In this document: positions 1 to 62,830 of the stretch, in pieces
Position numbering within the stretch: position 1 is the stretch's first letter
Layout: every line of letters starts with the position of its first letter
Position numbers and translations under genes: made by a program
Notes under the pieces: generated by a model
The model's database searches: none
What the model was told of the DNA's origin: nothing
The model's input: only the letters and a program-made list of their open reading frames with translations
Assembly: GCF_022288725.1 (NCBI RefSeq)
Contig: NZ_JAKNTA010000002.1
Span: forward strand, 1-62,830
Length of the DNA: 62,830 nucleotides
Reading direction: 5' to 3'
Origin: Kitasatospora sp. A2-31
GTDB lineage: Bacteria; Actinomycetota; Actinomycetes; Streptomycetales; Streptomycetaceae

Positions 1-1
1 G

Positions 2-1303
2 GCACCCGGTCGGTCCGCGGCCCGGCGCCGCAGCCGGGCGGCGCGGACCGGGATCGCCGCGGTGCTGGCGGCGACGGCGCTGCTGGGCACGGCCGCCGTA
101 CCGGCGACGGCGACGGCCCCGGCCCCGGCCTGGACGCAGCGGCAGGCCCGCGCCTGGCTGCCCGAGCCCACCGGGCCCCACCCGGTCGGCACCACCACGC
201 TGCACCTCACCGACACCGGGCGGCAGGACCCGTGGAAGCCGGACCGGGCCCGCGAGCTGATGATCAGCCTCTGGTACCCGACCGCGCGCCCCGCCAGCGG
301 CGACGACCGCGCCCCCTACATGGACCCGCGCGCGGCCGAGCACTTCGGCAGCGCGGACGGCGCCGCCGTCTTCAACTACCGCACCGAGCCCGGCCGGACG
401 GCCTGGCAGGGGATCCGCACCCACGCCCGCCAGGACGCGCCCGCGCTGCCCGGCCGCGGCCCCCGCCCGGTGGTGCTCTACTCGGCCGGCCTCGGCGACC
501 CGCGCACCTGGGGCACCGGCCTGGTCGAGGACCTCGCCTCCCGCGGCTACGTGGTGGTCACCGTGGACCACACCTACGACGCGTCCGAGGTGGTCTTCCC
601 GGACGGCACCCGCGCCGACTCCGTCCTCCCCGGCATGGCCGGCCCGGGCCTGGACGTCGGCGCCCTGCTGCGCAAGGTCATGCGGACCCGGGTCGACGAC
701 ACCCGCTTCGTCCTGGACGAGCTGGCCGCGCTGCGCACCGACGGGCGGCTGCCGGCCGGCCTCGGGGCCTCGCTCGACCTGGGCCGGATCGGCATGGTCG
801 GCCATTCGGCCGGCGGGTTCACCGCCGTGCAGACCATGCACGACGACCCGCGGATCGCGGCCGGGATCGACATGGACGGCCAACTGCACTTCCCGGGACC
901 GGACGGCACCGGCGTCCATCCGGCCAGCGTCGCCGAGGACGGCCTGGACCGACCGTTCCTGCTGATGGGCACCGGGAGCGAGGACTCCGGTGACTACCAC
1001 CACCAGCCCGGCTGGGATGCGCTCTGGCAGCACAGCAACGGGTGGAAGGCGGACGTCACGCTCACCGGCTCCCGGCACGGCTCGTACACCGACGCGCAGT
1101 CGCTGCTGCCGCAGGTCGCCCGGCAGGGCGCCGTGTCGGGGGAGGCGCTGCGCTCCGACGTCGGGGACGTCCGGCCGGAGCGCGCCGTGGCGGCGACCCG
1201 CGCGTACGTCGCGTCGTTCTTCGACCGCTGGCTGCGCGGCCGCGACGACCACCTCCTGGACGGGCCCTCGCCGCGCTTCCCGGAGATGGAGTTCGCGCGC
1301 TAG
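2..1303 (+). CDS. secreted alpha/beta hydrolase, PAF-acetylhydrolase-like lipase (5' end outside window)
   Basis: Probable exported lipase or esterase of the platelet-activating-factor acetylhydrolase-like group. The frame is open from base 2; a GTG at 62 is possible, but the preceding codons encode an Arg-rich n-region (RRRSRAARTG) that completes a signal peptide with the hydrophobic stretch that follows, so the true start most likely lies before the window. Numbered from the GTG, the nucleophile elbow GHSAGG has Ser249 as likely nucleophile, and a C-terminal SRHGSYTD segment supplies the probable catalytic His. The oxyanion region is VVLYSAGLGDP. Family and fold are clear; the substrate is not determined. 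Confidence 0.8.
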   Translation, partial: APGRSAARRRSRAARTGIAAVLAATALLGTAAVPATATAPAPAWTQRQARAWLPEPTGPHPVGTTTLHLTDTGRQDPWKPDRARELMISLWYPTARPASGDDRAPYMDPRAAEHFGSADGAAVFNYRTEPGRTAWQGIRTHARQDAPALPGRGPRPVVLYSAGLGDPRTWGTGLVEDLASRGYVVVTVDHTYDASEVVFPDGTRADSVLPGMAGPGLDVGALLRKVMRTRVDDTRFVLDELAALRTDGRLPAGLGASLDLGRIGMVGHSAGGFTAVQTMHDDPRIAAGIDMDGQLHFPGPDGTGVHPASVAEDGLDRPFLLMGTGSEDSGDYHHQPGWDALWQHSNGWKADVTLTGSRHGSYTDAQSLLPQVARQGAVSGEALRSDVGDVRPERAVAATRAYVASFFDRWLRGRDDHLLDGPSPRFPEMEFAR

Positions 1304-1460
1304 TCCCGGCCCGCCGTCCCCGCGGGCCGGTGAGCCCGCGGGGACGGCGGCGCGGCCACGACGACGGCATGGCCGGGGCGGCTGACCAGCCTGCGAGGAC
1401 GGCGGCACGGCCGGGACGGCGGCGGGCGCCACCAGCGCGTGGCACCCGCCGCCGGCCGGT

Positions 1461-1487
1461 GGGCAGCTGAGCCGGGCTCAGCTGCCC
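1461..1487 (-). terminator. 27-bp perfect inverted repeat straddling the stop codon of the quinone reductase
   Basis: GGGCAGCTGAGCC and its exact complement are separated by one base and overlap the TGA stop (1480-1478) of the minus-strand gene. It could fold as a 12-bp stem with a 3-nt loop and act as terminator or 3'-end stabiliser of the SDR operon. No T-tract follows, as is usual in these genomes. Confidence 0.5.
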
Positions 1488-2449
1488 AGGACCACCACCC
1501 GGCCGGTGGTGAGACCGTCCGCGACCTGCTGGACGGCGTCCGCCGCCCCGGTCAGCGGGAGGCGGGCGGTCACCAGCGGGCGGACCACGCCGGCCGCGGC
1601 CAGCTCGGTGAGCTGTTCGTGCGCGGCCCGGACCGCCTGCGGGTCGTGGGTCCCGTACAGGCCCCAGTGCAGCCCCAGCAGGCTGTAGTTCTTCACCAGG
1701 GCGTGGTTGAGCGGCGGCGCCGGGATCCCCCCGCTCGCGAACCCGACGACCACGATGCGGCCCTCGAACGCGACGCACTTGGTGGAGCCGGTGAACGCGG
1801 CGCCGCCGACCGGGTCGAAGACCACGTCGGCGCCCCGCCCGCCGGTCGCCTCCTTGACCGCGGCGACGAAGTCCCCGGCGCTCCGGTCCACCACCAGGTC
1901 GGCGCCGAGCTCCTTGGCGACCGCGGCCTTGGCGGGGCCGCCGACCACGGCGATCACCCGCGCGCCGGCCGCGCGGCCGAGCTGGACCGCCGCGCTGCCG
2001 ACCCCGCCGGCCGCCGCGTGCACCAGCAGCGTCTCGCCCGGCCGCAGCGCGGCCCGCCGGTGCAGCGCGAACCAGGCCGTCTGGTGGCCGATGTGCAGCG
2101 CGGCCGCCTCGGCGTCGTCGAGGGCCCCGGGCGCCGGGAACGCGGCCGCGGCGTCCAGCAGCGCGTACTCGGCGAAGGCACCGGCGGGCAGCACCGGGTT
2201 GCCGATCACCCGCTCGCCCGCCCGGGGGCCGTCCACCACCTCGCCGCACAGCTCGACCCCGGGGGTGAACGGCAGCGGCGGGCGCACCTGGTACTGCCCC
2301 CGCACCATCAGCGCGTCGGGGAAGTTCACGGCGGCGGCCCGCACCCGGACCAGCAGCTGCCCCGGCGCGGCCACCGGCTCCGGAACGTCCTCGGCCAGCC
2401 GCAGCACCGCGCGCGGCTCGCCCCACTCGTGCACCTGCCAGGCCCTCAC
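1478..2449 (-). CDS. NADPH:quinone oxidoreductase (zinc-independent MDR family)
   Basis: A 323-residue medium-chain reductase of the quinone oxidoreductase (QOR) type, which transfers a hydride from NADPH to quinones or enones. The GroES-like N-terminal half (VRVRAAAVNFPDALMVRGQY) lacks the cysteine zinc ligands of alcohol dehydrogenases. The Rossmann half has HAAAGGVGSAAVQLG at about residues 145-160. The start is GTG at 2449, which overlaps the stop of the upstream SDR as GTGA, so translation is probably coupled. It is the last gene of a three-gene operon with two SDRs; acyl-CoA or terpenoid catabolism is plausible from context but not shown. Confidence 0.85.
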   Translation of the reverse strand: MRAWQVHEWGEPRAVLRLAEDVPEPVAAPGQLLVRVRAAAVNFPDALMVRGQYQVRPPLPFTPGVELCGEVVDGPRAGERVIGNPVLPAGAFAEYALLDAAAAFPAPGALDDAEAAALHIGHQTAWFALHRRAALRPGETLLVHAAAGGVGSAAVQLGRAAGARVIAVVGGPAKAAVAKELGADLVVDRSAGDFVAAVKEATGGRGADVVFDPVGGAAFTGSTKCVAFEGRIVVVGFASGGIPAPPLNHALVKNYSLLGLHWGLYGTHDPQAVRAAHEQLTELAAAGVVRPLVTARLPLTGAADAVQQVADGLTTGRVVVLGS

Positions 2450-3288
2450 AGCGCCGCGCTCCGTTCCAGACCCTGCTGGAGCCGGTTGACGCCCGCCAGC
2501 CAGCGGTCCGGGTCGGTGGCCCGGACGGCGTAGTACTCGGCCACCTCCGCATGCGGCAGGACGAGGAAGCGGTCCTCGCGCAGCGCGGCGAGCAGGGCCG
2601 CGGCGACGTCCGCCGGCTCCAGCGCGGTCGGGGCCAGCAGCGCCTCGCCGACCGCGCCGGCCGCGGTGAGCATGTCCGTCCGCACGCCCTGCGGGCAGAG
2701 GGCGTGCACCCGGACGCCGCGGTGGCGGTAGGTCGCGGCCAGCCACTCGGCGAAGGCGAGCGCACCGTGCTTGGAAACCGCGTACGGCGCCGAGCCGAGC
2801 ATGGTGAGCAGCCCGGCCGCCGACACGGTGGAGACGAACCGGCCGGCACCGCGCTCCAGCCAGCGGGGGAGCAGCAGGTCGGCGGCGCGGACGTGCGCGA
2901 GCACGTTGACCTCCCAGGCCGTCGCCCAGGCGCCGGCCGACGCGCCGGCCCCGCCGACCGGCGCGACCCCGGCGTTGGCGCACCAGACATCGATCTCGCC
3001 GAGCGCGGTCCGGGCCCGGTCGACCAGGTCGGCCACGCCCTCGGCGGAGGCGGCGTCGCCGGGGGCGGCCGTGCCGCCGCACTCGGCGGCCACCGCACCG
3101 GCGGCCGCGGCGTCCAGGTCGTTGACCACCACGCGGGCACCGGCCGCGGCGAAGGCGCGGGCCAGTGCGGCCCCGATGCCCCGGCCGGCGCCGGTCACCA
3201 CCACGCCCTGCCCGGCGAAGTCCCCGCCGGCCCCGGCGCTGCCGCCGCCGGTCCCGGAGGGCCCGGTGGGCTCCGCGGCGGCGCTCAC
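2446..3288 (-). CDS. short-chain dehydrogenase/reductase
   Basis: Classical SDR of 280 residues. The cofactor loop TGAGRGIG is at residues 32-39, with NAG near 108 and the S...YxxxK active site (STVSAAG then YAVSK) around 165-182. An acidic ND after the second strand suggests NAD preference. A Gly/Ala-rich N-terminal tail of about 24 residues precedes the fold, so a slightly later start is possible. The ATG at 3288 overlaps the upstream SDR stop by 4 bp, and its own stop overlaps the next gene. Substrate unknown. Confidence 0.85.
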   Translation of the reverse strand: MSAAAEPTGPSGTGGGSAGAGGDFAGQGVVVTGAGRGIGAALARAFAAAGARVVVNDLDAAAAGAVAAECGGTAAPGDAASAEGVADLVDRARTALGEIDVWCANAGVAPVGGAGASAGAWATAWEVNVLAHVRAADLLLPRWLERGAGRFVSTVSAAGLLTMLGSAPYAVSKHGALAFAEWLAATYRHRGVRVHALCPQGVRTDMLTAAGAVGEALLAPTALEPADVAAALLAALREDRFLVLPHAEVAEYYAVRATDPDRWLAGVNRLQQGLERSAAL

Positions 3289-4043
3289 AGCCCGCCGCCC
3301 AGGGTCACGCCGCCGTCCACCACCAGGGTCTGACCGGTGATCCAGGCGGCGTCCGAGGAGAGCAGGAAGGCCACCGCGCCCGCGACGTCCTCCGGAACCC
3401 CGAGCCGGCCCAGCGGGTAGGCGGCGGCCACCTGCTCCTCACGACCCTCGTAGAGCGCCTCGGCGAACCTCGTCTTCACCACGGCGGGCGCCACGGCGTT
3501 GACCCGGATGCCCTGGCCGCCGAGCTCGGCGGCCAGCTCGGTGGTGAGCCGGATCAGGGCGGCCTTCGACACCCCGTACAGACCGATCCCGAGCGAGGCC
3601 CGGATGCCCGCGATGGAGGCCACGTTGACCACCGATCCACCGTGCTCGCCCATCCAGGCGGCGTGCGCCCGGCGGGTCCAGGCCAGCGGGGCGAGCACGT
3701 TGACGGCGAGGATCTTGGCGGCGGCCGCCTCGTCGGTGTCCAGCACGGGGCCGTAGACCGGGTTGATACCGGTGTTGTTGACCAGGTGGTCGAGCCGGCC
3801 GAAGGCCTCCATCGTGCGGGCGATCGCGTCGTCCTGGTGGGCCGGGTCGTCGGCCTTGCCGGCGACGCCGATGGCGACCTCGGGGCCGCCCAGGTCGCGG
3901 ACGGCCTCGGCGAGCGGTTCGGCGTTGCGGGCGGTCAGGCAGACCCGGGCGCCGCGGGCCACCAGCTCCCGCGCGATCCCGAGGCCGATGCCCCGGCTGG
4001 AGCCGGTGACGACGGCCACTTGGCCCTTGAAGGAGTGCACCAC
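3285..4043 (-). CDS. short-chain dehydrogenase/reductase (FabG-like)
   Basis: First gene of the operon, 252 residues. TGSSRGIG lies at residues 13-20, with NNTG near 90, SIAG...YGVSK as catalytic Ser-Tyr-Lys, and the C-terminal ITGQTLVVDGG signature of the FabG-like 3-oxoacyl reductase group. The start is GTG at 4043 (a second GTG follows at 4040), 6 bases after AAAGGA; the longer open frame upstream overlaps the divergent TetR gene and is not credible. An arginine in TARN after strand 2 suggests NADP(H). Probably controlled by the divergent TetR protein through the palindrome at 4154. Confidence 0.85.
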   Translation of the reverse strand: MVHSFKGQVAVVTGSSRGIGLGIARELVARGARVCLTARNAEPLAEAVRDLGGPEVAIGVAGKADDPAHQDDAIARTMEAFGRLDHLVNNTGINPVYGPVLDTDEAAAAKILAVNVLAPLAWTRRAHAAWMGEHGGSVVNVASIAGIRASLGIGLYGVSKAALIRLTTELAAELGGQGIRVNAVAPAVVKTRFAEALYEGREEQVAAAYPLGRLGVPEDVAGAVAFLLSSDAAWITGQTLVVDGGVTLGGGL

Positions 4044-4153
4044 GGAGGGTCCTTTCGCGCGGTCCGGCCGGAGGAGGGCTGGCCGGGGGCTGGCCGGGGA
4101 GCCGGCCGGAGGGCCCGGCCGGCGGATCTCACGTTCTGCCTCAGTACTCGTGA

Positions 4154-4169
4154 CTAAGCGCTTGCTTAG
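4154..4169. promoter_or_regulatory. palindromic operator CTAAGC-GCTT-GCTTAG
   Basis: A perfect 6+6 bp inverted repeat sits between the divergent SDR operon (start 4043) and the TetR gene (start 4255). The 3-prime part of this 211-bp spacer is its only AT-richer patch. Position and symmetry make it the obvious operator of the TetR protein, controlling both directions. CTAAGC/GCTTAG half-sites are common in front of actinobacterial acyl-CoA-metabolism genes. Confidence 0.75.
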
Positions 4170-4254
4170 CATGCTGTCGGTGCGGGACCCTGTCAACAGC
4201 CCGCCCGCCCCCGCCGCCCGAGACCCCGCACGACCCTTCTGGGAGGATGGCGCC

Positions 4255-4884
4255 ATGACCAGCACGCCCATCGCCGACCTCTGGCCCACCCAGCCCGGCG
4301 GCGCCGACGCCCGCCCCGAGGCGGCGTACCGGCTGCTCCAGGCCGCCGTGGAGTCCTTCGCCGAGCGCGGCTTCCACGCGACCACCACCCGGGACATCGC
4401 CACCGGGGCCGGCATGAGCCCCGCGGCGCTCTACATCCACTACCCCTCCAAGGCCGCCCTGCTCGCCGAGATCAGCCGGACCGGCCACGCGGCCACCCTC
4501 GCCCTGGTCCGGGCCGCGGCCGCCGGCGACGGTGACGCGGCCGCCCGGATGCGCCGCCTGGTCGAGGAGTTCACCGTCTGGCACGCCCGCGGCCGCACCG
4601 TCGGACGGGTGGTCAACTACGAACTGCACGCCCTGCCCGAGGACGCCTACGCGGTGGTCGCCGCGCTGCGCCTGGACATCGAGCGCGAGGTCACCGCGCT
4701 CATCGAGGAGGGCGTCGGCGCCGGCCTCTTCGTCGTCCCCGAGGTCCGCACCGCCGCCCGGGCCGTCACCTCGCTCGGCATCGACGTCTCGCGCTGGTAC
4801 ACGGACCGCAGCAGCGAGACCCCGGAGGAGCTCGGCCGCCGCTACGGCGAGCTGGTCCTGCGGATGCTCGGCGCCCGCCTCTGA
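4255..4884 (+). CDS. TetR/AcrR family transcriptional regulator
   Basis: A 209-residue one-component regulator. The helix-turn-helix region TTRDIATGAGMSPAALYIHY is at about residues 43-62, followed by an all-helical ligand domain. The ATG at 4255 is chosen for GGGAGG nine bases upstream. It is divergent from the SDR-SDR-quinone reductase operon with a palindrome between them, so local repression of that operon and itself is the likely role. Ligand unknown; an acyl-CoA or hydrophobic intermediate would fit the neighbours. Confidence 0.85.
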   Translation: MTSTPIADLWPTQPGGADARPEAAYRLLQAAVESFAERGFHATTTRDIATGAGMSPAALYIHYPSKAALLAEISRTGHAATLALVRAAAAGDGDAAARMRRLVEEFTVWHARGRTVGRVVNYELHALPEDAYAVVAALRLDIEREVTALIEEGVGAGLFVVPEVRTAARAVTSLGIDVSRWYTDRSSETPEELGRRYGELVLRMLGARL

Positions 4885-4929
4885 GGCTCCGAGGCTCCGG
4901 CGCGGCCGCCGGTCCGGGCGGCCGGGGCC

Positions 4930-5775
4930 CTACGGTTTGACCGCGGTGTGCACGTACCAGGAGACGTAGTCCCGGACCTTGTACATCTCCACCACCGACC
5001 GCATGTTGAGCCACCGCTCCGCCGGGCCGAACAGCCGCAGCAGCGCGTACGGCACCCGGAAGTAGGCGTAGAGCGCGTCCGAGGTCGGGCGGTACCGCTC
5101 GGTGGCGTCGAGCGCCTCCTCGACCCGGAAGCCCGCCCCGGCCAGCAGGTCGTTCAGACTGCGGGTGTCGTACTGCTTCGCCCCCGGGAAGACCATCGCG
5201 TCCAGGTACGGGTCCAGCACCGCGCGGCCCTCGGGGCCCAGCTCCTCCCGCGGCGCCCCGATCGGGCCCAGGAGCACCAGCCGGCCGCCCGGCCGCAGCA
5301 CCCGGTGGAGCTCCGCCAGCGCGCGCGCCGGGTCGTACGAGTGGACCAGCGTCTCCATCGAGTACGCGCCGTCGAACGAGCCGTCGGCGAACTCCAGGTC
5401 GTGGTAGTCGCCCCAGGAGAAGGTGGTCCGGTCCTCCAGCGCGGCCCGCACGCTCAGCCGGCGGGCCTCCCGGACGTGGAAGTCCAGCACGTCGACCCCG
5501 GTGATCCGCAGGCCGAACCGCTTCGCCATCTCCCGGGCCACCACGCCCGCACCGCAGCCGGCGTCCAGCACCCGCGAACCGGCCGGCAGGGCCAGCTTCC
5601 GCCCCAGGACGCCCTCCAGCTGGCGCTGCGCCCGCCAGCACCGCCACTTCGACTGGCCGGGCTCCGTCCAGCCCCAGTGCCGGGCGTTGCGGCAGACCGC
5701 CGTATAGAAGAGCCGGCTGCCGGGGCGCCCGTAGACGCGCCGCAGCCCGGTGAGATCGAGCTCGCCACTGACCAT
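4930..5775 (-). CDS. SAM-dependent class I methyltransferase (sterol/tocopherol methyltransferase-like)
   Basis: 281 residues. Motif I VLDAGCGAG lies near residue 72, an acidic strand-2 end ITGVDVLD follows, and motif III is LRPGGRLVLLG. The overall pattern (YSMETLVHSYDP, a C-terminal helical lid rich in aromatic residues) resembles sterol 24-C or tocopherol methyltransferases that act on hydrophobic substrates. The ATG at 5775 is preferred; the open frame continues to a TTG at 5865 but without a ribosome site. Stands alone, convergent with the TetR gene. Substrate unknown. Confidence 0.75.
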   Translation of the reverse strand: MVSGELDLTGLRRVYGRPGSRLFYTAVCRNARHWGWTEPGQSKWRCWRAQRQLEGVLGRKLALPAGSRVLDAGCGAGVVAREMAKRFGLRITGVDVLDFHVREARRLSVRAALEDRTTFSWGDYHDLEFADGSFDGAYSMETLVHSYDPARALAELHRVLRPGGRLVLLGPIGAPREELGPEGRAVLDPYLDAMVFPGAKQYDTRSLNDLLAGAGFRVEEALDATERYRPTSDALYAYFRVPYALLRLFGPAERWLNMRSVVEMYKVRDYVSWYVHTAVKP

Positions 5776-6058
5776 CCGCACCCGCCCGGCCTTCCGCTGC
5801 TCCGCGCCGACGCTGCTGCCGTCGTCGCCGCGCGACGCGTACCGTCGCGCCGCCGTCCCGCCCAAGCTAGCGACGGACTCCGGACGTCGCCGGTCCGACG
5901 CGTCCGCTCGGGTGGTGGTCGGACGCCGCCCCGGGGCGGCGGAGCGCCGTGCGGGCCGGGTCCGGCCGGGTGCGGACGCGGGGCCGCCCCGCCCCGGGAT
6001 GTCGGGGCGGGGCGGCGGCTGGACGTGGGGGTGTGGGGGCGGGTGTGCCGGGCCGCGG

Positions 6059-6454
6059 TCAGCAGCTCCAGTTCACCTTGTAGAAGGTGGAGTAGTGGTT
6101 CGAGGTGTAGTAGTCCTCGTGGTAGACGCGGCCGGTGACGATCCGCCGCGCACCGCGGGTCGGGCTGCCCGGGGTGATGACGGTGTACTCGTGGTAGTAG
6201 CCGGAGGACTTGGCGGGCAGCACGCCCTCCCGGTTCTGGAAGACCACGCCGTCCTGCGAGTACGGGAAGGGGCCGCCGGCGTCGATCAGGTCCAGGGTGT
6301 CCCCGGCCTCGTCCGGCAGGTCGGTCAGGCACACGCTGCCGCTGACGGTGGCGTGGGCCTCGGTCGCGAACACGGCGGTCGGTGCCAGGGCGATCAGGCC
6401 GACGGCGACGACGGAGGCGGCACGGGTCTTCAACGCGCGTAGAGCAATTCGCAT
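6059..6454 (-). CDS. extracellular guanyl-specific ribonuclease, RNase Sa type
   Basis: A 131-residue precursor: a 35-residue signal peptide ending ATEAHA, then a 96-residue mature enzyme, the same length as Streptomyces RNase Sa and close to it throughout (VSGSVCL, PFPYSQDGVVFQNRE, GYYHEYTVITPG). The catalytic set of the family is present: Glu in YYHEY, the arginines in TRGARR, and His in NHYSTF. The first and last cysteines (VCL and the terminal WSC) match the single disulfide. It cleaves RNA 3' of guanosine outside the cell. No barstar-like inhibitor gene is seen next to it. Confidence 0.93.
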   Translation of the reverse strand: MRIALRALKTRAASVVAVGLIALAPTAVFATEAHATVSGSVCLTDLPDEAGDTLDLIDAGGPFPYSQDGVVFQNREGVLPAKSSGYYHEYTVITPGSPTRGARRIVTGRVYHEDYYTSNHYSTFYKVNWSC

Positions 6455-6768
6455 GACAGCAGTCTGAAGTCCTGTCAGGTCCGCGCGGAACCCTTCTCGG
6501 AGCGGTGCGGAAACACTTCATGTCCGCGTAACTGAAGCGGCCCCGGGGCGATGCGCGGCGTATCCGATCCCCACGGAATCCGCCAGGATCCGCGTGCACC
6601 GGCGCCGGTCGGAGCCGCCGCCGAGCCGTCGCGGCAGGGCGCGGAGCGGCGCCCTGCCGGCACGCGCCGCGGCCCGCCGCCGGCGCGTCGCCTGGCGGCC
6701 GGCCGCGGCTGGGGCGGCGCGACGGGAGCGCGGTGCCCCGCCGGGGGGGCGGGGCGACCGGCCCGCGG
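6455..6768. other. intergenic region upstream of the RNase gene
   Basis: 314 bases. The first part (6455-6545) is less GC-rich and should hold the RNase promoter. The rest is very GC-rich and contains the hairpin at 6633-6658. No credible gene seen. Confidence 0.6.
6633..6658 (-). terminator. 10-bp perfect hairpin downstream of the DUF574 methyltransferase
   Basis: GGCAGGGCGC and its exact complement enclose a 6-nt loop. It lies about 110 bases after the stop of the minus-strand methyltransferase, so it is a candidate terminator for the 9.8-6.8 kb gene set. Confidence 0.45.
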
Positions 6769-7566
6769 TCAGGCCTTGCGGCCGACGCCCGCGTACATCC
6801 AGCGGGTGGAGCCCTCGGTCGGGCCGTCCGGGCGCCAGAGCGGGACGAAGTCGACCCCCGGCTCCAGCAGCTCCCAGCCGTCGAAGTACCGCACGACGTC
6901 GGCGCGGCCGCGGTCGTGGATCTTCGAGGCGGTGTTGTCCCAGGTCTTCGCGACCTCGGCGGCCCGCTCGGGGTCGCCCTCGGAGCTGCTGTGCGAGACC
7001 AGCAGGTAGCTGCCCGGGGCGACCCGCTTGTGGATGGCCCGGACGGCGGCGTCGGCGTGCTCGTCGCCGACGAAGTGGAGGACGGCGAGCAGGAGCACGG
7101 CGACCGGCTGCGAGAGGTCGATCAGGTTGCGGAGCTCCGGGCGGTCCAGCAGCTCGTCGAGGTCGCGCAGGTCGCCGGTGAGGACGGTGGTGGTCCGGTT
7201 GTCCGCGAGCAGCGCCCGGCCGTGGGTGAGCACGATCGGGTCGTTGTCGATGTAGACCACCCGCGAGTCCGGAGCGACCTCCTGCGCGACCTCGTGCACG
7301 TTGCCCCGGGCGGGCAGTCCCGAGCCGATGTCGATGAACTGGCGGATGCCCGCTTCGGCGCAGAGGCGGACGGCCCGGCGGAGGAAGGCGCGGTTCTCGC
7401 GGGCGCCCTGCGGGATGTCGGGGGCGATGGAGATGGCGTGCTCGGCCGCGGCCCGGTCCGGCGGGAAGTTGTCCTTCCCGCCGAGCCAGTAGTCGTATAT
7501 CCGGGCCGGATGCGGACGGTCGGTCTGCAGGTCCGTCACATCGCTGTTGCCTCTGTCGTCGAACAT
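6769..7566 (-). CDS. SAM-dependent methyltransferase, DUF574 (PF04672) family
   Basis: 265 residues. The family signature is visible: ARIYDYWLGGKDNFPPDR near the N-terminus, then IDIGSGLPARGNVHEVAQ (SAM loop), VVYIDNDPIV, and LLLAVLHFV. The start at 7566 is set by GGAGGGG five bases upstream of ATG; an earlier ATG at 7605 has no such site. The family is abundant in streptomycetes and usually lies beside regulatory or roadblock genes, as here. Function and substrate of the family are essentially unknown. Confidence 0.85.
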   Translation of the reverse strand: MFDDRGNSDVTDLQTDRPHPARIYDYWLGGKDNFPPDRAAAEHAISIAPDIPQGARENRAFLRRAVRLCAEAGIRQFIDIGSGLPARGNVHEVAQEVAPDSRVVYIDNDPIVLTHGRALLADNRTTTVLTGDLRDLDELLDRPELRNLIDLSQPVAVLLLAVLHFVGDEHADAAVRAIHKRVAPGSYLLVSHSSSEGDPERAAEVAKTWDNTASKIHDRGRADVVRYFDGWELLEPGVDFVPLWRPDGPTEGSTRWMYAGVGRKA

Positions 7567-7682
7567 CCGGTCCCCTCCGGTGAACTGATAGGCTGTCATG
7601 TACATGTCCGCCAGGGGGCGGCTCGGTGACGGCCGGTCGAACGTTCACGCATGATAGCGGTCCCGGTGGAAGCTCCGGCGGC

Positions 7683-8117
7683 TCAGAGTGGACCGTGGTC
7701 GCGAAGCACCCTCCTGGCCTGGGCGAAGAGCATGCCGACGTTCACGGTCTTGCGGCAGACCACCACGGCGACGACCTCGTCCGCGCTCTCCATCCGCAGG
7801 AACAGGTGCGTCAGGTTGTCGCTGTTGACCAGGATCTCCTGGAAGTAGTGCCGGTCGCTCACCACGCCGCGGCGCTCCTTGAAGATGCCCTCGATCATCA
7901 CCACGTTGCGGCCCTGGAAGAGGTCGAGCGTGGCGGCGGCCAGCATGTCCAGGACCTCCGGCGGGTGGGTGTCGACGGTCTCCACCGCCAGCAGCATGCC
8001 GGTCGACATGTCGATGATGCCGGCCGCCACGCAGTCGGGGGACTCCGCGCGCAGGCTCTTCACGATGCGGGCCACCCGTTCGGACATGGTGGGGGGCTGG
8101 GTCTCCGGCAGGTTCAT
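7683..8117 (-). CDS. roadblock/LC7-like small protein (divergent)
   Basis: 144 residues with the size and alternating alpha/beta pattern of a roadblock fold: a helix ending KSLRAESPDCV, a strand pair AAGIIDMSTGMLLAVE, a central helix LDMLAAATLDLF, strands with VVVCRKTV, and a C-terminal helix FAQARRVLRDH. It lies downstream of a clearer roadblock gene on the same strand. Such proteins form dimers that regulate small GTPases; none is encoded nearby. Start ATG 8117 follows AGGAG at the long distance of about 14 bases, so the start is uncertain. Confidence 0.6.
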   Translation of the reverse strand: MNLPETQPPTMSERVARIVKSLRAESPDCVAAGIIDMSTGMLLAVETVDTHPPEVLDMLAAATLDLFQGRNVVMIEGIFKERRGVVSDRHYFQEILVNSDNLTHLFLRMESADEVVAVVVCRKTVNVGMLFAQARRVLRDHGPL

Positions 8118-8188
8118 GGGGGTGCTTCGTCTCCTGGTGTCGTCGTTCACTTGCGGGTTCGGGGCGGGTGGTTGCAGGGGTGCGCCGG

Positions 8189-8641
8189 TCAATCGGTCGG
8201 TCCGACCGGCTTTCGGGGGTCGGCCGAGCCGGCCGCGCGCCGCGGGTCCGTCGGCTGCGCGGCCGCATCGGGGGCGAGGACGGAGCCGATGCGTTCCGCG
8301 GCGCCCTGGGTCTCCAGGTGCAGGCGCTTCATGTCCATCCCCGCGTCGCCGAGCACGGCGATCAGCCCCAGTTCGCCGATGGCCTGGGCGAAGAGGTAGC
8401 CGTCGCTGAATCTGGCCGTCGTGTGGCGCAGCGGCCCCCTTCCGGTCGCACTGCCGGCCCGGCGGGCGATGCCGACCGCGGCGGCGGTGAGCGCGGCGAG
8501 CACCTCGGGGTCGGCGGCGTCGTCGGTCTCGGCCGTGATCAGCAGTCCGTCGGCGGACGCCACGACCACGTCGGTGACCCCGACCACCCGGTCCCGGAGG
8601 AGCCGCATCTCGGCAGCCAGGTCGTCGCCCTTGATCGGCAT
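8189..8641 (-). CDS. roadblock/LC7 domain protein
   Basis: 150 residues. The roadblock domain spans about residues 5-115: LLRDRVVGVTDVVVASADGLLIT, then EVLAALTAAAVGIARR, and FAQAIGELGLIAVLGDAG. It is similar to the cvnB-type proteins of streptomycete conservons. A Pro/Ala-rich unstructured tail (about 30 residues) follows. Conservons also encode a sensor-like kinase (cvnA) and a Ras-like GTPase (cvnD); neither is here, so this is not a complete conservon. Confidence 0.8.
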   Translation of the reverse strand: MPIKGDDLAAEMRLLRDRVVGVTDVVVASADGLLITAETDDAADPEVLAALTAAAVGIARRAGSATGRGPLRHTTARFSDGYLFAQAIGELGLIAVLGDAGMDMKRLHLETQGAAERIGSVLAPDAAAQPTDPRRAAGSADPRKPVGPTD

Positions 8642-8670
8642 GGTGCTCCTGTATCTGTTCGTTCGTTCAC

Positions 8671-8744
8671 GGGGGTTCTCGCGAGGGGGGTTCTCGCGAG
8701 GGGGATTCTCGGGAGGGGGTCTCGCGAAGGAGGGGTTCGCGAGA
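8671..8744. repeat. tandem 13-17 bp repeat with TCGCGA cores
   Basis: About five imperfect tandem copies of a G-run plus TTCTCGCGA unit, in the 249-bp spacer between the PATAN-type gene and the roadblock gene. Every good copy carries the palindrome TCGCGA. It may be a simple-sequence array or a series of binding sites in the leader of the roadblock gene. Confidence 0.6.
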
Positions 8745-8890
8745 GGGCGGCGAGCTTCCGGCGGGGCGTGCGAGGGATTGCACGGTGTTTCCGCAGCAGG
8801 CTCCGCCGGAACTTCTCGAGGGTTCGGTGCGGAGTCCGCCGGGATCCTTCCTCCGGGTTCGAAGGGCTCTCCGCGCTTCGGCGGGGCCTT

Positions 8891-9823
8891 TCAGGGGAGC
8901 CGGTCGGAGATCGGCCGCAGCGGGAACAGTTCGGTGATCCGGCTGGCCCCGCGCTGCCGCAGTGGAAGCGCCGGCCGGTCGGGGCGCGGACCGGCCGCCA
9001 GCGGTGGCGCCCCGGTGCCCGGCGAACCGAAGGGGCGGCCGAGCTCGTCCGCCGTTCCGATCGGGCGGAGCGTTCCGGGGGCCCCGGGCGCTCCGGCCGA
9101 CCGGACCAGGCCCTCGCCGTGCATGCGCGCCATCTCGACGGTCACCGCGTACAGGCTCCGCCCGAGGAGGAAGGCGATGTCGCGGGCGCTGCGGCGCCCG
9201 TTGACGCGGACCAGGATCTCGCGCCGGTCGCCGTTCACCGGCGAGCCGTCCGGGTTCGCCGGCCCGTCGAGGAGGGCGGTGCCCGTCACCGTCCGCAGGG
9301 GGCGGCTGTGGAAGGGCGCGTGGGGCGCGGCGAGCGAGGCGAGCACCCCGATCCGGCGTTCGGCCTCCTGGAGCAGCCAGTCCGCGTCGATGCCCTCCGG
9401 CGCAGCGAGGTGCTGGAAGGGGGCGCCCGGATCGAAGGAGAACCCGTCGATCCGACCCATGCCGATGGCCAGCGCCGCGTCCAGCGCCGCCATCAGGCAG
9501 ACCAGTTGGAGCTCGGCCGGACCGACCAGCCCGCGGGCGACCAGCTCGGCCCCGGCCCGGTCGCCCGCCTCGCCGGCCCGCAGGGCGGTGGACCAGTCGG
9601 ACTCGCTCACCCGGCCGGAGTGCAGCAGCAGGGTCTCCACGCCCGGGGCGCCGGGTGAGGAGACCTCGACGACGGCGCCCGTCCGGAAGTGGAACTGGCC
9701 GCCGGGGTCGCCGGCGACCTGCAGGGAGCCGGAGAGCTCGCCGGTCCGGGCCCTCCGCCGGATCTCGGAGGTGACGGACACCAGGGAGTCGCGGTGTTCC
9801 GCCGACCATTCGACTTCTGGCAT
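8891..9823 (-). CDS. PATAN/DUF4388-like regulatory protein
   Basis: 310 residues. The N-terminal 150 residues fit the DUF4388 (PATAN) pattern: a short Gly-containing strand pair GELSGSLQV, QFHFRTGAVVEVSSP, LLLHSGRVSESDW, and helices that end with GFSFDPGAPF. A later segment (REILVRVNGRRSARDIAFL to HGEGLVRS) looks like a winged helix. ATG 9823 follows GGGGAA. It leads a minus-strand set with two roadblock proteins and a DUF574 methyltransferase. In other bacteria PATAN proteins often accompany response regulators and GTPase switches. Confidence 0.6.
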   Translation of the reverse strand: MPEVEWSAEHRDSLVSVTSEIRRRARTGELSGSLQVAGDPGGQFHFRTGAVVEVSSPGAPGVETLLLHSGRVSESDWSTALRAGEAGDRAGAELVARGLVGPAELQLVCLMAALDAALAIGMGRIDGFSFDPGAPFQHLAAPEGIDADWLLQEAERRIGVLASLAAPHAPFHSRPLRTVTGTALLDGPANPDGSPVNGDRREILVRVNGRRSARDIAFLLGRSLYAVTVEMARMHGEGLVRSAGAPGAPGTLRPIGTADELGRPFGSPGTGAPPLAAGPRPDRPALPLRQRGASRITELFPLRPISDRLP

Positions 9824-9994
9824 GTTCCCCGCAATCGCCCGTCTTGAGTGCTTTCGACTTCGGATTCGGACTCTAGCCGCAGGGTCGAATCCGCAATCGG
9901 GGAGACCGGAATCGACCGCAAGACTCGAATATCCGGGCATATGACAATCGGATGATGACCGGTGGTGTCGGAATTCGCGGTGATCTGTCCGGCT

Positions 9995-10058
9995 CGCGGT
10001 CGGTGCGGGGCCGGTACGCGGTCGGTGCCGGGCCGGTACGCGGTCGGTGCCGGGCCGG
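9995..10058. repeat. 22-bp tandem repeat, about 2.9 copies
   Basis: Copies at 9995-10016, 10017-10038 and a partial one at 10039-10058, differing by one base; the core is GCGGTCGGTGC followed by GGGCCGGTA. Intergenic between two minus-strand genes. Confidence 0.8.
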
Positions 10059-10143
10059 GCCGGGCCGGTGCGGGAGCGGGGCGCGGTCGTGACGGGGCCG
10101 GTGCGGCACTCGGGGGCCCCATCCGGCGGTCGGGTGGCACCGC

Positions 10144-10181
10144 GGCCCGGGGTGAGGAAACGATTCTCCTCGCCCCGGGCC
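10144..10181 (-). terminator. intrinsic-terminator-like hairpin of the lysozyme gene
   Basis: A 15-bp stem (GGCCCGGGGTGAGGA against its complement with one G-T wobble) with an 8-nt loop, ending 20 bases beyond the stop codon of the minus-strand lysozyme gene. Confidence 0.7.
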
Positions 10182-10200
10182 TTGGTGTGCTCGGTCGGGA

Positions 10201-11145
10201 TCAGCCGTTGGCGAGAGCCTGGAGGCGGTCGTAGGCGCCGTTGAAGAGGTTCTGGTCGCCGGGGAAGGTGCCGGAGTCCGCGTACTGCCAGAAGGTCTGG
10301 TAGCTCCAGCCGTTGGGGAGCGTGCCGACGGCGGAGGAGTAGCGGGCGATCCAGAGCGGATTGGTGGACCCGAAGCCGCCGTAGTTGCCGGTGCAGGTGG
10401 CCCACCAGTTGGTGGTCGTGTAGATGGTGGGGTAGCGGCCGGTGCGGGAGCGGACGGTGTCGCTGAACGAGCGGATCCAGCCGACCATGCCGCTCTGGCT
10501 GAGGCCGTAGCAGGTGGCGCCGTAGGGGTTGTACTCGATGTCGAGGGCGGGCGGCAGCGTCCTGCCGTCGCGGGACCAGCCGCCGCCGTGGTCGACGAAC
10601 CAGTTGGCCTGGGCGGAGCCGGAGGAACGGTCCGGGAGGGCGAAGTGGTAGGCCCCGCGGATCAGCCCGGCGTTGTAGGAGCCGTTGTACTGCTGGGCGA
10701 AGTAGGGGTTCCGGTAGGTGGTCCCCTCGGTGGCCTTGACGTAGGCGAAGCGGGCGCCCGCGGAGGCCACCGAGGACCAGTTGACGTTCCCCTGGTAGCT
10801 GGCGACGTCCAGCCCGGGGGTCTGGGTGACGGCGAGGGCGGCGATCCCGGCGGTGCTGCCTCTGCCCTCGTGGGCGGCGACGGTGGAGCCGGCGAAGTCG
10901 CGTTCGGGGTGGATCGGCGGCAGGTGCCGGTCCGCCTGCTCGGTGGTCGAGGGCGCTTCGGTGGTCGAGGGCGCTTCGGTGGTGGCGGAGGTCTCGGCGG
11001 GCGCGGGGTCGGCCGCGTAGGCCGGAGCGGTGGTGCCGGCGGCCAGGGCGACCGCCGCGGCGAGCGCGGCGAGGACGGGGAGCCTGCGGGCTTTCGGGGT
11101 TTCGGTGGTACCGGTGGGGCTGGCGGAGCGGGAAGTGCTGGGCAT
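10201..11145 (-). CDS. secreted GH25 lysozyme (Cellosyl-type muramidase)
   Basis: 314 residues. It has a long basic n-region and signal peptide ending APAYAADP, a Thr/Glu/Pro-rich linker with a short tandem repeat (TTEAPSTTEAPSTTEQ), then a GH25 domain from about residue 110 to the end. GLDVASYQG at the barrel start, GAYHFALP, and ALDIEYNPYG (catalytic Asp and Glu in DIE) are family hallmarks, as is the terminal TFWQYADSG. It hydrolyses the beta-1,4 link between MurNAc and GlcNAc in peptidoglycan. ATG 11145 follows AGAGGAG. No separate wall-binding domain is present. Confidence 0.92.
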   Translation of the reverse strand: MPSTSRSASPTGTTETPKARRLPVLAALAAAVALAAGTTAPAYAADPAPAETSATTEAPSTTEAPSTTEQADRHLPPIHPERDFAGSTVAAHEGRGSTAGIAALAVTQTPGLDVASYQGNVNWSSVASAGARFAYVKATEGTTYRNPYFAQQYNGSYNAGLIRGAYHFALPDRSSGSAQANWFVDHGGGWSRDGRTLPPALDIEYNPYGATCYGLSQSGMVGWIRSFSDTVRSRTGRYPTIYTTTNWWATCTGNYGGFGSTNPLWIARYSSAVGTLPNGWSYQTFWQYADSGTFPGDQNLFNGAYDRLQALANG

Positions 11146-11363
11146 GAACACTCCTCTGGTCCGGTTCTGACGACCCGTGGACAGCGGTACGGCCGGTGCG
11201 CCGGTGCGGGCCCGGCCGGGAGCAGAGTAGCCATGTCCCCGCCAGGCCGCCAGGTATCGCGGGTCACATACTGACCGGTCGTCACATGTGTTCGCCTGAC
11301 GCCCCGGCGTCCGGACCGGACCGGTGGACGGTCGGATTCCGGGGCGTTGCCGCGGCGGTCGGC

Positions 11364-11780
11364 TCAGGAGCGCGGCTGGATGATGTCGACCAACCAGGTG
11401 ATGCCGTAGCGGTCGGTGCACATGCCGAAGATGTCGCCCCACATCTGCTTCTCCATCGGCACCATGACGGTGCCGCCGGCGGAGAGCTTCTCCCAGTAGC
11501 CGCGCAGCTCGCCCTCGTCCTCGCCGCTCACGCTCACCGAGATGCGGCCGCCGGAGGCGTCCTGGTCGGCCTGCGGACTGTCGGCGCCCATGAGGGTGAA
11601 GCTGGCGGTGGTGGTGAGCATGCTGTGCATGATCCGATCGGCTCCGCCGCCGGCCTCGGCCTGGCCGAAGTCGCCGTAGGTGTTGACGGTGAGTTCGCCG
11701 CCGAAGACTTCGCGGTAGAACTCCATGGCCTCGCGGGCGTTGCCGTTGAAGCCGATGTAGGGGTTGAGGATGGACGCCAT
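11364..11780 (-). CDS. VOC superfamily protein, PhnB-like
   Basis: 138 residues starting MASILNPYIGFNGNAREAMEFY, with two beta-alpha-beta-beta-beta halves. FGGELTVNTYGDFG, the HSMLTTTASFTLMGAD stretch and the terminal DRYGITWLVDI motif are typical of the PhnB-like VOC branch. These are dimeric and often of unknown substrate. Preceded by AAAGGGA. Monocistronic. Confidence 0.85.
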   Translation of the reverse strand: MASILNPYIGFNGNAREAMEFYREVFGGELTVNTYGDFGQAEAGGGADRIMHSMLTTTASFTLMGADSPQADQDASGGRISVSVSGEDEGELRGYWEKLSAGGTVMVPMEKQMWGDIFGMCTDRYGITWLVDIIQPRS

Positions 11781-12220
11781 CGCTTATCCCTTTCCTGACG
11801 GTATGTCCGTTCTGGCAGGGTAGGCGATGGCGAGCCGGCGGCCCCCGCGACGGCTCCTGACCGGCGCGGCGGACCCGCTCGTCGCCTGCCGGAGGCGTGC
11901 GCGGGCGGTCGGCCCCGGTCGGGCGCGGCCGGTCGGTCCGCGACTACCCTCGGCTACGGCCGCCGCACGGAGCGTGGCTCACCCGCCGGCCCGCGCGCCG
12001 TCCGAGGCCCCGGCGCGGGACGTCGGATCGGCCTACGTCCCGCGCCGCGGCCGCGGGAAGGCGGGCGCCCCGGCGGTGCCGGGGCGCCCGTCGGCCCGTG
12101 GGCGGACAATGGAGAGCCAGTGCCAGGGCGTGCCGGAAGGGAGGCCGCCGCCGAGACCGCGCGTGCGGGGCGGCCCCGCGGCCCGAGCACCCCTGTCCGG
12201 TCGCCGACCGGGAGGTGCCC
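11781..12220. other. intergenic region between VOC and hypothetical genes
   Basis: 440 bases between divergent genes. A plus-strand open frame from 11827 is Arg/Pro-rich, without ribosome site or family resemblance, and is not called. A strong hairpin lies at 12063-12089. Nothing else recognised. Confidence 0.5.
12063..12089. terminator. 11-bp perfect GC hairpin
   Basis: GGGCGCCCCGG and its exact complement around a 5-nt loop, 130 bases before the hypothetical gene at 12221. It could be a leader hairpin or a terminator of an unrecognised transcript; direction is not determined. Confidence 0.4.
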
Positions 12221-12736
12221 ATGCCGACCGCCCCCGTTCTCCGCCGCAGCGCCCTGCTGCCGCGCCTCGCCCGCGCCGTGCACTGGCCCGGGCGCCGCCG
12301 CCCGCCGCCGCGTCCCGACCGGACGGCCCAGCTGACCCGCCTGGCGGACGTCCTGGCCGAGGCGGTCGCCGAGCAGGCGCCGACGGACCTGGTGGTGGCC
12401 GGCTGCGGCGAGCCGGGCCCGGTGCCCGGCACGCTGGCCCGGGCCACCGGCCTGCAGGCCGTGCGCTGGTCCCGGCTCGCGACCAGGCTCCGGGACCTGC
12501 CCGCCGACGGCGACGTCGCCGGGCTGCGGGAGCACGCGCTCCGGCTGGTGCTCTACCACGAGTGGATGCTGCGGCACTCCGCCGACCTGGCCTTCACGTC
12601 CCACCCGGACGCGCGCACCGAGCAGGCCCGGCTCCGGATCAACGGCCTCGGTGCGCCGGCCGACCGGTTGCGCGAGCTCTACCTCTTGGTTCGTGCGGAG
12701 TCCGACCGCACCCGCCGGGAGCGGGCGGGGCCCTGA
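12221..12736 (+). CDS. hypothetical protein
   Basis: 171 residues, no family recognised. ATG 12221 has a near-ideal GGAGG five bases upstream. The N-terminus is Arg/Pro-rich (PGRRRPPPRPDRT). The rest looks helical and charged, with a repeated Leu/Arg pattern (LADVLAEAVAEQ, LRLVLYHEWMLRH, ADRLRELYLLVRAE). No signal peptide or membrane segment. It ends 27 bases from the convergent collagenase stop. Confidence 0.55.
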   Translation: MPTAPVLRRSALLPRLARAVHWPGRRRPPPRPDRTAQLTRLADVLAEAVAEQAPTDLVVAGCGEPGPVPGTLARATGLQAVRWSRLATRLRDLPADGDVAGLREHALRLVLYHEWMLRHSADLAFTSHPDARTEQARLRINGLGAPADRLRELYLLVRAESDRTRRERAGP

Positions 12737-12763
12737 ACGGCGGCCCGGCCCGGCCCCCGGGGG

Positions 12764-15088
12764 TCACCGGCGCAGGGGGCCTTCGCAGGTGTAGTCGGCG
12801 GTGCCGGCCCGGCCGTCCGGCCAGACGTCGACCTTGCCGAACCAGCAGTTCATGTCGGCGAGGTTGTTGGCGGCGTCGCCGCCGCGCGCCAGCAGGTAGT
12901 AGTCGACCGTCGAGGCCATGTCCTGGCGGATCCGGCCGGTGTCGGCCGCGTCGGTGAGGTTGGCGGTGATGCGCCCGTTGCAGCTGAAGCGCATCTTGTT
13001 GTCCCAGTCGGCGTTGTCCTTGCAGACCGGGGTGTTCTGGGTGGCGGCGGCGAAGGCGGACTGCACCTCCGAGGCCCAGGCGTAGTTCAGCCGGCTGTTG
13101 GCCGTGTAGTCGGTGTCGGGCACGAAGAGTTCCGCGGCCCGGGGGAGTGCGGCGTCGACGAACGCCGTGTACTCGGCCTGGAGTACGGCGTCCCGGCCGA
13201 GGCGGTCGCGCCAGGCGTCGTAACCGGCCCTGTCGTCGGCGCGCAGCAGCCGGTACATCTCGGCCAGCCGGTCGGGGTGCTTCTCGCCGAGCAGGTTGAA
13301 GAAGGCCGCCGCGTACGGGTAGGCGCGGAAGCCGAGGCTGCTCCAGGTGGCGTGCAGGACCTGGTCGACCGTCAGGCGCGGGTTGCCCTGGCGGAGGTCG
13401 GCCGCGATGCCGTCCACCATGTTCTTGCGGAGCCTGACGCCGTCGTCGCGGGTGGCGCCGGCGAAGTACTCGGCAGTGCCCTCGTTCATGGCGAAGGTGG
13501 CGTCCCCCGGCCAGCGGGTGGTGTAGCCGGACTCGGGGATGGCCCAGCGGGCGTTCAGGTAGTGGGTGTACTCGTGGCGGAACAGCTCCTCCAGGCTCAG
13601 GTACGACTCCACGCCGACCACCCGCTGGTAGGTGTAGAAGGTGGAGCGGTCCTCCAGGAACATGCCGCCGTTGTTGACGTCGGCGATGCCGGCGAGCAGC
13701 CGCTGGAGGTTCCTGTAGTGGGTCTTGGTGTCGTAGAGCTGGACGGTGAGCACGGGGTGCTCGTCGCCGGCCAGCGGCTGGTCGGTTCCGATGGTGCGGA
13801 AGAACTGGGCCTTGACCTGCTTGGTGGCGTAGTAGAGCTGGTCGGCGGTGGCGCGGTCGAGCGCGGTGCGGACGACCAGGGCGCCGTTGTCGTAGCTGTA
13901 GGTGTGGGGGAAGATCTCCGGGTCGACGTCCGAGGGGCACGCCCGGTACGGGGCGCATGCCTTGATGGCGGCGGCCCCCGCGGCGAGGGCGCCCCACTGG
14001 TAGCTCAGCCGGCCGTAGGTGTCGGTGACGTTCCGGAACACCCACGGCAACCGGCCGGCGACCTCGTCGGTCAGGCCGGGGAGGGCGCCGATCCGGGTGT
14101 ACTCCAGCATGGCGTCGGCGACGGTCCAGTCGCTCTTCGTGCCCTTGAGGTGGGTGTAGCCGGCGTAGGAGCGGAAGGCCTCGCGGTAGTCCGCGTCGGC
14201 GGCGACGGCGGCCCGGAACGTGCCCCGCGGGTCCTCGGCGACGTTCTCGATGCCCTGGTAGTTGATCCGGAGGGCGCCGTAGACGGCCCAGTTCCAGCCC
14301 TCGTCGCCGATGGCGCCGCTGCCCGCGGCGAAGTACGGAAGGACCCGCTTGATCAGCCCGAGGCGGTTGGTCCGCAGAGTGGGCGCGGTACTGGTGTGCA
14401 GCAGCTCCCCCAGGGCCCAGCCGTTGGCCGTGGTGACCTCGAAGACCCGCGGATTGGCGGTGTAGTCGTGGATGGCGCGCTCGATCGCGGCGACGGTCCC
14501 GGCGTCCTTGACGTCGATCTCGTCGTGGTCGTAGTCGAAGAGGATCGCGACGTGCAGGAAGTACCAGAGTCCGCGCTGGTTGTGGTTGTTGGCGTTGTCG
14601 AAGGACGGTGCCAGTGCGCTCACCTTGGCGGCGACGGCCTGGACGTACGCCGGCGTGATGAGTCCGGTGAAACGGGCGTCCCAGCTTCCCAGCAGGGGCA
14701 GCAGGCAGTCGTCGTAGGTGTGGGCCGGGTCGGCGAGGAAGTCCGCGACCTCGGACGGGCCGAGCGCGGTGAAGGCCTCGCGGCTGCACGAGGCGTCGTG
14801 GGCGGCGGCGAGCCCCGCCGGTGCGACCGGTGCGGCGGCCGGCTCGCCGGCGGGCGAACCGCCGGGTGCGCCGGGCCGGGGGTCGGTGTTTGGCCCGAGA
14901 CGCTCGGCGCCGTCCCAGCCCGCCGGGGCCGGAACGCCGGTGCCGCCCGACCTGGTCGGGGCCGCTGCCGCGGGAGTGGGGGCATCGGCCGCGACGGCCG
15001 GTCGGGCGCTCTGGATCAGCGGGGCCGCGAGCGTGACGGCCACGGCGGCCGAGAGCAGGGTGCTCCGCAGGCGTAGCTTGGTGGACAC
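12764..15088 (-). CDS. secreted collagenase, M9 peptidase family
   Basis: 774 residues. A signal peptide (about 1-34, ending ARPAVAADA), a Pro/Ala/Gly linker to about 95, an all-helical activator-type region, then the gluzincin domain with HEYTH at 505-509 (Zn ligands His505 and His509, catalytic Glu506). The likely third ligand Glu536 is in the MNEGTAEYF segment. M9 collagenases cut native collagen. The C-terminal 110 residues after the helper domain contain cysteines but no clear PKD or collagen-binding module. GTG 15088 follows GAGGAG by five bases; longer frames lack a site. Confidence 0.88.
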   Translation of the reverse strand: MSTKLRLRSTLLSAAVAVTLAAPLIQSARPAVAADAPTPAAAAPTRSGGTGVPAPAGWDGAERLGPNTDPRPGAPGGSPAGEPAAAPVAPAGLAAAHDASCSREAFTALGPSEVADFLADPAHTYDDCLLPLLGSWDARFTGLITPAYVQAVAAKVSALAPSFDNANNHNQRGLWYFLHVAILFDYDHDEIDVKDAGTVAAIERAIHDYTANPRVFEVTTANGWALGELLHTSTAPTLRTNRLGLIKRVLPYFAAGSGAIGDEGWNWAVYGALRINYQGIENVAEDPRGTFRAAVAADADYREAFRSYAGYTHLKGTKSDWTVADAMLEYTRIGALPGLTDEVAGRLPWVFRNVTDTYGRLSYQWGALAAGAAAIKACAPYRACPSDVDPEIFPHTYSYDNGALVVRTALDRATADQLYYATKQVKAQFFRTIGTDQPLAGDEHPVLTVQLYDTKTHYRNLQRLLAGIADVNNGGMFLEDRSTFYTYQRVVGVESYLSLEELFRHEYTHYLNARWAIPESGYTTRWPGDATFAMNEGTAEYFAGATRDDGVRLRKNMVDGIAADLRQGNPRLTVDQVLHATWSSLGFRAYPYAAAFFNLLGEKHPDRLAEMYRLLRADDRAGYDAWRDRLGRDAVLQAEYTAFVDAALPRAAELFVPDTDYTANSRLNYAWASEVQSAFAAATQNTPVCKDNADWDNKMRFSCNGRITANLTDAADTGRIRQDMASTVDYYLLARGGDAANNLADMNCWFGKVDVWPDGRAGTADYTCEGPLRR

Positions 15089-15250
15089 CAATTCTCCTCT
15101 GTAAGTGGGGTGTTGGGATTCTGGTGTCGTGCATTGGCCGCGGCGCGGGCCCAGGGGAGTGGAGGTGGGGGTGCGCGCGGGCCGCCCCGGCACGCGGGGG
15201 TGGTGCGTGCCGGAGCGGCCGGCCGGGTGGAAGGACCGGCCGGTCCGGGC

Positions 15251-15298
15251 CCCGTACGGGGACATCCTGGAATCAGGGCAGGGGTGTTCCCGTACGGG
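15251..15298. promoter_or_regulatory. two identical CCCGTACGGG palindromes
   Basis: The 10-bp palindrome occurs at 15251-15260 and 15289-15298, 38 bp apart, between the promoter-like patch and the collagenase start. Candidate operator pair; alternatively the two copies could pair in the leader RNA. Confidence 0.45.
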
Positions 15299-15357
15299 AG
15301 TTGGAGGGGCGGCGGCGCCTGGTGGGAGGGGCAGGTCGCCGGCCGGTGGTACGTAAC

Positions 15358-15384
15358 ATAGTAATGTGAAATTGCAGTGCGCAA
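15358..15384 (-). promoter_or_regulatory. candidate promoter for collagenase
   Basis: On the minus strand, TTGCGC (15384-15379) and TACTAT (15363-15358) are separated by 15-16 bases in the most AT-rich patch of the region. Spacing is slightly short for a housekeeping promoter. Confidence 0.35.
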
Positions 15385-15574
15385 GGGTTCGCAGCAATGT
15401 CACCTTGTGTAGCCGGTGTGGCTGAACGGCGTCCGGTGCCGACCCGTGGGCGTCCAGCCGGACATGCCGAGGCGGGCCCGGTCGTGAGGCGGGCTGATGA
15501 GGTGCCAAGTCGCCGGTGGTGCCTCGGTGGAGCCGGCGGTTCGTTCACCCGGCGCGTCCGGCTCGCCGGGCCGG

Positions 15575-17284
15575 TCACGGTGCGTCGGTGACGGGCCCCT
15601 CGGTGACGGGCCCCTCGGTGACGGGTCCCTCGGGCGTGGGTTCCCCGGGCGTGGGTTCCTCGGGCGTGGGTTCCTCGGCGGTGGGTTCCTCCGCGGCGTG
15701 CCCGGCCGCGGTCGGCCTTCGGCCGGGGAGGTGACGGGTGAACAGGAAGCTCGCCGCGGTGATCCCCGCACAGGCGAGCACGGCCGTCTTGAGGCCGTCG
15801 AGCTGCGCCTGCCGGTAGTTGTCCACGATCGCGGCCGCTTCGTCCGGCGGCACCCCGGGGTGCTCGGCGAGGGCCGCGGCCACGTCGTCGGCGGGTACGA
15901 ACGCCACGCCCGCCTCCAGCCGGACGGCGGCCTGCCCGGCGACGGCGTCCGAGATGCGTGGATCGTCCTCGATCCTGCTGCCGAACGCGCCGGCCAGCGC
16001 GCCGATCAGGATCGCGCCGATCAGGGCCGTCCCGAGCGAGGAGCCGAGGTTCTGCGCGGTGTACTGCAGCCCGCCCGCCTCGCTGCGGTCCTCCGCCGCG
16101 ACGCTGGACTGCACGGTGTTGCCCAGCTGGGAGGCGAGCATCCCGAGGCCGAGGCCGAGCAGGGCCATCGCGCCGGCGAACGAGGCGCCGCGCAGCTCGG
16201 GTTCGATGGCGGTGATCAGCCAGAGCGTGGCGGCGAGCAGGACGAGCAGGCCCGTCCGGACGATCGTCCGCGGCGAGGCGATCCGCAGCAGCAGCGTGCC
16301 GCTCATCGAGGCGAGGAGCATCGTCACGGAGACCGGCACCAGCTTCAGTCCGGTCTCGAAGGCGTCGAGCCCCTGCACCACCTGGAGGTAGAGCGGGATG
16401 ACGAAGAACAGCCCGAGCAGGATGGTGTTCTGGTTGAACAGCGTCGCCAGTCCCGAGCGGAGGGTGGCGTTGCCGAAGAGGTCCAGCGAGACCAGGGGTT
16501 CCAGGCCCCGGGCCTCGCGCCGGCGCTCCTGGCGGCAGAACGCGTACAGCAGCGCGGCCCCGAGCGCCACGACGAACAGGGTCGGGGAGAAGCCGAGGAC
16601 GGTGAAGGGCGGATTGCGCGGCTTCACCCAGCCCCAAGTGCCGCTCTGCAGCACGGCGAGGACCATCAGCGCGAGGCCGGCGGCGGACAGGACGACGCCC
16701 GCGGTGTCGAGCCGGGTCCGGTGCTCGGGGGGCCGCTGGGGCGGGATCCACCGCATCAGCAGCAGGATCGCGACGACCAGCACGACCTCCCCGGCGAACA
16801 CCAGCCGCCAGGTCAGGTAGGTGGTCACCCAGCCGCCGAGGAGCGGGCCGACGGCGATCCCGGCGCCCGCCAGGCCGCCCACCACCCCGTACGCCACCGC
16901 CCGGTCCCGGCCGGCGTAGGAGCCGGCCACCAGCGCCGCCAGGGCGGGCAGGACGAGGGCCGCCCCGAGGCCCTCGATCACCGACCACCCGAGGGCGAGG
17001 ACCCAGAGCGTGGGCGCGACCGCCGTGAGCCCGGAGCCGACCGCGTAGATCATCAGGCCGACGACGAAGACCCGGCGGCGGCCGAACATGTCGCCGAGCT
17101 TGCCGCCGGTGAGCATGAAGGCCGCCATCACCAGCGTGTAGAGGGTGATGACGGCCTGGATGGCGGTCACCTCGGTGTCGAAGTCCTCGACCAGCTGGCT
17201 GATCGAGACGTTCATCACCGAAGCGTCCAGCACCATCAGGAACTGGGCGGTCCCGAGCACGACCAGCGGCTTCCACCGGCCCAT
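15575..17284 (-). CDS. MFS drug-efflux transporter, DHA2 (EmrB/QacA) family
   Basis: 569 residues with about 14 hydrophobic segments. The N-terminus FLMVLDASVMNVSISQLVEDF and the loop GKLGDMFGRRRVF are standard for the 14-helix DHA2 group, a proton-driven exporter of drugs or secondary metabolites. GGAGG is four bases upstream of ATG 17284. The C-terminal tail of about 40 residues is a pentapeptide repeat encoded by 15-bp tandem repeats. No regulator is adjacent. Confidence 0.87.
   Translation of the reverse strand: MGRWKPLVVLGTAQFLMVLDASVMNVSISQLVEDFDTEVTAIQAVITLYTLVMAAFMLTGGKLGDMFGRRRVFVVGLMIYAVGSGLTAVAPTLWVLALGWSVIEGLGAALVLPALAALVAGSYAGRDRAVAYGVVGGLAGAGIAVGPLLGGWVTTYLTWRLVFAGEVVLVVAILLLMRWIPPQRPPEHRTRLDTAGVVLSAAGLALMVLAVLQSGTWGWVKPRNPPFTVLGFSPTLFVVALGAALLYAFCRQERRREARGLEPLVSLDLFGNATLRSGLATLFNQNTILLGLFFVIPLYLQVVQGLDAFETGLKLVPVSVTMLLASMSGTLLLRIASPRTIVRTGLLVLLAATLWLITAIEPELRGASFAGAMALLGLGLGMLASQLGNTVQSSVAAEDRSEAGGLQYTAQNLGSSLGTALIGAILIGALAGAFGSRIEDDPRISDAVAGQAAVRLEAGVAFVPADDVAAALAEHPGVPPDEAAAIVDNYRQAQLDGLKTAVLACAGITAASFLFTRHLPGRRPTAAGHAAEEPTAEEPTPEEPTPGEPTPEGPVTEGPVTEGPVTDAP
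15586..15690. repeat. seven 15-bp tandem repeats inside the MFS gene
   Basis: Units start at 15586, 15601, 15616, 15631, 15646, 15661 and 15676. They encode three GPVTE-type and four PTPEE-type pentapeptides at the extreme C-terminus of the exporter. The reading frame is kept, so copy number can vary without damage. Confidence 0.85.
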
Positions 17285-17384
17285 AGCGCCTCCAGATCGT
17301 CGGGCCCGGCCCGGTGGGAAGGCGGGCCGGGCATGGACGTCAGCGGGTTGCCGGCGGATGCCGGCCGGGCGTCGGACGCCGTCC

Positions 17385-17669
17385 TCAGCTGCCGAGGATC
17401 CGCGCCTTCTGGGCGGCGAACTCCTCCTCGGTCAGGACGCCCTGCTCCTTGAGGGTGGCGAGGTCCTTCAGCTGGTCGAGCTTGTCCTCCATGGTGACGC
17501 CGGCCGGCGGTGCGGCGGGCGCCGCCGCGACCGGTTGCGGGGCGGGGGCCTGGGCGGCCTCCTGCTGCGCCCAGCGGCCGGCCTGGCGGCGCGAGACGCG
17601 GTTCGACACGGCGGTGGCCGTACCGGCGACGACGGCCGTACGGGCGACTCCGCGGATGAGTCCGGGCAT
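17385..17669 (-). CDS. small SHOCT-domain protein
   Basis: 94 residues. The C-terminal 35 residues (KLDQLKDLATLKEQGVLTEEEFAAQKARIL) are a textbook SHOCT domain. The N-terminus has a weak hydrophobic segment and a basic patch (VSRRQAGRW), then an Ala/Pro linker. SHOCT modules act as oligomerisation or membrane-attachment tags. Neighbour of DUF6325, a common pairing. Confidence 0.85.
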   Translation of the reverse strand: MPGLIRGVARTAVVAGTATAVSNRVSRRQAGRWAQQEAAQAPAPQPVAAAPAAPPAGVTMEDKLDQLKDLATLKEQGVLTEEEFAAQKARILGS

Positions 17670-17776
17670 GGCTTCCTGCCTGGGGTTGGGGGGAAGGGTG
17701 GGCGCCGACCGGGCGGACGGCGGGCGGCACGGCCCGCGAGGGGCGCGTCGGGCCGGGCCCGGTCGGCGGAGCGCGG

Positions 17777-18229
17777 TCAGACCGAGGCCTCCAGCGCGTT
17801 GAGCGCCGCGACGACGTCCTCGACGGGGATCCGACCGCTCGCGATCATGCGGGCGCCGGCGTGGCGCAGCGCCTTCACGAGCGGCGCGGCCCAGAGGTTC
17901 TCGTAGAGGAGGACGGCGGCGGAGTCACCGGGGGCCAACAGGGCACCGGCCTCCGCGACGTCGTCCTCCCCGATCAGGCCGGACGAGACGCCCTCGAAGA
18001 AGGTGAGGTCGAGTTCACCGTCCCCGGTGACGTCGGCCAGCTCGATGCCGCTGACCGTGCCGTCCTCGGCCTTCGTGATGAAGGTCAGGTCGAGGATGCG
18101 GATGATGCCGCGATCGACCAGGTCGACGAGGACGGGCATCCCCTCGCCGGTCATCCGGCTGCCCGGGAACTCCACGACCACGTAGTCGATGGGGCCGACT
18201 TCGTCGAGTTCGCTGGATTGGTTGCTCAC
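17777..18229 (-). CDS. DUF6325 family protein
   Basis: 150 residues beginning GPIDYVVVEFPGSRMTGEGM, with IIRILDLTFITKAEDGTV and LYENLWAAPLVKALRHAGARMIASGRIP, the conserved core of DUF6325 (relative of DUF1269). Function unknown; often found next to SHOCT proteins, as here. No membrane segment. Confidence 0.85.
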   Translation of the reverse strand: MSNQSSELDEVGPIDYVVVEFPGSRMTGEGMPVLVDLVDRGIIRILDLTFITKAEDGTVSGIELADVTGDGELDLTFFEGVSSGLIGEDDVAEAGALLAPGDSAAVLLYENLWAAPLVKALRHAGARMIASGRIPVEDVVAALNALEASV

Positions 18230-18500
18230 GACGGCTCCTGACGGTGGGGTCCGATCGGCGCACCGCAGGGCCCGGCGGGCGATCCGGTGCGCTCCTGCGA
18301 CGCTAACCCGCCGCCGGGGGAGTGCGGATCACCTGCTGGGGGTGACCCGGGCGGTGCGGCGGCCGCCGGCAGCGGTCGTTCGGGGGACCGGGGTCACCCC
18401 GGTGGGGTAGCTCTGCTGGCCGTGCGCGCGGGGCGGCACTTGGCTGGTCGGGAGGGCCCGTCACGGGCGCCGACCTGCCGGGCCGCTGGAGGAGAGATAC

Positions 18501-20150
18501 ATGTCGTCGTCCGAACCCGACAGTCCCCGGTCCGGTGGTACCGAGCACGGCGGTCCGCCGTCGGGCGGGGCGGAGTCCGGTGGTCCCGCTTCGGGTGGTT
18601 CCGCGCCGGGGGCGGCCGAACCGTCCGGAGGCTCGGTTCCCGGGGGCGCCGCGGCGGGTGGTCCCGCGGTCGGGGGCGCTGCCGCGGGTGGACCCCCGCC
18701 GGCTGGACCCCCGCCGGCTGCCCCCCCGCCGGCCGCCCCCCCGCCCGCCGGTCCTCCGCCCGGTGCCCCGGCACCGGGCGGCCCCGAGCCCGGGCCGACG
18801 GAGACCGCGGAGCTGAAGGCGCTGCACGACCGCGTGGCGCAACTGGAGGCGGAGGCCGCGAAGCGCCCGCCCGCCCACCACCGGATGCGGACCTTCGGCT
18901 CGACCGTCCTGGTGATCGTCGCCTCGATCCTCTCCCTGCTGGCGGTCATCGCGGTCTGGGCCCACAACGAGGTGACCGACACGGACCGGTTCGTCTCCTC
19001 GCTGGCGCCGCTGGCCCACAACCCCGACGTCCAGAACGCGCTGGCGAACCGGCTCACCAATGCCGCGGCCGAACAGATCGACGTCAAGGCCCTGGTCAAC
19101 GACCTCTCGCAGGCGGCCGCCGAGCAGGGCGTGCCGCCGCGGCTCGCCGACCTCATCGGCGGGCTGAGCGGCCCCCTGGAGGGGGCACTCACCAACGTCA
19201 TCCACAGTGCCGCCGAGAGGGTGGTCACCAGCGAGGCCTTCGCCACGGTCTGGGAACAGGCCCTGAGGCTCGGCCACGCCTCGATGGTGAAGGCGCTGAC
19301 CGGCGAGGGCGGCGGGGCCGTCCAGCTGAAGAACGACGAGGTGACCATCGACATCGGGCCGATGGTGGACAAGGTGAAGACGGAGCTGGTCAACGCCGGG
19401 TTCGCACCCGCCGCGAAGATCCCGGCGGTGCACACCGACTTCGTGGTCTTCTCCTCGCCCGACATCGCCAAGATCAAGGGCGGCTTCCGGCTCCTGGAGG
19501 TGCTGGGCAACTGGCTGCCGGTGATCGCGGTGCTGGTCGCCGCGGCGGGCGTGTTCACCGCCTTCAACCGGCGCCGCGCCCTGGTGGGAGCCGCGGTGGG
19601 CATCGCGCTGGCCATGCTGTTGATGGGCCTCGCACTGACGGTGTTCCGGTCGTACTTCCTCGACCACCTGCCGTCGAACGCCTCGCCGGCCGCCGCCGGC
19701 GCCGTCTACGACGCGCTGGTGACGTACCTGCGCACGACCGTGCGGGTGGTGGGCGTGCTGGCCCTGGTCGTGGCCATCGGTGCCCTCATGATCGGCCCCT
19801 CGCGCGTCGCCGTGACGATCCGCGCGGTCTGCGGTCACGGGGTCGCCGCGGTCCGGCACGCCGCCGACTCGGCGGGCTTCCACGCCGGCCCGGTGGACGC
19901 GTTCGTGCGGCGCTGGAAGCGGTGGATCGGCATCGTGGTGCTGCTCGGCGCCGCCGTGATCTTCGCCTTCTGGGACCACCCGACCGGCATGGTGGTGTTC
20001 TGGTTCGCGGTGGTGGTGCTGGCGCTCTTCGCGATCCGCGAGTTCTTCGCCCCCGCGTACCCCGCCGGTGGCCCTCTCGTGCCGCGTGCGAAGGCTACCG
20101 AGCCCGGTCCGCCGGCCGCGGCCGGCCACGGCGGGGCGGCCGGCGCCTGA
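18501..20150 (+). CDS. Pro/Gly-rich multi-pass membrane protein
   Basis: 549 residues. Residues 1-95 are a Gly/Ser then Pro/Ala low-complexity tail, followed by a short coiled-coil-like stretch (TAELKALHDRVAQLEAEAAK). A membrane segment (VLVIVASILSLLAVIAVW) precedes a long extracytoplasmic domain of about 190 residues, then about four more membrane helices near residues 330-540. GGAGGAG stands six bases before ATG. Similar proteins of unknown role are widespread in streptomycetes. The topology suggests an envelope sensor or assembly factor, which is inference only. Confidence 0.7.
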   Translation: MSSSEPDSPRSGGTEHGGPPSGGAESGGPASGGSAPGAAEPSGGSVPGGAAAGGPAVGGAAAGGPPPAGPPPAAPPPAAPPPAGPPPGAPAPGGPEPGPTETAELKALHDRVAQLEAEAAKRPPAHHRMRTFGSTVLVIVASILSLLAVIAVWAHNEVTDTDRFVSSLAPLAHNPDVQNALANRLTNAAAEQIDVKALVNDLSQAAAEQGVPPRLADLIGGLSGPLEGALTNVIHSAAERVVTSEAFATVWEQALRLGHASMVKALTGEGGGAVQLKNDEVTIDIGPMVDKVKTELVNAGFAPAAKIPAVHTDFVVFSSPDIAKIKGGFRLLEVLGNWLPVIAVLVAAAGVFTAFNRRRALVGAAVGIALAMLLMGLALTVFRSYFLDHLPSNASPAAAGAVYDALVTYLRTTVRVVGVLALVVAIGALMIGPSRVAVTIRAVCGHGVAAVRHAADSAGFHAGPVDAFVRRWKRWIGIVVLLGAAVIFAFWDHPTGMVVFWFAVVVLALFAIREFFAPAYPAGGPLVPRAKATEPGPPAAAGHGGAAGA

Positions 20151-20298
20151 GGCCCGGCGTCCCGACCGCCCGGGTGCGCCCCGGCCGCGCGCCGGTGCTC
20201 ACCTGGGCGGGGTGATGCCCGTGGGGCCCGCGTCCGTGAGCATGGTGACGGGGCCGGCCGGATCCCTCCGAGGGCCGGCGCGGTCCCGGGAGGCGTGG

Positions 20299-20499
20299 AT
20301 GCGGTACGAGATCAGGATTGCGGGTGCGGTGACCGACGACCTGTTGCACGGCGGCTTCCCCGAGTTGGAGAGCTTCGTCGTGGCGGGCCAGACCGTCCTG
20401 GTCGGCCGGATCGTCGACGAGGCGCACCTGTACGGCCTGCTCGCCCGTTTCCAGGCGCTGGGGCTGCGGGTCGTCGAGCTGCGGCAGCGCTCCGACTGA
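20299..20499 (+). CDS. small conserved-type protein of unknown function
   Basis: 66 residues starting MRYEIRIAGAVTD. ATG 20299 is set by GGGAGG five bases upstream; a longer frame from 20215 has no site. Predicted beta-alpha-beta with FVVAGQTVLVGRIVDEAHLYGLLARFQALGL, which fits a compact one-domain fold. Function unknown. Just downstream is the 22-bp tandem array. Confidence 0.65.
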   Translation: MRYEIRIAGAVTDDLLHGGFPELESFVVAGQTVLVGRIVDEAHLYGLLARFQALGLRVVELRQRSD

Positions 20500-20503
20500 C
20501 CGG

Positions 20504-20590
20504 GTCGGCGGACCGCCCGGAGACGTCGGCGGGACCGCCCGGGGACGTCGGCGGGACCGCCCGGGGACGGTGACGGGACCGCCCGGGGAC
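20504..20590. repeat. 22-bp tandem repeat, four copies
   Basis: Copies at 20504-20524, 20525-20546, 20547-20568 and 20569-20590. The second and third are identical; all share GGGACCGCCCGGGGAC or a one-base variant. Intergenic, immediately after the 66-residue gene. Confidence 0.85.
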
Positions 20591-20668
20591 AGTGACGGGC
20601 CGGGTGACCCCGGGCGGGGCCACCCGGCCCGGTCGTCGGCCGGTACGGGCGGGATCGGTCGGCGCCGG

Positions 20669-20815
20669 TCAGCCGGCGGCTCCGCGGTCCGGAGCCTCGG
20701 GACCCGGCGGAGCGCCCGCGACCGGGGCGGCCGCGGGTGCCGCCGGGGCGGCCGGGTCGGTGCCGGGGCGTCCCCCGTAGGCGATCAGCGCGTGGTGGCG
20801 CTGCGCGGTTGCCAT
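20669..20815 (-). CDS. possible small protein downstream of the SHOCT gene
   Basis: 48-residue frame beginning MATAQRHHALIAYGGRPGTD and continuing Ala/Pro-rich. GGAGG lies five bases before the ATG at 20815, and the frame starts 18 bases after the stop of the SHOCT membrane gene, so it could be co-transcribed. Low-complexity composition leaves it doubtful. Confidence 0.4.
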   Translation of the reverse strand: MATAQRHHALIAYGGRPGTDPAAPAAPAAAPVAGAPPGPEAPDRGAAG

Positions 20816-20833
20816 CGGAACCTCCGGTGTCCG

Positions 20834-21229
20834 TCAGGACAGGACGAGGGCCTTCGCCCGCTGGTACTCCTCCTCCGAGATGTCGCCGCTGCGCCGCAGC
20901 TCGGCGAGGTGGGCCAGCTCCTGCGCGGTGCTCGGCTTCTTCGCCTCCCCGGCGGCCTCCTGGACGTAGCCGCGGAACTCGCTCTCGGCCTGCTGGACCC
21001 GGGCCGTCTCGCGCATTCCCATCCCCTTGCCGCGGGCGATCAGGTAGACGAAGACGCCCAGGAACGGCAGCAGGATCAGGAAGATCGACCAGCCTGCCTT
21101 GCCCCAGCCGCTCACCGAGTCGTCACGGAAGAGGTCCGCGAAGACCCGGAAGAGCAGCATGATCCACAGGACCCAGATGAAGAACCACATGGTCGTGAGG
21201 AAGATGTTGAGCAGCGGGTAGTCGTCCAT
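20834..21229 (-). CDS. membrane protein with phospholipase D nuclease N-terminal-like (PLDc_N) and SHOCT domains
   Basis: 131 residues with two hydrophobic helices (LLNIFLTTMWFFIWVLWIML and GWSIFLILLPFLGVFVYLIA) as in PLDc_N proteins, then a linker and a C-terminal SHOCT motif (AELRRSGDISEEEYQRAKALVL). AGGAG is nine bases upstream of ATG. Unknown function; membrane-anchored SHOCT proteins of this shape are common in streptomycetes. Confidence 0.85.
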   Translation of the reverse strand: MDDYPLLNIFLTTMWFFIWVLWIMLLFRVFADLFRDDSVSGWGKAGWSIFLILLPFLGVFVYLIARGKGMGMRETARVQQAESEFRGYVQEAAGEAKKPSTAQELAHLAELRRSGDISEEEYQRAKALVLS

Positions 21230-21551
21230 GACCGGAATCTCCTGTCCTCGGCCCGACGCGTGTACCCGGCGGCCGCCGGGCCGACCGGCGGTTGCGCCTG
21301 GTTCCCCCCGTCCCACGGTCGGCGCCGGCGGTCGTTCCCGCACCACCCCCGGCGGGTGATTCCGGCGGGTGCCCGGGTGGTGCGGGTCCGTCCGGCGGGG
21401 GGCGCACCGCTGCGCTGAGCGGGATCGCCGCCGACCGCCGGTGAGCCGGGACGGGCCGGGGCGGCCGGGCGCGGCGCTGCCGGGCGGCGCGCGGATCGCC
21501 GGTCCCGGCATCGACCTCGGAGACCCGTGCTCGACCGGCGGGACGTGCGGC
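21230..21551. other. intergenic region with large hairpin
   Basis: 322 bases between two minus-strand genes. Contains the 12-bp-arm inverted repeat at 21337-21386. Otherwise GC-rich without recognised features. Confidence 0.5.
21337..21386 (-). terminator. 12-bp perfect inverted repeat with 26-nt loop
   Basis: CCCGCACCACCC at 21337-21348 and GGGTGGTGCGGG at 21375-21386. It lies about 165 bases past the stop of the Ser-repeat gene and upstream of the SHOCT gene. Terminator is the simplest reading. Confidence 0.4.
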
Positions 21552-21896
21552 CTACCGGACGGCGCGCAGGGCGCGGGGGCGGGAGCGGCCGGAGAGGGCG
21601 GCGCCCGTGACGGCGGTGGCCACCACTCCGGCGGCCAGCAGCCCGCCGCGGGAGCGCCAGGACAGCACCGACCAGCGCGAGTTCGCCGAGAGCAGCGAGC
21701 CCAGGCTCAGCCAGGAGCCGGCGGACAGGACGGACATCGCCGAGCCGGCCGAGCCGATCGACAGGACGGACCCGACCGAGCCCACCGAGAGCACGGAGCC
21801 GACCGAGCCGATCGACAGCACCGAGCCGGCGGAGGCGATGGCGAGGACGGAGTCCCTGGACCAGAGCGTCAACGAGGATGCGGTTTGTGGCGACAC
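21552..21896 (-). CDS. Ser-x-x triplet-repeat protein with C-terminal membrane anchor
   Basis: 114 residues from GTG 21896. Residues 13-84 are 24 consecutive triplets, 23 beginning with Ser (SVL, SIG, SVG, SAG, SWL, SLG and so on); the other two positions are mostly hydrophobic or Gly. A hydrophobic stretch (GLLAAGVVATAVTGAAL, about 85-101) and a basic tail (SGRSRPRALRAVR) follow, suggesting a tail anchor. The start is uncertain, with no strong ribosome site. The opposite strand is also open over the same bases with equally GC-rich third positions, but it encodes only a low-complexity acidic chain. I recall actinobacterial hypothetical proteins with similar repeats; no function is known to me. 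Confidence 0.6.
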   Translation of the reverse strand: MSPQTASSLTLWSRDSVLAIASAGSVLSIGSVGSVLSVGSVGSVLSIGSAGSAMSVLSAGSWLSLGSLLSANSRWSVLSWRSRGGLLAAGVVATAVTGAALSGRSRPRALRAVR

Positions 21897-22218
21897 CCGT
21901 TGATCGTATGTCCGCCCCGGCGCCTCGCGCAGGAGGTGTCGGAAGAGATCCGCGGTGGGCGGGCGGGAAGGCGGCCGAGGGGCGGCGGACGGGCCGCGGC
22001 CCGGGCGCCGGGGCGCCGGAGGAGCGGACGGGCGCGGCGGCGGGTGGGGCGGGGAGGGGGTGGACGGAGGCGGGTGCGACCCGGTGCGGGCGGGACCGGT
22101 GGCCGCCGCGCGGGCCGACCGCTTCCGACCGGCGCTGTGGCACGATTCCAGTGATCGGTACCGATCCGGTACCGGATCGGCAAGCGTTCGTCCGGCCCGC
22201 CGGAGAGACGAGGACCCC
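21897..22218. other. divergent promoter region
   Basis: 322 bases between the Ser-repeat gene and the GNAT gene. GC-rich up to about 22135, then overlapping palindromes at 22153-22180 close to the GNAT start. Confidence 0.5.
22153..22180. promoter_or_regulatory. overlapping perfect palindromes upstream of the GNAT gene
   Basis: GATCGGTACCGATC (22153-22166) overlaps CCGATCCGGTACCGGATCGG (22161-22180), both perfect. They end 38 bases before the GNAT start, a good position for an operator. The regulator is not evident nearby. Confidence 0.55.
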
Positions 22219-22800
22219 GTGCCCGAGACCACCCGAGAGACCGACCGGCCCCAGTCCGCCGCAAGGACGGTCGACCTCGCCTTCCGCCCCGCGACCGTGG
22301 CCGACGTGCCCGCCCTCGTGGCGCTGGTCGAGTCCGCTTACCGCGGCGACGCCAGCCGGACCGGCTGGACCACCGAGGCGGACCTGCTGGACGGCCAGCG
22401 CACCGACGCCGAGGGCGTCACCGCTGCGGTCACCAACCCCGAGGGCGTCGTCCTGGTCGCCGAGCCGGACGGCGAGCTGATCGCCTGCTGCCAGCTGGAG
22501 CGCCGGGGGCGGCACGCCTACTTCGGCATGTTCTCCGTCAGCCCGGGCCACCAGGGCGGCGGGCTGGGCCGGGCCGTACTGGCCGAGGCGGAGCGGTTCG
22601 CGGAGGAGGAGTGGGGCGCCGTCGAGCTGGAGATGACGGTGATCGAGCAGCGCGCCGACCTGATCGCCTGGTACGAGCGCCGTGGCTTCCGCCGCACCGG
22701 CGTCTACTCCCCGTTCCCGTACGGGGACGAGCGCTTCGGGATCCCGCGCCGGCCGGACCTGAGGTTCGAGAAGCTCGTGAAGGAGCTTACCCGGCAGTAG
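22219..22800 (+). CDS. GNAT family N-acetyltransferase
   Basis: 193 residues. FRPATVADVPALVALVESAY opens the fold. The acetyl-CoA loop region is MFSVSPGHQGGGLGRAVLAEAE (motif A, Q/RxxGxG), and LIAWYERRGFRRTGVYSPFP forms motif B. GTG 22219 is preceded by GACGAGGA. The acceptor is unknown. Monocistronic, with a palindromic candidate operator just upstream. Confidence 0.87.
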   Translation: MPETTRETDRPQSAARTVDLAFRPATVADVPALVALVESAYRGDASRTGWTTEADLLDGQRTDAEGVTAAVTNPEGVVLVAEPDGELIACCQLERRGRHAYFGMFSVSPGHQGGGLGRAVLAEAERFAEEEWGAVELEMTVIEQRADLIAWYERRGFRRTGVYSPFPYGDERFGIPRRPDLRFEKLVKELTRQ

Positions 22801-22860
22801 GCCTGACCTGACGTCGAGCAGCCGACCGGGGCGATGCGGAGATGTCATACCTCGTTCACT

Positions 22861-22876
22861 ATTGGTCTAGGCCAAT
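22861..22876. promoter_or_regulatory. DasR-like site (dre-like) ATTGGTCTAGGCCAAT
   Basis: A near-perfect 16-bp palindrome whose core TGGTCTAGGCCA differs by one base from the core TGGTCTAGACCA of DasR-responsive elements as I recall them. It lies 60 bases before the GT2 start, a usual operator distance. Confidence 0.5.
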
Positions 22877-22935
22877 GTGAGAGGGTGGCGGACGAACGGC
22901 CACGTTCCGTCCGAGCCCAGGGGGGCCATTTCCGC

Positions 22936-24735
22936 ATGCCCGTAGCCCGTGGCACCGCCATGCCCGCTTCCGAGACCGGTCCGCGCCACCACGTCGCGGA
23001 CGGTGACCCGCAACCACCCGCTCCGCCTGCTCCACCCGCTCCGCCCGGACCTCCCGGTCCGCGCCGACTGCCCGCGGCGACCCGACTGCCCGCGCCGCCC
23101 GACGACGAGGAGCTCTACTGGTACTTCGGCCCGCAGCGCCGCTGGGTGCTGCTCTGCGCCACCCTCTCCTACGCCGGCGCCACCGCGACGCTCGGCCTCT
23201 TCGCGCTCAGCCGGCCGCTGCTCTGGCCCTTCCTGGCGCTGACCGTGCTCAACGCCGTCACCTGGCTGCTCTCCCTGGCCGACGGCCAGCGCGCCCGCCG
23301 GTTCACCCGGGACTCGCACGACCTGCTGCTGCGCGCCTGGCGGCAGGCCCGGTGCCCCTCCGTCGACCTGCTGCTGCCCACCGCCGGTGAACCGCTGGAC
23401 GTCCTGGCCAACGCCTACCGGCACACCGCCGCCGTCCGCTGGCCCGGCGAGCTGACCGTCCTGGTGCTCGACGACGCGGCCCGCCCCGAGGTCCGTGAAC
23501 TCGCCGAGGCCCACGGCTTCCAGTACCGCGCCCGGCCGGACCGCGGCCGGTTCAAGAAGGCCGGCAACCTCAACCACGGCCTGGCCGAGGGCGGCGGCGA
23601 CGTGATCGCCGTCCTCGACGCCGACTTCTGCCCGCGCCCGGACTTCCTGCACCACCTGGTGCCCTACCTCGACAACCCCGAGGTCGGCATCGTGCAGAGC
23701 CCCCAGTGCTTCGACACCGACCCCGGCATGTCGTGGCTGGAACGGGCCGCCGGAGCCACCCAGGAGATCTTCTACCGCTGGATCCAGCCCTCCCGGGACG
23801 CCCAGGACGGCACCGTCTGCTGCGGCACCAATGCGCTCTACCGGCGCGCGGCACTCGAACGGGTCGGCGGCTTCGCCGAGATCGACCACAGTGAGGACCT
23901 CTACACCGGCCTCTCGCTCGCCCGCGCCGGCTGGACCACCCGCTACGTGCCGGCGCTGGTCGCCAAGGGCATGTCGCCCACCGGCCTGCCCGCCTTCATC
24001 AGCCAGCAGTACCGCTGGTGCCTCGGCTCGCTCGCCCTGGTCGGTGATCCCGGCTTCCGGCGCGGGCCGCTCCCCCGCTCGGCCCGGCTCTGCTTCTGGA
24101 ACGGCATCCTCGGCTATCTCACCAGCGCGGTGAACGTCTTCGCCGTGCCGCTGCCGGCGCTGATCATGCTGTTCTTCCGGCCCGACGAGATCGAGCCCTG
24201 GCAGGTGCTGCCGTTCCTGCCGCCGATCTGGGTCGCGCTGGTCCTGCTGCCCGCGATGTCCCGCACCCGCTGGCGTTTCGAGGTCACCCGGGTCCAACTC
24301 CTCGGCGGGCTCTGCCACGTGGTCGCCATCGCGCACGCACTGCGCCGGCGCAGCGCCGACTGGGTGCCCACCGGCGCCGTGTCGGGCGGCGGTTCACTCG
24401 CCCGTACGGTCGCCCGGATCGGGGTCGGCTGGCTCGGCCTGGTCGTCGTGGCGGGCGCCGCCGGCCTGGTGCGGGCCGTGGCCCTCCACGGCTGGCAGCC
24501 CTACTGGGCGCTCGCCGCACTCCTCGGGCTCACCGCCTACACGGTGGTCCCGCTCCTCCAGGCCCTGTGGCCCCTGCTGCGCGGCGGCAACGGTGCCGCC
24601 GTCGCCGAGGTGGCCCCGCCCGCCAGGCGCGGCTCGGACCTCGGCTTCGGCCGGGCCGAGGCGGTCGCCGTGACCGCCGTGCTGCTGCTCTGCGGCCTGC
24701 TGGCCTCGGGCTGGGCGGACCCGCTCATCTTCTGA
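22936..24735 (+). CDS. GT2 family glycosyltransferase, cellulose-synthase-like membrane protein
   Basis: 599 residues. A Pro-rich N-terminus, two membrane helices, a GT-A catalytic domain (about 125-370) and four to five C-terminal helices. All processive beta-glycosyltransferase signatures are present: DDA near 178, DAD (VLDADF) near 227, ED within HSEDL near 321, and the Q(Q/R)xRW motif as QQYRW near 357-361. It should polymerise a UDP- or GDP-sugar and pass the chain across the membrane. No PilZ or other c-di-GMP domain is fused. Start ATG 22936 follows AGGGGGGCC; an upstream GTG at 22885 is possible. It is not the cslA/glxA arrangement, because no radical copper oxidase is adjacent. Confidence 0.87.
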   Translation: MPVARGTAMPASETGPRHHVADGDPQPPAPPAPPAPPGPPGPRRLPAATRLPAPPDDEELYWYFGPQRRWVLLCATLSYAGATATLGLFALSRPLLWPFLALTVLNAVTWLLSLADGQRARRFTRDSHDLLLRAWRQARCPSVDLLLPTAGEPLDVLANAYRHTAAVRWPGELTVLVLDDAARPEVRELAEAHGFQYRARPDRGRFKKAGNLNHGLAEGGGDVIAVLDADFCPRPDFLHHLVPYLDNPEVGIVQSPQCFDTDPGMSWLERAAGATQEIFYRWIQPSRDAQDGTVCCGTNALYRRAALERVGGFAEIDHSEDLYTGLSLARAGWTTRYVPALVAKGMSPTGLPAFISQQYRWCLGSLALVGDPGFRRGPLPRSARLCFWNGILGYLTSAVNVFAVPLPALIMLFFRPDEIEPWQVLPFLPPIWVALVLLPAMSRTRWRFEVTRVQLLGGLCHVVAIAHALRRRSADWVPTGAVSGGGSLARTVARIGVGWLGLVVVAGAAGLVRAVALHGWQPYWALAALLGLTAYTVVPLLQALWPLLRGGNGAAVAEVAPPARRGSDLGFGRAEAVAVTAVLLLCGLLASGWADPLIF

Positions 24736-24926
24736 CGACTCGGTACATCACTGCCGATCAGCCGAGCTCCGTCGTCGGCCGAGGTGTCGCTCGGCCGGCC
24801 CCCTCCCTGCTTCCTGCTCTTCCTCCTCTTCCTTGCGTCGCCCCACCGGCGCGGACCCGCCGCCTGGCCGCCCCATCGGCCCGGCGGCCCCGACCCACCG
24901 CTGCCAGTCAGGCAAGGAGCACCGCC

Positions 24927-27185
24927 GTGACCACGGCCGTACCACCGAACGCCGTACCTCCGAACGCCGTACCTCCGAACGCCGGGCGCCCGCTCGCCGC
25001 ACCGACCTCCCGCCCCGACCCCGCGACCGCCGCGACCGCCGCGACCCCCGCTCCCGCCGCAGCCGACACGGCGGCCCTGCCGGCCGTCTCGCCCGGGCCG
25101 GCGCACCGACCGGCCGCCGTCGCCGCGTCCGCATCCGTCACGCCGGCCTCCGTCGTCGCCCGGGGCGAGGAGGCCCGCCGGCGGGTGGCGTTCCGCCCCG
25201 ACATCGAGGGCCTGCGCGGGGTCGCCGTCCTCGCCGTCCTCGCCTTCCACGCCGCCGTCCCCGGTTTCACCGGCGGCTACGTGGGCGTCGACGTCTTCTT
25301 CGTCGTCTCCGGGTTCCTGATCACCGGCCTGCTGCTGGCCCGACCGATCGGCCTCCGGGACTTCGCCGCCCGCCGCGCGCGCCGCATCCTGCCCGCCGCC
25401 GCCGTCGTCCTGGTCGCCACCGCCCTGGCCGGGGGTGCGCTGCTCGACCCGCTGCGCGGCACCGATCTGGCCCGGGACCTGATCGCCGCCGCCGGGCAGT
25501 TCGCCAACTGGCGTTTCGTCGGACAGCAGACCGACTACCTCGCCGCCGAACGCGACCCGAGCCCGCTGCAGCACTTCTGGTCCCTCGGCGTGGAGAACCA
25601 GTACTACCTGCTCTGGGGCGTCCTGTTGCTCGGCCTCGCCCGCTTCCTCACCGGCCGCCGCCGCACCGCGGCGATCGCACTCGCGACCGCCGCGATCGGC
25701 GCCGCGTCGCTCGTGCTCTGCGTCCGCTGGACCGCCGGCTCCGCGCCGCTCGGCTACTTCTCGACCGCGAGCCGCCTCTGGGAGTTCGCCGCCGGCGCCG
25801 GTGCGGCGCTGCTCGGCTCGGCAGTGGCGGGCGGGGGCGCGCGCCGCACGGGCCCCGTCGGGCGGTCACTCGGCGCGGCGCTGCGCCTGGTCGGTTGGGC
25901 CGGCGCGGCGGCCGTCGTCGTCGCGGTCTTCCGCTACGACCGCGACACGCCGTTCCCCGGCACCGCCGCCCTGTTGCCCGTCCTCGGCACGGCCGCCGTC
26001 CTGCTCGCCGGACCGGCGCACCGGGCCCTCGGCGTCGCCGACGTCGGCCGCCTCCTGGCGGTCCGCCCGCTGCGGGCCGCCGGCCGCCTCTCCTACGCCT
26101 GGTACCTCTGGCACTGGCCGGTCCTGACCATCGCCCAGGCCCGCTACGGCCCGCTGCCGTGGACCACGCTGGTCGCGCTCACGGCCGCCGCCGCCCTGCC
26201 GGCCTGGCTCACCCTGCGGCTGGTCGAGCAGCCGCTGCGGTACGGCAGCAGCCCGGCGCCCGGCCGAGGCCTCGCGGTCGGGGCCAGTGCCCTGGTGATC
26301 CCGTTGATCGCCGGGCTGACCCTCGGCGGCGGGACCGTCCGGGCGCTGGGCAGCGCGGACGCCCCCGTGGTGGTCCCGGCCGGCGCGGTGGACGGCCCCT
26401 CGCTGCTCGCCCCCGGCATCCGGGTGCCCGACCTGACGCCCTCGCTGGCCCGGGCCAGGGAGGACTTCCCGCCCGGAAAGGGGTGCGAGATCCCGCTCGG
26501 CGCCGACACCAGCCCCCGCTGCCTGTTCGGTGACCGGAACAGCCCCGACCGGATCGTGCTGCTCGGCGACTCGCACGCCGGGCAGTGGATCTCCGCCGCC
26601 CTGACGCTCGCCGAGCAACGGCACTGGGCCCTGGAGGTGCTGGTCAAGCCCGGCTGCCCGCTGGCCACGCTGACCGTGCGGAACAACGTCCTCGGGCGCA
26701 CCTTCGAGGAGTGCGACCGCTGGCGCGAGAACACCCTCACCCGGTTGGCCACCGGCCCCCGGCCGAAGCTGGTCCTGATGGCCGGCCTCAACCGGTACGG
26801 GAGCCAGGAGGAGCGCGCGGACGGCTGGGCCCGCACCCTGGACCGGCTCGCCGCGACCGGAGCGCCGCTCGCCTACCTGGGGGACACCCCGATGCCCGGC
26901 AAGGACGTCCCGACCTGCCTGGCCGCCTCGGACGGCCGGTCCGACGCCTGCTTCTTCCCCCGGGAGTCCGCCTTCGAGCGCGACCCGTTGATCGAGGGCG
27001 GGCTCGCCGAGCGCTACCGCGTCCGGGTGCTCGACCTGGGCCCGCTGCTCTGCCCGGGGACCGGCCCGGACTGCCCGGCGGTGCTGGAGGGCGTCGTGCT
27101 CTACCGGGACACCGGCCACATCACCGACACGCTCGCCCGGGTGCTGGCGCCCCGGCTCGACCGGGGGCTGCTGGGCGCGGGGTGA
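24927..27185 (+). CDS. OafA/YrhL-type acyltransferase with SGNH domain
   Basis: 752 residues. The N-terminal 85 residues are a Pro/Ala-rich tail with three VPPNA repeats. The acyltransferase-3 membrane domain (about 88-430) begins FRPDIEGLRGVAVLAVLAFHA and includes the VDVFFVVSGFLIT block. The extracytoplasmic SGNH esterase-like domain has GDSHAG (Asp548, Ser549) and a terminal DTGHITD that supplies the catalytic His. Such proteins O-acetylate cell-surface glycans or lipids. GTG 24927 has AAGGAG seven bases upstream. Downstream of the GT2 gene on the same strand (191 bp apart), so modification of its product is a reasonable guess. Confidence 0.9.
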   Translation: MTTAVPPNAVPPNAVPPNAGRPLAAPTSRPDPATAATAATPAPAAADTAALPAVSPGPAHRPAAVAASASVTPASVVARGEEARRRVAFRPDIEGLRGVAVLAVLAFHAAVPGFTGGYVGVDVFFVVSGFLITGLLLARPIGLRDFAARRARRILPAAAVVLVATALAGGALLDPLRGTDLARDLIAAAGQFANWRFVGQQTDYLAAERDPSPLQHFWSLGVENQYYLLWGVLLLGLARFLTGRRRTAAIALATAAIGAASLVLCVRWTAGSAPLGYFSTASRLWEFAAGAGAALLGSAVAGGGARRTGPVGRSLGAALRLVGWAGAAAVVVAVFRYDRDTPFPGTAALLPVLGTAAVLLAGPAHRALGVADVGRLLAVRPLRAAGRLSYAWYLWHWPVLTIAQARYGPLPWTTLVALTAAAALPAWLTLRLVEQPLRYGSSPAPGRGLAVGASALVIPLIAGLTLGGGTVRALGSADAPVVVPAGAVDGPSLLAPGIRVPDLTPSLARAREDFPPGKGCEIPLGADTSPRCLFGDRNSPDRIVLLGDSHAGQWISAALTLAEQRHWALEVLVKPGCPLATLTVRNNVLGRTFEECDRWRENTLTRLATGPRPKLVLMAGLNRYGSQEERADGWARTLDRLAATGAPLAYLGDTPMPGKDVPTCLAASDGRSDACFFPRESAFERDPLIEGGLAERYRVRVLDLGPLLCPGTGPDCPAVLEGVVLYRDTGHITDTLARVLAPRLDRGLLGAG
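24939..24983. repeat. three 15-bp tandem repeats at the acyltransferase N-terminus
   Basis: Units at 24939, 24954 and 24969; the last two are identical. They encode VPPNA three times in the cytoplasmic tail, so copy number can change in frame. Confidence 0.85.
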
Positions 27186-27318
27186 GGTGCGGGGCCGGCG
27201 GGTCGGACGGTTCGCGCGGTCCGGCGGCGGGGGTCGGGTCCGGTTCCGGGCCGCTCCTCCCCGCCGGCCGGGCCCAGCCGCCCGGGCTGTTCCTCCCGTC
27301 GGCCGCCCGGGCAGCCCG

Positions 27319-28143
27319 TCAGCCGTAGAGGCTGTGGCAGAGGCGGGCCTGTTCCGAGCCGGCCGGCCAGCGGCCCAGGTGCTCGGCCTGCTCGCAGAGC
27401 GATCCGATGCCGGGCACGGTGGGGCCGGTCGCCGGCGGACTCGGGGCCTTGTTCGGGGCGGGGGCAGGCGTCGCCGCAGCCGGGCCCTGCCCTGCCGTGC
27501 CGCCGCCAGAAGGCCGCGAGGGCCCGGGCCGGGCCGTACGCCCGGGCTTGGACCGGGGCGCCGTCGCGCGGTCCGATCCGGTGGGCTCGTCGTCGCCACC
27601 GGCCTGACGGGCCGGAGCCTGCGCCCCCTCGGTCGAGGGGGCCGCCCCGGGTGCGGGGGCGGTCTCCGGCAAGGCCGCCGCAGGGCTGGGCGCGGTGGTG
27701 GGCGGCGAGCCGCCGGGTACCGACACCGCCTCGGGGGCGCCGCTCCCGGGCGGGGTGAGGGGGGACGACGGAGTGGGGGAGGCGGGTTCCCCCGGGAAGG
27801 CCACCACCCCGGAGTTCTCGTCACCCGAGCCGGGCCCGCACATCACCAGGACGGCGGCCAGGGCCGCGACCGTCCCGCCCGCCGTGACCGCCCACCGCAG
27901 GCGCCGCCGGGGTCGCGGCCCGGTCGCGGACGCCGCGGCGCCGGCCGCCGCGCGGGCGGCCGTCGTGTTGCCGGACCCGCCCGCGCCGGCCGAGGCCGGC
28001 GAGCCTGTCCCGGGGAAGGGGACGGGCGTGGACGCCGGTGCCGAGCGGCCGGCCGCCGGTCCGGGGGGCGGGGGCGGCACCGGCGGCGGCTGCCACGCAT
28101 TCTCGGGCCACTTCCACTGCCCGCTCCCCGGTTGCCCGCCCAT
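27319..28143 (-). CDS. Pro-rich single-pass membrane protein
   Basis: 274 residues. A cytoplasmic Pro-rich N-terminus (QPPPVPPPPPGPAAG), a basic patch PRPRRRLRW, and one membrane helix (VTAGGTVAALAAVLVMC, about 89-105). An extended Pro/Ser/Thr/Ala stalk follows. The last 35 residues, with two cysteines (IGSLCEQAEHLGRW then ARLCHSLYG), form a small C-terminal motif that recurs in streptomycete membrane proteins, by my recollection. AGGAGGG precedes ATG 28143. Function unknown. Confidence 0.65.
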   Translation of the reverse strand: MGGQPGSGQWKWPENAWQPPPVPPPPPGPAAGRSAPASTPVPFPGTGSPASAGAGGSGNTTAARAAAGAAASATGPRPRRRLRWAVTAGGTVAALAAVLVMCGPGSGDENSGVVAFPGEPASPTPSSPLTPPGSGAPEAVSVPGGSPPTTAPSPAAALPETAPAPGAAPSTEGAQAPARQAGGDDEPTGSDRATAPRSKPGRTARPGPSRPSGGGTAGQGPAAATPAPAPNKAPSPPATGPTVPGIGSLCEQAEHLGRWPAGSEQARLCHSLYG

Positions 28144-28391
28144 CGCTCACGCCCTCCTGCCGAATGCCGCCGACCACCGGCGAGCCGATCCCCGTGCTCA
28201 ACGAGCGCGCCGTCGCGGGGACATGACCAGGAAGGGGGTTCACCCCCGGGTGTCGTTCCGCGCGCCCCCTCCGGCCCGCGCACCGCCGCGTGCACCGGTT
28301 TGCCGCCCGGTTCGCCGCCCGCCCGCGCCGCCCGTACGCTGCCTGCCGTACCCCGGGTGCGGACGTCAGGGCTCCGCCACATGCTGGGGGC

Positions 28392-28613
28392 ATGGAAACC
28401 AACAAGCCCCTGGTCGAGGTCGCCGAGTTCCGTACCGACAGCCGCTACCGCCTGGTCCGCTTCGAGGGCCACGGCTGGGAGCCGCTGGCCCCCGAGGAGT
28501 TCGAGCCCCGCATCCGCCAGCTCTTCCCGGACCTCGACCCGCACGACCCCGACCGCGTCCAGTGGGCCGACCGCCCCTGGGAGTGGCCCGCCTGGCACCC
28601 CGGCGAGGCCTGA
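28392..28613 (+). CDS. small acidic hypothetical protein
   Basis: 73 residues beginning METNKPLVEVAEFRTDSRYR, acidic and Trp-rich at the C-terminus (WADRPWEWPAWHPGEA). No signal peptide or known domain. Only a weak G-rich ribosome site precedes the ATG. Codon pattern is normal for the window, which favours a real gene. Confidence 0.55.
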   Translation: METNKPLVEVAEFRTDSRYRLVRFEGHGWEPLAPEEFEPRIRQLFPDLDPHDPDRVQWADRPWEWPAWHPGEA

Positions 28614-28990
28614 TCCCGGGGCACCGGCCGGGGGAGGCCGGCGGGCCGGTGGCGCCCCCCCGCCCCTGCCCCCGCCCCCGGCCCGGCCGCTCCGCGGGGC
28701 CCGGGTCGCCGTCCCGGGCGCGGACGCCGCGCGGGCAGCCGAAGGGAAGCCGGCTGACGCCGAGTGTTCGTCCGGGGTCGCGGCGCCCTCGGGGCGCGCA
28801 TCCCCACCGCCCCGACAGGCGTGGCGAACCGACGGTTGGAACGGCAGGGAAGTCGGGGCAGGATCGTCCTGAACGGGCGGGCCGACCGCCCCGCCCACGG
28901 CGGACGCCGTCGCCCCGGAACGGACGGGTCGTCGACCGACCGGGTGGAGGGGCTGTCTCGGCCCGCGTCAAAGGCGTCGGAGGGGGAGTC
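28614..28990. other. intergenic region, low complexity
   Basis: 377 bases. C-runs and G-runs around 28650-28700; no hairpin or gene that I can support. Bases 28840-28980 should contain the promoter of the methyltransferase at 28991. Confidence 0.45.
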
Positions 28991-29620
28991 GTGCTGAACG
29001 CGCCGGCGAGCAACGCGGGTTACGGCGAGCAGGCGGAGGAGCTGGTGCGGCAGTACGAGGGCGTGACCTTCGAGGAGGTGCACCGCGAGGTCCTGCACCT
29101 CTTCCCCGAACGGCCCTCCGCCGTCCTCGACCTCGGCGCCGGCACCGGCCGCGATGCCGCCGCACTCGCCGCCCGCGGCCACCGGGTCGTCGCGGCCGAG
29201 CCGACCGCCGAGCTGCGCCGCGCCGGGCAGCGGCTCCACCGGGACACCGGCATCCGCTGGGTCGACGACGCGCTCCCCGAGGCGCCGGGGCTCCGTGCGT
29301 CGGGCGAGCGCTTCGACCTGATCCTGCTCTCCGCCGTCTGGATGCACCTGGCCGACCACGAGCGGCCGTCGGCGATGGCCACGCTCGCCCGGCTGATCGC
29401 TCCCGGCGGGCGTGTCCTGCTCTCGCTGCGGCACGGTCCGGTGCCGCCCGGCCGGCGGATGTTCGAGATCACGCCGGAGGAGACCGTCGAGCTCGCCCGG
29501 GCCCGCGGGCTGGACCTGTTGCACGTGACCGAGCGGACGGACCTGCACGACCGGCCGGGCGTCAGCTGGCACCTGCTCGGGTTCGAGTCGCCCGCGTCAC
29601 CGGGCCGGGCCGCGGCCTGA
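28991..29620 (+). CDS. class I SAM-dependent methyltransferase
   Basis: 209 residues. Motif I is VLDLGAGTGRDAAALAARG, motif II VVAAEPTAELR, and IAPGGRVLLSLRHG is motif III. A GGAGGGGGA tract is just upstream of GTG 28991. Small-molecule methyltransferase, substrate unknown. Its stop is one base from the stop of the convergent VOC gene. Confidence 0.8.
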   Translation: MLNAPASNAGYGEQAEELVRQYEGVTFEEVHREVLHLFPERPSAVLDLGAGTGRDAAALAARGHRVVAAEPTAELRRAGQRLHRDTGIRWVDDALPEAPGLRASGERFDLILLSAVWMHLADHERPSAMATLARLIAPGGRVLLSLRHGPVPPGRRMFEITPEETVELARARGLDLLHVTERTDLHDRPGVSWHLLGFESPASPGRAAA

Positions 29621-29621
29621 C

Positions 29622-30050
29622 TCAGTCGAGGCAGAACTCGTTGCCCTCGGGGTCCTGCATCGGGATGCAGGCATCGTTGCCGTCGTACAGCGTCTGCACG
29701 TGAACCGCCCCGAGCGGGACCAGCCTTGCGCATTCGGCCTCCAGTGCGGCGAGGCGCTCCTCGCCGACGAGCCCGGTGCCGACCCGTACGTCGAGGTGCA
29801 CCCGGTTCTTGGCGGCCTTCCCTTCAGGGACACGCTGGAAGTACAGCCGCGGCCCCTCACCCGAGGGGTCGATGCAGGCGAACCAGGAATCCCGTTCCTC
29901 GGGGGCCTGCGCGTCCCGGTACTCCTCCCACGTGGCGAACCCCGCCGGGGGCGGCGGTACGACGTACCCCAACACCTCGCACCAGAACCGGGCGAGGCGC
30001 TCGGGTTCCGCGCAGTCGAAGGTGACCTGGACCTTCCTGATCGCTGACAT
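29622..30050 (-). CDS. VOC superfamily (glyoxalase-like) protein
   Basis: 142 residues with one VOC domain: VQVTFDCAEPERLARFWCEVLGY at the N-terminus, NRVHLDVRVG, and the closing MQDPEGNEFCLD typical of the actinobacterial glyoxalase-like VOC group. The start ATG 30050 has a weak ribosome site. Tail-to-tail with the methyltransferase, with one base between stop codons, so read-through antisense is likely unless transcription stops inside the genes. Confidence 0.85.
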   Translation of the reverse strand: MSAIRKVQVTFDCAEPERLARFWCEVLGYVVPPPPAGFATWEEYRDAQAPEERDSWFACIDPSGEGPRLYFQRVPEGKAAKNRVHLDVRVGTGLVGEERLAALEAECARLVPLGAVHVQTLYDGNDACIPMQDPEGNEFCLD

Positions 30051-30154
30051 CCGCGCACCATACCAAGGGACGCCTCCGCCGCTCCGCCCGTTTTCCAGCG
30101 GCACGGGTCGGGGCGGGTGGGAGCGGGGTGCCGGGTGCGTCGACACGGGCTCGT

Positions 30155-30715
30155 TCACGGCCGGAGGAGTTCGCAGAAGCGGTCCAGGGCGCGGTCATTG
30201 CGGTGGCGGTCCCCGGTGTTCGTCAGATCGAACAGGAGACCCCGGATGACGGCCATGACCAGCGTGGGAGTGGCGGTGTCGTCCGGGCCGGTGGTGATGT
30301 CGCGGAACGCGGTGCCGAGGGTGTCGAACCAGTCCGTGATCGCCTCGGCCCGGTCCGGATACTTCTCGGGGTGGACGAGGCCGTCGGCGTGCACCTCGAA
30401 GAACAGCCGGACGAACGGGGCACGCTCCGGTGCGCTCATCCAGGCCCAGATGCCGCGCAGCCGTTCCTCCGGGGAGCCCGCCTGCGCCGGGAGGTTCGCG
30501 GCCAGCCGGGCCGCCCCGCGGCGGCGTGCCTCGGCAAGGACGGCGGCCACCAACTCCTGCTTGCTGCCGAAGTCGTAGAGCAACATCCGCGGACTGGTGT
30601 CGAGAGCCGCGGCCAGCGGCCGCAGGCTCAACCCGGCCAGGCCGTGCGCCAGGACGTAGTCGGTCGCCCGCGCCAGCGTGGCCTCCCGCCGGGCGGGATC
30701 CGGGGGTCGTCCCAC
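30155..30715 (-). CDS. TetR family transcriptional regulator
   Basis: 186 residues. HTH region LSLRPLAAALDTSPRMLLYDFGSKQELV at about 29-56. GTG 30715 follows GGAAGG by six bases. Divergent from the patatin gene over an 80-bp AT-richer spacer, so it probably represses that gene and itself. The Arg-Met-Leu substitution in the recognition helix region (SPRMLLYDF) differs from the common SxxxLYxHF. Confidence 0.85.
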   Translation of the reverse strand: MGRPPDPARREATLARATDYVLAHGLAGLSLRPLAAALDTSPRMLLYDFGSKQELVAAVLAEARRRGAARLAANLPAQAGSPEERLRGIWAWMSAPERAPFVRLFFEVHADGLVHPEKYPDRAEAITDWFDTLGTAFRDITTGPDDTATPTLVMAVIRGLLFDLTNTGDRHRNDRALDRFCELLRP

Positions 30716-30795
30716 GGTGGACCTTCCTCTCCTTGCCGAACTGAGCCGGCGTCAGTATATGGTACGACTGTTTCAATAACGGGAGGGAGACGGCT

Positions 30796-31641
30796 GTGCA
30801 CTCATTCGGTCGGGCACTCGCGCTGGGTGCCGGAGGCCCCGTCGGGGCGGCCTGGATGGCCGGACTGGCCTGCGGACTGCGCCGGGTCGGGCTGGACCTC
30901 GGCGAGGCCGACCTGATCGTCGGCACCTCGACCGGCGCGATCGTCGGCGCAGTGCTGGCCACCGGCCAGGACCCCAGCCGGCTCGCCACGCCGGTGCGCC
31001 CCGGCGGCACACCTCCACAGGTGGACGGGCGCCGGCTGGGCGAGGCGTTCGCCGTGCTCGGCGATGCCGCCTCGAACCCGGCCGAGGCGCGCCGCCGAGT
31101 GGGCCGGATCGCGCTCGCCGCCGAGACCGGCCCCGAGCAGGCGCATGTCACCCGGATGCGCGAGCTGGCTGGCGCGGACCAGTGGCCGGACCGGAGGCTG
31201 CTCATCACCGCGACGGACGCCGAGACCGGCGAGCAGGAGGTCTTCGAACGCGGCAGTGGCGCCCCACTGCCCTCCGCCGTGGCGGCGAGCACGGCCTTCC
31301 CGGGCATCTACCCGCCGATCACGGTCAACGGCCGCCGGTACATGGACGGCTCACTGCGGTCGGCGACCAACGCCGGACTCGCGGCCGGAGCCCGCACGCT
31401 CGTCGTGATCGACCCGCAGGCCCACCTGTTCCCCCGCGAGTTGCTCGACCGGGAACTGGCGCTCGCGGCGGCGCACACCGTGGTGACCATCGGGCCGGAC
31501 CCGGCGGCCGTACGCGCATTCGGCCCGGATCTCGGCGACCGCACGGCCTGGGGGCCGGCCCACCAGGCGGGCCTTCGCCAGGCCCCCGACGCCGCCGAGC
31601 AGCTCCGCGGCGCCTGGAACCCCGGATCCGCCGCGGACTGA
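30796..31641 (+). CDS. patatin-like phospholipase
   Basis: 281 residues. The oxyanion hole glycine motif is GAGGPVG (11-17), the nucleophile GTSTG (Ser45), and the catalytic Asp is Asp184 in YMDGSLRS, giving the Ser-Asp dyad of patatins. ASTAFPGIYPPI is also typical. Cytosolic (no signal peptide). Acts on acyl esters of phospholipids or related lipids. GTG 30796 follows GGGAGGG. Likely controlled by the divergent TetR gene. Confidence 0.88.
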   Translation: MHSFGRALALGAGGPVGAAWMAGLACGLRRVGLDLGEADLIVGTSTGAIVGAVLATGQDPSRLATPVRPGGTPPQVDGRRLGEAFAVLGDAASNPAEARRRVGRIALAAETGPEQAHVTRMRELAGADQWPDRRLLITATDAETGEQEVFERGSGAPLPSAVAASTAFPGIYPPITVNGRRYMDGSLRSATNAGLAAGARTLVVIDPQAHLFPRELLDRELALAAAHTVVTIGPDPAAVRAFGPDLGDRTAWGPAHQAGLRQAPDAAEQLRGAWNPGSAAD

Positions 31642-31978
31642 GCCTGGGCCTCTCTTCCGGATCTTGCCGTGCGGGCGACGAGATCCGAGAGAGAGGCCCG
31701 GGGCGCGCTCCCCGACGGCCACCGACGTCATCCGTTGCGGCCGCAGGCTCGTTCCGTCGTGCAGCCCCCGGCCCGCGGGTGAGTCCCTTCGCCGGACCGG
31801 TCGTGCGATGACCGGTCGCCTCCCCGCCCGGCTCACGGACGTCGTGCGGTCGCCGGCAGCCGGCCGTCCCCGCCCCGGGCGACGGGCGGTCGGTTCACTC
31901 ACGCCTCCGCCTTCCGGGCCGGCGGGACGGGCGGTGAGCGTGGAGTGTCGATCCAGCCGGCCAAGGGCCCGGGCAGCG
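31642..31978. other. intergenic region between convergent genes
   Basis: 337 bases. A strong hairpin follows the patatin stop directly (31646-31699). The remainder is GC-rich with no recognised gene. Confidence 0.5.
31646..31699 (+). terminator. long hairpin terminator of the patatin gene
   Basis: Arms of 19 bases with two mismatches (GGGCCTCTCTTCCGGATCT against 31681-31699) and a 16-nt loop, starting five bases after the stop codon. Confidence 0.7.
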
Positions 31979-33685
31979 CTACCGGGCGGACAGCGACCGG
32001 GTGAAGTCCTCGATCGCGACGGCGAGTTCGCCGGGGTAACCGCCGGGGGAACCGGCTTGGGGGAGTGAAGGGGCCGGGATGAGGCGGACCGGCGTCGAGC
32101 AGGCCTCCAGCAGGGCGGCCACGCGGGATCGTTCGGATGAACGGCGGGCCCTGCGGAGTGCGGCTCCGGCGCGGCGGGCCGCACCGGGGCGGTGCGAGGG
32201 GAGCCCGGTGACTGCGGGGAGGTCCGACCGGAGAGGCGGGGGTGCGATCAGGACGAGGCCGGACACGCGGTCCGGATGGTCGGTCGCGTAGCGCAGCGCC
32301 GTGCCGACGGCCGTCGAGTGCGCCACCAGGACGGGGCGCGTCCTCGCCGGCGCGAGCAGCTCGGCCAGCCAGTGGTGATCGGGGGCGGCGGCCCGGGAGG
32401 ACCGGCCGAGCCCCGGCAGGTCGGGAGCCAGGACCGGTTCGGTGAGCCGAGCGGCGACCGTTCGCCAGGCGTCCGCATCGGTCCCGGCCCCGTGGAGGAG
32501 GACGTGGCGTGGAGCCTCGCGTTCTCCGAGGAGGTAGCTGCGGCTCCCGGCGACGGTGTCGAAGCCGATCGTGGAAAGGGGCGCCGCCGAGTCGGTGCCG
32601 GCAGTGCTGCCGTCGCCCGTCCCGAAGCCGTCGGCCACCAGGCGGGTGGCCCAGCGCTGCAACAGCGGTAGGACGGCGGGGTGGTGGAGGCCGGCGGCGT
32701 CGGCGAGGCGGTCGGCGGACGTCGTGTCGTAGGTGTCCTCGGACAGGAAGGTAAGGGTCTCGGGGTCGGCGCCGGTGAGGGCGCGCGGCAGGCGGCGAAC
32801 CAGGCCGACCGGGACCAGTCGGCGGGGTGCCGGCACGCCGAGGTGGTCTGCGACCGCGGCGACCAGTTCCATCAGCGGCGGGGTGGACGGATCGAGCACG
32901 GTGTGGGCATGGGCGGGGCCGTGGTCGTGCTCGGGGACGGCCGCGAGGAAGCGGGCGAGGTGGTCGACCGCGACCACCGGAAGGAACGTGCGCGCCGTTC
33001 CGGGCAGCAACGGCAGCCTGCCGTGCCAGAGTTGACGGATCAGCTCGGCCAGGCCGACGTACTGTCCGGCCTGGCCGGTCACGGAGTGGCCGACCACGCT
33101 GCTCGGGTTCACCGTGGTGAGCGGCACGCCGAGCCGGGCGGCCTCGACGCGGACGGCGGAGTCGCCCAGTTGCTTCGACGCCTCGTACGCGCCGAGGCGG
33201 GCGTAGAGCGCGTCGGTCTCGGCGTCCGGGAGCGGATGGCGTGGTGCGGGGTCACGGCCGACCCGGTAGCCGGAGAGGTGGACCAGTCGGCGGAGCCCCG
33301 ATCGCGTCGCCGCCCAGTGGAGGACGTGCAGGGCGCCGTCGACGTTGGCGGCGTGCGCCTCGGCGCGGGGGAGGCCGAACTCGTAGCGGGCGGCCAGGTT
33401 GTGGACGTCGCGGACGCGGACGAGCCGGGCCTCGTCCTCGGGCGACAGGCCCAGGTCGGGGCGGGTGAGGTCGGCGGCGACGGTGGTCAGCGGCGTGTCG
33501 TCCACCCCGTGCGTGCGGAGCCAGCGGCGCAGCTCGTGCTCCTTGGGCGTACCGCGCCCTCCGCGGACGGCGGCGGCCACGGGTTCTCCCCGGCCGAGGA
33601 GTTCGAGTACCAGCCAGCGGCCGATGAAGCCGGTGGCGCCGAGGACGAGGGTGCGGGGCGGTGCGGCGGCGGTGGCGGTGGGCAT
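31979..33685 (-). CDS. NAD(P)-dependent epimerase/reductase fused to a degenerate alpha/beta hydrolase
   Basis: 568 residues. Residues 10-330 form an extended SDR: VLGATGFIGRWLVLELL (cofactor loop), VHNLAARYEF, HLSGYRVG and the YEASKQLGD catalytic YxxxK, closest to thioester-reductase or male-sterility-like SDRs. From about 375 an alpha/beta hydrolase fold begins (HVLLHGAGTDADAW, LAPDLPGLGRSS). Its nucleophile elbow reads VAHSTAVG instead of GxSxG, and the C-terminus is short, with no His where the catalytic one should be (SPGGYPGELAVAIEDF). The hydrolase half may be structural or binding only. A 19-bp operator identical to that of the adjacent TetR gene is 20 bases upstream. Confidence 0.75.
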   Translation of the reverse strand: MPTATAAAPPRTLVLGATGFIGRWLVLELLGRGEPVAAAVRGGRGTPKEHELRRWLRTHGVDDTPLTTVAADLTRPDLGLSPEDEARLVRVRDVHNLAARYEFGLPRAEAHAANVDGALHVLHWAATRSGLRRLVHLSGYRVGRDPAPRHPLPDAETDALYARLGAYEASKQLGDSAVRVEAARLGVPLTTVNPSSVVGHSVTGQAGQYVGLAELIRQLWHGRLPLLPGTARTFLPVVAVDHLARFLAAVPEHDHGPAHAHTVLDPSTPPLMELVAAVADHLGVPAPRRLVPVGLVRRLPRALTGADPETLTFLSEDTYDTTSADRLADAAGLHHPAVLPLLQRWATRLVADGFGTGDGSTAGTDSAAPLSTIGFDTVAGSRSYLLGEREAPRHVLLHGAGTDADAWRTVAARLTEPVLAPDLPGLGRSSRAAAPDHHWLAELLAPARTRPVLVAHSTAVGTALRYATDHPDRVSGLVLIAPPPLRSDLPAVTGLPSHRPGAARRAGAALRRARRSSERSRVAALLEACSTPVRLIPAPSLPQAGSPGGYPGELAVAIEDFTRSLSAR

Positions 33686-33704
33686 GGGCGGGGCATCCCT
33701 TTCT

Positions 33705-33723
33705 GTAGACCGGTCTGCATATT
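33705..33723 (-). promoter_or_regulatory. TetR operator copy 1 (LmrA/YxaF-like box)
   Basis: GTAGACCGGTCTGCATATT, with the perfect palindrome AGACCGGTCT at its centre, 20 bases upstream of the epimerase-hydrolase start. Identical 19-mer at 34486. The core matches the TAGACCRGTC core of Bacillus LmrA/YxaF boxes as I recall it. Confidence 0.8.
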
Positions 33724-33896
33724 TTGGGGAGCTGAGGAGCTGAGGAGCTGGGGGAGCTCGGGAACCGGGTGAGGGTGGAATCCGGAGGCGGGTCGGCAGA
33801 TGGCCGAGGCCGCACCCGGTCGGGCCTGCCGGCCGACCCGTCAGGCGCGGGCGGTGATGTGCACGGCGCGGCACCCCGGGATGCCGTCGCGCGTCA

Positions 33897-34475
33897 TCAC
33901 GCCTCGGCCTCCAGCAGGCGGCCCACGGCGTGCCGGGCATCGTCCAGGGGGCGGCGGCTGCGCCGCACGCGAGCCAGCAGGACCGCCCCTTCGAGCAGGG
34001 AGAGTGTCTGGCCGGAGGTGATCTCGGCCTCGGCGGGGCCGAAGCCCTGGGCGGTCAGGCGCTCGGTGATGACCTGCTGCCAGCCGCTGTAGACCTCGGC
34101 GCAGATGCGGCGCAGCGCCTCGTTGCTGCCGGCCACCTCCAGGCCGACGGTCGCGATCGGGCAGCCCTTGGTGTAGTCCGACGCCTCCAGGCGGGCGGTG
34201 AAGAGCTCGGTGAGGTGCCCGATGATCGTGGCGACGTCCGCGCCCTCGCGGGCCAGCGACTTGAGCAGTTCCTCGATCTCCTGGCCCGCCTGGAGGATGG
34301 CGGCGGCGACCAGTTGGTCCTTGCCCTCGGGGAAGTGGAAGTAGAGCGAGCCGCGGGGCGCCCCGCTCTCGCTGACGATCTGGTTGAGGCCCGTGCCGAA
34401 GTAGCCCTGCGCCTCGATCAGATTGCGCGTGCCGGCCACCAGCCGGGCGCGAGTCTCCTCGCCCTTCGCTCCCAT
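33897..34475 (-). CDS. TetR family regulator, LmrA/YxaF-like
   Basis: 192 residues. HTH region GLNQIVSESGAPRGSLYFHFPEGKDQLV at about 28-56. The C-terminal ligand domain has ASDYTKGCPIATVGLEVAGSNEALR, the signature of the LmrA/YxaF branch. ATG 34475 sits 11 bases from a box identical to the one before the downstream epimerase-hydrolase gene, so it most likely represses itself and that gene. The YxaF branch can respond to flavonoids in Bacillus; the ligand here is unknown. Confidence 0.88.
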   Translation of the reverse strand: MGAKGEETRARLVAGTRNLIEAQGYFGTGLNQIVSESGAPRGSLYFHFPEGKDQLVAAAILQAGQEIEELLKSLAREGADVATIIGHLTELFTARLEASDYTKGCPIATVGLEVAGSNEALRRICAEVYSGWQQVITERLTAQGFGPAEAEITSGQTLSLLEGAVLLARVRRSRRPLDDARHAVGRLLEAEA

Positions 34476-34485
34476 GTCGCAAACA

Positions 34486-34504
34486 GTAGACCGGTCTGCA
34501 TATT
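34486..34504 (-). promoter_or_regulatory. TetR operator copy 2 (autoregulatory)
   Basis: The same 19-mer as at 33705, GTAGACCGGTCTGCATATT, placed 11 bases upstream of the TetR start so that it would cover the promoter or initiation region. Confidence 0.8.
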
Positions 34505-34601
34505 CCTGTCGACCCGTTGCCGGCAGCTGAGCACCGTTCCCGGGCTGTGGGGGGGTGCCTGATCTACTGCGGGACGTCGGACCGGACTCGGAGGGCGAGC
34601 C

Positions 34602-35096
34602 ATGGGTGTGTTGACGGACTACTTCCGCGCCGTGGACGCGGCGTCGGTGGTGCGGGCGCTGGAGCAGGAGGACGGCGGCTCCCCGCTCACCGCGGTGCCG
34701 CCGGTCTTCGACGGGGTCGAGGCCAAGCGGGTGGACCCGGGCGTGGTCCTCGCGATGCTGATCGCCGCCGTCCGGAAGGTCGAGTGGCGGGTCGACCTGG
34801 TGGGGGAGACGACCGTGTGGCCGACCGGCCCCGCGCCGGGCCGGGACGGCCTGGACGACGAGGACAGCCCCTGGGTCACCGGGCCGTGGGTGTCCGAACT
34901 CGCGCCTCAGGTGCGGGACGCGCTGGCGCGGGTGCGGGACGCCGACGTGCCGGCCGTCGCCGCACGGTGGGCGCAGGCGGAGGAACTGCACGGGGCCCCC
35001 GCCGAGGAGGTGCAGCCGCTGGTCGAGGAGCTCGTCCGGCTCGCCAGGCGGGCACGCGACGGCGGCGAGCAGCTCTACTGCTGGATGTCGCTGTAG
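34602..35096 (+). CDS. hypothetical protein
   Basis: 164 residues beginning MGVLTDYFRAVDAASVVRAL, with FDGVEAKRVDPGVVLAMLIAAV and a C-terminal helical pair ending QLYCWMSL. No signal or membrane segment. The pattern (an N-terminal enzyme-like or immunity-like helical start) resembles small actinobacterial proteins of unknown function; I cannot place it in a named family. GGAGG seven bases upstream of ATG supports expression. Confidence 0.6.
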   Translation: MGVLTDYFRAVDAASVVRALEQEDGGSPLTAVPPVFDGVEAKRVDPGVVLAMLIAAVRKVEWRVDLVGETTVWPTGPAPGRDGLDDEDSPWVTGPWVSELAPQVRDALARVRDADVPAVAARWAQAEELHGAPAEEVQPLVEELVRLARRARDGGEQLYCWMSL

Positions 35097-35373
35097 GGCG
35101 GGCTTCCCGGACCTCGCCCAGAACGGCCGGGAGACGGTCGACTGGCCGGGCCTCTGCGGCAAGGGGAGCCCGTCGGCACCCCCGTGCCCCCGCTGACCTG
35201 CGGGGGAACGCCTTCGGCGACTCGGCACGGCGGACCCCCGGCGGGAGGTAGGGTTCACACTGCTCGGTGACGGGCACAACCCGCTGAACGACCGGGGGCC
35301 GCAGGGCACCGGGGCAGCGTCCGGAGGCACGTGCGGACCGCCTCCGGGAGGCCGGCCGACCCGGGGGACGACG

Positions 35374-38199
35374 ATGGGGCGAGACACGCAGGACGCCGAA
35401 CCGGACGCCGAACCGGACGCGGTGCGGAACGCCGGGCCCGGCGCCGAACTGGTCGGGCGCCGGCGCGAGACCGAGCGCCTGGCGGCGGCCCTGGACCGGG
35501 CCGCGGGCGGTGCCGGCGGCTCGGCCGTGCTGCTGCGGGGCGAGGCGGGCATCGGCAAGAGCGCGCTGCTCGACTGGGCCGCGCGGCGGGCCGGCGAGCG
35601 CGGGTTCACCGTGCTGCGGGCGGTCGGCGCCGAGGCCGAGCGGGAGTTCGCCTTCGGCGCGCTCCACCAGGCGGCCTGGCCGCTGCTGCAGGGGTCCCGC
35701 GCGCTGACCGGGCATCAGCGGGACGCCCTGGAGTGCGCCCTCGGCGTCCGCGCCGGCACCTCCCCGAGCGGCTTCGCCGTCGGGGCCGCCGCCCTCGCGC
35801 TGCTCGCCGAGGCGGCGCGGCGCGGCCCGCTGCTGCTCCTCCTCGACGACCTGCACTGGGTCGACTCCTCCAGCGCCGCCGTGTTCGCCTTCCTCCAACG
35901 GCGCTGCGCGGAGCTGCCGCTGGTGATCGCCGGTGCCGGCCGTCCGGACGGCGCGGCGGCCGAGGCCTGGCCCGTCGAACCGGTCGAGGTCGGGGAGCTG
36001 TCCCGGTCGGACGCCGCCGCACTGCTGCTGCGGAACTGCCCGGAGCTGGCCGCCGCCGCCGCGGACCGGGTGCTCGACGAGGCGGCCGGCAACCCGCTGG
36101 CCCTGGTGGAGCTGCCGCGCCAGCTGCGCGGCGAGGAACAGCGCGGGCTCGCGCCGCTGCCCGACCGGCTGCCGCTCGGCCGGCGGCTGGAGCGGATGTT
36201 CGCCGAGCGGCTGGGCGCACTGACGCCCGAGGCCGGCCGGCTCCTGCTGCTGGCCGCCCTCGCCGCGGGCACGGACGCCGACAGCGGGGTCTGGCTGCGT
36301 GACGTCGCCGGAGCCGGGACCGAGGAGGCCCTGGCCAGGATCGAGGCCGAGGGCCTCGCCGGACTCGACGGGGCCGGGCGGCTGGTCTTCCGCCACCCGC
36401 TGGTCCGCGCCGCCGTGATCTCCACGGCGCCGGAGTCCGCGCGGCGCGCCGCCCACCGCACCCTGGCCGGCCGGCTGGCCCCGGACGACCCCCGCGGCCT
36501 CGTCCACGAGGCCTCCGCCGCGCTGCTCCCGGACGAGCGGCTGGCAGCCAGGCTCCAGGACGCCGGCGGGCGGCTCGCCCGCTGCGGCGGCGAGGCGGAG
36601 GGCGCGCTGCTTCTGGAGCGCGCCGCCGCGCTCAGCGCCGACCCGGCCGCCCGGGCCCGCCGGCTGACCTGGGCCGCCGTCATGGCGGCTCGCGGCGGGC
36701 GGCTGCGGCACACCGCCGCCCTGGTCGAGGAGGTGCAGCGGGCGCCGGTGCCGCCGGACATCGCCCCGCTGTTCGCGTACGCGGTGGTGTACGTGGACCA
36801 GAGCCACCGGGTCGACTTCGAGTCCTCCGCCGCCCTGCTGCCGGGAGCCCTCGACGCGCTCACCGCACCCGGCGCCGAGACCTTCGGCGGTCTGGTCGAC
36901 CAGGTCTACTTCAAGCTGCTGCTGGCCGCCACGTACACCGGCGACCCCCGGGCCTGGCAGGCGCTGGAGCGGCACCGGGAGAACGTCTCGGCGCCCGGCC
37001 GGCTCTGCCACCGGGCCTGGTCCGACCCGGCCCGGACCGCCCACGGCGTGGCCGAGGAGTTGCGGGCGACGGCCGCCGGGCTGAGCGAGGAGCAGGAGGC
37101 GGGCACCGCCTGGCTGCTGCTCTGGACGGCGACCGCGGCCGACACCGCCGACTGCGAGCTGTGGCGGCGCTTCACCGGCTTGCACGGCTACGCCACCCAG
37201 GGCTCGGTGGCGAAGGCCAAGGCCTACCAGGACTTCCTGCGCGGCCGCTGGGAGCTGGCCCGGGTCTGCCTGCGGGAGGCCGAGGTGGCGGACGAGCTCG
37301 GCTACCACTGCAACGCGCTGATGTTCCGGCACTACTACGCGCACTTCCTCGCCGGCCGGGGCGACGAGGAGGGGCTGCGCGAGATCGAGCGGCTCGTCCG
37401 GCCGACGGCGGCACGTGCCCGGATGCGCTTCGTCCTGGACCGGCTGACCCACCTGCGGGGCCTCGCCGCCCTCGCCCACGGCCGCTACGAGCAGGCGTAC
37501 GCGCACTTCGCCGACCTCACCCCGGCCGGCCGGCTTCCCCGGGGTCTGCCCTGGTTCCACCCGCTCTTCTTCGACCTGGTGGAGGCCGCGGTGCACACCG
37601 GGCGGCGGCACGAGGCCCGGGCGCACGTCGCGGCGGGGCGGGACGCGCGGGCGGGCGAGATCTCGGGCCACCACGCCTTCCTGCTGGCCGCGGCCGCCGC
37701 GGTGGCCGCGGACGACGACGAGGCCGAGGCCGCGTACCGGGCGGCGTACGCGGTGCCGGGGGCCGAGCAGTGGGTGTTCGAGCTGGCCCGGTTGCGGATG
37801 GCGCACGGCTCCTGGCTGCGCCGCCGCCACCGCGCCGAGGCCCGCGAGGTGCTGCGCGCCGCCCACCACACCTTCCGTCGGCTCGGGGCCGGCCCCTGGG
37901 CGGACCGCTGCGAGGAGGAGCTGCGGGCGGCCGGCGGCCCGGTCGGCGACGAGCCGGCCGCAGCGGCGGCGGCCGGTGCGGTGGTGGCCGGGCCACCGGT
38001 GTCGGTGTCGGCGGCCGCCGCGCTGACCGGCCAGGAGCTACGGATCGCGCGGCTCGCCGGGACGGGACTGAGCAACAAGGAGATCGGCCTGCGGCTCGGG
38101 CTGTCCCACCGCACCGTCGCGGCGCACCTCTACAAGATCTTCCCGAAGCTCGGCATCGCCTCGCGGGCCGCACTCTCGCGCGCCCTCGGCGAAGGGTGA
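35374..38199 (+). CDS. LuxR family regulator of the LAL type (large ATP-binding)
   Basis: 941 residues. An AAA-type ATPase domain has Walker A GEAGIGKSA near 56-63 and Walker B LLLLLDDLHW near 153-161. A long helical TPR-like middle follows, then a LuxR HTH at about 880-935 (LTGQELRIARLAGTGLSNKEIGLRLGLSHRTVAAHLYKIF, read in two parts). LAL proteins usually activate sugar or secondary-metabolite genes after ligand and ATP binding. ATG 35374 is preceded by GGGGGA. Targets are not indicated by the neighbours. The whole coding span has strong third-position GC, so the very long minus-strand frame over it is a shadow. Confidence 0.9.
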   Translation: MGRDTQDAEPDAEPDAVRNAGPGAELVGRRRETERLAAALDRAAGGAGGSAVLLRGEAGIGKSALLDWAARRAGERGFTVLRAVGAEAEREFAFGALHQAAWPLLQGSRALTGHQRDALECALGVRAGTSPSGFAVGAAALALLAEAARRGPLLLLLDDLHWVDSSSAAVFAFLQRRCAELPLVIAGAGRPDGAAAEAWPVEPVEVGELSRSDAAALLLRNCPELAAAAADRVLDEAAGNPLALVELPRQLRGEEQRGLAPLPDRLPLGRRLERMFAERLGALTPEAGRLLLLAALAAGTDADSGVWLRDVAGAGTEEALARIEAEGLAGLDGAGRLVFRHPLVRAAVISTAPESARRAAHRTLAGRLAPDDPRGLVHEASAALLPDERLAARLQDAGGRLARCGGEAEGALLLERAAALSADPAARARRLTWAAVMAARGGRLRHTAALVEEVQRAPVPPDIAPLFAYAVVYVDQSHRVDFESSAALLPGALDALTAPGAETFGGLVDQVYFKLLLAATYTGDPRAWQALERHRENVSAPGRLCHRAWSDPARTAHGVAEELRATAAGLSEEQEAGTAWLLLWTATAADTADCELWRRFTGLHGYATQGSVAKAKAYQDFLRGRWELARVCLREAEVADELGYHCNALMFRHYYAHFLAGRGDEEGLREIERLVRPTAARARMRFVLDRLTHLRGLAALAHGRYEQAYAHFADLTPAGRLPRGLPWFHPLFFDLVEAAVHTGRRHEARAHVAAGRDARAGEISGHHAFLLAAAAAVAADDDEAEAAYRAAYAVPGAEQWVFELARLRMAHGSWLRRRHRAEAREVLRAAHHTFRRLGAGPWADRCEEELRAAGGPVGDEPAAAAAAGAVVAGPPVSVSAAAALTGQELRIARLAGTGLSNKEIGLRLGLSHRTVAAHLYKIFPKLGIASRAALSRALGEG

Positions 38200-38431
38200 G
38201 GGCGGCGGGACCCGCCTCGCCGCACCCCGCGGCCCCGTCGCTGCGCCGTGCCGGCGGCGCCGCGCTGGCCGCGCCGCGCCTTCCCGCACCGTGCTGTCCG
38301 CGCATCCGGGCTTGCCTGCGCGTGCACACTCCCTGCTCGGCCGCAGAGCGGCAGTCAAATGACTTAGCGGTCGGCGCCGCCCCCGGCCGAGGCTTGTCGA
38401 GTAGGGCTTCGGCCGGAAAGGGGCAGGTCAG

Positions 38432-39406
38432 GTGGGTGTGCTGTGGACGACGGCTTCCGTCCCGGACGGCGAGAAGGCGGCGTTCTGGGGCGAGGCCGTC
38501 TCACGGACGCTGGCACCGGTGGAGGTGGTGCCGCACGCCGACCGGCCGTTCGACGGCCGCCTGTCGTCGCACCGGCTGGGATACGTCCAGGTGTCCACGA
38601 TCGAGGCGGACGCCGCCCGGGTCTCCCGCACGGCGGGCCTGGTCGCCCGCTCCGCCGAGGCGGGGGCGGAGGCGCAGCTGGGGGTGGGCGTGCAGGAGTC
38701 CGGCCGCGCCGTGCTGGTGCAGGACGGACGCCGGGCGGAGGTCGGGCAGGGCGGTCTGGTGGTCTACGACACCGCGCGGCCCTACTCCATCGACTACCCG
38801 GAGCGTTTCCGTGCCCACGTTTTCCAGGTGCCGCGCCGGCTGCTCGGCGTCTCGGAGCACGAGGCCCGGCAGGTGGCCGGCAGCGCACTCACCGCCGACC
38901 AGGGCTTCGGCGCCGTCCTGCTGCCTTTCCTCGGCACCCTCGCCGACTCCGCGCACGCCTACCCCGCGTCCGTCGGCGACCGGCTGGCCGGCAGCGTCGC
39001 GGACCTGTTCATCACCCTGGTCGCCCAGCTCACCGGGCCCGCGGCCACCGAGCCGCCCGGCGCCAACGCCCACCTCGTCCGCCGGATCCGCGAGCACATC
39101 GACCGGAACCTCGGCGATCCGGAGCTCTCGCCCGAGGGCATCGCCCGGGCGCACCGGATCTCGGTGCGCTACCTGCACCGGATCTTCGAGGGGGAGGGCG
39201 TCACGGTCGGGCGGCTCGTCCAGCAGCGCCGGCTGGAGGAGTGCGCCCGGGAGCTGTCCCGCCGCGGGCGCGCCGTGCCGACGGTTTCGGCGGTCGCCCA
39301 GCGCTGGGGGTTCGTCAACCCGGCGCACTTCAGCCGGGCCTTCCGCGCCGCGTACGGGGTCTCCCCGCGCGAGTGGCGCGCGCTCCGCGCCGCGGACGAA
39401 GGCTGA
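38432..39406 (+). CDS. AraC family regulator
   Basis: 324 residues. The N-terminal AraC-binding-like domain (WGEAVSRTLAPVEVVP to YSIDYPERFRAHVFQVP) is followed by a C-terminal pair of HTH motifs (LSPEGIARAHRISVRYLHRIF and VSAVAQRWGFVNPAHFSRAFRAAYGVSPREW, in the usual two blocks). It starts with GTG 38432. It is a relative of the regulator at 42878, with the same domain layout. The nearest downstream gene on this strand is the HSL-type esterase, a possible target. Confidence 0.87.
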   Translation: MGVLWTTASVPDGEKAAFWGEAVSRTLAPVEVVPHADRPFDGRLSSHRLGYVQVSTIEADAARVSRTAGLVARSAEAGAEAQLGVGVQESGRAVLVQDGRRAEVGQGGLVVYDTARPYSIDYPERFRAHVFQVPRRLLGVSEHEARQVAGSALTADQGFGAVLLPFLGTLADSAHAYPASVGDRLAGSVADLFITLVAQLTGPAATEPPGANAHLVRRIREHIDRNLGDPELSPEGIARAHRISVRYLHRIFEGEGVTVGRLVQQRRLEECARELSRRGRAVPTVSAVAQRWGFVNPAHFSRAFRAAYGVSPREWRALRAADEG

Positions 39407-39800
39407 CACGGCCCCAGCCGCCTGACGGCGCCCGACCCCCGGGCCCGAGCCGGTCGACGGGGGCTGACAGGGCCTGACCTCGGGTCCGGGACTGCCTGAC
39501 CTGGTGCACACCGCCCCGCGGTGTGCACCGTCGGACAAACCGTGGTTCCCGCTCGGGACGGTGACCGGCCCCCTGCACGCCTAGTTTGGGCCGGGTGCCC
39601 GCGCGCGTCCGGCGAGACCCGCCCGGGCGCCGCCCGGCGCACGCCCCCGCCCCGACCGGCCCGGGGCCGCTCGGGTGAGGCCGGGGCGAGGTCCCGCCGA
39701 GCAGGAGCCGCGGGGCACGGGGGCCAACCGGGTCGGGCCGTCGGCACGAGGACGACCACCGTGGAATCCGGCCGACCGGCCGCTACGCCAGGAGACAAGC
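39407..39800. other. intergenic region between AraC and esterase genes
   Basis: 394 bases. Contains the 11-bp inverted repeat at 39503-39529, repeated short CTGAC/GCCTGAC elements around 39400-39500, and GC-rich sequence up to the esterase ribosome site. No further gene seen. Confidence 0.5.
39503..39529. promoter_or_regulatory. perfect inverted repeat GGTGCACACCG / CGGTGTGCACC
   Basis: 11-bp arms around a 5-nt centre, about 97 bases after the AraC stop and 272 before the esterase. It can be read as terminator of the AraC gene or as an operator for the esterase. Confidence 0.5.
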
Positions 39801-40844
39801 GTGTCCGACACCACCCCCTCGCCCGACCGGCGGCCGGCCCTCGAACCCTTGGTCCAGGCGTTCCTCGATGCCCTCGCCGGCCGCCCGACTCCGGGCGGTT
39901 GGCCGCCCGGGGCCTGCGAACCCACGGAGACGAGCGCCTGGGGCGGCGAGCACGGGGAACCGGGCGAGGGACCGGCCGACCTCCTGGCGGGCCTGGCGGA
40001 GGAGCGGCTGGACGATGCCTCGGACACCACCGCCGAATGGCTCGCCCTGCCCGGCGGACCGACCGGGCGGGTCCGGGTCCAGGTGGTCAGACCGGCCGGC
40101 GCCGCCGAGCCCGTCCCCGTGGTGCTCTTCCTGCACGGCCTCGGCTGGGCGCTCGGCGACGCGGACTCGTACGGGCGGATCCTGCGCGAGTTCGCGGTGG
40201 GGGCGGACGCCGCCGTGGTGTTCGTCGACTACGACCGGGCGCCTCTGGCGCGCTACCCCGTCGCCGTCGAGCAGTGCTGGGCCGTGGCCCAGTGGATCCG
40301 CGCCCACGGCCGCGAACTCGGACTGGACGGGGAGCGGATGGCCGTCGCGGGGGATTCCTCGGGCGCCAACCTGGTGGCCGCCGTCACGCTGCTCGCCCGC
40401 CGGCACGGCCCGGTACCGCTGCTCCACCAGGTCCTGATCTGTCCGGTGACCGACGCGGACTTCGACACCCCCTCCTACCGCGAGTACGCCGAGGGGTACC
40501 TCCTGCACCGCGAGGACATGCGCCGGTACTGGGACGCCTACCTGCCCGACCCCGCTCGCCGGCACGAGGCCACCGCCGCCCCTTTGCGGGCCTCCTTGGA
40601 CCAACTCGCCGGCTTACCGCCGGCGTTGGTGATCACGGCCGAGGCCGACGTGCTGCGGGACGAGGGGGAGGCGTACGCCGCGCGGCTGCGAGCGGCCGGC
40701 GTCCCCGTGGTGGCCACCCGCTACCAGGGCGTCGTGCACGGGTTCGTCCTGCTCGACGCCTGCCGCCACGCTCCGACGGCCCGCGCCGCGCTGATCCAGG
40801 CGGTGGACACCCTGCACGTCGCCCTCCACCGCTGGCCCGGCTGA
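39801..40844 (+). CDS. alpha/beta hydrolase-3 (HSL-family) esterase with a TTA codon
   Basis: 347 residues of the hormone-sensitive-lipase type. The oxyanion motif is HGLGW rather than the usual HGGGW; the nucleophile box GDSSGAN has Ser186. The acid is Asp in EADVLRDEGE and the His is in VVHGF. GTG 39801 follows AGGAG by six bases. Codon 272 (40614-40616) is TTA, the only in-frame TTA I found in the window, so translation may depend on the bldA leucyl-tRNA and be limited to late growth. The N-terminal 60 residues are Gly/Glu-rich and may be disordered. Confidence 0.87.
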   Translation: MSDTTPSPDRRPALEPLVQAFLDALAGRPTPGGWPPGACEPTETSAWGGEHGEPGEGPADLLAGLAEERLDDASDTTAEWLALPGGPTGRVRVQVVRPAGAAEPVPVVLFLHGLGWALGDADSYGRILREFAVGADAAVVFVDYDRAPLARYPVAVEQCWAVAQWIRAHGRELGLDGERMAVAGDSSGANLVAAVTLLARRHGPVPLLHQVLICPVTDADFDTPSYREYAEGYLLHREDMRRYWDAYLPDPARRHEATAAPLRASLDQLAGLPPALVITAEADVLRDEGEAYAARLRAAGVPVVATRYQGVVHGFVLLDACRHAPTARAALIQAVDTLHVALHRWPG

Positions 40845-40863
40845 GGCCGCGCCGACGTCGGAG

Positions 40864-40928
40864 GGCGGGTGGACCGAGGCCGGACGGCGGGTGGACCGAG
40901 GCCGGACGCGGGGGGATCGAGACCGGAC
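40864..40928. repeat. 22-bp direct duplication plus degenerate third copy
   Basis: 40864-40885 and 40886-40907 are identical; 40908-40928 is a degenerate copy. The core is GGGTGGACCGAGGCCGGAC. Just downstream of the esterase stop. Confidence 0.85.
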
Positions 40929-40984
40929 GGCCGGCGGACGGGGCGGGCCCGACCCGCTTCGGGTGAAGGCGCCGTCCACCTGCG

Positions 40985-41019
40985 CCCGGTGCGCCCGAGG
41001 GCCCCTCGGGCGCACCGGG
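40985..41019. terminator. 16-bp perfect hairpin
   Basis: CCCGGTGCGCCCGAGG, 3-nt loop, exact complement. Lies between the convergent esterase and DoxX genes, 140 bases after the esterase stop. Confidence 0.7.
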
Positions 41020-41095
41020 CGGTCGAGGGGCCCTCGCCCGCGCGTGGTCCGGGAGCGGGGGGACGGGCGGCGCCGGGTTCGTCCGGGCATGCCGG

Positions 41096-41130
41096 CGGCC
41101 GCCCGAACCGGGGGACGGTTCGGGCGGCCG
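41096..41130. terminator. 15-bp perfect hairpin
   Basis: CGGCCGCCCGAACCG, 5-nt loop, exact complement, ending about 30 bases beyond the minus-strand DoxX stop. Probable terminator of the isochorismatase-DoxX operon. Confidence 0.75.
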
Positions 41131-41162
41131 TGGTCAGGAGGAGCGGTTCAGGCGTCCGCGTA

Positions 41163-41693
41163 TCAGACGGTGCCGGGCCGGGCGGCCGGCTCCACCGGCG
41201 GGTCGGCGGGCGACCGCCGGTGCAGGACGAGCCTGGTCAGCAGGCCGCTGCCGACGCCGGCGGCCAGCGCGACGCCGGACCACCAGAGCGGATACGGCGT
41301 CAGGCCGATCGCGTGGTCGGCCGACCACGCCCCCGGCCCGGTCGCGGCCAGTGCGGCGGCGGTCACGACGAGGACCAGCGGGTACTCGTAGCCGTCGTTC
41401 TGGACCCAGAGACCGTGCGGCCGCTTGACGGTCAGCGCCACGGTCATGACGCCGATCGCGCCGGTGGCGGCGAGCGGGGTGAGCAGGCCCGCGGCGAGCA
41501 GCAGGCCGGAGCCGATCTGCCCGGCCCCGGCGGCGAGCGCGGTGATCCACCCGCCGCGGAAGCCGTCGCCGCGGAACTCGCGGGTGCCGCCCTCGAGCCC
41601 CTGCCCGCCCAGGTGGAAGCTCACCTTCTGGACCCCGTGGCCGGCGATCAACAGGCCGACGACGACGCGCAGGACGAACAGGCCGAGGTTCAT
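41163..41693 (-). CDS. DoxX family membrane protein
   Basis: 176 residues with four hydrophobic helices. The first reads LFVLRVVVGLLIAGHGVQKV, the DoxX start pattern with its conserved Gly-His. A second conserved block is GAGQIGSGLLLAAGLLTPLAA. DoxX proteins are small integral membrane proteins linked to thiol or quinone redox and stress, function not settled. Directly downstream (42 bp) of the isochorismatase gene and surely co-transcribed. Confidence 0.87.
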   Translation of the reverse strand: MNLGLFVLRVVVGLLIAGHGVQKVSFHLGGQGLEGGTREFRGDGFRGGWITALAAGAGQIGSGLLLAAGLLTPLAATGAIGVMTVALTVKRPHGLWVQNDGYEYPLVLVVTAAALAATGPGAWSADHAIGLTPYPLWWSGVALAAGVGSGLLTRLVLHRRSPADPPVEPAARPGTV

Positions 41694-41735
41694 CGCCGCC
41701 CCCGTTCGGGGCGGGGGATCCGGTGGCGCACCGGC

Positions 41736-42398
41736 TCAGCCCGCCGCGTGGGCGCCGAGGATGCTCTGCGCGTACACCACGCCGAGCCCGTAGGAGCCGG
41801 CGTGCTCCTTCACGATCTCCATCACGGCGCCGTAGCTCTCCTGACGGGCCCAGTCGCGCTGCAGCTCCAGCAGCACCTGCACCCAGGTCACCGGCACGGC
41901 GCCGGCGGCGGTCATCCGCTGGAGGGCGTGCTCGTGGGCGGCCGGGCTGACGCCGCCGGAGGCGTCGGCCACGACGTAGACCTCGTACCCCTGGCCGAGG
42001 GCGGACAGGGCGGGCAGGACGAGGCAGACCTCGGTCCAGAGGCCGGACAGCACGATCTTGGTGCGGCCGGTGGCCTTGACCGCCTCGACGACGGCGGCGT
42101 CCTCCCAGGCGTTCATGCTGGTCCGGTCGAGGACCTCGTGCTTGGGGAACACCTCGGCCAGCTGCGGCAGGAGGGGGCCGGAGAACGACTCGGCGGCCAC
42201 CGTGGTGAGCACCACGGGCACGTCGAAGGCGCGGGCGGCCTTGGCGAGACCGACGGTGCTGTTGATGATCGCGGTGCGGTCGCCGCTGCCCACGCCGAAG
42301 AACATCTGCGGCTGGTGGTCGACGAAGAGCATCACGGCGTTGTCGGGAGTCAGCAGGTCGGGGCTGGGCGCGGCCTTGACCTGGGTGAAGTCCATCAT
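41736..42398 (-). CDS. isochorismatase-like cysteine hydrolase (YcaC-related)
   Basis: 220 residues. The triad is visible: Asp27 in FVDHQ, Lys86, and Cys125 in GLWTEVCL. The LFVDHQPQMFFGV start resembles YcaC-type hydrolases rather than EntB or nicotinamidase. Substrate unknown, probably an amide. ATG 42398 (with a second ATG following) is seven bases after AAAGGA. In operon with DoxX and divergent from an AraC activator, so one regulator-plus-enzyme unit is likely. Confidence 0.85.
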   Translation of the reverse strand: MMDFTQVKAAPSPDLLTPDNAVMLFVDHQPQMFFGVGSGDRTAIINSTVGLAKAARAFDVPVVLTTVAAESFSGPLLPQLAEVFPKHEVLDRTSMNAWEDAAVVEAVKATGRTKIVLSGLWTEVCLVLPALSALGQGYEVYVVADASGGVSPAAHEHALQRMTAAGAVPVTWVQVLLELQRDWARQESYGAVMEIVKEHAGSYGLGVVYAQSILGAHAAG

Positions 42399-42877
42399 GG
42401 GGGAGTCCTTTCGGAGCAGGTCCCCGCAGTCGCAGCGGGGCGGTGCGGAGAAGGGGGGATGACGGTGGCGGGCCGGGGCCGCGCGCCGCAGACGGTCCGG
42501 AAGGTCCTTCGACCCTCTCGGCGTCCGGCGCGGACTTCCGTGCCGCGTCGCAGAGTTGACGGTAGGCGAGGGTCCAGGGGCGTTCTGTTCCCATCGCGCC
42601 CCGCCGCTGTCCCCGCACTGCATGCCGCGGCCCCGGCGTCGTCGAGGTCGTCGTTGAGGTCGTCGTCCCCCTCCGCTGACGTCGTCGCCGGCGCCCCGGC
42701 CGCCGTCGTCGTCGCCGGGGCGTCAAGTTCTTCCTGCTGTTCTTCCTGGTGGCCGGAGGCCCGGCGGGGTGGGATGGAGGAGGCCGAGGGGCCGTACCGC
42801 GTCCCGTCCCCACTCCCCCCGACCTCATCCGACGGACCGTCCGGGCCCGCCCCGCCGGCCGTCGCAGGAGTAACCAG
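42399..42877. other. divergent spacer between isochorismatase and AraC genes
   Basis: 479 bases. The middle (42630-42740) is a GTCGTC-rich simple sequence. Promoters for both directions should be here. No gene or clean palindrome that I can support. Confidence 0.45.
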
Positions 42878-44005
42878 ATGCCTCCCGTTGCCACCGCTCC
42901 AGGAACCACCGCCGCAACCGCCGCCGCGCCTGCACCTGCCGCCGCGGCCGCGCCGGCGACTGCCCCGGCAGCCGCCACGACGCTCTCCACCAGCACGTTG
43001 CCGACGCCGGACCGTGCCGATTTCTGGCACGAGGCGGTCGCGAACACGTTCATCCCGCTGGACGTCAGGCTGCTCGAACCCGCGCCCTCCGCCGGGACCA
43101 TCACCAGCCACCGCCTCGGCGCCCTGCAGGTCTCGCTCGTCCAGGCCGGCCCCCAGCGGGTCGTCCGCACCCGGGGCCTGATCGCCCGCGGCGGCGAGGA
43201 CCACGTCACCCTGGCCCTCCAGCACCGCGGCACGGCCCGCCTCGTCCAGGACGGCCGTCAGGTGCTGCTGCGGCCGGGGACGTTCGCCGTCTCCGACGCC
43301 GGGCGCCCGTTCAGCAAGGAGCTGACCGAGCCCTTCTCCTTCACCGCCTTCCACTGGCCGCGGGCGGCCGTCGGGGTCTCCGACGAGGAACTGCGGGAGC
43401 TCACCGCAACGGACTTCGGGGCGGAGGGAGGCACCGCCGCGCTGGTCGCCGCCCACCTGGGCCGGCTGGCCCGGACGGTGGACGTGCTTGACCCGCAGGC
43501 CGCGGTCCGGCTGGCCGCGACCGCGTTGGACCTGCTCACCGTGCTCGCCCAGGAGCGCCGGGGCCGCCCGCCCGGCGCGGAGCCCTCCGAGGCGGCCCTC
43601 GCCCTGCTCGCCCGGATCAAGGACCACATCCTGCGCCGCCTGGGCGATCCGGCGCTGGACCCGGAGCAGATCGCGGCCGCCCACCACCTGTCGGTGCGGT
43701 ACCTGCACAAGCTGTTCCAGTGCGAAGGCATCACCGTGGGCCGCTGGATCCAGCGGCAGCGCCTCGCCATGTGCCGGCGCGACCTGGCCCGTCCGACGGC
43801 GCGCCCGGTCACGGTGGCGGCCGTCGCCGGGCGGTGGGGGTTCGTCAGCGCCAGCCACTTCAGCCGGTCGTTCCGGGCGGCCTACGGGGTCTCCCCGCGG
43901 GAGTGGCAGGCCGGCGCCCGCGTCGCGGCCGAGTCACGCACCGCGGAGGCCCGCGTCCCGGCACCTCGCCGGTCGGACGCCGGGGTCACCGCGGTGCCGG
44001 CGTGA
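42878..44005 (+). CDS. AraC family regulator
   Basis: 375 residues. An Ala/Pro-rich N-terminal tail of about 40 residues precedes an AraC-binding-like domain (FWHEAVANTFIPLDVRL) and a C-terminal double HTH (LDPEQIAAAHHLSVRYLHKLF; GRWGFVSASHFSRSFRAAYG). AGGAG is seven bases upstream of ATG 42878. Paralogue-like to the regulator at 38432. Divergent from the isochorismatase-DoxX operon, its probable target. Confidence 0.87.
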   Translation: MPPVATAPGTTAATAAAPAPAAAAAPATAPAAATTLSTSTLPTPDRADFWHEAVANTFIPLDVRLLEPAPSAGTITSHRLGALQVSLVQAGPQRVVRTRGLIARGGEDHVTLALQHRGTARLVQDGRQVLLRPGTFAVSDAGRPFSKELTEPFSFTAFHWPRAAVGVSDEELRELTATDFGAEGGTAALVAAHLGRLARTVDVLDPQAAVRLAATALDLLTVLAQERRGRPPGAEPSEAALALLARIKDHILRRLGDPALDPEQIAAAHHLSVRYLHKLFQCEGITVGRWIQRQRLAMCRRDLARPTARPVTVAAVAGRWGFVSASHFSRSFRAAYGVSPREWQAGARVAAESRTAEARVPAPRRSDAGVTAVPA

Positions 44006-44022
44006 CGGCCGCCTACGGTGGG

Positions 44023-44077
44023 CCCCGGGCGGCGGCCCGTCCCCGGTGCGTCGCGGTCCGGGACCGGCCGCCCGGGG
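44023..44077. terminator. inverted repeat between convergent AraC and methyltransferase genes
   Basis: Perfect 11-bp arms CCCCGGGCGGC (44023-44033) and GCCGCCCGGGG (44067-44077) with a 33-nt loop, ending exactly at the methyltransferase stop. Plausible bidirectional terminator. Confidence 0.5.
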
Positions 44078-44818
44078 TCAGGCCCGGCAGCGCAGCATGG
44101 TCAGTGCGGGGTTGGCGGTGAAGTCCTCCCAGAACTCCTCGCCGAACTCGCGCACACCGGCGGCGGAGATCTCCAGCGGTACCCAGGTGATGTCGCGGAA
44201 GCCGGCCGCCCGCAGGCAGTTCTCGTAGACCTCGCGGCTGGGCGGGTTGGCGACGAAGGAGATCGGCGGGTCGAGGAGCGCGGTGATCCGCACGCGCGGC
44301 CCGATCTCGGTCTCCTCGCCGAGCGGTTCGCACAGGAAGCCATACTTGGCCAGGGAGGGCCCGCCGAAGCGGAAGTCCGGGTGCTGCACGAAGGCGAAGA
44401 GCTCGGCCCCGTCCGCGAGGCTGCGGTGGATCCTGCGGAACATCCGCTCGACGGTGGCGACGTCCTCGGCGTAGTTGAACGCCTGGACGGCGACCGCGAG
44501 GTCGAAGGGCTCCTCGAAGGTACGCAGCTCGGCGACATCGCCCACCTCGTACTCCACCCCCAGCGGGTCGCTCTCCTCCAGGGCCCGGGCCGCGTCGACC
44601 ATCGCGGAGGAGATGTCGACGCCGAGGACGCGCGAGGCGCCACGGCGCTTGAACTCCCGGCTGTAGAAGCCGGTTCCGGACGCCACGTCGAGGATCGACC
44701 TGCCCTTCACGTCGCCGACGAGGGCGAGGAATCCGGCCACCTCCCCGTAGCGTGCGAGCGGGAGGTTCTTGAAGCCCTCGAACGCCTCGCCGATCTCGTC
44801 GTACAGCTGACCACCCAT
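44078..44818 (-). CDS. class I SAM-dependent methyltransferase (ToxA-like)
   Basis: 246 residues. SAM motif ILDVASGTGFYSREF near residues 42-56, followed by VLGVDISSAMVDAARA and VAVQAFNYAEDV. The layout with EVYENCLRAAGFRD and FGEEFWEDFTANP resembles the toxoflavin-methyltransferase-like group, though substrate cannot be inferred. GAGGGGG lies eight bases before ATG 44818. 232 bases downstream of an AfsR-like regulator on the same strand. Confidence 0.8.
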   Translation of the reverse strand: MGGQLYDEIGEAFEGFKNLPLARYGEVAGFLALVGDVKGRSILDVASGTGFYSREFKRRGASRVLGVDISSAMVDAARALEESDPLGVEYEVGDVAELRTFEEPFDLAVAVQAFNYAEDVATVERMFRRIHRSLADGAELFAFVQHPDFRFGGPSLAKYGFLCEPLGEETEIGPRVRITALLDPPISFVANPPSREVYENCLRAAGFRDITWVPLEISAAGVREFGEEFWEDFTANPALTMLRCRA

Positions 44819-45050
44819 CGGGTCGTCCCCCTCTGTTCGTTGGCGTCGGCCTCCGGAACGGGCCGGCCCCCGGCCGGAAGTCTCCCTGTCGCCGGAGGGG
44901 GCGGCGTACTGGTGGAAACCCCAAAGATGCCGGGCCGCAGGCCCGTTCTCTCTTCGTGTTCGTCTTGCGCGATCCCACCGCCGCGCTCGCCGGGTGCCTG
45001 CGGGAGCCCTGCGTGCAGGCACGGCAGGCGGTGAGCGGGGGTCCGGTCCG

Positions 45051-47390
45051 TCAGCCGTTCGCCGGGGAGGACCAGGCCTCGACGAGGGCGGTGGCCTCGG
45101 TGAGGCGGACGGGGTCGTCGGCGGCCTCGGCGAAGGTCACGGCGTCGCGGGCGGCGGTGAGCGCCCGTGCCCGGTCGCCGAGGGCGTCGAGGGCCCTGGC
45201 CTGGCCGAGGGCGGCGATGCCCTGGAGCAGCGGCACGCCGACGCGGGCGCCGATGCGGCGCGCCTGCGTGAAGGAGCCCTCGGCGTCCCGTGCGCGGCCG
45301 AGGTCCAGTTGGGACGCGCCGCGCTGGGAGAGCGCGTTGGTCATGGTGAAGTCGGTGATGTGCGGGGCGGGGGCGGTGGTCGGGTCGGTGAGCAGGGCGA
45401 TGATGGTGTCGGCCGTGCCGATGGCGCCCTCGGCGTCGCCCTGCTGCTGTTGCGCGCCGGCCAGCGCCAGGAGGGCCTGCGGCCTGCCCTCGTGGTCGCC
45501 GGCCACGGCGAACAGCTCGGCCGCCCGGCGGGCCCGGTCGGCGGCCGCGTCGAGGGTCTTCAGGCGGTTCCCGGCGGCGGCCGCGTAGAAGTGGGCCCAC
45601 GCCTCCTGGGCGGCGTCGCCGCCGCGGCGGGCGAGCTCCGCGGCCTGCTCGGCGACGGCCAGCGACTCGCCGGGCTGCCGCAGGCAGTACAGCAGCGCCC
45701 AGGCGAGGTAGTTGGCGTGGGTCGCCTCCAGGGTGTCGTCGCCGAGCGCACGGGCGGAGGCCCGGGCGAGGCCGAACACGGTGTGCCAGTGGCCCCAGTT
45801 CATCCAGCGGTCGGAGAACCAGTGCATGGACTCGGCCGTCCGCACCACCTCGGCGTGCCGGCCGGCGGCCGCCGCTCCGTGCAGCGCGGCGAGCCAGTTG
45901 GCGCTCTCCGTCTGCAGCCACCGCTGCGCCGCAAGCGCCGTCGCGAACGGGGCCGCGCCGGCGGGCGGCGGGTCCGGCTGGAACCACTGGCCGGCGGACG
46001 AGGCCGTGTCGAGCAGCCAGCCGTACAGCGCCGTCTCGGCGCTGCGCCGCTCCTCGGACGACTCCTCCTCCTGCAGCCGCTCGCGTGCGTAGAGGCGGAT
46101 CAGGTCGTGGAACAGCAGGCGGTCGGCGGAGGTCTGGCCGAGCAGGCCCAGCTCCAGCAGCTCGTCCAGCATCTCCTCCACCCGGCCGAGGCCGAGCCCG
46201 GTGAGGGCGGCGCCCAGCCCGGCGTCGAAGTCCGGCCCGGGGACGAGCGCCAGCCGGCGGAACAGCCGTCGCAGCGGCTCGGGCAACTGCGCGTAGGAGA
46301 GGCCGAAGGCGGAACGGATCCGCAGGTCGCCGGCGGCGAGCCGCTGCAGGCGCAGGTCCTCGTCGCCCAGGCGCTCGGCGAGGTGGTGCGCGCTCCATCC
46401 CGGCCGGCTCAGCAGCCGGTGGCCGGCGATGCGCAGGGCCAGCGGCAGGTGGCCGCAGAGGTCGGCGATGAGCGCCAGGGCCGCCGGATCCGGCCTGGCG
46501 GCCCCGGTGTCCGGTGAGGTGTCGTCACCTGTGGTGCCGGCCCCCGTGGTGCCGTCACCCGGGGTGCCGCCCCACCGGGCATCGTCCTGCTGGGCGAGGA
46601 TCGTCCCGAGCAGGGCGGTGGCGGCGTCGGCGGGGAGCGGTTCGAGGAGCAGCCGCCGTGCGTGCTCGATGCCGGTCAGCGTGCGCCGGCTGGTGATCCA
46701 GGCGGCGCCCGCGCCGGCGGCCGGCAGCAGGGCCCGCACCTGGGCCTCGTGGGCGGCGTTGTCCAGGACGACGAGGGCGTTCCGCTCCCGCATCATCCGG
46801 CGGTAGAGGACCTGGCGCTCGTCCGTCTCGACCGGGACGTCCCGCTCGCGCACGCCCAGCGCGCGCAGCAGCCGGGCGAGGGCGTCGTGCGGGGTGACGG
46901 GTTCGGTGTCCAGCCCGCGGAGGTCGACGAAGAGGCAGCCGTCCCGGAACCGGTCCGTGAGCCGGGCCGCGGTGTGCACGGCCAGGGCGGTCTTGCCCAG
47001 GCCCGGGGCGCCGGAGACGATCGAGACCGGCAGGCGCCCCGGCTCGTCGGCGGAGCGGGCGAGCCAGGCGGCCTCGGCCGAGCGGCCGGTGAAGTCCGGG
47101 ACGGCGGGCGGCAGGTCGCAGAGGCCGGGCGGGGTCGGCCGCTCGTGCCGGCGGCGGCCCGCCCGGGCGGCGCCGAGCAGGGCGGCGGTGTCGGCGGGGG
47201 AGAGCCCCAGGGCGCCGGCCAGGGCCTCGACCGTACGGGCCTGCGGGCCCCGGCTGCGGCCGCGCTCCATGTCGCCGATGGCGCGGGCGCTGACGCCGGA
47301 GCCTTCCGCGAGCTCTTCCAGCGTCAACCCGGCCGCGCGGCGGTGTGCGCGCAGCATCGGCCCCAGCTCCTGGGACTCGTCGTGGTGCAT
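45051..47390 (-). CDS. XRE-HTH/NB-ARC/TPR regulator (AfsR-like)
   Basis: 779 residues. An N-terminal XRE-type HTH (about 11-66: LRAHRRAAGLTLEELAEGSG, SARAIGDMERGRS) replaces the OmpR-type domain of true AfsR. An NB-ARC ATPase follows, with Walker A SGAPGLGKTAL near 126-136 and NALVVLDNA as Walker B-like strand, then a C-terminal TPR region. The linker has a Gly/Thr/Asp-rich low-complexity insert (GDGTTGAGTTGDDTS). GGGGAG seven bases before ATG. Such proteins regulate antibiotic and developmental genes; target not evident. Confidence 0.87.
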   Translation of the reverse strand: MHHDESQELGPMLRAHRRAAGLTLEELAEGSGVSARAIGDMERGRSRGPQARTVEALAGALGLSPADTAALLGAARAGRRRHERPTPPGLCDLPPAVPDFTGRSAEAAWLARSADEPGRLPVSIVSGAPGLGKTALAVHTAARLTDRFRDGCLFVDLRGLDTEPVTPHDALARLLRALGVRERDVPVETDERQVLYRRMMRERNALVVLDNAAHEAQVRALLPAAGAGAAWITSRRTLTGIEHARRLLLEPLPADAATALLGTILAQQDDARWGGTPGDGTTGAGTTGDDTSPDTGAARPDPAALALIADLCGHLPLALRIAGHRLLSRPGWSAHHLAERLGDEDLRLQRLAAGDLRIRSAFGLSYAQLPEPLRRLFRRLALVPGPDFDAGLGAALTGLGLGRVEEMLDELLELGLLGQTSADRLLFHDLIRLYARERLQEEESSEERRSAETALYGWLLDTASSAGQWFQPDPPPAGAAPFATALAAQRWLQTESANWLAALHGAAAAGRHAEVVRTAESMHWFSDRWMNWGHWHTVFGLARASARALGDDTLEATHANYLAWALLYCLRQPGESLAVAEQAAELARRGGDAAQEAWAHFYAAAAGNRLKTLDAAADRARRAAELFAVAGDHEGRPQALLALAGAQQQQGDAEGAIGTADTIIALLTDPTTAPAPHITDFTMTNALSQRGASQLDLGRARDAEGSFTQARRIGARVGVPLLQGIAALGQARALDALGDRARALTAARDAVTFAEAADDPVRLTEATALVEAWSSPANG

Positions 47391-47551
47391 TTGTCCGCTC
47401 CCCGGTTAGTTGAATGATCATCATAACGGGGGAATGTGCCGAATGTTCCCGGCCGGGTCAGCAGCCGCGTCCGGTCGGCGGGGCGGCGTGCCGGGCACGA
47501 ACCGCGCTGCCCCGGGGGGGGGCGAACGTCGCTCACACGACCGCGCGCACG

Positions 47552-47586
47552 CCTGCGGCCCGCCGCACGGGGCGACGGGCCGCAGG
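47552..47586 (-). terminator. hairpin terminator of the M4 protease gene
   Basis: CCTGCGGCCCG and its complement with a 13-nt loop, starting 26 bases past the stop codon of the minus-strand protease gene. Confidence 0.65.
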
Positions 47587-47612
47587 GGAGGAGCGGGGTG
47601 CGGAGCGGGAGG

Positions 47613-49205
47613 TCAGGCGACCGAGACGGCGCTCCAGGCGGCCGCGACCGCCGCGTACTCGGTGCTGTTCAGCCCGTAGAGGTCCTTGGCGGCGTTCAGG
47701 GACGCGGTGCGGGCGCCCTTGTAGTCCGTGGTGGACGTCATGTAGACGGTCAGCGCGCGGTACCAGATCTTGGCGACCTTCTGGTTGCCGATGCCGGTCA
47801 CCGTGGAGCCGTTGCAGGTCGGGCTGTTGTAGGTGAAGCCGTTGATGGTCCGGCTGCCGCTGCCCTCACTGGCCAGGAAGAACCAGTGGTTGCCGACGCC
47901 CGAGGAGTTGTGCACGTCGAGCTGGCCGACCTTGCGGCTCCAGCAGTCGGCGGAGCGGCCGTCGAGCGAGGGCTTGTCCATCCGGCGCAGCCACGGCGGG
48001 GTGGACTGGTCGCTGAACAGGTAGTCCGGCTTGTCCACGGCGTTGTTGGCGTACCACTCGACCATGGTGCCGAAGATGTCGCTGGTGGACTCGTTGAGGC
48101 CGCCGGACTCGCCGCTGTAGCGCAGGTTGGCGGTGGCGCTGGTGACGCCGTGGGTCATCTCGTGGCCCATCGTGTCGAGGTCGACCTGCTCGGGGTCGGT
48201 CACGCCGTCGCCGTCGCCGGTCATCATGCAGAAGCAGCTGTCCGACCACTGGGCGTTGTCCCAGTTGGTGCCGACGTGGACGAAGACCGTGGCGCCCTTG
48301 CCGTCGTTCTTGATGCCGTTCCGGCCGAAGGTGTTCTTGTAGTAGTCGTACGTCCACGCGGTGTTGGCGTGGGCGTCGACGGCCGCGGTGGAGCGGTCGG
48401 TGGAGAACTTCCTGCCGTCGCCCCAGACGTTGTCGGCGTCCGTGAACAGCGTGCCCGAGTTCGCGTTGAGCGAGCTGGACGAGACGTTGTGGGCGTCCTT
48501 GGTGATGGTCCCGCGCACCGGGTCGATCAGCGCGTAGCCGCCGGACTGCGCGGTGGTGTCGATGGTGACGTCACCGGTGTACTCGGAGTGGCCGGTGCCG
48601 CTGGCCTGGTGCTCGGAGTCGTAGGTCTCGATCTGCTCGCCGGTGGTGGCGTCGGTGACGACCACCTTGCCGGCCGGCTGGCCGTGCTCGCCGACACCGG
48701 CGACGGTGGTCTTCCAGGCGAGCCGGGGCGTGCCGTCGGCGGCCCAGACGACGAGCTCGGGCGAGCTGGTGGCGGAGTTGATGCCCGGTGCGGCCTGGAG
48801 CGCCTGACGCGCGCTCGCCTGCGCCGGGACCTTCGGAACGGTCGACTTCACGGCGGCGTCGTGGGCGGCCGCGCGGGAGGAGTCCTTGAGCCGGCCGCGG
48901 GCGTCCTGGTGCACCACCAGGTCGCCGCCGACGACGGGCAGGCCGAGGTAGGTGCGGTCGAAGCGGACGTGCTGGGTGCCGTCGGCGTCGACGATGACGT
49001 CCTTGACCTGGAGGTCCTGGCCGTCGCCGAAGCCGAACACGCCGGCGTTGTGGGCCACGTTGGCCCGGGCCTGGGCGATCGCCGCGTCACGGCCGGTGGG
49101 GGCGGCGTTCGCGGTGCCGGCCTGGAAGGTGGCGGCGACGAGGGCGGCGGTGGCCGCTATGGCTCCGGCCGCGAGGTGGCGGCGGTGAGAGGAGGTGGGG
49201 CTCAC
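47613..49205 (-). CDS. secreted thermolysin-like M4 metallopeptidase
   Basis: 530 residues. Signal peptide (ending ATFQAGTANAAP), an FTP/PepSY-type propeptide to about 205, then the M4 domain. HEMTH at 348-352 gives Zn ligands His348 and His352 and catalytic Glu349; Glu372 in GGLNESTSDIFG is the third ligand. A later conserved His for the transition state is expected in the VGNHWFFLASEG segment. The propeptide implies self-processing outside the cell. GTG 49205 follows GGAG by five bases; the frame upstream is not coding. No C-terminal P/Homo B domain. Confidence 0.92.
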   Translation of the reverse strand: MSPTSSHRRHLAAGAIAATAALVAATFQAGTANAAPTGRDAAIAQARANVAHNAGVFGFGDGQDLQVKDVIVDADGTQHVRFDRTYLGLPVVGGDLVVHQDARGRLKDSSRAAAHDAAVKSTVPKVPAQASARQALQAAPGINSATSSPELVVWAADGTPRLAWKTTVAGVGEHGQPAGKVVVTDATTGEQIETYDSEHQASGTGHSEYTGDVTIDTTAQSGGYALIDPVRGTITKDAHNVSSSSLNANSGTLFTDADNVWGDGRKFSTDRSTAAVDAHANTAWTYDYYKNTFGRNGIKNDGKGATVFVHVGTNWDNAQWSDSCFCMMTGDGDGVTDPEQVDLDTMGHEMTHGVTSATANLRYSGESGGLNESTSDIFGTMVEWYANNAVDKPDYLFSDQSTPPWLRRMDKPSLDGRSADCWSRKVGQLDVHNSSGVGNHWFFLASEGSGSRTINGFTYNSPTCNGSTVTGIGNQKVAKIWYRALTVYMTSTTDYKGARTASLNAAKDLYGLNSTEYAAVAAAWSAVSVA

Positions 49206-49431
49206 TCTGACTCCAGTCGGGGTAGCTGCAGGGGAAGAGCTGCGACAGAGATTGACGGTGCGCGGCCAACCCCGGCTAGGTGCTGAGTCAGATCTTGACC
49301 ATTTCGTGTCCTGCACTGATCGAAACTGATCGAGTGTGAATGCTCACTGTGAAAGCCGCTGTTGAAGCACTGACGGCGGGTGTGAATGACGGTGTGAACG
49401 TTGTTGCCCTCGGACGCCCTACGATCACGCC

Positions 49432-49848
49432 ATGACGACCCGGTACACCTGGCGCGGACCCTTCACCGACGACGAGCTCGACGCCCTGCACGCGGAGGGC
49501 TTCGGTGCGGCCAGCCGCGACCGGCCCGTCCGGCCCGTCGCCTGGCGCGCCCGGCTGGAGCGACACAGCCTCGGCTGGGTCTGCGCCCGCCCTGCCGCCG
49601 GCGGCCCGCTGACCGGCTTCGTCAACGTCGCCTGGGACGGCGGCGGCCATGCCTTCCTCCTCGACACCGTGGTCGCCACCGCGGCCCGCCGCGCGGGCGT
49701 CGGCACCCGACTGGTCGCGGCCGCCGTCGACGGCGCCCGCGCGGCCGGCTGCGAGTGGCTGCACGTCGACTTCGAACCCCACCTCCGGGCCTACTACCTC
49801 GACGCCTGCGGCTTCCGCAGCACCGACGCCGGCCTCCACCGGCTCTGA
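49432..49848 (+). CDS. GNAT family acetyltransferase
   Basis: 138 residues. FLLDTVVATAARRAGVGTRLVAAAVDGARAAG is the acetyl-CoA-binding helix-strand, and RAYYLDACGFRSTDAGLHRL completes the C-terminal GNAT strand pair. Upstream neighbour of the ATP-grasp gene on the same strand (80 bp apart) and possibly co-transcribed. The acceptor is unknown. Confidence 0.85.
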   Translation: MTTRYTWRGPFTDDELDALHAEGFGAASRDRPVRPVAWRARLERHSLGWVCARPAAGGPLTGFVNVAWDGGGHAFLLDTVVATAARRAGVGTRLVAAAVDGARAAGCEWLHVDFEPHLRAYYLDACGFRSTDAGLHRL

Positions 49849-49928
49849 CCGGACGACGGATTCGTCGTCCGGTGCGGTGTTCCTCGTTCTCCGGTCCCCG
49901 GCCGTCCCGGAGACCGTAGGCTCGCGGG

Positions 49929-51275
49929 ATGGACGGATGGGTGGAGGCCTGGACGGGCGGGGCGCGGGCGGTGCACCTGGGGAACGTGGCCGACTTCAAC
50001 GAGCAGTTCTTCGGCGCCGCCATGGACGACGCCCAGCGCGCGCGGCGGCTGCGCCAGGCGCACCACTACGCCTGCATGGCGACCTGCTACAGCCCCGAGC
50101 CCGCCCTGGTCGTGTTGCCGGCCGAGGTCGAACGGGCCTGGGTGGACTGGCTGGCCCGGGAGTTGGCGTGGGAGCCCGTCGAGCTGTACGGCGGGGTCGC
50201 GCCGGGCGGGACCCTGGCGCAGGCGCTCGCCGCCCGCCCGGCGCTGGCGGAGCGGATCGCCGAGTGCGGCCGCCCGGTGCTGCCGTGGGGCCGCACCGCC
50301 GCCCAGGGTGAGGGGAGCGCACTGGCGGCGGTTCGGCGCTACGAGTCCAAGGCGGCCACGCACGCGCTCTTCGCCGAACTGGCCCCCGCCCACCCGGGAA
50401 TCGCGGTGCCGCACCAGGAACAGCCCGGCACGACGCGGCGAGCCGCCCGCCGGCTGACCGCCCGGGCGGTCCGGGGCCTGACCACCGTGGTGAAGAGCCC
50501 GCACGGCGTCGGCGGCTACGGGACCGCCGTGGTGACGCCGCAGGAGCTGTTCGCGGCCGGCGGCGGCGGTGCGCTGCTGCGCCGCCTGGCCCGGGCCGAG
50601 GTGCTGGCGGTGGACGGCGGACTGCTGCTGGAGGAGTACGTCGACGGCGGCCGGGCCGACCGCCTGCGCGACCTCACCTTCGACGCGGTGATCGGCCCGG
50701 ACGGGCGCGTCCACCCCGTCGGGGTCGGCGAGATGGCCGTGGCCGGCACCAGCTACCAGGGGGTGACGGTCGGTCCGGGCGTGGTGCCGCCGGGCGTGGC
50801 GGCCACGGCCGAGCGGTTCGGGCTCGCCGTGGGCGAGCGCCTCGCCGCCGCGGGCCACCGGGGCTGGTTCGACGTCGACTTCGTCACCGACCGGGAGCGC
50901 CGGCTCGCCCCCACCGAGGCCAACCTGCGGCTCACCGGCCCGGCGATCGCCTTCAACCTGCGCGCGCGGCTGGACCGGGTCCGCGGCCCCGGCCACGTGG
51001 TCCGCACGCTGGACGGCCTGCGGCTCGGCGCCCGGCTCTCCCAGGAGGCGCTCCACGACCACCTGGACCGGCTCCGACCGCGCTGCGCCCGTCTCGGCGT
51101 CACCCTGCTGCCACTGGTGGTGACGGCCGGCTACGAGCCGGAGCCGGCCGTCGGCCTGGCGCTCGCCGCCCGCTGCGCCGGGCCGGGCGAGGCGCTGGAG
51201 GCACTGGACGCCGCCGAGGCGCTGGTCGCCGCGGCCGGTCAGGCGCTGGGGCGGATGTTCGCGGCGCTGCGCTGA
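49929..51275 (+). CDS. ATP-grasp peptide-ligase-like protein (PGM1-related)
   Basis: 448 residues. An N-terminal pre-ATP-grasp-like region (GNVADFNEQFFGAAMDDAQR) precedes an ATP-grasp fold with the nucleotide loop KSPHGVGGYGTAVV, LLLEEYVDGGRADRLRD and the metal/phosphate block FDVDFVTD...TEANLRLTGP. The architecture resembles the pheganomycin ligase PGM1 family, which joins amino acids or peptides through acyl phosphates without a ribosome. It is not a D-Ala ligase. Tail to tail with the adenylation gene at 51410. Confidence 0.7.
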   Translation: MDGWVEAWTGGARAVHLGNVADFNEQFFGAAMDDAQRARRLRQAHHYACMATCYSPEPALVVLPAEVERAWVDWLARELAWEPVELYGGVAPGGTLAQALAARPALAERIAECGRPVLPWGRTAAQGEGSALAAVRRYESKAATHALFAELAPAHPGIAVPHQEQPGTTRRAARRLTARAVRGLTTVVKSPHGVGGYGTAVVTPQELFAAGGGGALLRRLARAEVLAVDGGLLLEEYVDGGRADRLRDLTFDAVIGPDGRVHPVGVGEMAVAGTSYQGVTVGPGVVPPGVAATAERFGLAVGERLAAAGHRGWFDVDFVTDRERRLAPTEANLRLTGPAIAFNLRARLDRVRGPGHVVRTLDGLRLGARLSQEALHDHLDRLRPRCARLGVTLLPLVVTAGYEPEPAVGLALAARCAGPGEALEALDAAEALVAAAGQALGRMFAALR

Positions 51276-51354
51276 CCGGCGGACCGACGTCGCCGGCCGG
51301 CGGTCGCCTCCGCCGAAGCCGTCACCTCCGCCGGATCCGTCGCCCCGGCCGGGT

Positions 51355-51412
51355 CGTTCGTGTCCGCCGGGCCGTCATCCCGGGCGGGCCGTTCGTGTCC
51401 GCCGGGCCGTCA
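51355..51412. repeat. 23-bp direct repeat overlapping the adenylation gene stop
   Basis: The same 23 bases occur at 51355-51377 and 51390-51412 (start CGTTCGTGTCCGCC). The second copy ends with the TGA of the minus-strand gene, so the repeat may have arisen by tail duplication in the spacer between convergent genes. Confidence 0.8.
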
Positions 51413-53557
51413 CTTGCGTCCCGCGGGCGGTCGCCAGACCAGGAAGCGGACCACGATCGCGGCCGCGACCATCAGCGCGATGTTGAACACCGAGACCAGC
51501 AACGCCTGTCGGGGCCAGTCCGTCGCCGAGCTGGTCCGGTAGAGGTTGTCCTGCGGCCACCAGGAGGCCAGCAGCCAGAACACCGAGACGTGCGCGGCGA
51601 CGGAGAGCCCGAGTGGGCGGCCGAGCCGGACGACGGCCCGGGCACCCGCCAGCAGCCAGGCCACCCCCAGGCCGAACGAGCACCACTCGAAGAGGTAGAG
51701 GACGCGGAACCACCCGGCGTAGGGCCCCGGCACCGCCGAGACGTCCGTGGAGCCCGGCCACAGGCTGTCGGTGAGCAGCCAGGCGACCACGGTGACCGGC
51801 AGGGCCACCAGGAGAAAGAAGCAACCCGTGGGCGGGTCGTCGTCGGCCGGCTTCCCGGCACCGGCCTTGCCCCCGCCCCGGCCGGCCTTGCCGCGCAGCG
51901 ACGCGGAGCCGTCCGTCGGCGCGGCCCCGCCCAGCGAGGCGGAGAAGGAGAGGTGGTCGCGGGGGGCCGGCAGCGGCAGGGCGGTGCGGTCCAGCTTCCC
52001 GGCACGGGTGCGGGGGAGCGCCGGCAGGGCCACGACGGCGGCGGGCGCCTCCCCGGCCGGCAGCTCCTCGGCCAGCAGGGCGGAGAGCGACCAGGTGTCC
52101 GGCTCCGCGGCGCCGGGTGCCGTCACCGCGTAGCCCACCAGGGCTCGCCGCCCCGGCTCGGGTTCCACCTCGGCGACGGCGGCCTCCCGCACCGCCGGGT
52201 GGGAGCGCAGCAGCCCCTCGGCCCGCGCGGCCTCGGTGACCCGCCGGAGCACCGCGGCGGCCCGGACGCGCTCGGTCGGGCCGACCACGCCTTCGGCGCG
52301 CGCGGTGAACTCCAGCACGCCGTCCTCGCGGATCCGCCCGAGGTCACCGGTCAGCAGGATCCGCATGTCCGGGTCGAAGGCGGCCGGCACGAAGCGCCGC
52401 TCCGTCTCCTCCGGCCGGTTGACGTACCCGCGGCCCAGGCCCGGGCCGGCGACGGCGATCTCGCCGACCTCCCCGGGCGGCGCCGGCAACCCCTCCGGGC
52501 CGAGGACGTACACCCGCGCACCGGGGAAGGGCCGGCCGACCAGCGAGACCCGTTCGCTCCCCTCGCCGCCCGTCGAGCCCGCCGCGTCGAAGTACGTGCT
52601 GTCGACGGACGCCTCGGCGAGGCCGTAGACGTTGAGCACCCGGGTGCCGGCACCGAGCAGCCGCTGCAGGCCCAGCTGCTCGTCCAGGTACCACTTCTCC
52701 GCCCCGACCGTGATCAGCCGCACGCCGGGCAGGGACCCGCCGGCGGCCACCAGGTGGTCGTGCAGGCGCCGCGCGGTGCGGACGTTGAGCTCCAGGACGG
52801 TGATCCGCTCGGCGGCGACCAGGGCGGGCAGGTCGGCGATGTCGGCGGTGCGGTCCAGGGTGAGGTTGCGCGGCGAGACCACCAGGGTGGCGCCGGTACA
52901 GAGCGCACGTATCCAGTCGGCGGTGAAGACGTCGAACTCCAGGCTCGCCGTCTGCAGGATCCGGTCGGTGGGGCGCAGCCCGTACACCTCGCACCACCCC
53001 CGGTGGGCGGCCAGCAGGTTGCGGTGTTCGATCAGCGCGCCCCGGGGCAGGCCGGTCGAGCCCGAGGTGAAGAAGAGGCAGGCGAGGTCGTCCGGCCCGG
53101 TGGTGACCGCCGGCGGACCGGCGGGCAGCGCCGCGATCACCTCCGCCGCCGAGTCCAGGCAGACCACCGCCCGCCCGCCGGTGTCCGTCAGCCGCACCCG
53201 GTGCGCCTCCTCGGTCACCACCAGCACCGGGTCGGCGTCCGCCAGCACGTGGCGCAGCAGCGCGTCCGGTGCGCCCGGCTCCAGCGGGACGTACGCGCCG
53301 CCCGCCTTCAGCACCGCGAGCAGGGCGACGAACACCTCGGTGCCCCGGCCGAGCGCCACGGCCGCCCGGCCGCCCGGCTCCAGCCCCTGCGCGACCAGGT
53401 GGCGGGCCAGCCGGTCCGCACGTTCGTCCAGCTCACCGTAGGTCAGCTCCCGCGCGCCGCACCGGACGGCGACCGCCTGCGGCGACTGGCGCGCCTGTTC
53501 CTCGAACCGCCCGTGCAGCGTTCCGGCCCGCCCTGCCGGTTCCGCGTCCCACCCCAT
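51410..53557 (-). CDS. membrane-anchored, carrier-less NRPS-type adenylation enzyme
   Basis: 715 residues. Residues 1-540 are an amino-acid-type adenylation domain: A2 LKAGGAYVPLEPGAP, A3 TSGSTGLPRG near 160, A4 LEFDVF with the carboxylate-pocket Asp, A5 YGLAEASV, A7 LLTGDLGRI, and A10 RTRAGKLDRT with its catalytic Lys. The A8 hinge (normally GRxDxQVKxRGxRIE) is degenerate, reading ARAEGVVGPTERVR. No carrier or condensation domain follows; instead there is a charged linker and about four membrane helices (573-710). ATG 53557 is chosen for AAGGGGG. It can probably make aminoacyl-AMP at the membrane; the acceptor is unknown. Confidence 0.85.
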   Translation of the reverse strand: MGWDAEPAGRAGTLHGRFEEQARQSPQAVAVRCGARELTYGELDERADRLARHLVAQGLEPGGRAAVALGRGTEVFVALLAVLKAGGAYVPLEPGAPDALLRHVLADADPVLVVTEEAHRVRLTDTGGRAVVCLDSAAEVIAALPAGPPAVTTGPDDLACLFFTSGSTGLPRGALIEHRNLLAAHRGWCEVYGLRPTDRILQTASLEFDVFTADWIRALCTGATLVVSPRNLTLDRTADIADLPALVAAERITVLELNVRTARRLHDHLVAAGGSLPGVRLITVGAEKWYLDEQLGLQRLLGAGTRVLNVYGLAEASVDSTYFDAAGSTGGEGSERVSLVGRPFPGARVYVLGPEGLPAPPGEVGEIAVAGPGLGRGYVNRPEETERRFVPAAFDPDMRILLTGDLGRIREDGVLEFTARAEGVVGPTERVRAAAVLRRVTEAARAEGLLRSHPAVREAAVAEVEPEPGRRALVGYAVTAPGAAEPDTWSLSALLAEELPAGEAPAAVVALPALPRTRAGKLDRTALPLPAPRDHLSFSASLGGAAPTDGSASLRGKAGRGGGKAGAGKPADDDPPTGCFFLLVALPVTVVAWLLTDSLWPGSTDVSAVPGPYAGWFRVLYLFEWCSFGLGVAWLLAGARAVVRLGRPLGLSVAAHVSVFWLLASWWPQDNLYRTSSATDWPRQALLVSVFNIALMVAAAIVVRFLVWRPPAGRK

Positions 53558-53927
53558 CCGTCCATCCCCCTTCGTACCGTGCTTCCCTCCGATCCTGCCG
53601 CCAACTGCGGCCCGGCGACAGGGGCGTACGGCAAACCCGGCCGTTCGCGCCCCCATCGACCGGGTCCACCGCCGGGCGGGCCCCTGCCGGGCGGGCACCT
53701 GCCGGCAGGGGCCCCGTCGATCGGGCCCCGCCGATCGGCGTTCACCGCGCGGAGGCCGCCGGCGGACGCGCGCCGGCGGGCGTCCGTCCACACCTCGGAC
53801 CGGACCGGCCGCCGCCCGGCCGACGGTTGTACTCTGCACGCGGAGGGTCGGCGCCGGCCCGTCCGGTGCGCCGCCGGCACAGGCCCCCACCCCAGCCCGG
53901 CGCCGAACCCCCGGAGGACCGCCCGCC
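53558..53927. other. divergent spacer between adenylation and ABC ATPase genes
   Basis: 370 bases. Contains a 13-bp inverted repeat (53678-53714), a repeat of GATCGGGCCCC-like and GATCGG elements near 53715-53740, and an AT-richer stretch before the ATPase start. No gene. Confidence 0.5.
53678..53714. promoter_or_regulatory. 13-bp perfect inverted repeat in the divergent spacer
   Basis: GGGCCCCTGCCGG, 11-nt centre, exact complement, 120 bases upstream of the adenylation gene and 214 before the ATPase. Candidate operator for the divergent pair or leader hairpin. Confidence 0.5.
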
Positions 53928-54767
53928 ATGAGCACGTCCGACCTGCTGCCGTCCGACCCGCTGCCCACGGGCCCGCTGCTGCGCACCCGTGACGTCGAGG
54001 TGGTCCGGAACGGCCGCCACCTGCTGCGCGGGATCACACTGGCCATCGAGCCCGGCGAGCACTGGGCGCTGCTGGGGCCCAACGGGGCCGGCAAGTCCAC
54101 CCTGCTCGGCCTGCTCGGCGCCGTCTCCCACCCCACCCACGGGGAGGTGGACGTGCTCGGCCGCCGGCTGGGCCGGGTCGACATCCGTGACCTGCGCGCC
54201 CACCTCGGCCACGTCAACCCGCGCCACCCGCTCCGCTCGCCGCTGACCGTGCGCGAGGTGGTGCTGACCGGCCTGGCCAACACCATCGAGCCCGATCTGT
54301 ACCGCAAGCCCGGCCCGGAGGCCGTCGACCGGGCGGAGCGGCTGATCGAGACCCTGGGCATGACCGCGGTCGCCGAGTCACCGTGGCCGACGCTCTCCCA
54401 GGGGGAGCGCGGCCGTGCGCTGATCGCCCGCGCCCTGATGCCCAGCCCGCGCCTGCTGCTGATGGACGAGCCGGCCACCGGGCTCGACCTGACCGCCCGC
54501 GAGCTGCTGCTGGACAGCCTGGACCTGCTGCGCCACCAGCACCCGGAGCTGGCCAGCGTGCTGGTGACGCACCACCTGGAGGAGCTTCCGGAGAGCACCA
54601 CCCACGCGCTGCTGCTGCGCGAGGGGGAGTGCGTGGCCGCCGGACCGGTGGACGAGGTGATGACCACCGAGCTGGTCAGTACCTGCTTCGATCACCCGAT
54701 CCGGATCAGCCGGCACGAGGGGCGCTGGACGGCGCGGACGGCGGCCCGGCGCGTGCCGGGGGCGTGA
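53928..54767 (+). CDS. stand-alone ABC transporter ATPase
   Basis: 279 residues, one nucleotide-binding domain. Walker A GPNGAGKST (near 56-64), Q-loop region LGHVNPRHPLRSP, signature LSQGERGRA, Walker B LLLMDEP, and H-loop LVTHH. It resembles YlmA-like lone ATPases; the Q-loop has Asn where a Gln is usual (HVNP), and no permease gene is adjacent. Whether it is a transporter subunit or a cytosolic ATPase is open. GGAGG lies ten bases before ATG. Confidence 0.87.
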   Translation: MSTSDLLPSDPLPTGPLLRTRDVEVVRNGRHLLRGITLAIEPGEHWALLGPNGAGKSTLLGLLGAVSHPTHGEVDVLGRRLGRVDIRDLRAHLGHVNPRHPLRSPLTVREVVLTGLANTIEPDLYRKPGPEAVDRAERLIETLGMTAVAESPWPTLSQGERGRALIARALMPSPRLLLMDEPATGLDLTARELLLDSLDLLRHQHPELASVLVTHHLEELPESTTHALLLREGECVAAGPVDEVMTTELVSTCFDHPIRISRHEGRWTARTAARRVPGA

Positions 54768-54805
54768 GCGCAGCCGCTGCGGGCGCGTCGGAACGGTGAC
54801 GCGCC

Positions 54806-54859
54806 TGGCGTAGCGGCCGTGCACCGGCGCAGTGGCGTAGCGGCCGTGCACCGGCGCAG
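54806..54859. repeat. perfect 27-bp tandem duplication
   Basis: 54806-54832 is repeated exactly at 54833-54859 (unit starts TGGCGTAGCGGCC). A partial third copy appears to begin just before 54806. Lies 39 bases after the ATPase stop. Confidence 0.9.
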
Positions 54860-55148
54860 CGGTCGGGCACCGGGGCTCGTGGGCGGGCTCGCACGCAGGC
54901 GTCGCGCTGGATCAGGCGGGGAGGTCCGCGGGGATCGCGCCGGGCTCGCCCGGGAGCGCGTTCCCAGACGGGCCGAGGGGGAGTCGGGTGGAGGAGCGGC
55001 GCGAGGGGCCGGTGAGACGCCCCCGCCGTTCGGCGGGGGTGATTGGCCGGAAATCGTCGGTGGGCTGACGACTCCCCGCCGCCAAGGCGGCCGCCACCTG
55101 CATCGATCGAACTCGGACCCCGGTGTAGACGACGAAATCGGATGTCCC

Positions 55149-55167
55149 TAAGGTATGCCTTAGCTAA
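55149..55167. promoter_or_regulatory. iron box (DmdR/IdeR operator)
   Basis: TAAGGTATGCCTTAGCTAA fits the DtxR-family consensus TWAGGTWAGSCTWACCTWA at 17 of 19 positions. It is 87 bases upstream of the efeO start in the only AT-rich stretch of the region. The repressor in streptomycetes is DmdR1 with Fe(II); this predicts repression of the efe operon in iron-rich medium. Confidence 0.8.
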
Positions 55168-55253
55168 GTGGGTGGAGGCGCCGGAACGGCTTCGGTTCCT
55201 GCGCTCACGCTCAGCCCTGCCCCGGTACACCCTGCCCTTCCGTTGGAGCCCGC

Positions 55254-56399
55254 ATGTCCGCCCGTCGTTCCACCGCAGCCACGCTGCTCACCCTCGCTGT
55301 GGCGACCGCCGCGCTGGCCGGCTGCTCGCAGAAGAAGGACGACAAGGCCTCCTCCGACGCCGTGAAGGTGAACGCCACCGACACCGCCTGCGAGGTCTCG
55401 AAGAGCAGCTTCCCGGCCGGCCACGTCGTCCTCGACATCACCAACAAGGGCTCGAAGACCACCGAGGTCTACGTCTACGCCGCGGGCGACAAGATCGTCA
55501 CCGAGCGCGAGAACATCGGCCCCGGCACCAAGGCGACCATCAACGCCGAGATCAAGGCCGGCTCCTACGAGATCGCCTGCAAGCCGGGCATGGTCGGCGA
55601 CGGCATCCGTCAGAAGATCACCGTGACCGGCGACGCCTCCGCCGCGGCCGCCCCGGCCGACCCGCGGCTCACCGCCGCCGTCGACGCCTACCGCAAGTAC
55701 GCGCAGGAGCAGGCGGACCTGACCATCCCGGCCGTCGAGGCCTTCGCCGCCGCGATCAAGGCCGGCGACGTCGAGAAGGCCAAGTCGCTCTACGCCCCGT
55801 CGCGCACCGGCTGGGAGCGCACCGAGCCGGTCGCCGAGAGCTTCGGCGACATCGACCCGAAGACCGACACCCGTGAGGACGGCCTGGAGGCCGGCCAGGA
55901 GTGGACCGGCTGGCACAAGCTGGAGAAGTCGCTCTTCGCGGACGCCAGGATCGGTGACGACGAGAAGAAGCTGGCCGACCAGCTGGTCACCGACCTGAAG
56001 GACTGGCAGAAGAAGATCCCCGAGGCCGAGATCACCGCGACCAGCATGGCCAACGGTGCCAAGGAACTGCTGGACGAGGTCTCCACCGGCAAGATCACCG
56101 GTGAGGAGGACCGCTACAGCCACACCGACCTCGCCGACTTCGCCGCCAACGTCGAGGGCGCGAGGAAGGCCTACGAGCTGCTGAAGCCGGTCGCCTCCGA
56201 GAAGGACGCCGAGCTGGCCAAGACGCTGGACTCGGAGTTCGCCGCGACCGAGGCGCTGCTCGCCAAGTACAAGCAGGCGGACGGCACCTACACCTCCTAC
56301 GACAAGGTCGCCGACGCCGAGCGCAAGACCTTCTCCGACGCGGTGAACGCGCTGGGCGAGCCGCTCTCGAAGCTGGCCGCCGCCGTCGTCGTCAAGTAG
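55254..56399 (+). CDS. efeO: iron-uptake lipoprotein EfeO (cupredoxin plus M75/imelysin)
   Basis: 381 residues. A lipoprotein signal with the lipobox LAGC (lipidated Cys24), a cupredoxin-like domain to about 125 (strands ending KITVTGD), then the helical M75 peptidase-like domain with the metal motif HxxxE in GWHKLEKSLF. EfeO donates iron to the EfeU permease after oxidation by EfeB. GGAG CCCGC precedes ATG 55254. First gene of the operon; the gene order here is O-B-U rather than the E. coli U-O-B. Confidence 0.92.
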   Translation: MSARRSTAATLLTLAVATAALAGCSQKKDDKASSDAVKVNATDTACEVSKSSFPAGHVVLDITNKGSKTTEVYVYAAGDKIVTERENIGPGTKATINAEIKAGSYEIACKPGMVGDGIRQKITVTGDASAAAAPADPRLTAAVDAYRKYAQEQADLTIPAVEAFAAAIKAGDVEKAKSLYAPSRTGWERTEPVAESFGDIDPKTDTREDGLEAGQEWTGWHKLEKSLFADARIGDDEKKLADQLVTDLKDWQKKIPEAEITATSMANGAKELLDEVSTGKITGEEDRYSHTDLADFAANVEGARKAYELLKPVASEKDAELAKTLDSEFAATEALLAKYKQADGTYTSYDKVADAERKTFSDAVNALGEPLSKLAAAVVVK

Positions 56400-56509
56400 C
56401 ACCGACCGCGACACCCGGCACCGAACACCACCCCACCCACAGCGCCGTGGCGGCCCCCAGTGGCCGCCACGGCATCCGTGAGACAGCACAGAGAAGGGCC
56501 CGCCCGCCG

Positions 56510-57844
56510 ATGGACGCCGAGAACGAGCAGCAGAACGGGACGCCGGCCGGTACCGGCGCCACCGCCACCGCGGCCGTCGCCGCCGAGCAGCACGGCACCG
56601 GCCGCAGCGCGGTCAGCCGCCGCGCCGTGATCGGCTGGGCCGGTGCCGGGGTCGCCCTCGGCGCCGCCGGAGTCGGCTCGGTCGCCGCCGCCACCCGGCA
56701 GGACGACCCGGCCCCCGCCCCGGCCGCCGCCGGCGGGGAGATCCCCTTCTACGGGGACCACCAGTCCGGCATCTCCACCCCGGTCCAGGACCGCCTGCAC
56801 TTCGCCTCCTTCGACGTCTCCGCCACCGCGACCCGTGAGTCGCTGGTGAAGATGCTCAAGGAGTGGACGAAGGCCGCCGCGGCGATGACCGGCGGCCGCG
56901 AGGTCGGCAGCGGCGCCGCCAGCGGCCTGCCCGAGGCGCCGCCGGACGACACCGGCGAGGCCCTCGGCCTGCCCGCCTCCCGGCTCACCCTCACCATCGG
57001 CTTCGGCCCGACCCTGTTCGAGAAGGACGGCGTCGACCGCTTCGGCCTCAAGGCCCGCCGCCCCGAGGCCCTGATCGACCTGCCGAAGTTCAAGGGCGAC
57101 AACCTCGACCCGCAGCGCACCGGCGGCGACCTCTGCGTCCAGGCCTGCGCGGACGACCCCCAGGTCGCCGTGCACGCGATCCGCAACCTGGCCCGCATCG
57201 GCATGGGCACGGTGAACATCCGCTGGTCGCAGCTGGGCTTCGGCAAGACCTCCTCCACCACCCCGGACGCCCAGACGCCGCGCAACATGATGGGCTTCAA
57301 GGACGGCACCCACAACATCGCGGGCACCGACACCGAGAAACTCGGCGAGCACGTCTGGGTCGCCCCGGGCGAGGGCCCGGACTGGATGACCGGCGGTTCG
57401 TACCTGGTCGCCCGCCGGATCCGGATGCACATCGAGACCTGGGACCGCACTCCGCTCAAGGAGCAGGAGGACATCTTCGGCCGCACCAAGGGCGAGGGCG
57501 CCCCGTACGGCAAGGCCAAGGAGCACGACACCCCGGACCTCAAGGCGATGCCCGAGGACTCGCACGTGCGGCTGGCCCACCCGGACAGCAACAACGGCCT
57601 GATGATCCTGCGCCGGGGCTTCTCCTTCACCGACGGCACCGACGGCCTCGGCCGCCTGGACGCCGGCCTGTTCTTCCTCGCCTACCAGCGCGACACCCGC
57701 AAGGCGTTCGTCCCGCTGCAGCAGCGCCTCGCCGGCAGCGACGCGCTCAACGAGTACATCCAGCACGTCGGTTCCGCCCACTTCGCCTGCCCGCCCGGTG
57801 TCCGGAAGCCCGGCGAGTGGTGGGGCCAGGCCCTCTTCGGCTGA
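56510..57844 (+). CDS. efeB: Dyp-type heme peroxidase EfeB, Tat-exported
   Basis: 444 residues. Twin-arginine signal SRRAVIGWAGAG near 36-47, then the dye-decolourising peroxidase fold with the GFKDGTHN motif near 263-270 (GxxDG of the heme distal side) and a downstream conserved HIETWDR segment typical of this family. It uses heme and peroxide chemistry to handle iron for EfeU outside the cytoplasm. Lies 110 bases after efeO. The codon pattern is uniform, so the operon looks ancestral. Confidence 0.92.
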   Translation: MDAENEQQNGTPAGTGATATAAVAAEQHGTGRSAVSRRAVIGWAGAGVALGAAGVGSVAAATRQDDPAPAPAAAGGEIPFYGDHQSGISTPVQDRLHFASFDVSATATRESLVKMLKEWTKAAAAMTGGREVGSGAASGLPEAPPDDTGEALGLPASRLTLTIGFGPTLFEKDGVDRFGLKARRPEALIDLPKFKGDNLDPQRTGGDLCVQACADDPQVAVHAIRNLARIGMGTVNIRWSQLGFGKTSSTTPDAQTPRNMMGFKDGTHNIAGTDTEKLGEHVWVAPGEGPDWMTGGSYLVARRIRMHIETWDRTPLKEQEDIFGRTKGEGAPYGKAKEHDTPDLKAMPEDSHVRLAHPDSNNGLMILRRGFSFTDGTDGLGRLDAGLFFLAYQRDTRKAFVPLQQRLAGSDALNEYIQHVGSAHFACPPGVRKPGEWWGQALFG

Positions 57845-57875
57845 CCCCGTCCCGCACAACCCCGAGGAGAGTGCC

Positions 57876-58727
57876 TTGTTCGGCAACTACCTGATCGGCC
57901 TGCGTGAGGGCCTCGAAGCCAGCCTCGTCGTCTGCATCCTGATCGCCTACCTGGTCAAGACCGGCCGGCGGGACAAGCTGCCGCCGGTGTGGGTCGGCAT
58001 CGGCTCGGCCGTCGGGCTCAGCATGGCCTTCGGCGCCGTGCTGCAGTTCGGCTCCTCGCAACTGACCTTCGAGGCGCAGGAGGCGCTCGGCGGCTCGCTG
58101 TCGATCATCGCCGTCGGCCTGGTCACCTGGATGGTCTTCTGGATGCGCCGCACCGCCCGGCACCTGAAGACCGAGCTGCACGGCAAGCTGGACGCGGCCC
58201 TGGCCATGGGCACGACGGCGCTGGTGGTGACCTCCTTCCTGGCGGTGGGCCGCGAGGGCCTGGAGACGGCGCTGTTCATCTGGTCGGCCGTCCAGGCCAC
58301 CAACGACGGCTACAACCCGATCATCGGCGCGGCGCTCGGCCTGCTCACCTCGGTGGTGCTCGGCTGGCTGTTCTACCGCGGCGCGCTGAAGATCAACCTG
58401 GCCAGGTTCTTCACCTGGACCGGCGCCATGCTGGTCGTCGTCGCGGCCGGCGTGCTGGCCTACGGCGTGCACGACCTGCAGGAGGCCGGCTGGCTCGGTG
58501 GTCTGCACGACGTGGCCTTCGACATCAGCAGCACCATTCCGAAGGACAGTTGGTACGGCACCCTGCTGAAGGGCGTGTTCAACTTCCAGCCGGACCCGAC
58601 CGTGCTCCAGCTGGCGGTCTGGGCGGCCTACCTGGTGCCGACCCTGGCGGTCTTCCTGGGCCTGTTCGGCGGCAAGCCGGTCAAGCCCGTCGCGCCGACG
58701 GCGGGTTCCGCCAAGTCGGCCGCCTGA
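57876..58727 (+). CDS. efeU: EfeU ferrous/ferric iron permease (FTR1 family)
   Basis: 283 residues with about seven membrane helices and the two REGLE motifs of the FTR1/EfeU family: GLREGLEAS near 8-16 and VGREGLETAL near 126-135. The start is TTG at 57876, with GAGGAG six bases upstream; the longer frame from 57798 overlaps the efeB coding end and has no site. It imports Fe across the cytoplasmic membrane. Terminator follows directly at 58774. Confidence 0.92.
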   Translation: MFGNYLIGLREGLEASLVVCILIAYLVKTGRRDKLPPVWVGIGSAVGLSMAFGAVLQFGSSQLTFEAQEALGGSLSIIAVGLVTWMVFWMRRTARHLKTELHGKLDAALAMGTTALVVTSFLAVGREGLETALFIWSAVQATNDGYNPIIGAALGLLTSVVLGWLFYRGALKINLARFFTWTGAMLVVVAAGVLAYGVHDLQEAGWLGGLHDVAFDISSTIPKDSWYGTLLKGVFNFQPDPTVLQLAVWAAYLVPTLAVFLGLFGGKPVKPVAPTAGSAKSAA

Positions 58728-58773
58728 GGCCCCGGGAGGCGCCCCGGAGGCGCCTGAGGCCCCTCTCCGCTCG

Positions 58774-58810
58774 AACCGCCCCGTCCGGCACCACGCCGGG
58801 CGGGGCGGTT
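58774..58810 (+). terminator. terminator of the efe operon
   Basis: A 16-bp stem (AACCGCCCCGTCCGGC against its complement with one G-T wobble) and a 5-nt loop, followed by a short T run, 47 bases after the efeU stop. Confidence 0.85.
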
Positions 58811-58947
58811 TCGTGTCCGCCCACGGCGGGTCCGCGTCCGGTCTGCGTCCGCGGGTCCGCACGTCCGGCCGCGCCGGGCCTGCGGGTCGGGCGTCGCGGA
58901 ACCCTCCGTCCACCGACCTGGAACCCTCCGTTCCGACCTCGTGGGCG

Positions 58948-58966
58948 ACTTGACGGTCACTCAAGT
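58948..58966. promoter_or_regulatory. inverted repeat ACTTGA-N7-TCAAGT before the secreted nuclease
   Basis: Perfect 6-bp arms, 113 bases upstream of the nuclease start, in an AT-richer stretch. Candidate operator or an extended promoter element. Confidence 0.4.
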
Positions 58967-59078
58967 GTTCACCTCCAGGGTCTACCCGCGTAAACCGATC
59001 CAGGGCATGCTGGTTGGCGGCCCGGGCCGCTCCGCCCGGTGGCTTCCGCATGCCCTCACACCACCCTGGAGTCCCCGC

Positions 59079-59726
59079 ATGTCCGCGATACGCACGCCCC
59101 GCCGTGCCCTGGTGGCCGCCTTCGGCGCCCTGCTGCTCGCCCTCACCACCCTGCTCGCCGGCGCCGGAAGCGCCGCGGCCGCGCTGCCCACCCCGGTCTC
59201 GGCCGCCACCGCCCGCGCCTATCTGGCCTCGATCTCGGTGGCCGCGGAGTCCCACGACAGCACCTACGACCGGACGCTGTTCCCGCACTGGATCACCATC
59301 TCCGGCACCTGCAACACCCGCGAGACGGTCCTCAAGCGCGACGGCAGCGGCGTGGTGACCGACTCCGGCTGCGCCTCCGTCAGCGGCAACTGGACGTCCG
59401 TCTACGACAACGTCACCACCACCAACTCCTCGTCCTTCGACATCGACCACCTGGTGCCGCTGGCCGAGGCCTGGCGCTCCGGCGCCTGGGCCTGGACCAC
59501 CGACCAGCGCAAGGCCTTCGCGAACGACCTGACCCGCCCGCAGTTGCTCGCCGTCTCCGCGAGCTCCAACCGCAGCAAGGGCGACCAGGACCCCTCCACC
59601 TGGCTCCCGCAGGCCTCCTACCAGTGCACCTACGCCCGCGCCTGGGTGGAGGTGAAGTACTACTACGGCCTCTCCGTGGACAGCGCCGAGAAGAGCACCC
59701 TCAGCTCGATCCTCAACGGCTGCTGA
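59079..59726 (+). CDS. secreted HNH-family (DUF1524-like) nuclease
   Basis: 215 residues. A signal peptide (ending AGAGSAAAAL), then a core with FDIDHLVPLAEAWRSGAW and NRSKGDQDPSTWLPQ, the DxDH and NxxK(G) metal and catalytic motifs of the GmrSD-C/HNH-type secreted nucleases of actinobacteria. Cysteines in the mature part suggest two disulfides. ATG 59079 is set by GGAG seven bases upstream. Probably a scavenging nuclease outside the cell. Confidence 0.85.
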   Translation: MSAIRTPRRALVAAFGALLLALTTLLAGAGSAAAALPTPVSAATARAYLASISVAAESHDSTYDRTLFPHWITISGTCNTRETVLKRDGSGVVTDSGCASVSGNWTSVYDNVTTTNSSSFDIDHLVPLAEAWRSGAWAWTTDQRKAFANDLTRPQLLAVSASSNRSKGDQDPSTWLPQASYQCTYARAWVEVKYYYGLSVDSAEKSTLSSILNGC

Positions 59727-59791
59727 GGAAACGTTCCCGCAGGGAATTGCTGGTGCCGGAGTCCGACGACTCCCCGGCAACCCCAGAAGCC

Positions 59792-59827
59792 GGGGCCCCG
59801 GCCGGTACCCGTTCCGGCCGGGGCCCC
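59792..59827. terminator. 14-bp perfect hairpin between convergent genes
   Basis: GGGGCCCCGGCCGG, 8-nt loop, exact complement. It sits 65 bases after the nuclease stop and 25 bases beyond the FtsX-type gene stop, serving both directions. Confidence 0.75.
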
Positions 59828-59852
59828 ACTGCGTCCGCGCGGACGCGTGGGG

Positions 59853-62414
59853 TCAGCTGCTCTTGATGGCGTCCAGGATGTCCGTGCGAGCGGCGCGGCG
59901 GGCCGGCCAGACGGCGGCCAGCAGGCCGATCAGCGCGGCGGCGACCAGGAAGCCGGCGATCTGCACCGGCGGCACCACCATCGTCATGTCCTTGAACGCG
60001 TCGGCGAGCGTCCGGGTGCCGGCCCATGCGGTGACGATGCCGAGCAGCACGCCGACCAGTCCGCCGAAGAGGGCGATCAGCAGGGACTCCAGCCGGACCA
60101 TCCGGCCGATGCCGCGCCGGTCCAGGCCGATCGCCCGGAGCATGCCGATCTCCCGGCGGCGCTCGAACACCGACATCGCCATCGTGTTGACCACGCCCAG
60201 GACGGCGATCACCACGGACATACCGAGCAGCCCGTACATCATGTTCAGCACGGCGGTCACCAGCTGCCGGTTCTCCGCCTTGATGTCCTTCTCGCCCTTG
60301 ACGGCGATCAGCGGGTTGCCGCCGGTGGCGTCGCGCAGCGCCTGCTTGAGTTTGGGGTCCTCGCCGTTGGCGCCCTTGACCAGCACCTTGTCCAGGCCGG
60401 TGCCGGGCAGGGCGTGCGGACCGACGACGGAGTCCGGGGCGGTGAGCCCGGAGAGCTCGGTGTTCTGCTCCACCAGGGCGCCGACGGTCAGGGTGCCGCG
60501 AGTGCCGTCGGGGTAGGTGACGTCGAGCGTCGAGCCGACCTTGAGGTGGTTCCGCTCGGCGTAGCCCGTGGTGGCGAGCAGCTTGCCCTGCTTGAGCGCG
60601 TCGGCCGCGCCCTCCTGGACCTTCACGGTGACCAGCTGGTCGAAGGACGCGGCGTCCACCGAGCGGAGCCACGAGGTGTCGCCGTCGGCGACGGCCTTGA
60701 CCGGGAGGGTCCGGATCCCGGTCGTCGCGGTGACCCCGGGGGTCTTGGCGATCTGCGGGGCGACCTCGGGGGAGAGCATGGAGAAGTTCGCCATGGCCAC
60801 GGTGTAGTCGGCCTTGCGGTCGCTCGCGGTGGCCCTGTCGACGGCCTTGTTCACCGAGGCGCCGACCACCGTCAACGCGGTGATCAGGGTGACGCCGATG
60901 GTGAGCGCGGAGGCGGTGGCCGCGGTGCGGCGGGGGTTGCGGACGGCGTTCTCGCGGGCGAGCCGGCCGGGCGTGCCGAACAGCCTGCGCAGCAGCGGGG
61001 CGAACAGGGCGATCAGCGGCCGTGACAGCAGCGGGGTGAGCACGAAGACGCCGATCAGCAGGGTGCCCGCGCCGAGGCCGACCAGCTTGACCTCCTTGCC
61101 CGCGGCACCGGCCAGCAGGCCGGCCGCACCGGCGGCGGAGAACAGCAGGCCGATGACGTTCCGGATCAGCAGCGACTTCTGGGTGGCGGGCTGCTCGACC
61201 GAGCTCATCGCCGCGACCGGGGCGATCCGGGACGCGCGGCGGGCCGGCAGCCAGGCGGCCAGCACGGTGACCGCGACGCCGACGCCGACCGACCAGATCA
61301 CCGTGGACGGGCCGATCACCAGCGGGCCGTCCGGCAGGTTGGCCTCCAGCGGCCCGTTGAGCAGGGCGCGCAGGCCGGTCGCGATGCCGATGCCGGCGAG
61401 CAGACCGCCGAGGGAGGCGGTGAGGCCGACCAGCAGCGCCTCGACCAGCACCGAGCGGGTGATCTGCTTGCGGCTGGCGCCGACGGCGCGCAGCAGGGCC
61501 AGCTCCCTGGTGCGCTGGGCGACCAGCATGGTGAAGGTGTTGGCGATGATGAAGACGCCGACGAAGAGCGCGATGCCGGCGAAGCCCAGCAGGGCGGTGG
61601 AGAGCCACTTGGTGCCCTCCTGGATCATCCGGTCCTGCTCGGCGGCCAGTGCGCGGCCGGTCCGGGCGTCGAAGGCGTCGGGCTCCGGGAAGGTCTTCTT
61701 GACGGCGGCGAGCAGTGCGGTGTCGTCGGCGCCGGGCTTGCCCTGGACGTCGACCTCGGCGTACCGGCCCGGGCTCAGGTAGAGCTGCTGGGCGGTGGCG
61801 GTGTCGAACGCGGCCAGCGAGCCGCCGGAGACCACGCGCGGGTCGTTGGTGCGCACGGTGCCGGTGAGCTTGAGCTCCATGACCGGGCCGTTGACGGCCA
61901 CCCGGACGGTGTCGCCGACCTTGTACCCGCCCTTCTCGGCGGTCCGGGCGTCCAGCGCGATCTCGCCGGAGCTGCGCGGCCCGCGGCCGTCGACCAGCGG
62001 GTAGCGCCGGTCGGTGCCGTCGGCACCGGGCACGTAGTTGGTGCCGGTGGTGGAGAAGCCGTCGCCGATCAGCGCGCCCTTCCGGTCGGCGATGCCGGCG
62101 AAGCCGCTGACCACGCCGCGCGCGTCGGCGGCGCCGGGCAGGGCGGCGATCGACTTGAGGATCGCGTCGGTGAGGACGGGGCCGTCGTCCGCCGTGCCGC
62201 CGTGGTCGTACCCCTTGCCGACGGCACTGCGGTCGCTGACGGTGACGGCGATGTCGGTGTAGCTCTTGGCACTCTGCGAGCGGAGCGCGTTGCCGAGCGT
62301 GTCGGTGAAGACGAGGGTGCCGGCGACGAAGGCGGTGCCGAGGAGGACGGCGAGGGCCGTCATCAGGAGTCGGCCCTTGTGGGCGAGCACGTTGCGCAGT
62401 GCGGTGCGGTACAT
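59853..62414 (-). CDS. ABC transporter permease with two FtsX domains (MacB-like)
   Basis: 853 residues. An N-terminal helix (LLMTALAVLLGTAFVAGTLVF) and large extracytoplasmic domain are followed by two FtsX-type three-helix permease units with the intervening region near 350-520. GKRMxxL-like loops are present as VERRREIGMLRAIGLDRRGIGRMV near residue 755. This is the fused two-domain type typical of actinobacterial macrolide or peptide exporters. Partner ATPase gene is the partial one upstream at 62462. Confidence 0.9.
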   Translation of the reverse strand: MYRTALRNVLAHKGRLLMTALAVLLGTAFVAGTLVFTDTLGNALRSQSAKSYTDIAVTVSDRSAVGKGYDHGGTADDGPVLTDAILKSIAALPGAADARGVVSGFAGIADRKGALIGDGFSTTGTNYVPGADGTDRRYPLVDGRGPRSSGEIALDARTAEKGGYKVGDTVRVAVNGPVMELKLTGTVRTNDPRVVSGGSLAAFDTATAQQLYLSPGRYAEVDVQGKPGADDTALLAAVKKTFPEPDAFDARTGRALAAEQDRMIQEGTKWLSTALLGFAGIALFVGVFIIANTFTMLVAQRTRELALLRAVGASRKQITRSVLVEALLVGLTASLGGLLAGIGIATGLRALLNGPLEANLPDGPLVIGPSTVIWSVGVGVAVTVLAAWLPARRASRIAPVAAMSSVEQPATQKSLLIRNVIGLLFSAAGAAGLLAGAAGKEVKLVGLGAGTLLIGVFVLTPLLSRPLIALFAPLLRRLFGTPGRLARENAVRNPRRTAATASALTIGVTLITALTVVGASVNKAVDRATASDRKADYTVAMANFSMLSPEVAPQIAKTPGVTATTGIRTLPVKAVADGDTSWLRSVDAASFDQLVTVKVQEGAADALKQGKLLATTGYAERNHLKVGSTLDVTYPDGTRGTLTVGALVEQNTELSGLTAPDSVVGPHALPGTGLDKVLVKGANGEDPKLKQALRDATGGNPLIAVKGEKDIKAENRQLVTAVLNMMYGLLGMSVVIAVLGVVNTMAMSVFERRREIGMLRAIGLDRRGIGRMVRLESLLIALFGGLVGVLLGIVTAWAGTRTLADAFKDMTMVVPPVQIAGFLVAAALIGLLAAVWPARRAARTDILDAIKSS

Positions 62415-62461
62415 GGGGTGTCCTGTGGTCTGCGGAGGGGCGGGCTGGTGCCGGTGGAGCG

Positions 62462-62830
62462 TCAGCTCGTCCGGCCCTTGGCGTCGAAGCGGCGCATGCG
62501 GTCCAGGACGGTGTCGGCGGTGGGGTGGGTGAGCTCGTCGACGATGCGGCCGTCGGCGAGGAAGACGACGCGGTCGGCGTAGGCGGCGGCGACGGGGTCG
62601 TGGGTGACCATGACGACGGTCTGGCCGAGTTCGCGGACGGAGTTGCGGAGGAAGGCGAGGATCTCGGCGCCGGAGCGGGAGTCGAGGTTGCCGGTGGGTT
62701 CGTCGGCGAAGATGATGTCGGGCTTGCCGGCGAGGGCGCGGGCGCAGGCGACGCGCTGCTGCTGGCCGCCGGAGAGCTGGCTGGGGCGGTGGGAGAGGCG
62801 GCCGGAGAGGCCGACGGTGTCGACGACGCG
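62462..62830 (-). CDS. ABC transporter ATPase (partial; N-terminus outside window)
   Basis: 122 C-terminal residues, reading into the window edge at 62830. Signature LSGGQQQRVACARAL, Walker B IIFADEPTGNLDSRSG and the H-loop VMVTHDP are visible; Walker A is beyond the edge. MacB/LolD-like ATPases of this type pair with FtsX-type permeases, the gene directly downstream (47 bp). The C-terminus is FDAKGRTS. Confidence 0.88.
   Translation of the reverse strand, partial: RVVDTVGLSGRLSHRPSQLSGGQQQRVACARALAGKPDIIFADEPTGNLDSRSGAEILAFLRNSVRELGQTVVMVTHDPVAAAYADRVVFLADGRIVDELTHPTADTVLDRMRRFDAKGRTS

What the first reader, a model, noticed from the sequence alone, without database searches (positions are those of the whole stretch)
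49432..54767. Membrane-anchored adenylation enzyme without a carrier, facing a PGM1-like ATP-grasp ligase
Seen: an amino-acid-type A domain (51410-53557) has intact A3, A4 Asp, A7 and A10 Lys, but a degenerate A8 hinge and no carrier or condensation domain; it is fused directly to about four membrane helices. An ATP-grasp peptide-ligase-like gene and a GNAT gene lie tail to tail with it, and a lone ABC ATPase is divergent. Known: A8 drives the switch to thioester formation on a carrier. Inference: loss of A8 and carrier together fits an enzyme that makes only aminoacyl-AMP at the membrane, passed to a lipid, glycan or peptide rather than to a pantetheine arm. The convergent orientation means co-function with the ATP-grasp gene is a hypothesis, not an operon argument.
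Basis: partly seen in the sequence, partly recalled or inferred. Interest (0 to 1): 0.75.

Follow-up and report, generated by a model that had tools for sequence, protein, structure and literature searches.

The report
Carrier-free membrane adenylation–ligase pair
In bacteria of the Kitasatospora group, an adenylation domain joined to a predicted four-helix membrane piece is almost always encoded tail to tail with a peptide-ligase-like enzyme, and the two would likely build a small amide at the membrane without the usual carrier protein.

Summary
The gene at 51410-53557 (-) is an NRPS-type A domain with intact A3, A4 Asp, A7 and A10 Lys, no A8 and no carrier, joined to a membrane module. It faces a PGM1/BesA-type ATP-grasp gene (49929-51275, +). 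The separate GNAT gene and the ABC gene are not constant partners.

Constant parts are the ligase and the A_C-plus-membrane protein (near-invariant WWPQDN motif, no Pfam family, no close solved fold). The A core is optional: intact with a nearly fixed pocket (DVAETGVVDK, predicted cationic amino acid) in the Kitasatospora group, degenerate in Streptomyces, absent elsewhere. Of loci with a readable ligase, a GNAT domain is fused to it in 25, none with an intact A core; 17 lack the GNAT and all 17 have an intact A core. On the ligase tree this is one GNAT loss.

My reading: A core and GNAT fill the same acyl-donating slot in a membrane-tethered, carrier-free amide-forming system. Product, chemistry and export role are untested.

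The parts
51410..53557 (-). A/membrane gene, 715 aa: A core + A_C subdomain + Gly-rich linker + four-helix membrane module
   Evidence: start codon chosen by eye after a G-rich stretch
52289..53515 (-). A core (N-terminal adenylation subdomain); pocket DVAETGVVDK at D209, V210, A213, E256, T283, G285, V310, V318, D319 (K521 in A_C)
   Evidence: positions set by hand from the alignment and recalled position numbering
53051..53068 (-). A3 P-loop TSGSTG
52220..52312 (-). place of A8/hinge: canonical pattern absent
51995..52219 (-). A_C subdomain (PF13193) with A10 Lys K521
51413..51832 (-). four-helix membrane module, 140 aa
51728..51760 (-). loop 1 WPGSTD...VP motif, predicted extracytoplasmic
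51536..51562 (-). WWPQDNLYR motif at the end of helix 3, predicted extracytoplasmic
49929..51275 (+). PGM1/BesA-type ATP-grasp ligase, 448 aa, with conserved K141, K189, glycine loop, E235, D317, E330, N332
49432..49848 (+). separate GNAT gene, variable neighbour, not a constant part
53928..54767 (+). divergent ABC ATPase; close relatives beside the pair in Kitasatospora-type loci only, not a constant part

Best explanation
The window encodes a conserved two-protein pair, a PGM1-type ATP-grasp ligase and a predicted membrane-anchored protein with an intact, carrier-less adenylation domain, that would likely build a small N-capped amide at the inner face of the membrane. Proposed steps: (1) the ATP-grasp enzyme joins a carboxylate to an amine through an acyl-phosphate (inferred from the fold). 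(2) It docks on the A_C-membrane protein, the only other constant part (inferred). (3) In the Kitasatospora group the A core activates a cationic amino acid as aminoacyl-AMP (predicted from the pocket) and, lacking the A8 motif and a carrier, passes it directly to the amine of the ligase's substrate or product (inferred). (4) In relatives the GNAT domain fused to the ligase does this capping from acyl-CoA, and the A core decays or is missing (the distribution is shown, the chemistry is inferred). (5) The membrane module, whose conserved motifs are predicted to face outward, receives or exports the product (inferred).
For: Coupling: 32 genomes with both, 1 with the membrane module only, 3 with the ligase only, 34 with neither, of 70 in the genus (Fisher p 2.3e-15); 4 both, 1 ligase only, 340 neither of 345 in the class (p 8.6e-9). 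In 45 of 49 fetched loci the ligase lies on the opposite strand, facing the A gene. Among neighbour families in six or more loci only these two recur widely in both the Kitasatospora-type and the other loci; two more have one stray locus in the other group. G006 keeps both although 5.3 Mb apart. A core selected in the Kitasatospora group: pocket DV[AG]E[TSA]GVVD in 19 of 19 such rows and DV.E.GVVDK in 50 of the 120 relatives listed; A core has lower dN/dS than the membrane part in 6 of 6 pairs there, and the order is reversed in 5 of 7 Streptomyces pairs. Exclusive pattern: GNAT fused in 25 loci, A core intact in 0 of them (20 scored, 5); no GNAT in 17 loci with a ligase and a readable A core, intact in 17. 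Topology: K/R mean 3.97 in loop 2 and 2.07 at the C end against 0.20 in loop 1.
Against: The GNAT/A pattern rests on a single GNAT loss on the ligase tree, so it is one correlated event, not 42 independent ones; the root uses one fragmentary outgroup, and the module tree does not resolve whether the A core is ancestral. Two of the 25 GNAT-fused rows, L074 and L080, align poorly over the A core. No acceptor, product or interaction is shown. Loop 3 also holds K/R (mean 1.80), so topology is not certain. Some Kitasatospora-type A cores have a changed P-loop (5 of 50), and L045 has A10 Lys replaced by Arg and no ligase in the DNA fetched. The genus sample holds exceptions (G057 module only, G059 ligase only). 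The membrane module's distant relatives stand alone without this ligase, some on short contigs, and partial ligase relatives occur without the module (G751, G625).
Confidence: 0.38

Rival explanations
1. tRNA-free lipid aminoacylation: the A core makes a cationic aminoacyl-AMP that is passed to a lipid head group held by the membrane module, which flips it, working like actinomycete LysRS-MprF fusions; the ATP-grasp enzyme supplies the acceptor.
For: Predicted cationic pocket, direct fusion to a membrane module whose conserved motifs are predicted to face outward, no carrier. PMC2922099 (passages) describes actinomycete MprF-like proteins fused to a paralogous lysyl-tRNA synthetase.
Against: The A core is degenerate or absent in much of the family while the membrane module stays, with the ligase in the loci that could be read; a role in lipid aminoacylation would hardly survive that. 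No MprF family or structure is among the matches of the module, which does not exclude one.
Confidence: 0.15
2. Scaffold: the A domain is a relic that only holds the ligase at the membrane; its active-site conservation in the Kitasatospora group is structural.
For: Catalytic residues are lost in Streptomyces and Amycolatopsis, and proteins without the A core occur in many genera; the ligase is retained where it could be seen.
Against: Nearly fixed substrate pocket and stronger constraint on the A core than on the membrane part in the Kitasatospora group.
Confidence: 0.22
3. The A core loads a carrier protein in trans from one of the genome's many NRPS clusters.
For: The genome holds many NRPS-type A domains (77 matches).
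Against: A8 pattern found in none of 167 family members; a carrier-motif scan of 672 called genes in 48 loci gave five hits, all in genes of 348 aa or more, one of them the A gene itself.
Confidence: 0.1
4. Chance neighbourhood: the two genes sit together by common descent without shared function.
For: Most loci come from two clades, so genomes are not independent.
Against: Patchy yet joint presence in about half the genus, one genome with the two genes unlinked but both kept, joint decay in G003, different flanking genes in the two clades.
Confidence: 0.05

Closest known systems
Epsilon-poly-L-lysine synthetase (Pls) and delta-poly-L-ornithine synthetase PosA
   Same: A domain for a cationic amino acid in one protein with a membrane part (PMC10522769, passages)
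   Different: Those have a carrier domain and a terminal domain whose transmembrane helices are separated by three segments; here no carrier, a single four-helix module, and the acidic pocket residues sit at positions 4 and 9 of the code rather than position 3
Stand-alone A domain of streptothricin beta-lysine polymerisation
   Same: Amide formation by a stand-alone A domain, cationic amino acid (one sentence in PMC10522769)
   Different: Soluble and inside an antibiotic cluster (recalled); no membrane module and no ATP-grasp partner known to me
PGM1 (pheganomycin peptide ligase; PDB 3wvq)
   Different: PGM1 links a small core peptide to a nonproteinogenic amino acid (PMC8939145, passages); no such cluster genes among the seven window genes scanned
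BesA, L-propargylglycine-L-glutamate ligase (PDB 8yi6)
   Same: Best sequence relative with a solved structure, E 8.2e-9 with the family profile
   Different: Far below the NCBIfam cut-off (19.7 of 750 bits)
GNAT/ATP-grasp enzymes of N-acetylglutaminylglutamine amide synthesis
   Same: Recalled as a GNAT and ATP-grasp combination that makes an N-acetyl dipeptide, the likely chemical analogue of the GNAT-fused relatives
   Different: No NCBIfam match to such a family for three fused relatives at E 0.01; known here only from recall and a search listing
Actinomycete LysRS-MprF fusions
   Same: Amino-acid-activating enzyme joined to a membrane part (PMC2922099, passages)
   Different: Aminoacyl-tRNA synthetase, tRNA dependent; here an NRPS-type A domain

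Membership tests
NRPS amino-acid adenylation domain | AMP-binding fold with A3, A4 Asp, A7, A10 Lys | tested here: met
NRPS amino-acid adenylation domain | A8/hinge motif for thioester formation | tested here: not met
   pattern in none of 167 family members, present in control loci L002 and L072; TIGR01733 below cut-off
Pls/PosA-type homopolymer synthetase | carrier domain after the A domain | tested here: not met
   no PP-binding match
Pls/PosA-type homopolymer synthetase | Glu at position 3 of the pocket code | tested here: not met
   Ala at that position; Glu at 4, Asp at 9; code rule from PMC10522769 passages
PGM1/BesA-type ATP-grasp amide ligases | shared fold over the full length | tested here: met
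PGM1/BesA-type ATP-grasp amide ligases | conserved ATP-grasp lysines and Mg-binding Glu/Asn | tested here: met
   K141, K189, E330, N332 invariant in 37 rows; roles assigned from general knowledge of the fold
PGM1/BesA-type ATP-grasp amide ligases | amide ligase activity | not testable with these tools
   needs purified protein
BesA equivalog (NF042917) | score at or above curated cut-off | tested here: not met
   19.7 bits against 750
MprF/LysX-type lipid aminoacylation | MprF flippase/synthase domains | tested here: inconclusive
   no Pfam match to the membrane module even at E 10; no close solved fold listed

The most novel reading that the evidence does not exclude
A new kind of membrane-tethered, carrier-free amide-forming machine: a constant core of ATP-grasp ligase plus an A_C-derived docking domain on an undescribed four-helix module, onto which evolution plugs either an A core (aminoacyl-AMP donor) or a GNAT domain (acyl-CoA donor) for the same capping step.
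Probability: 0.3. Interest if true: 0.82.

Novelty: new variant of a known kind. Interest (0 to 1): 0.62.

Why it matters
NRPS A domains normally hand their product to a carrier; a selected, pocket-conserved A domain that has neither carrier nor A8 motif and sits at the membrane would show a different use of adenylation. The pair occurs in several actinomycete genera but is annotated piecemeal in the listings seen (AMP-binding protein, GNAT family N-acetyltransferase, hypothetical protein), and its membrane module has no Pfam match. The reciprocal GNAT/A-core pattern gives a direct, cheap experiment on which donor feeds which acceptor.

Tried and rejected

Rows set aside before counts: of 49 loci, L072 is an ordinary NRPS without the module, L049 and L050 end at the A domain, L045 has no ligase in the DNA fetched; L052 and L065 have the ligase cut by a contig end, so their GNAT state is unknown; L076 lacks the A core because its contig starts there. 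Gene calls are a home-made GC3 method.

Full report

Is the pair real? In 70 genomes of the genus the ligase is found in 35 and the membrane module in 33, together in 32. One genome (G057) has only the module, three (G003, G045, G059) only the ligase, 34 neither; Fisher p 2.3e-15. Two of the three ligase-only cases are poor: G003 has a ligase match with an in-frame stop and about 60 residues of the A gene left, and G045 has short ligase pieces at a contig end. By my reading of the coordinates, 31 of the 32 are convergent on one contig, 27 with matches less than 200 bases apart and 4 with 1.2-4.2 kb between; in G006 the two lie 5.3 Mb apart. In 345 genomes of the class the module is found in 4 and the ligase in 5, 4 shared (p 8.6e-9). 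Of 49 loci fetched by the A/membrane protein, 45 carry the ligase on the opposite strand. Among neighbour families present in six or more loci, none other recurs widely in both the Kitasatospora-type and the other loci; two have one stray locus in the other group. These tests treat genomes as independent, which they are not; the unlinked G006 and the joint decay in G003 are the better evidence.

What is constant and what is not. A search with the membrane module alone, which can return only short proteins, finds many of about 245 residues made of A_C plus module, with no A core, in genera such as Nonomuraea, Actinomadura, Saccharothrix and Kibdelosporangium; in 24 aligned, the place of the A10 Lys holds Lys in 1 and Glu in 15 (my count). 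Two such proteins with flanks, L075 (Actinoallomurus) and L078 (Actinoplanes), face the ligase; the neighbourhoods of the others were not seen. Of the 120 longer relatives listed (of 145 found), 50 keep the pocket DV.E.GVVDK (45 of them with an intact P-loop) and 70 do not. Named ones with the pocket are mostly Kitasatospora, a few labelled Streptomyces; named ones without it are Streptomyces or Amycolatopsis. Distant relatives of the module are stand-alone proteins of roughly 150-200 residues, mostly with WWPH-type motifs, in two other families of the phylum; none of 16 has this ligase in the DNA fetched, some of it on short contigs.

GNAT and A core. The ligase is fused to an N-terminal GNAT domain in 25 loci; in none of these is the A core intact (20 scored, 5, of which L074 and L080 align poorly). 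In 17 loci with a ligase but no GNAT and with a readable A core, it is intact in all. The three genomes of the class sample other than the window's own that hold both genes also carry the GNAT in the same open frame as the ligase. On the ligase tree the GNAT-less enzymes form one clade (98/92) nested among GNAT-fused ones, so GNAT was lost once. The outgroup, L124 from G751, also carries the GNAT, but its match to the ligase family ends after 155 profile positions and no membrane module was found in its genome. This polarity is therefore provisional, and the module tree does not resolve the history of the A core. A GNAT of the fused type was not found elsewhere in the window's genome (the same query does match genomes with the fusion), but G041 keeps one without a ligase within the 7 kb read.

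Is the A core of the window active? The pocket, placed by hand on an NRPS alignment with recalled position numbering and extracted by script, is DVAETGVVDK and nearly fixed in the group. Acid at positions 4 and 9 suggests a cationic amino acid: PMC10522769 (passages) reports an acid at position 4 in an ornithine domain of bacitracin synthetase and notes that the acid may sit at different positions. The one intact pocket from another order, L052, reads DVAEMGTIDK; its ligase is cut by the contig end and its membrane part ends after the first helix. By a simple dN/dS count on 13 hand-picked, non-independent pairs, the A core is more constrained than the membrane part in 6 of 6 Kitasatospora-type pairs and less so in 5 of 7 Streptomyces pairs. 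I read this as an active A core here and a decaying one there.

The membrane module. Four helices (mean pLDDT 94.5); no meaningful solved match. Positive charge sits in loop 2 and at the C end, which puts loop 1 (WPGSTD..VP) and the WWPQDN.YR motif (WWPQDN in 165 of 167 proteins) outside, away from the A domain and the ligase. Loop 3 has some positive charge too, so this is a prediction.

Mechanism and verdict. The best-supported part is that ligase and A_C-membrane protein form one system. The proposed part is that the A core and the fused GNAT supply the same N-capping acyl group from AMP or CoA donors, and that the membrane module receives or exports the product. I found no paper on it in the listings.

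Noticed in passing
55254-57844: efeO and efeB (iron uptake) lie next to the ABC ATPase; ABC, efeO and efeB recur together in many Kitasatospora-type loci.
   Followed up: partly
47613-49316: Thermolysin-like M4 protease gene, recurrent neighbour of the ligase in many Kitasatospora-type loci.
   Followed up: no
L102-L117: Stand-alone relatives of the membrane module (mostly WWPH-type motif) in two other families of the phylum; the one tested has no Pfam match; function unknown.
   Followed up: partly
L124: GNAT plus the first 155 profile positions of the ligase family, then no further match in the frame, in a genome without the membrane module; G625 has a similar partial match with an in-frame TGA.
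   Followed up: partly
G058, contig 1: Two copies of the pair with equal scores, in opposite orientation near the two ends of the contig, as in terminal inverted repeats.
   Followed up: no
G000: The genome holds 77 matches to the A domain, many in very long open frames.
   Followed up: no
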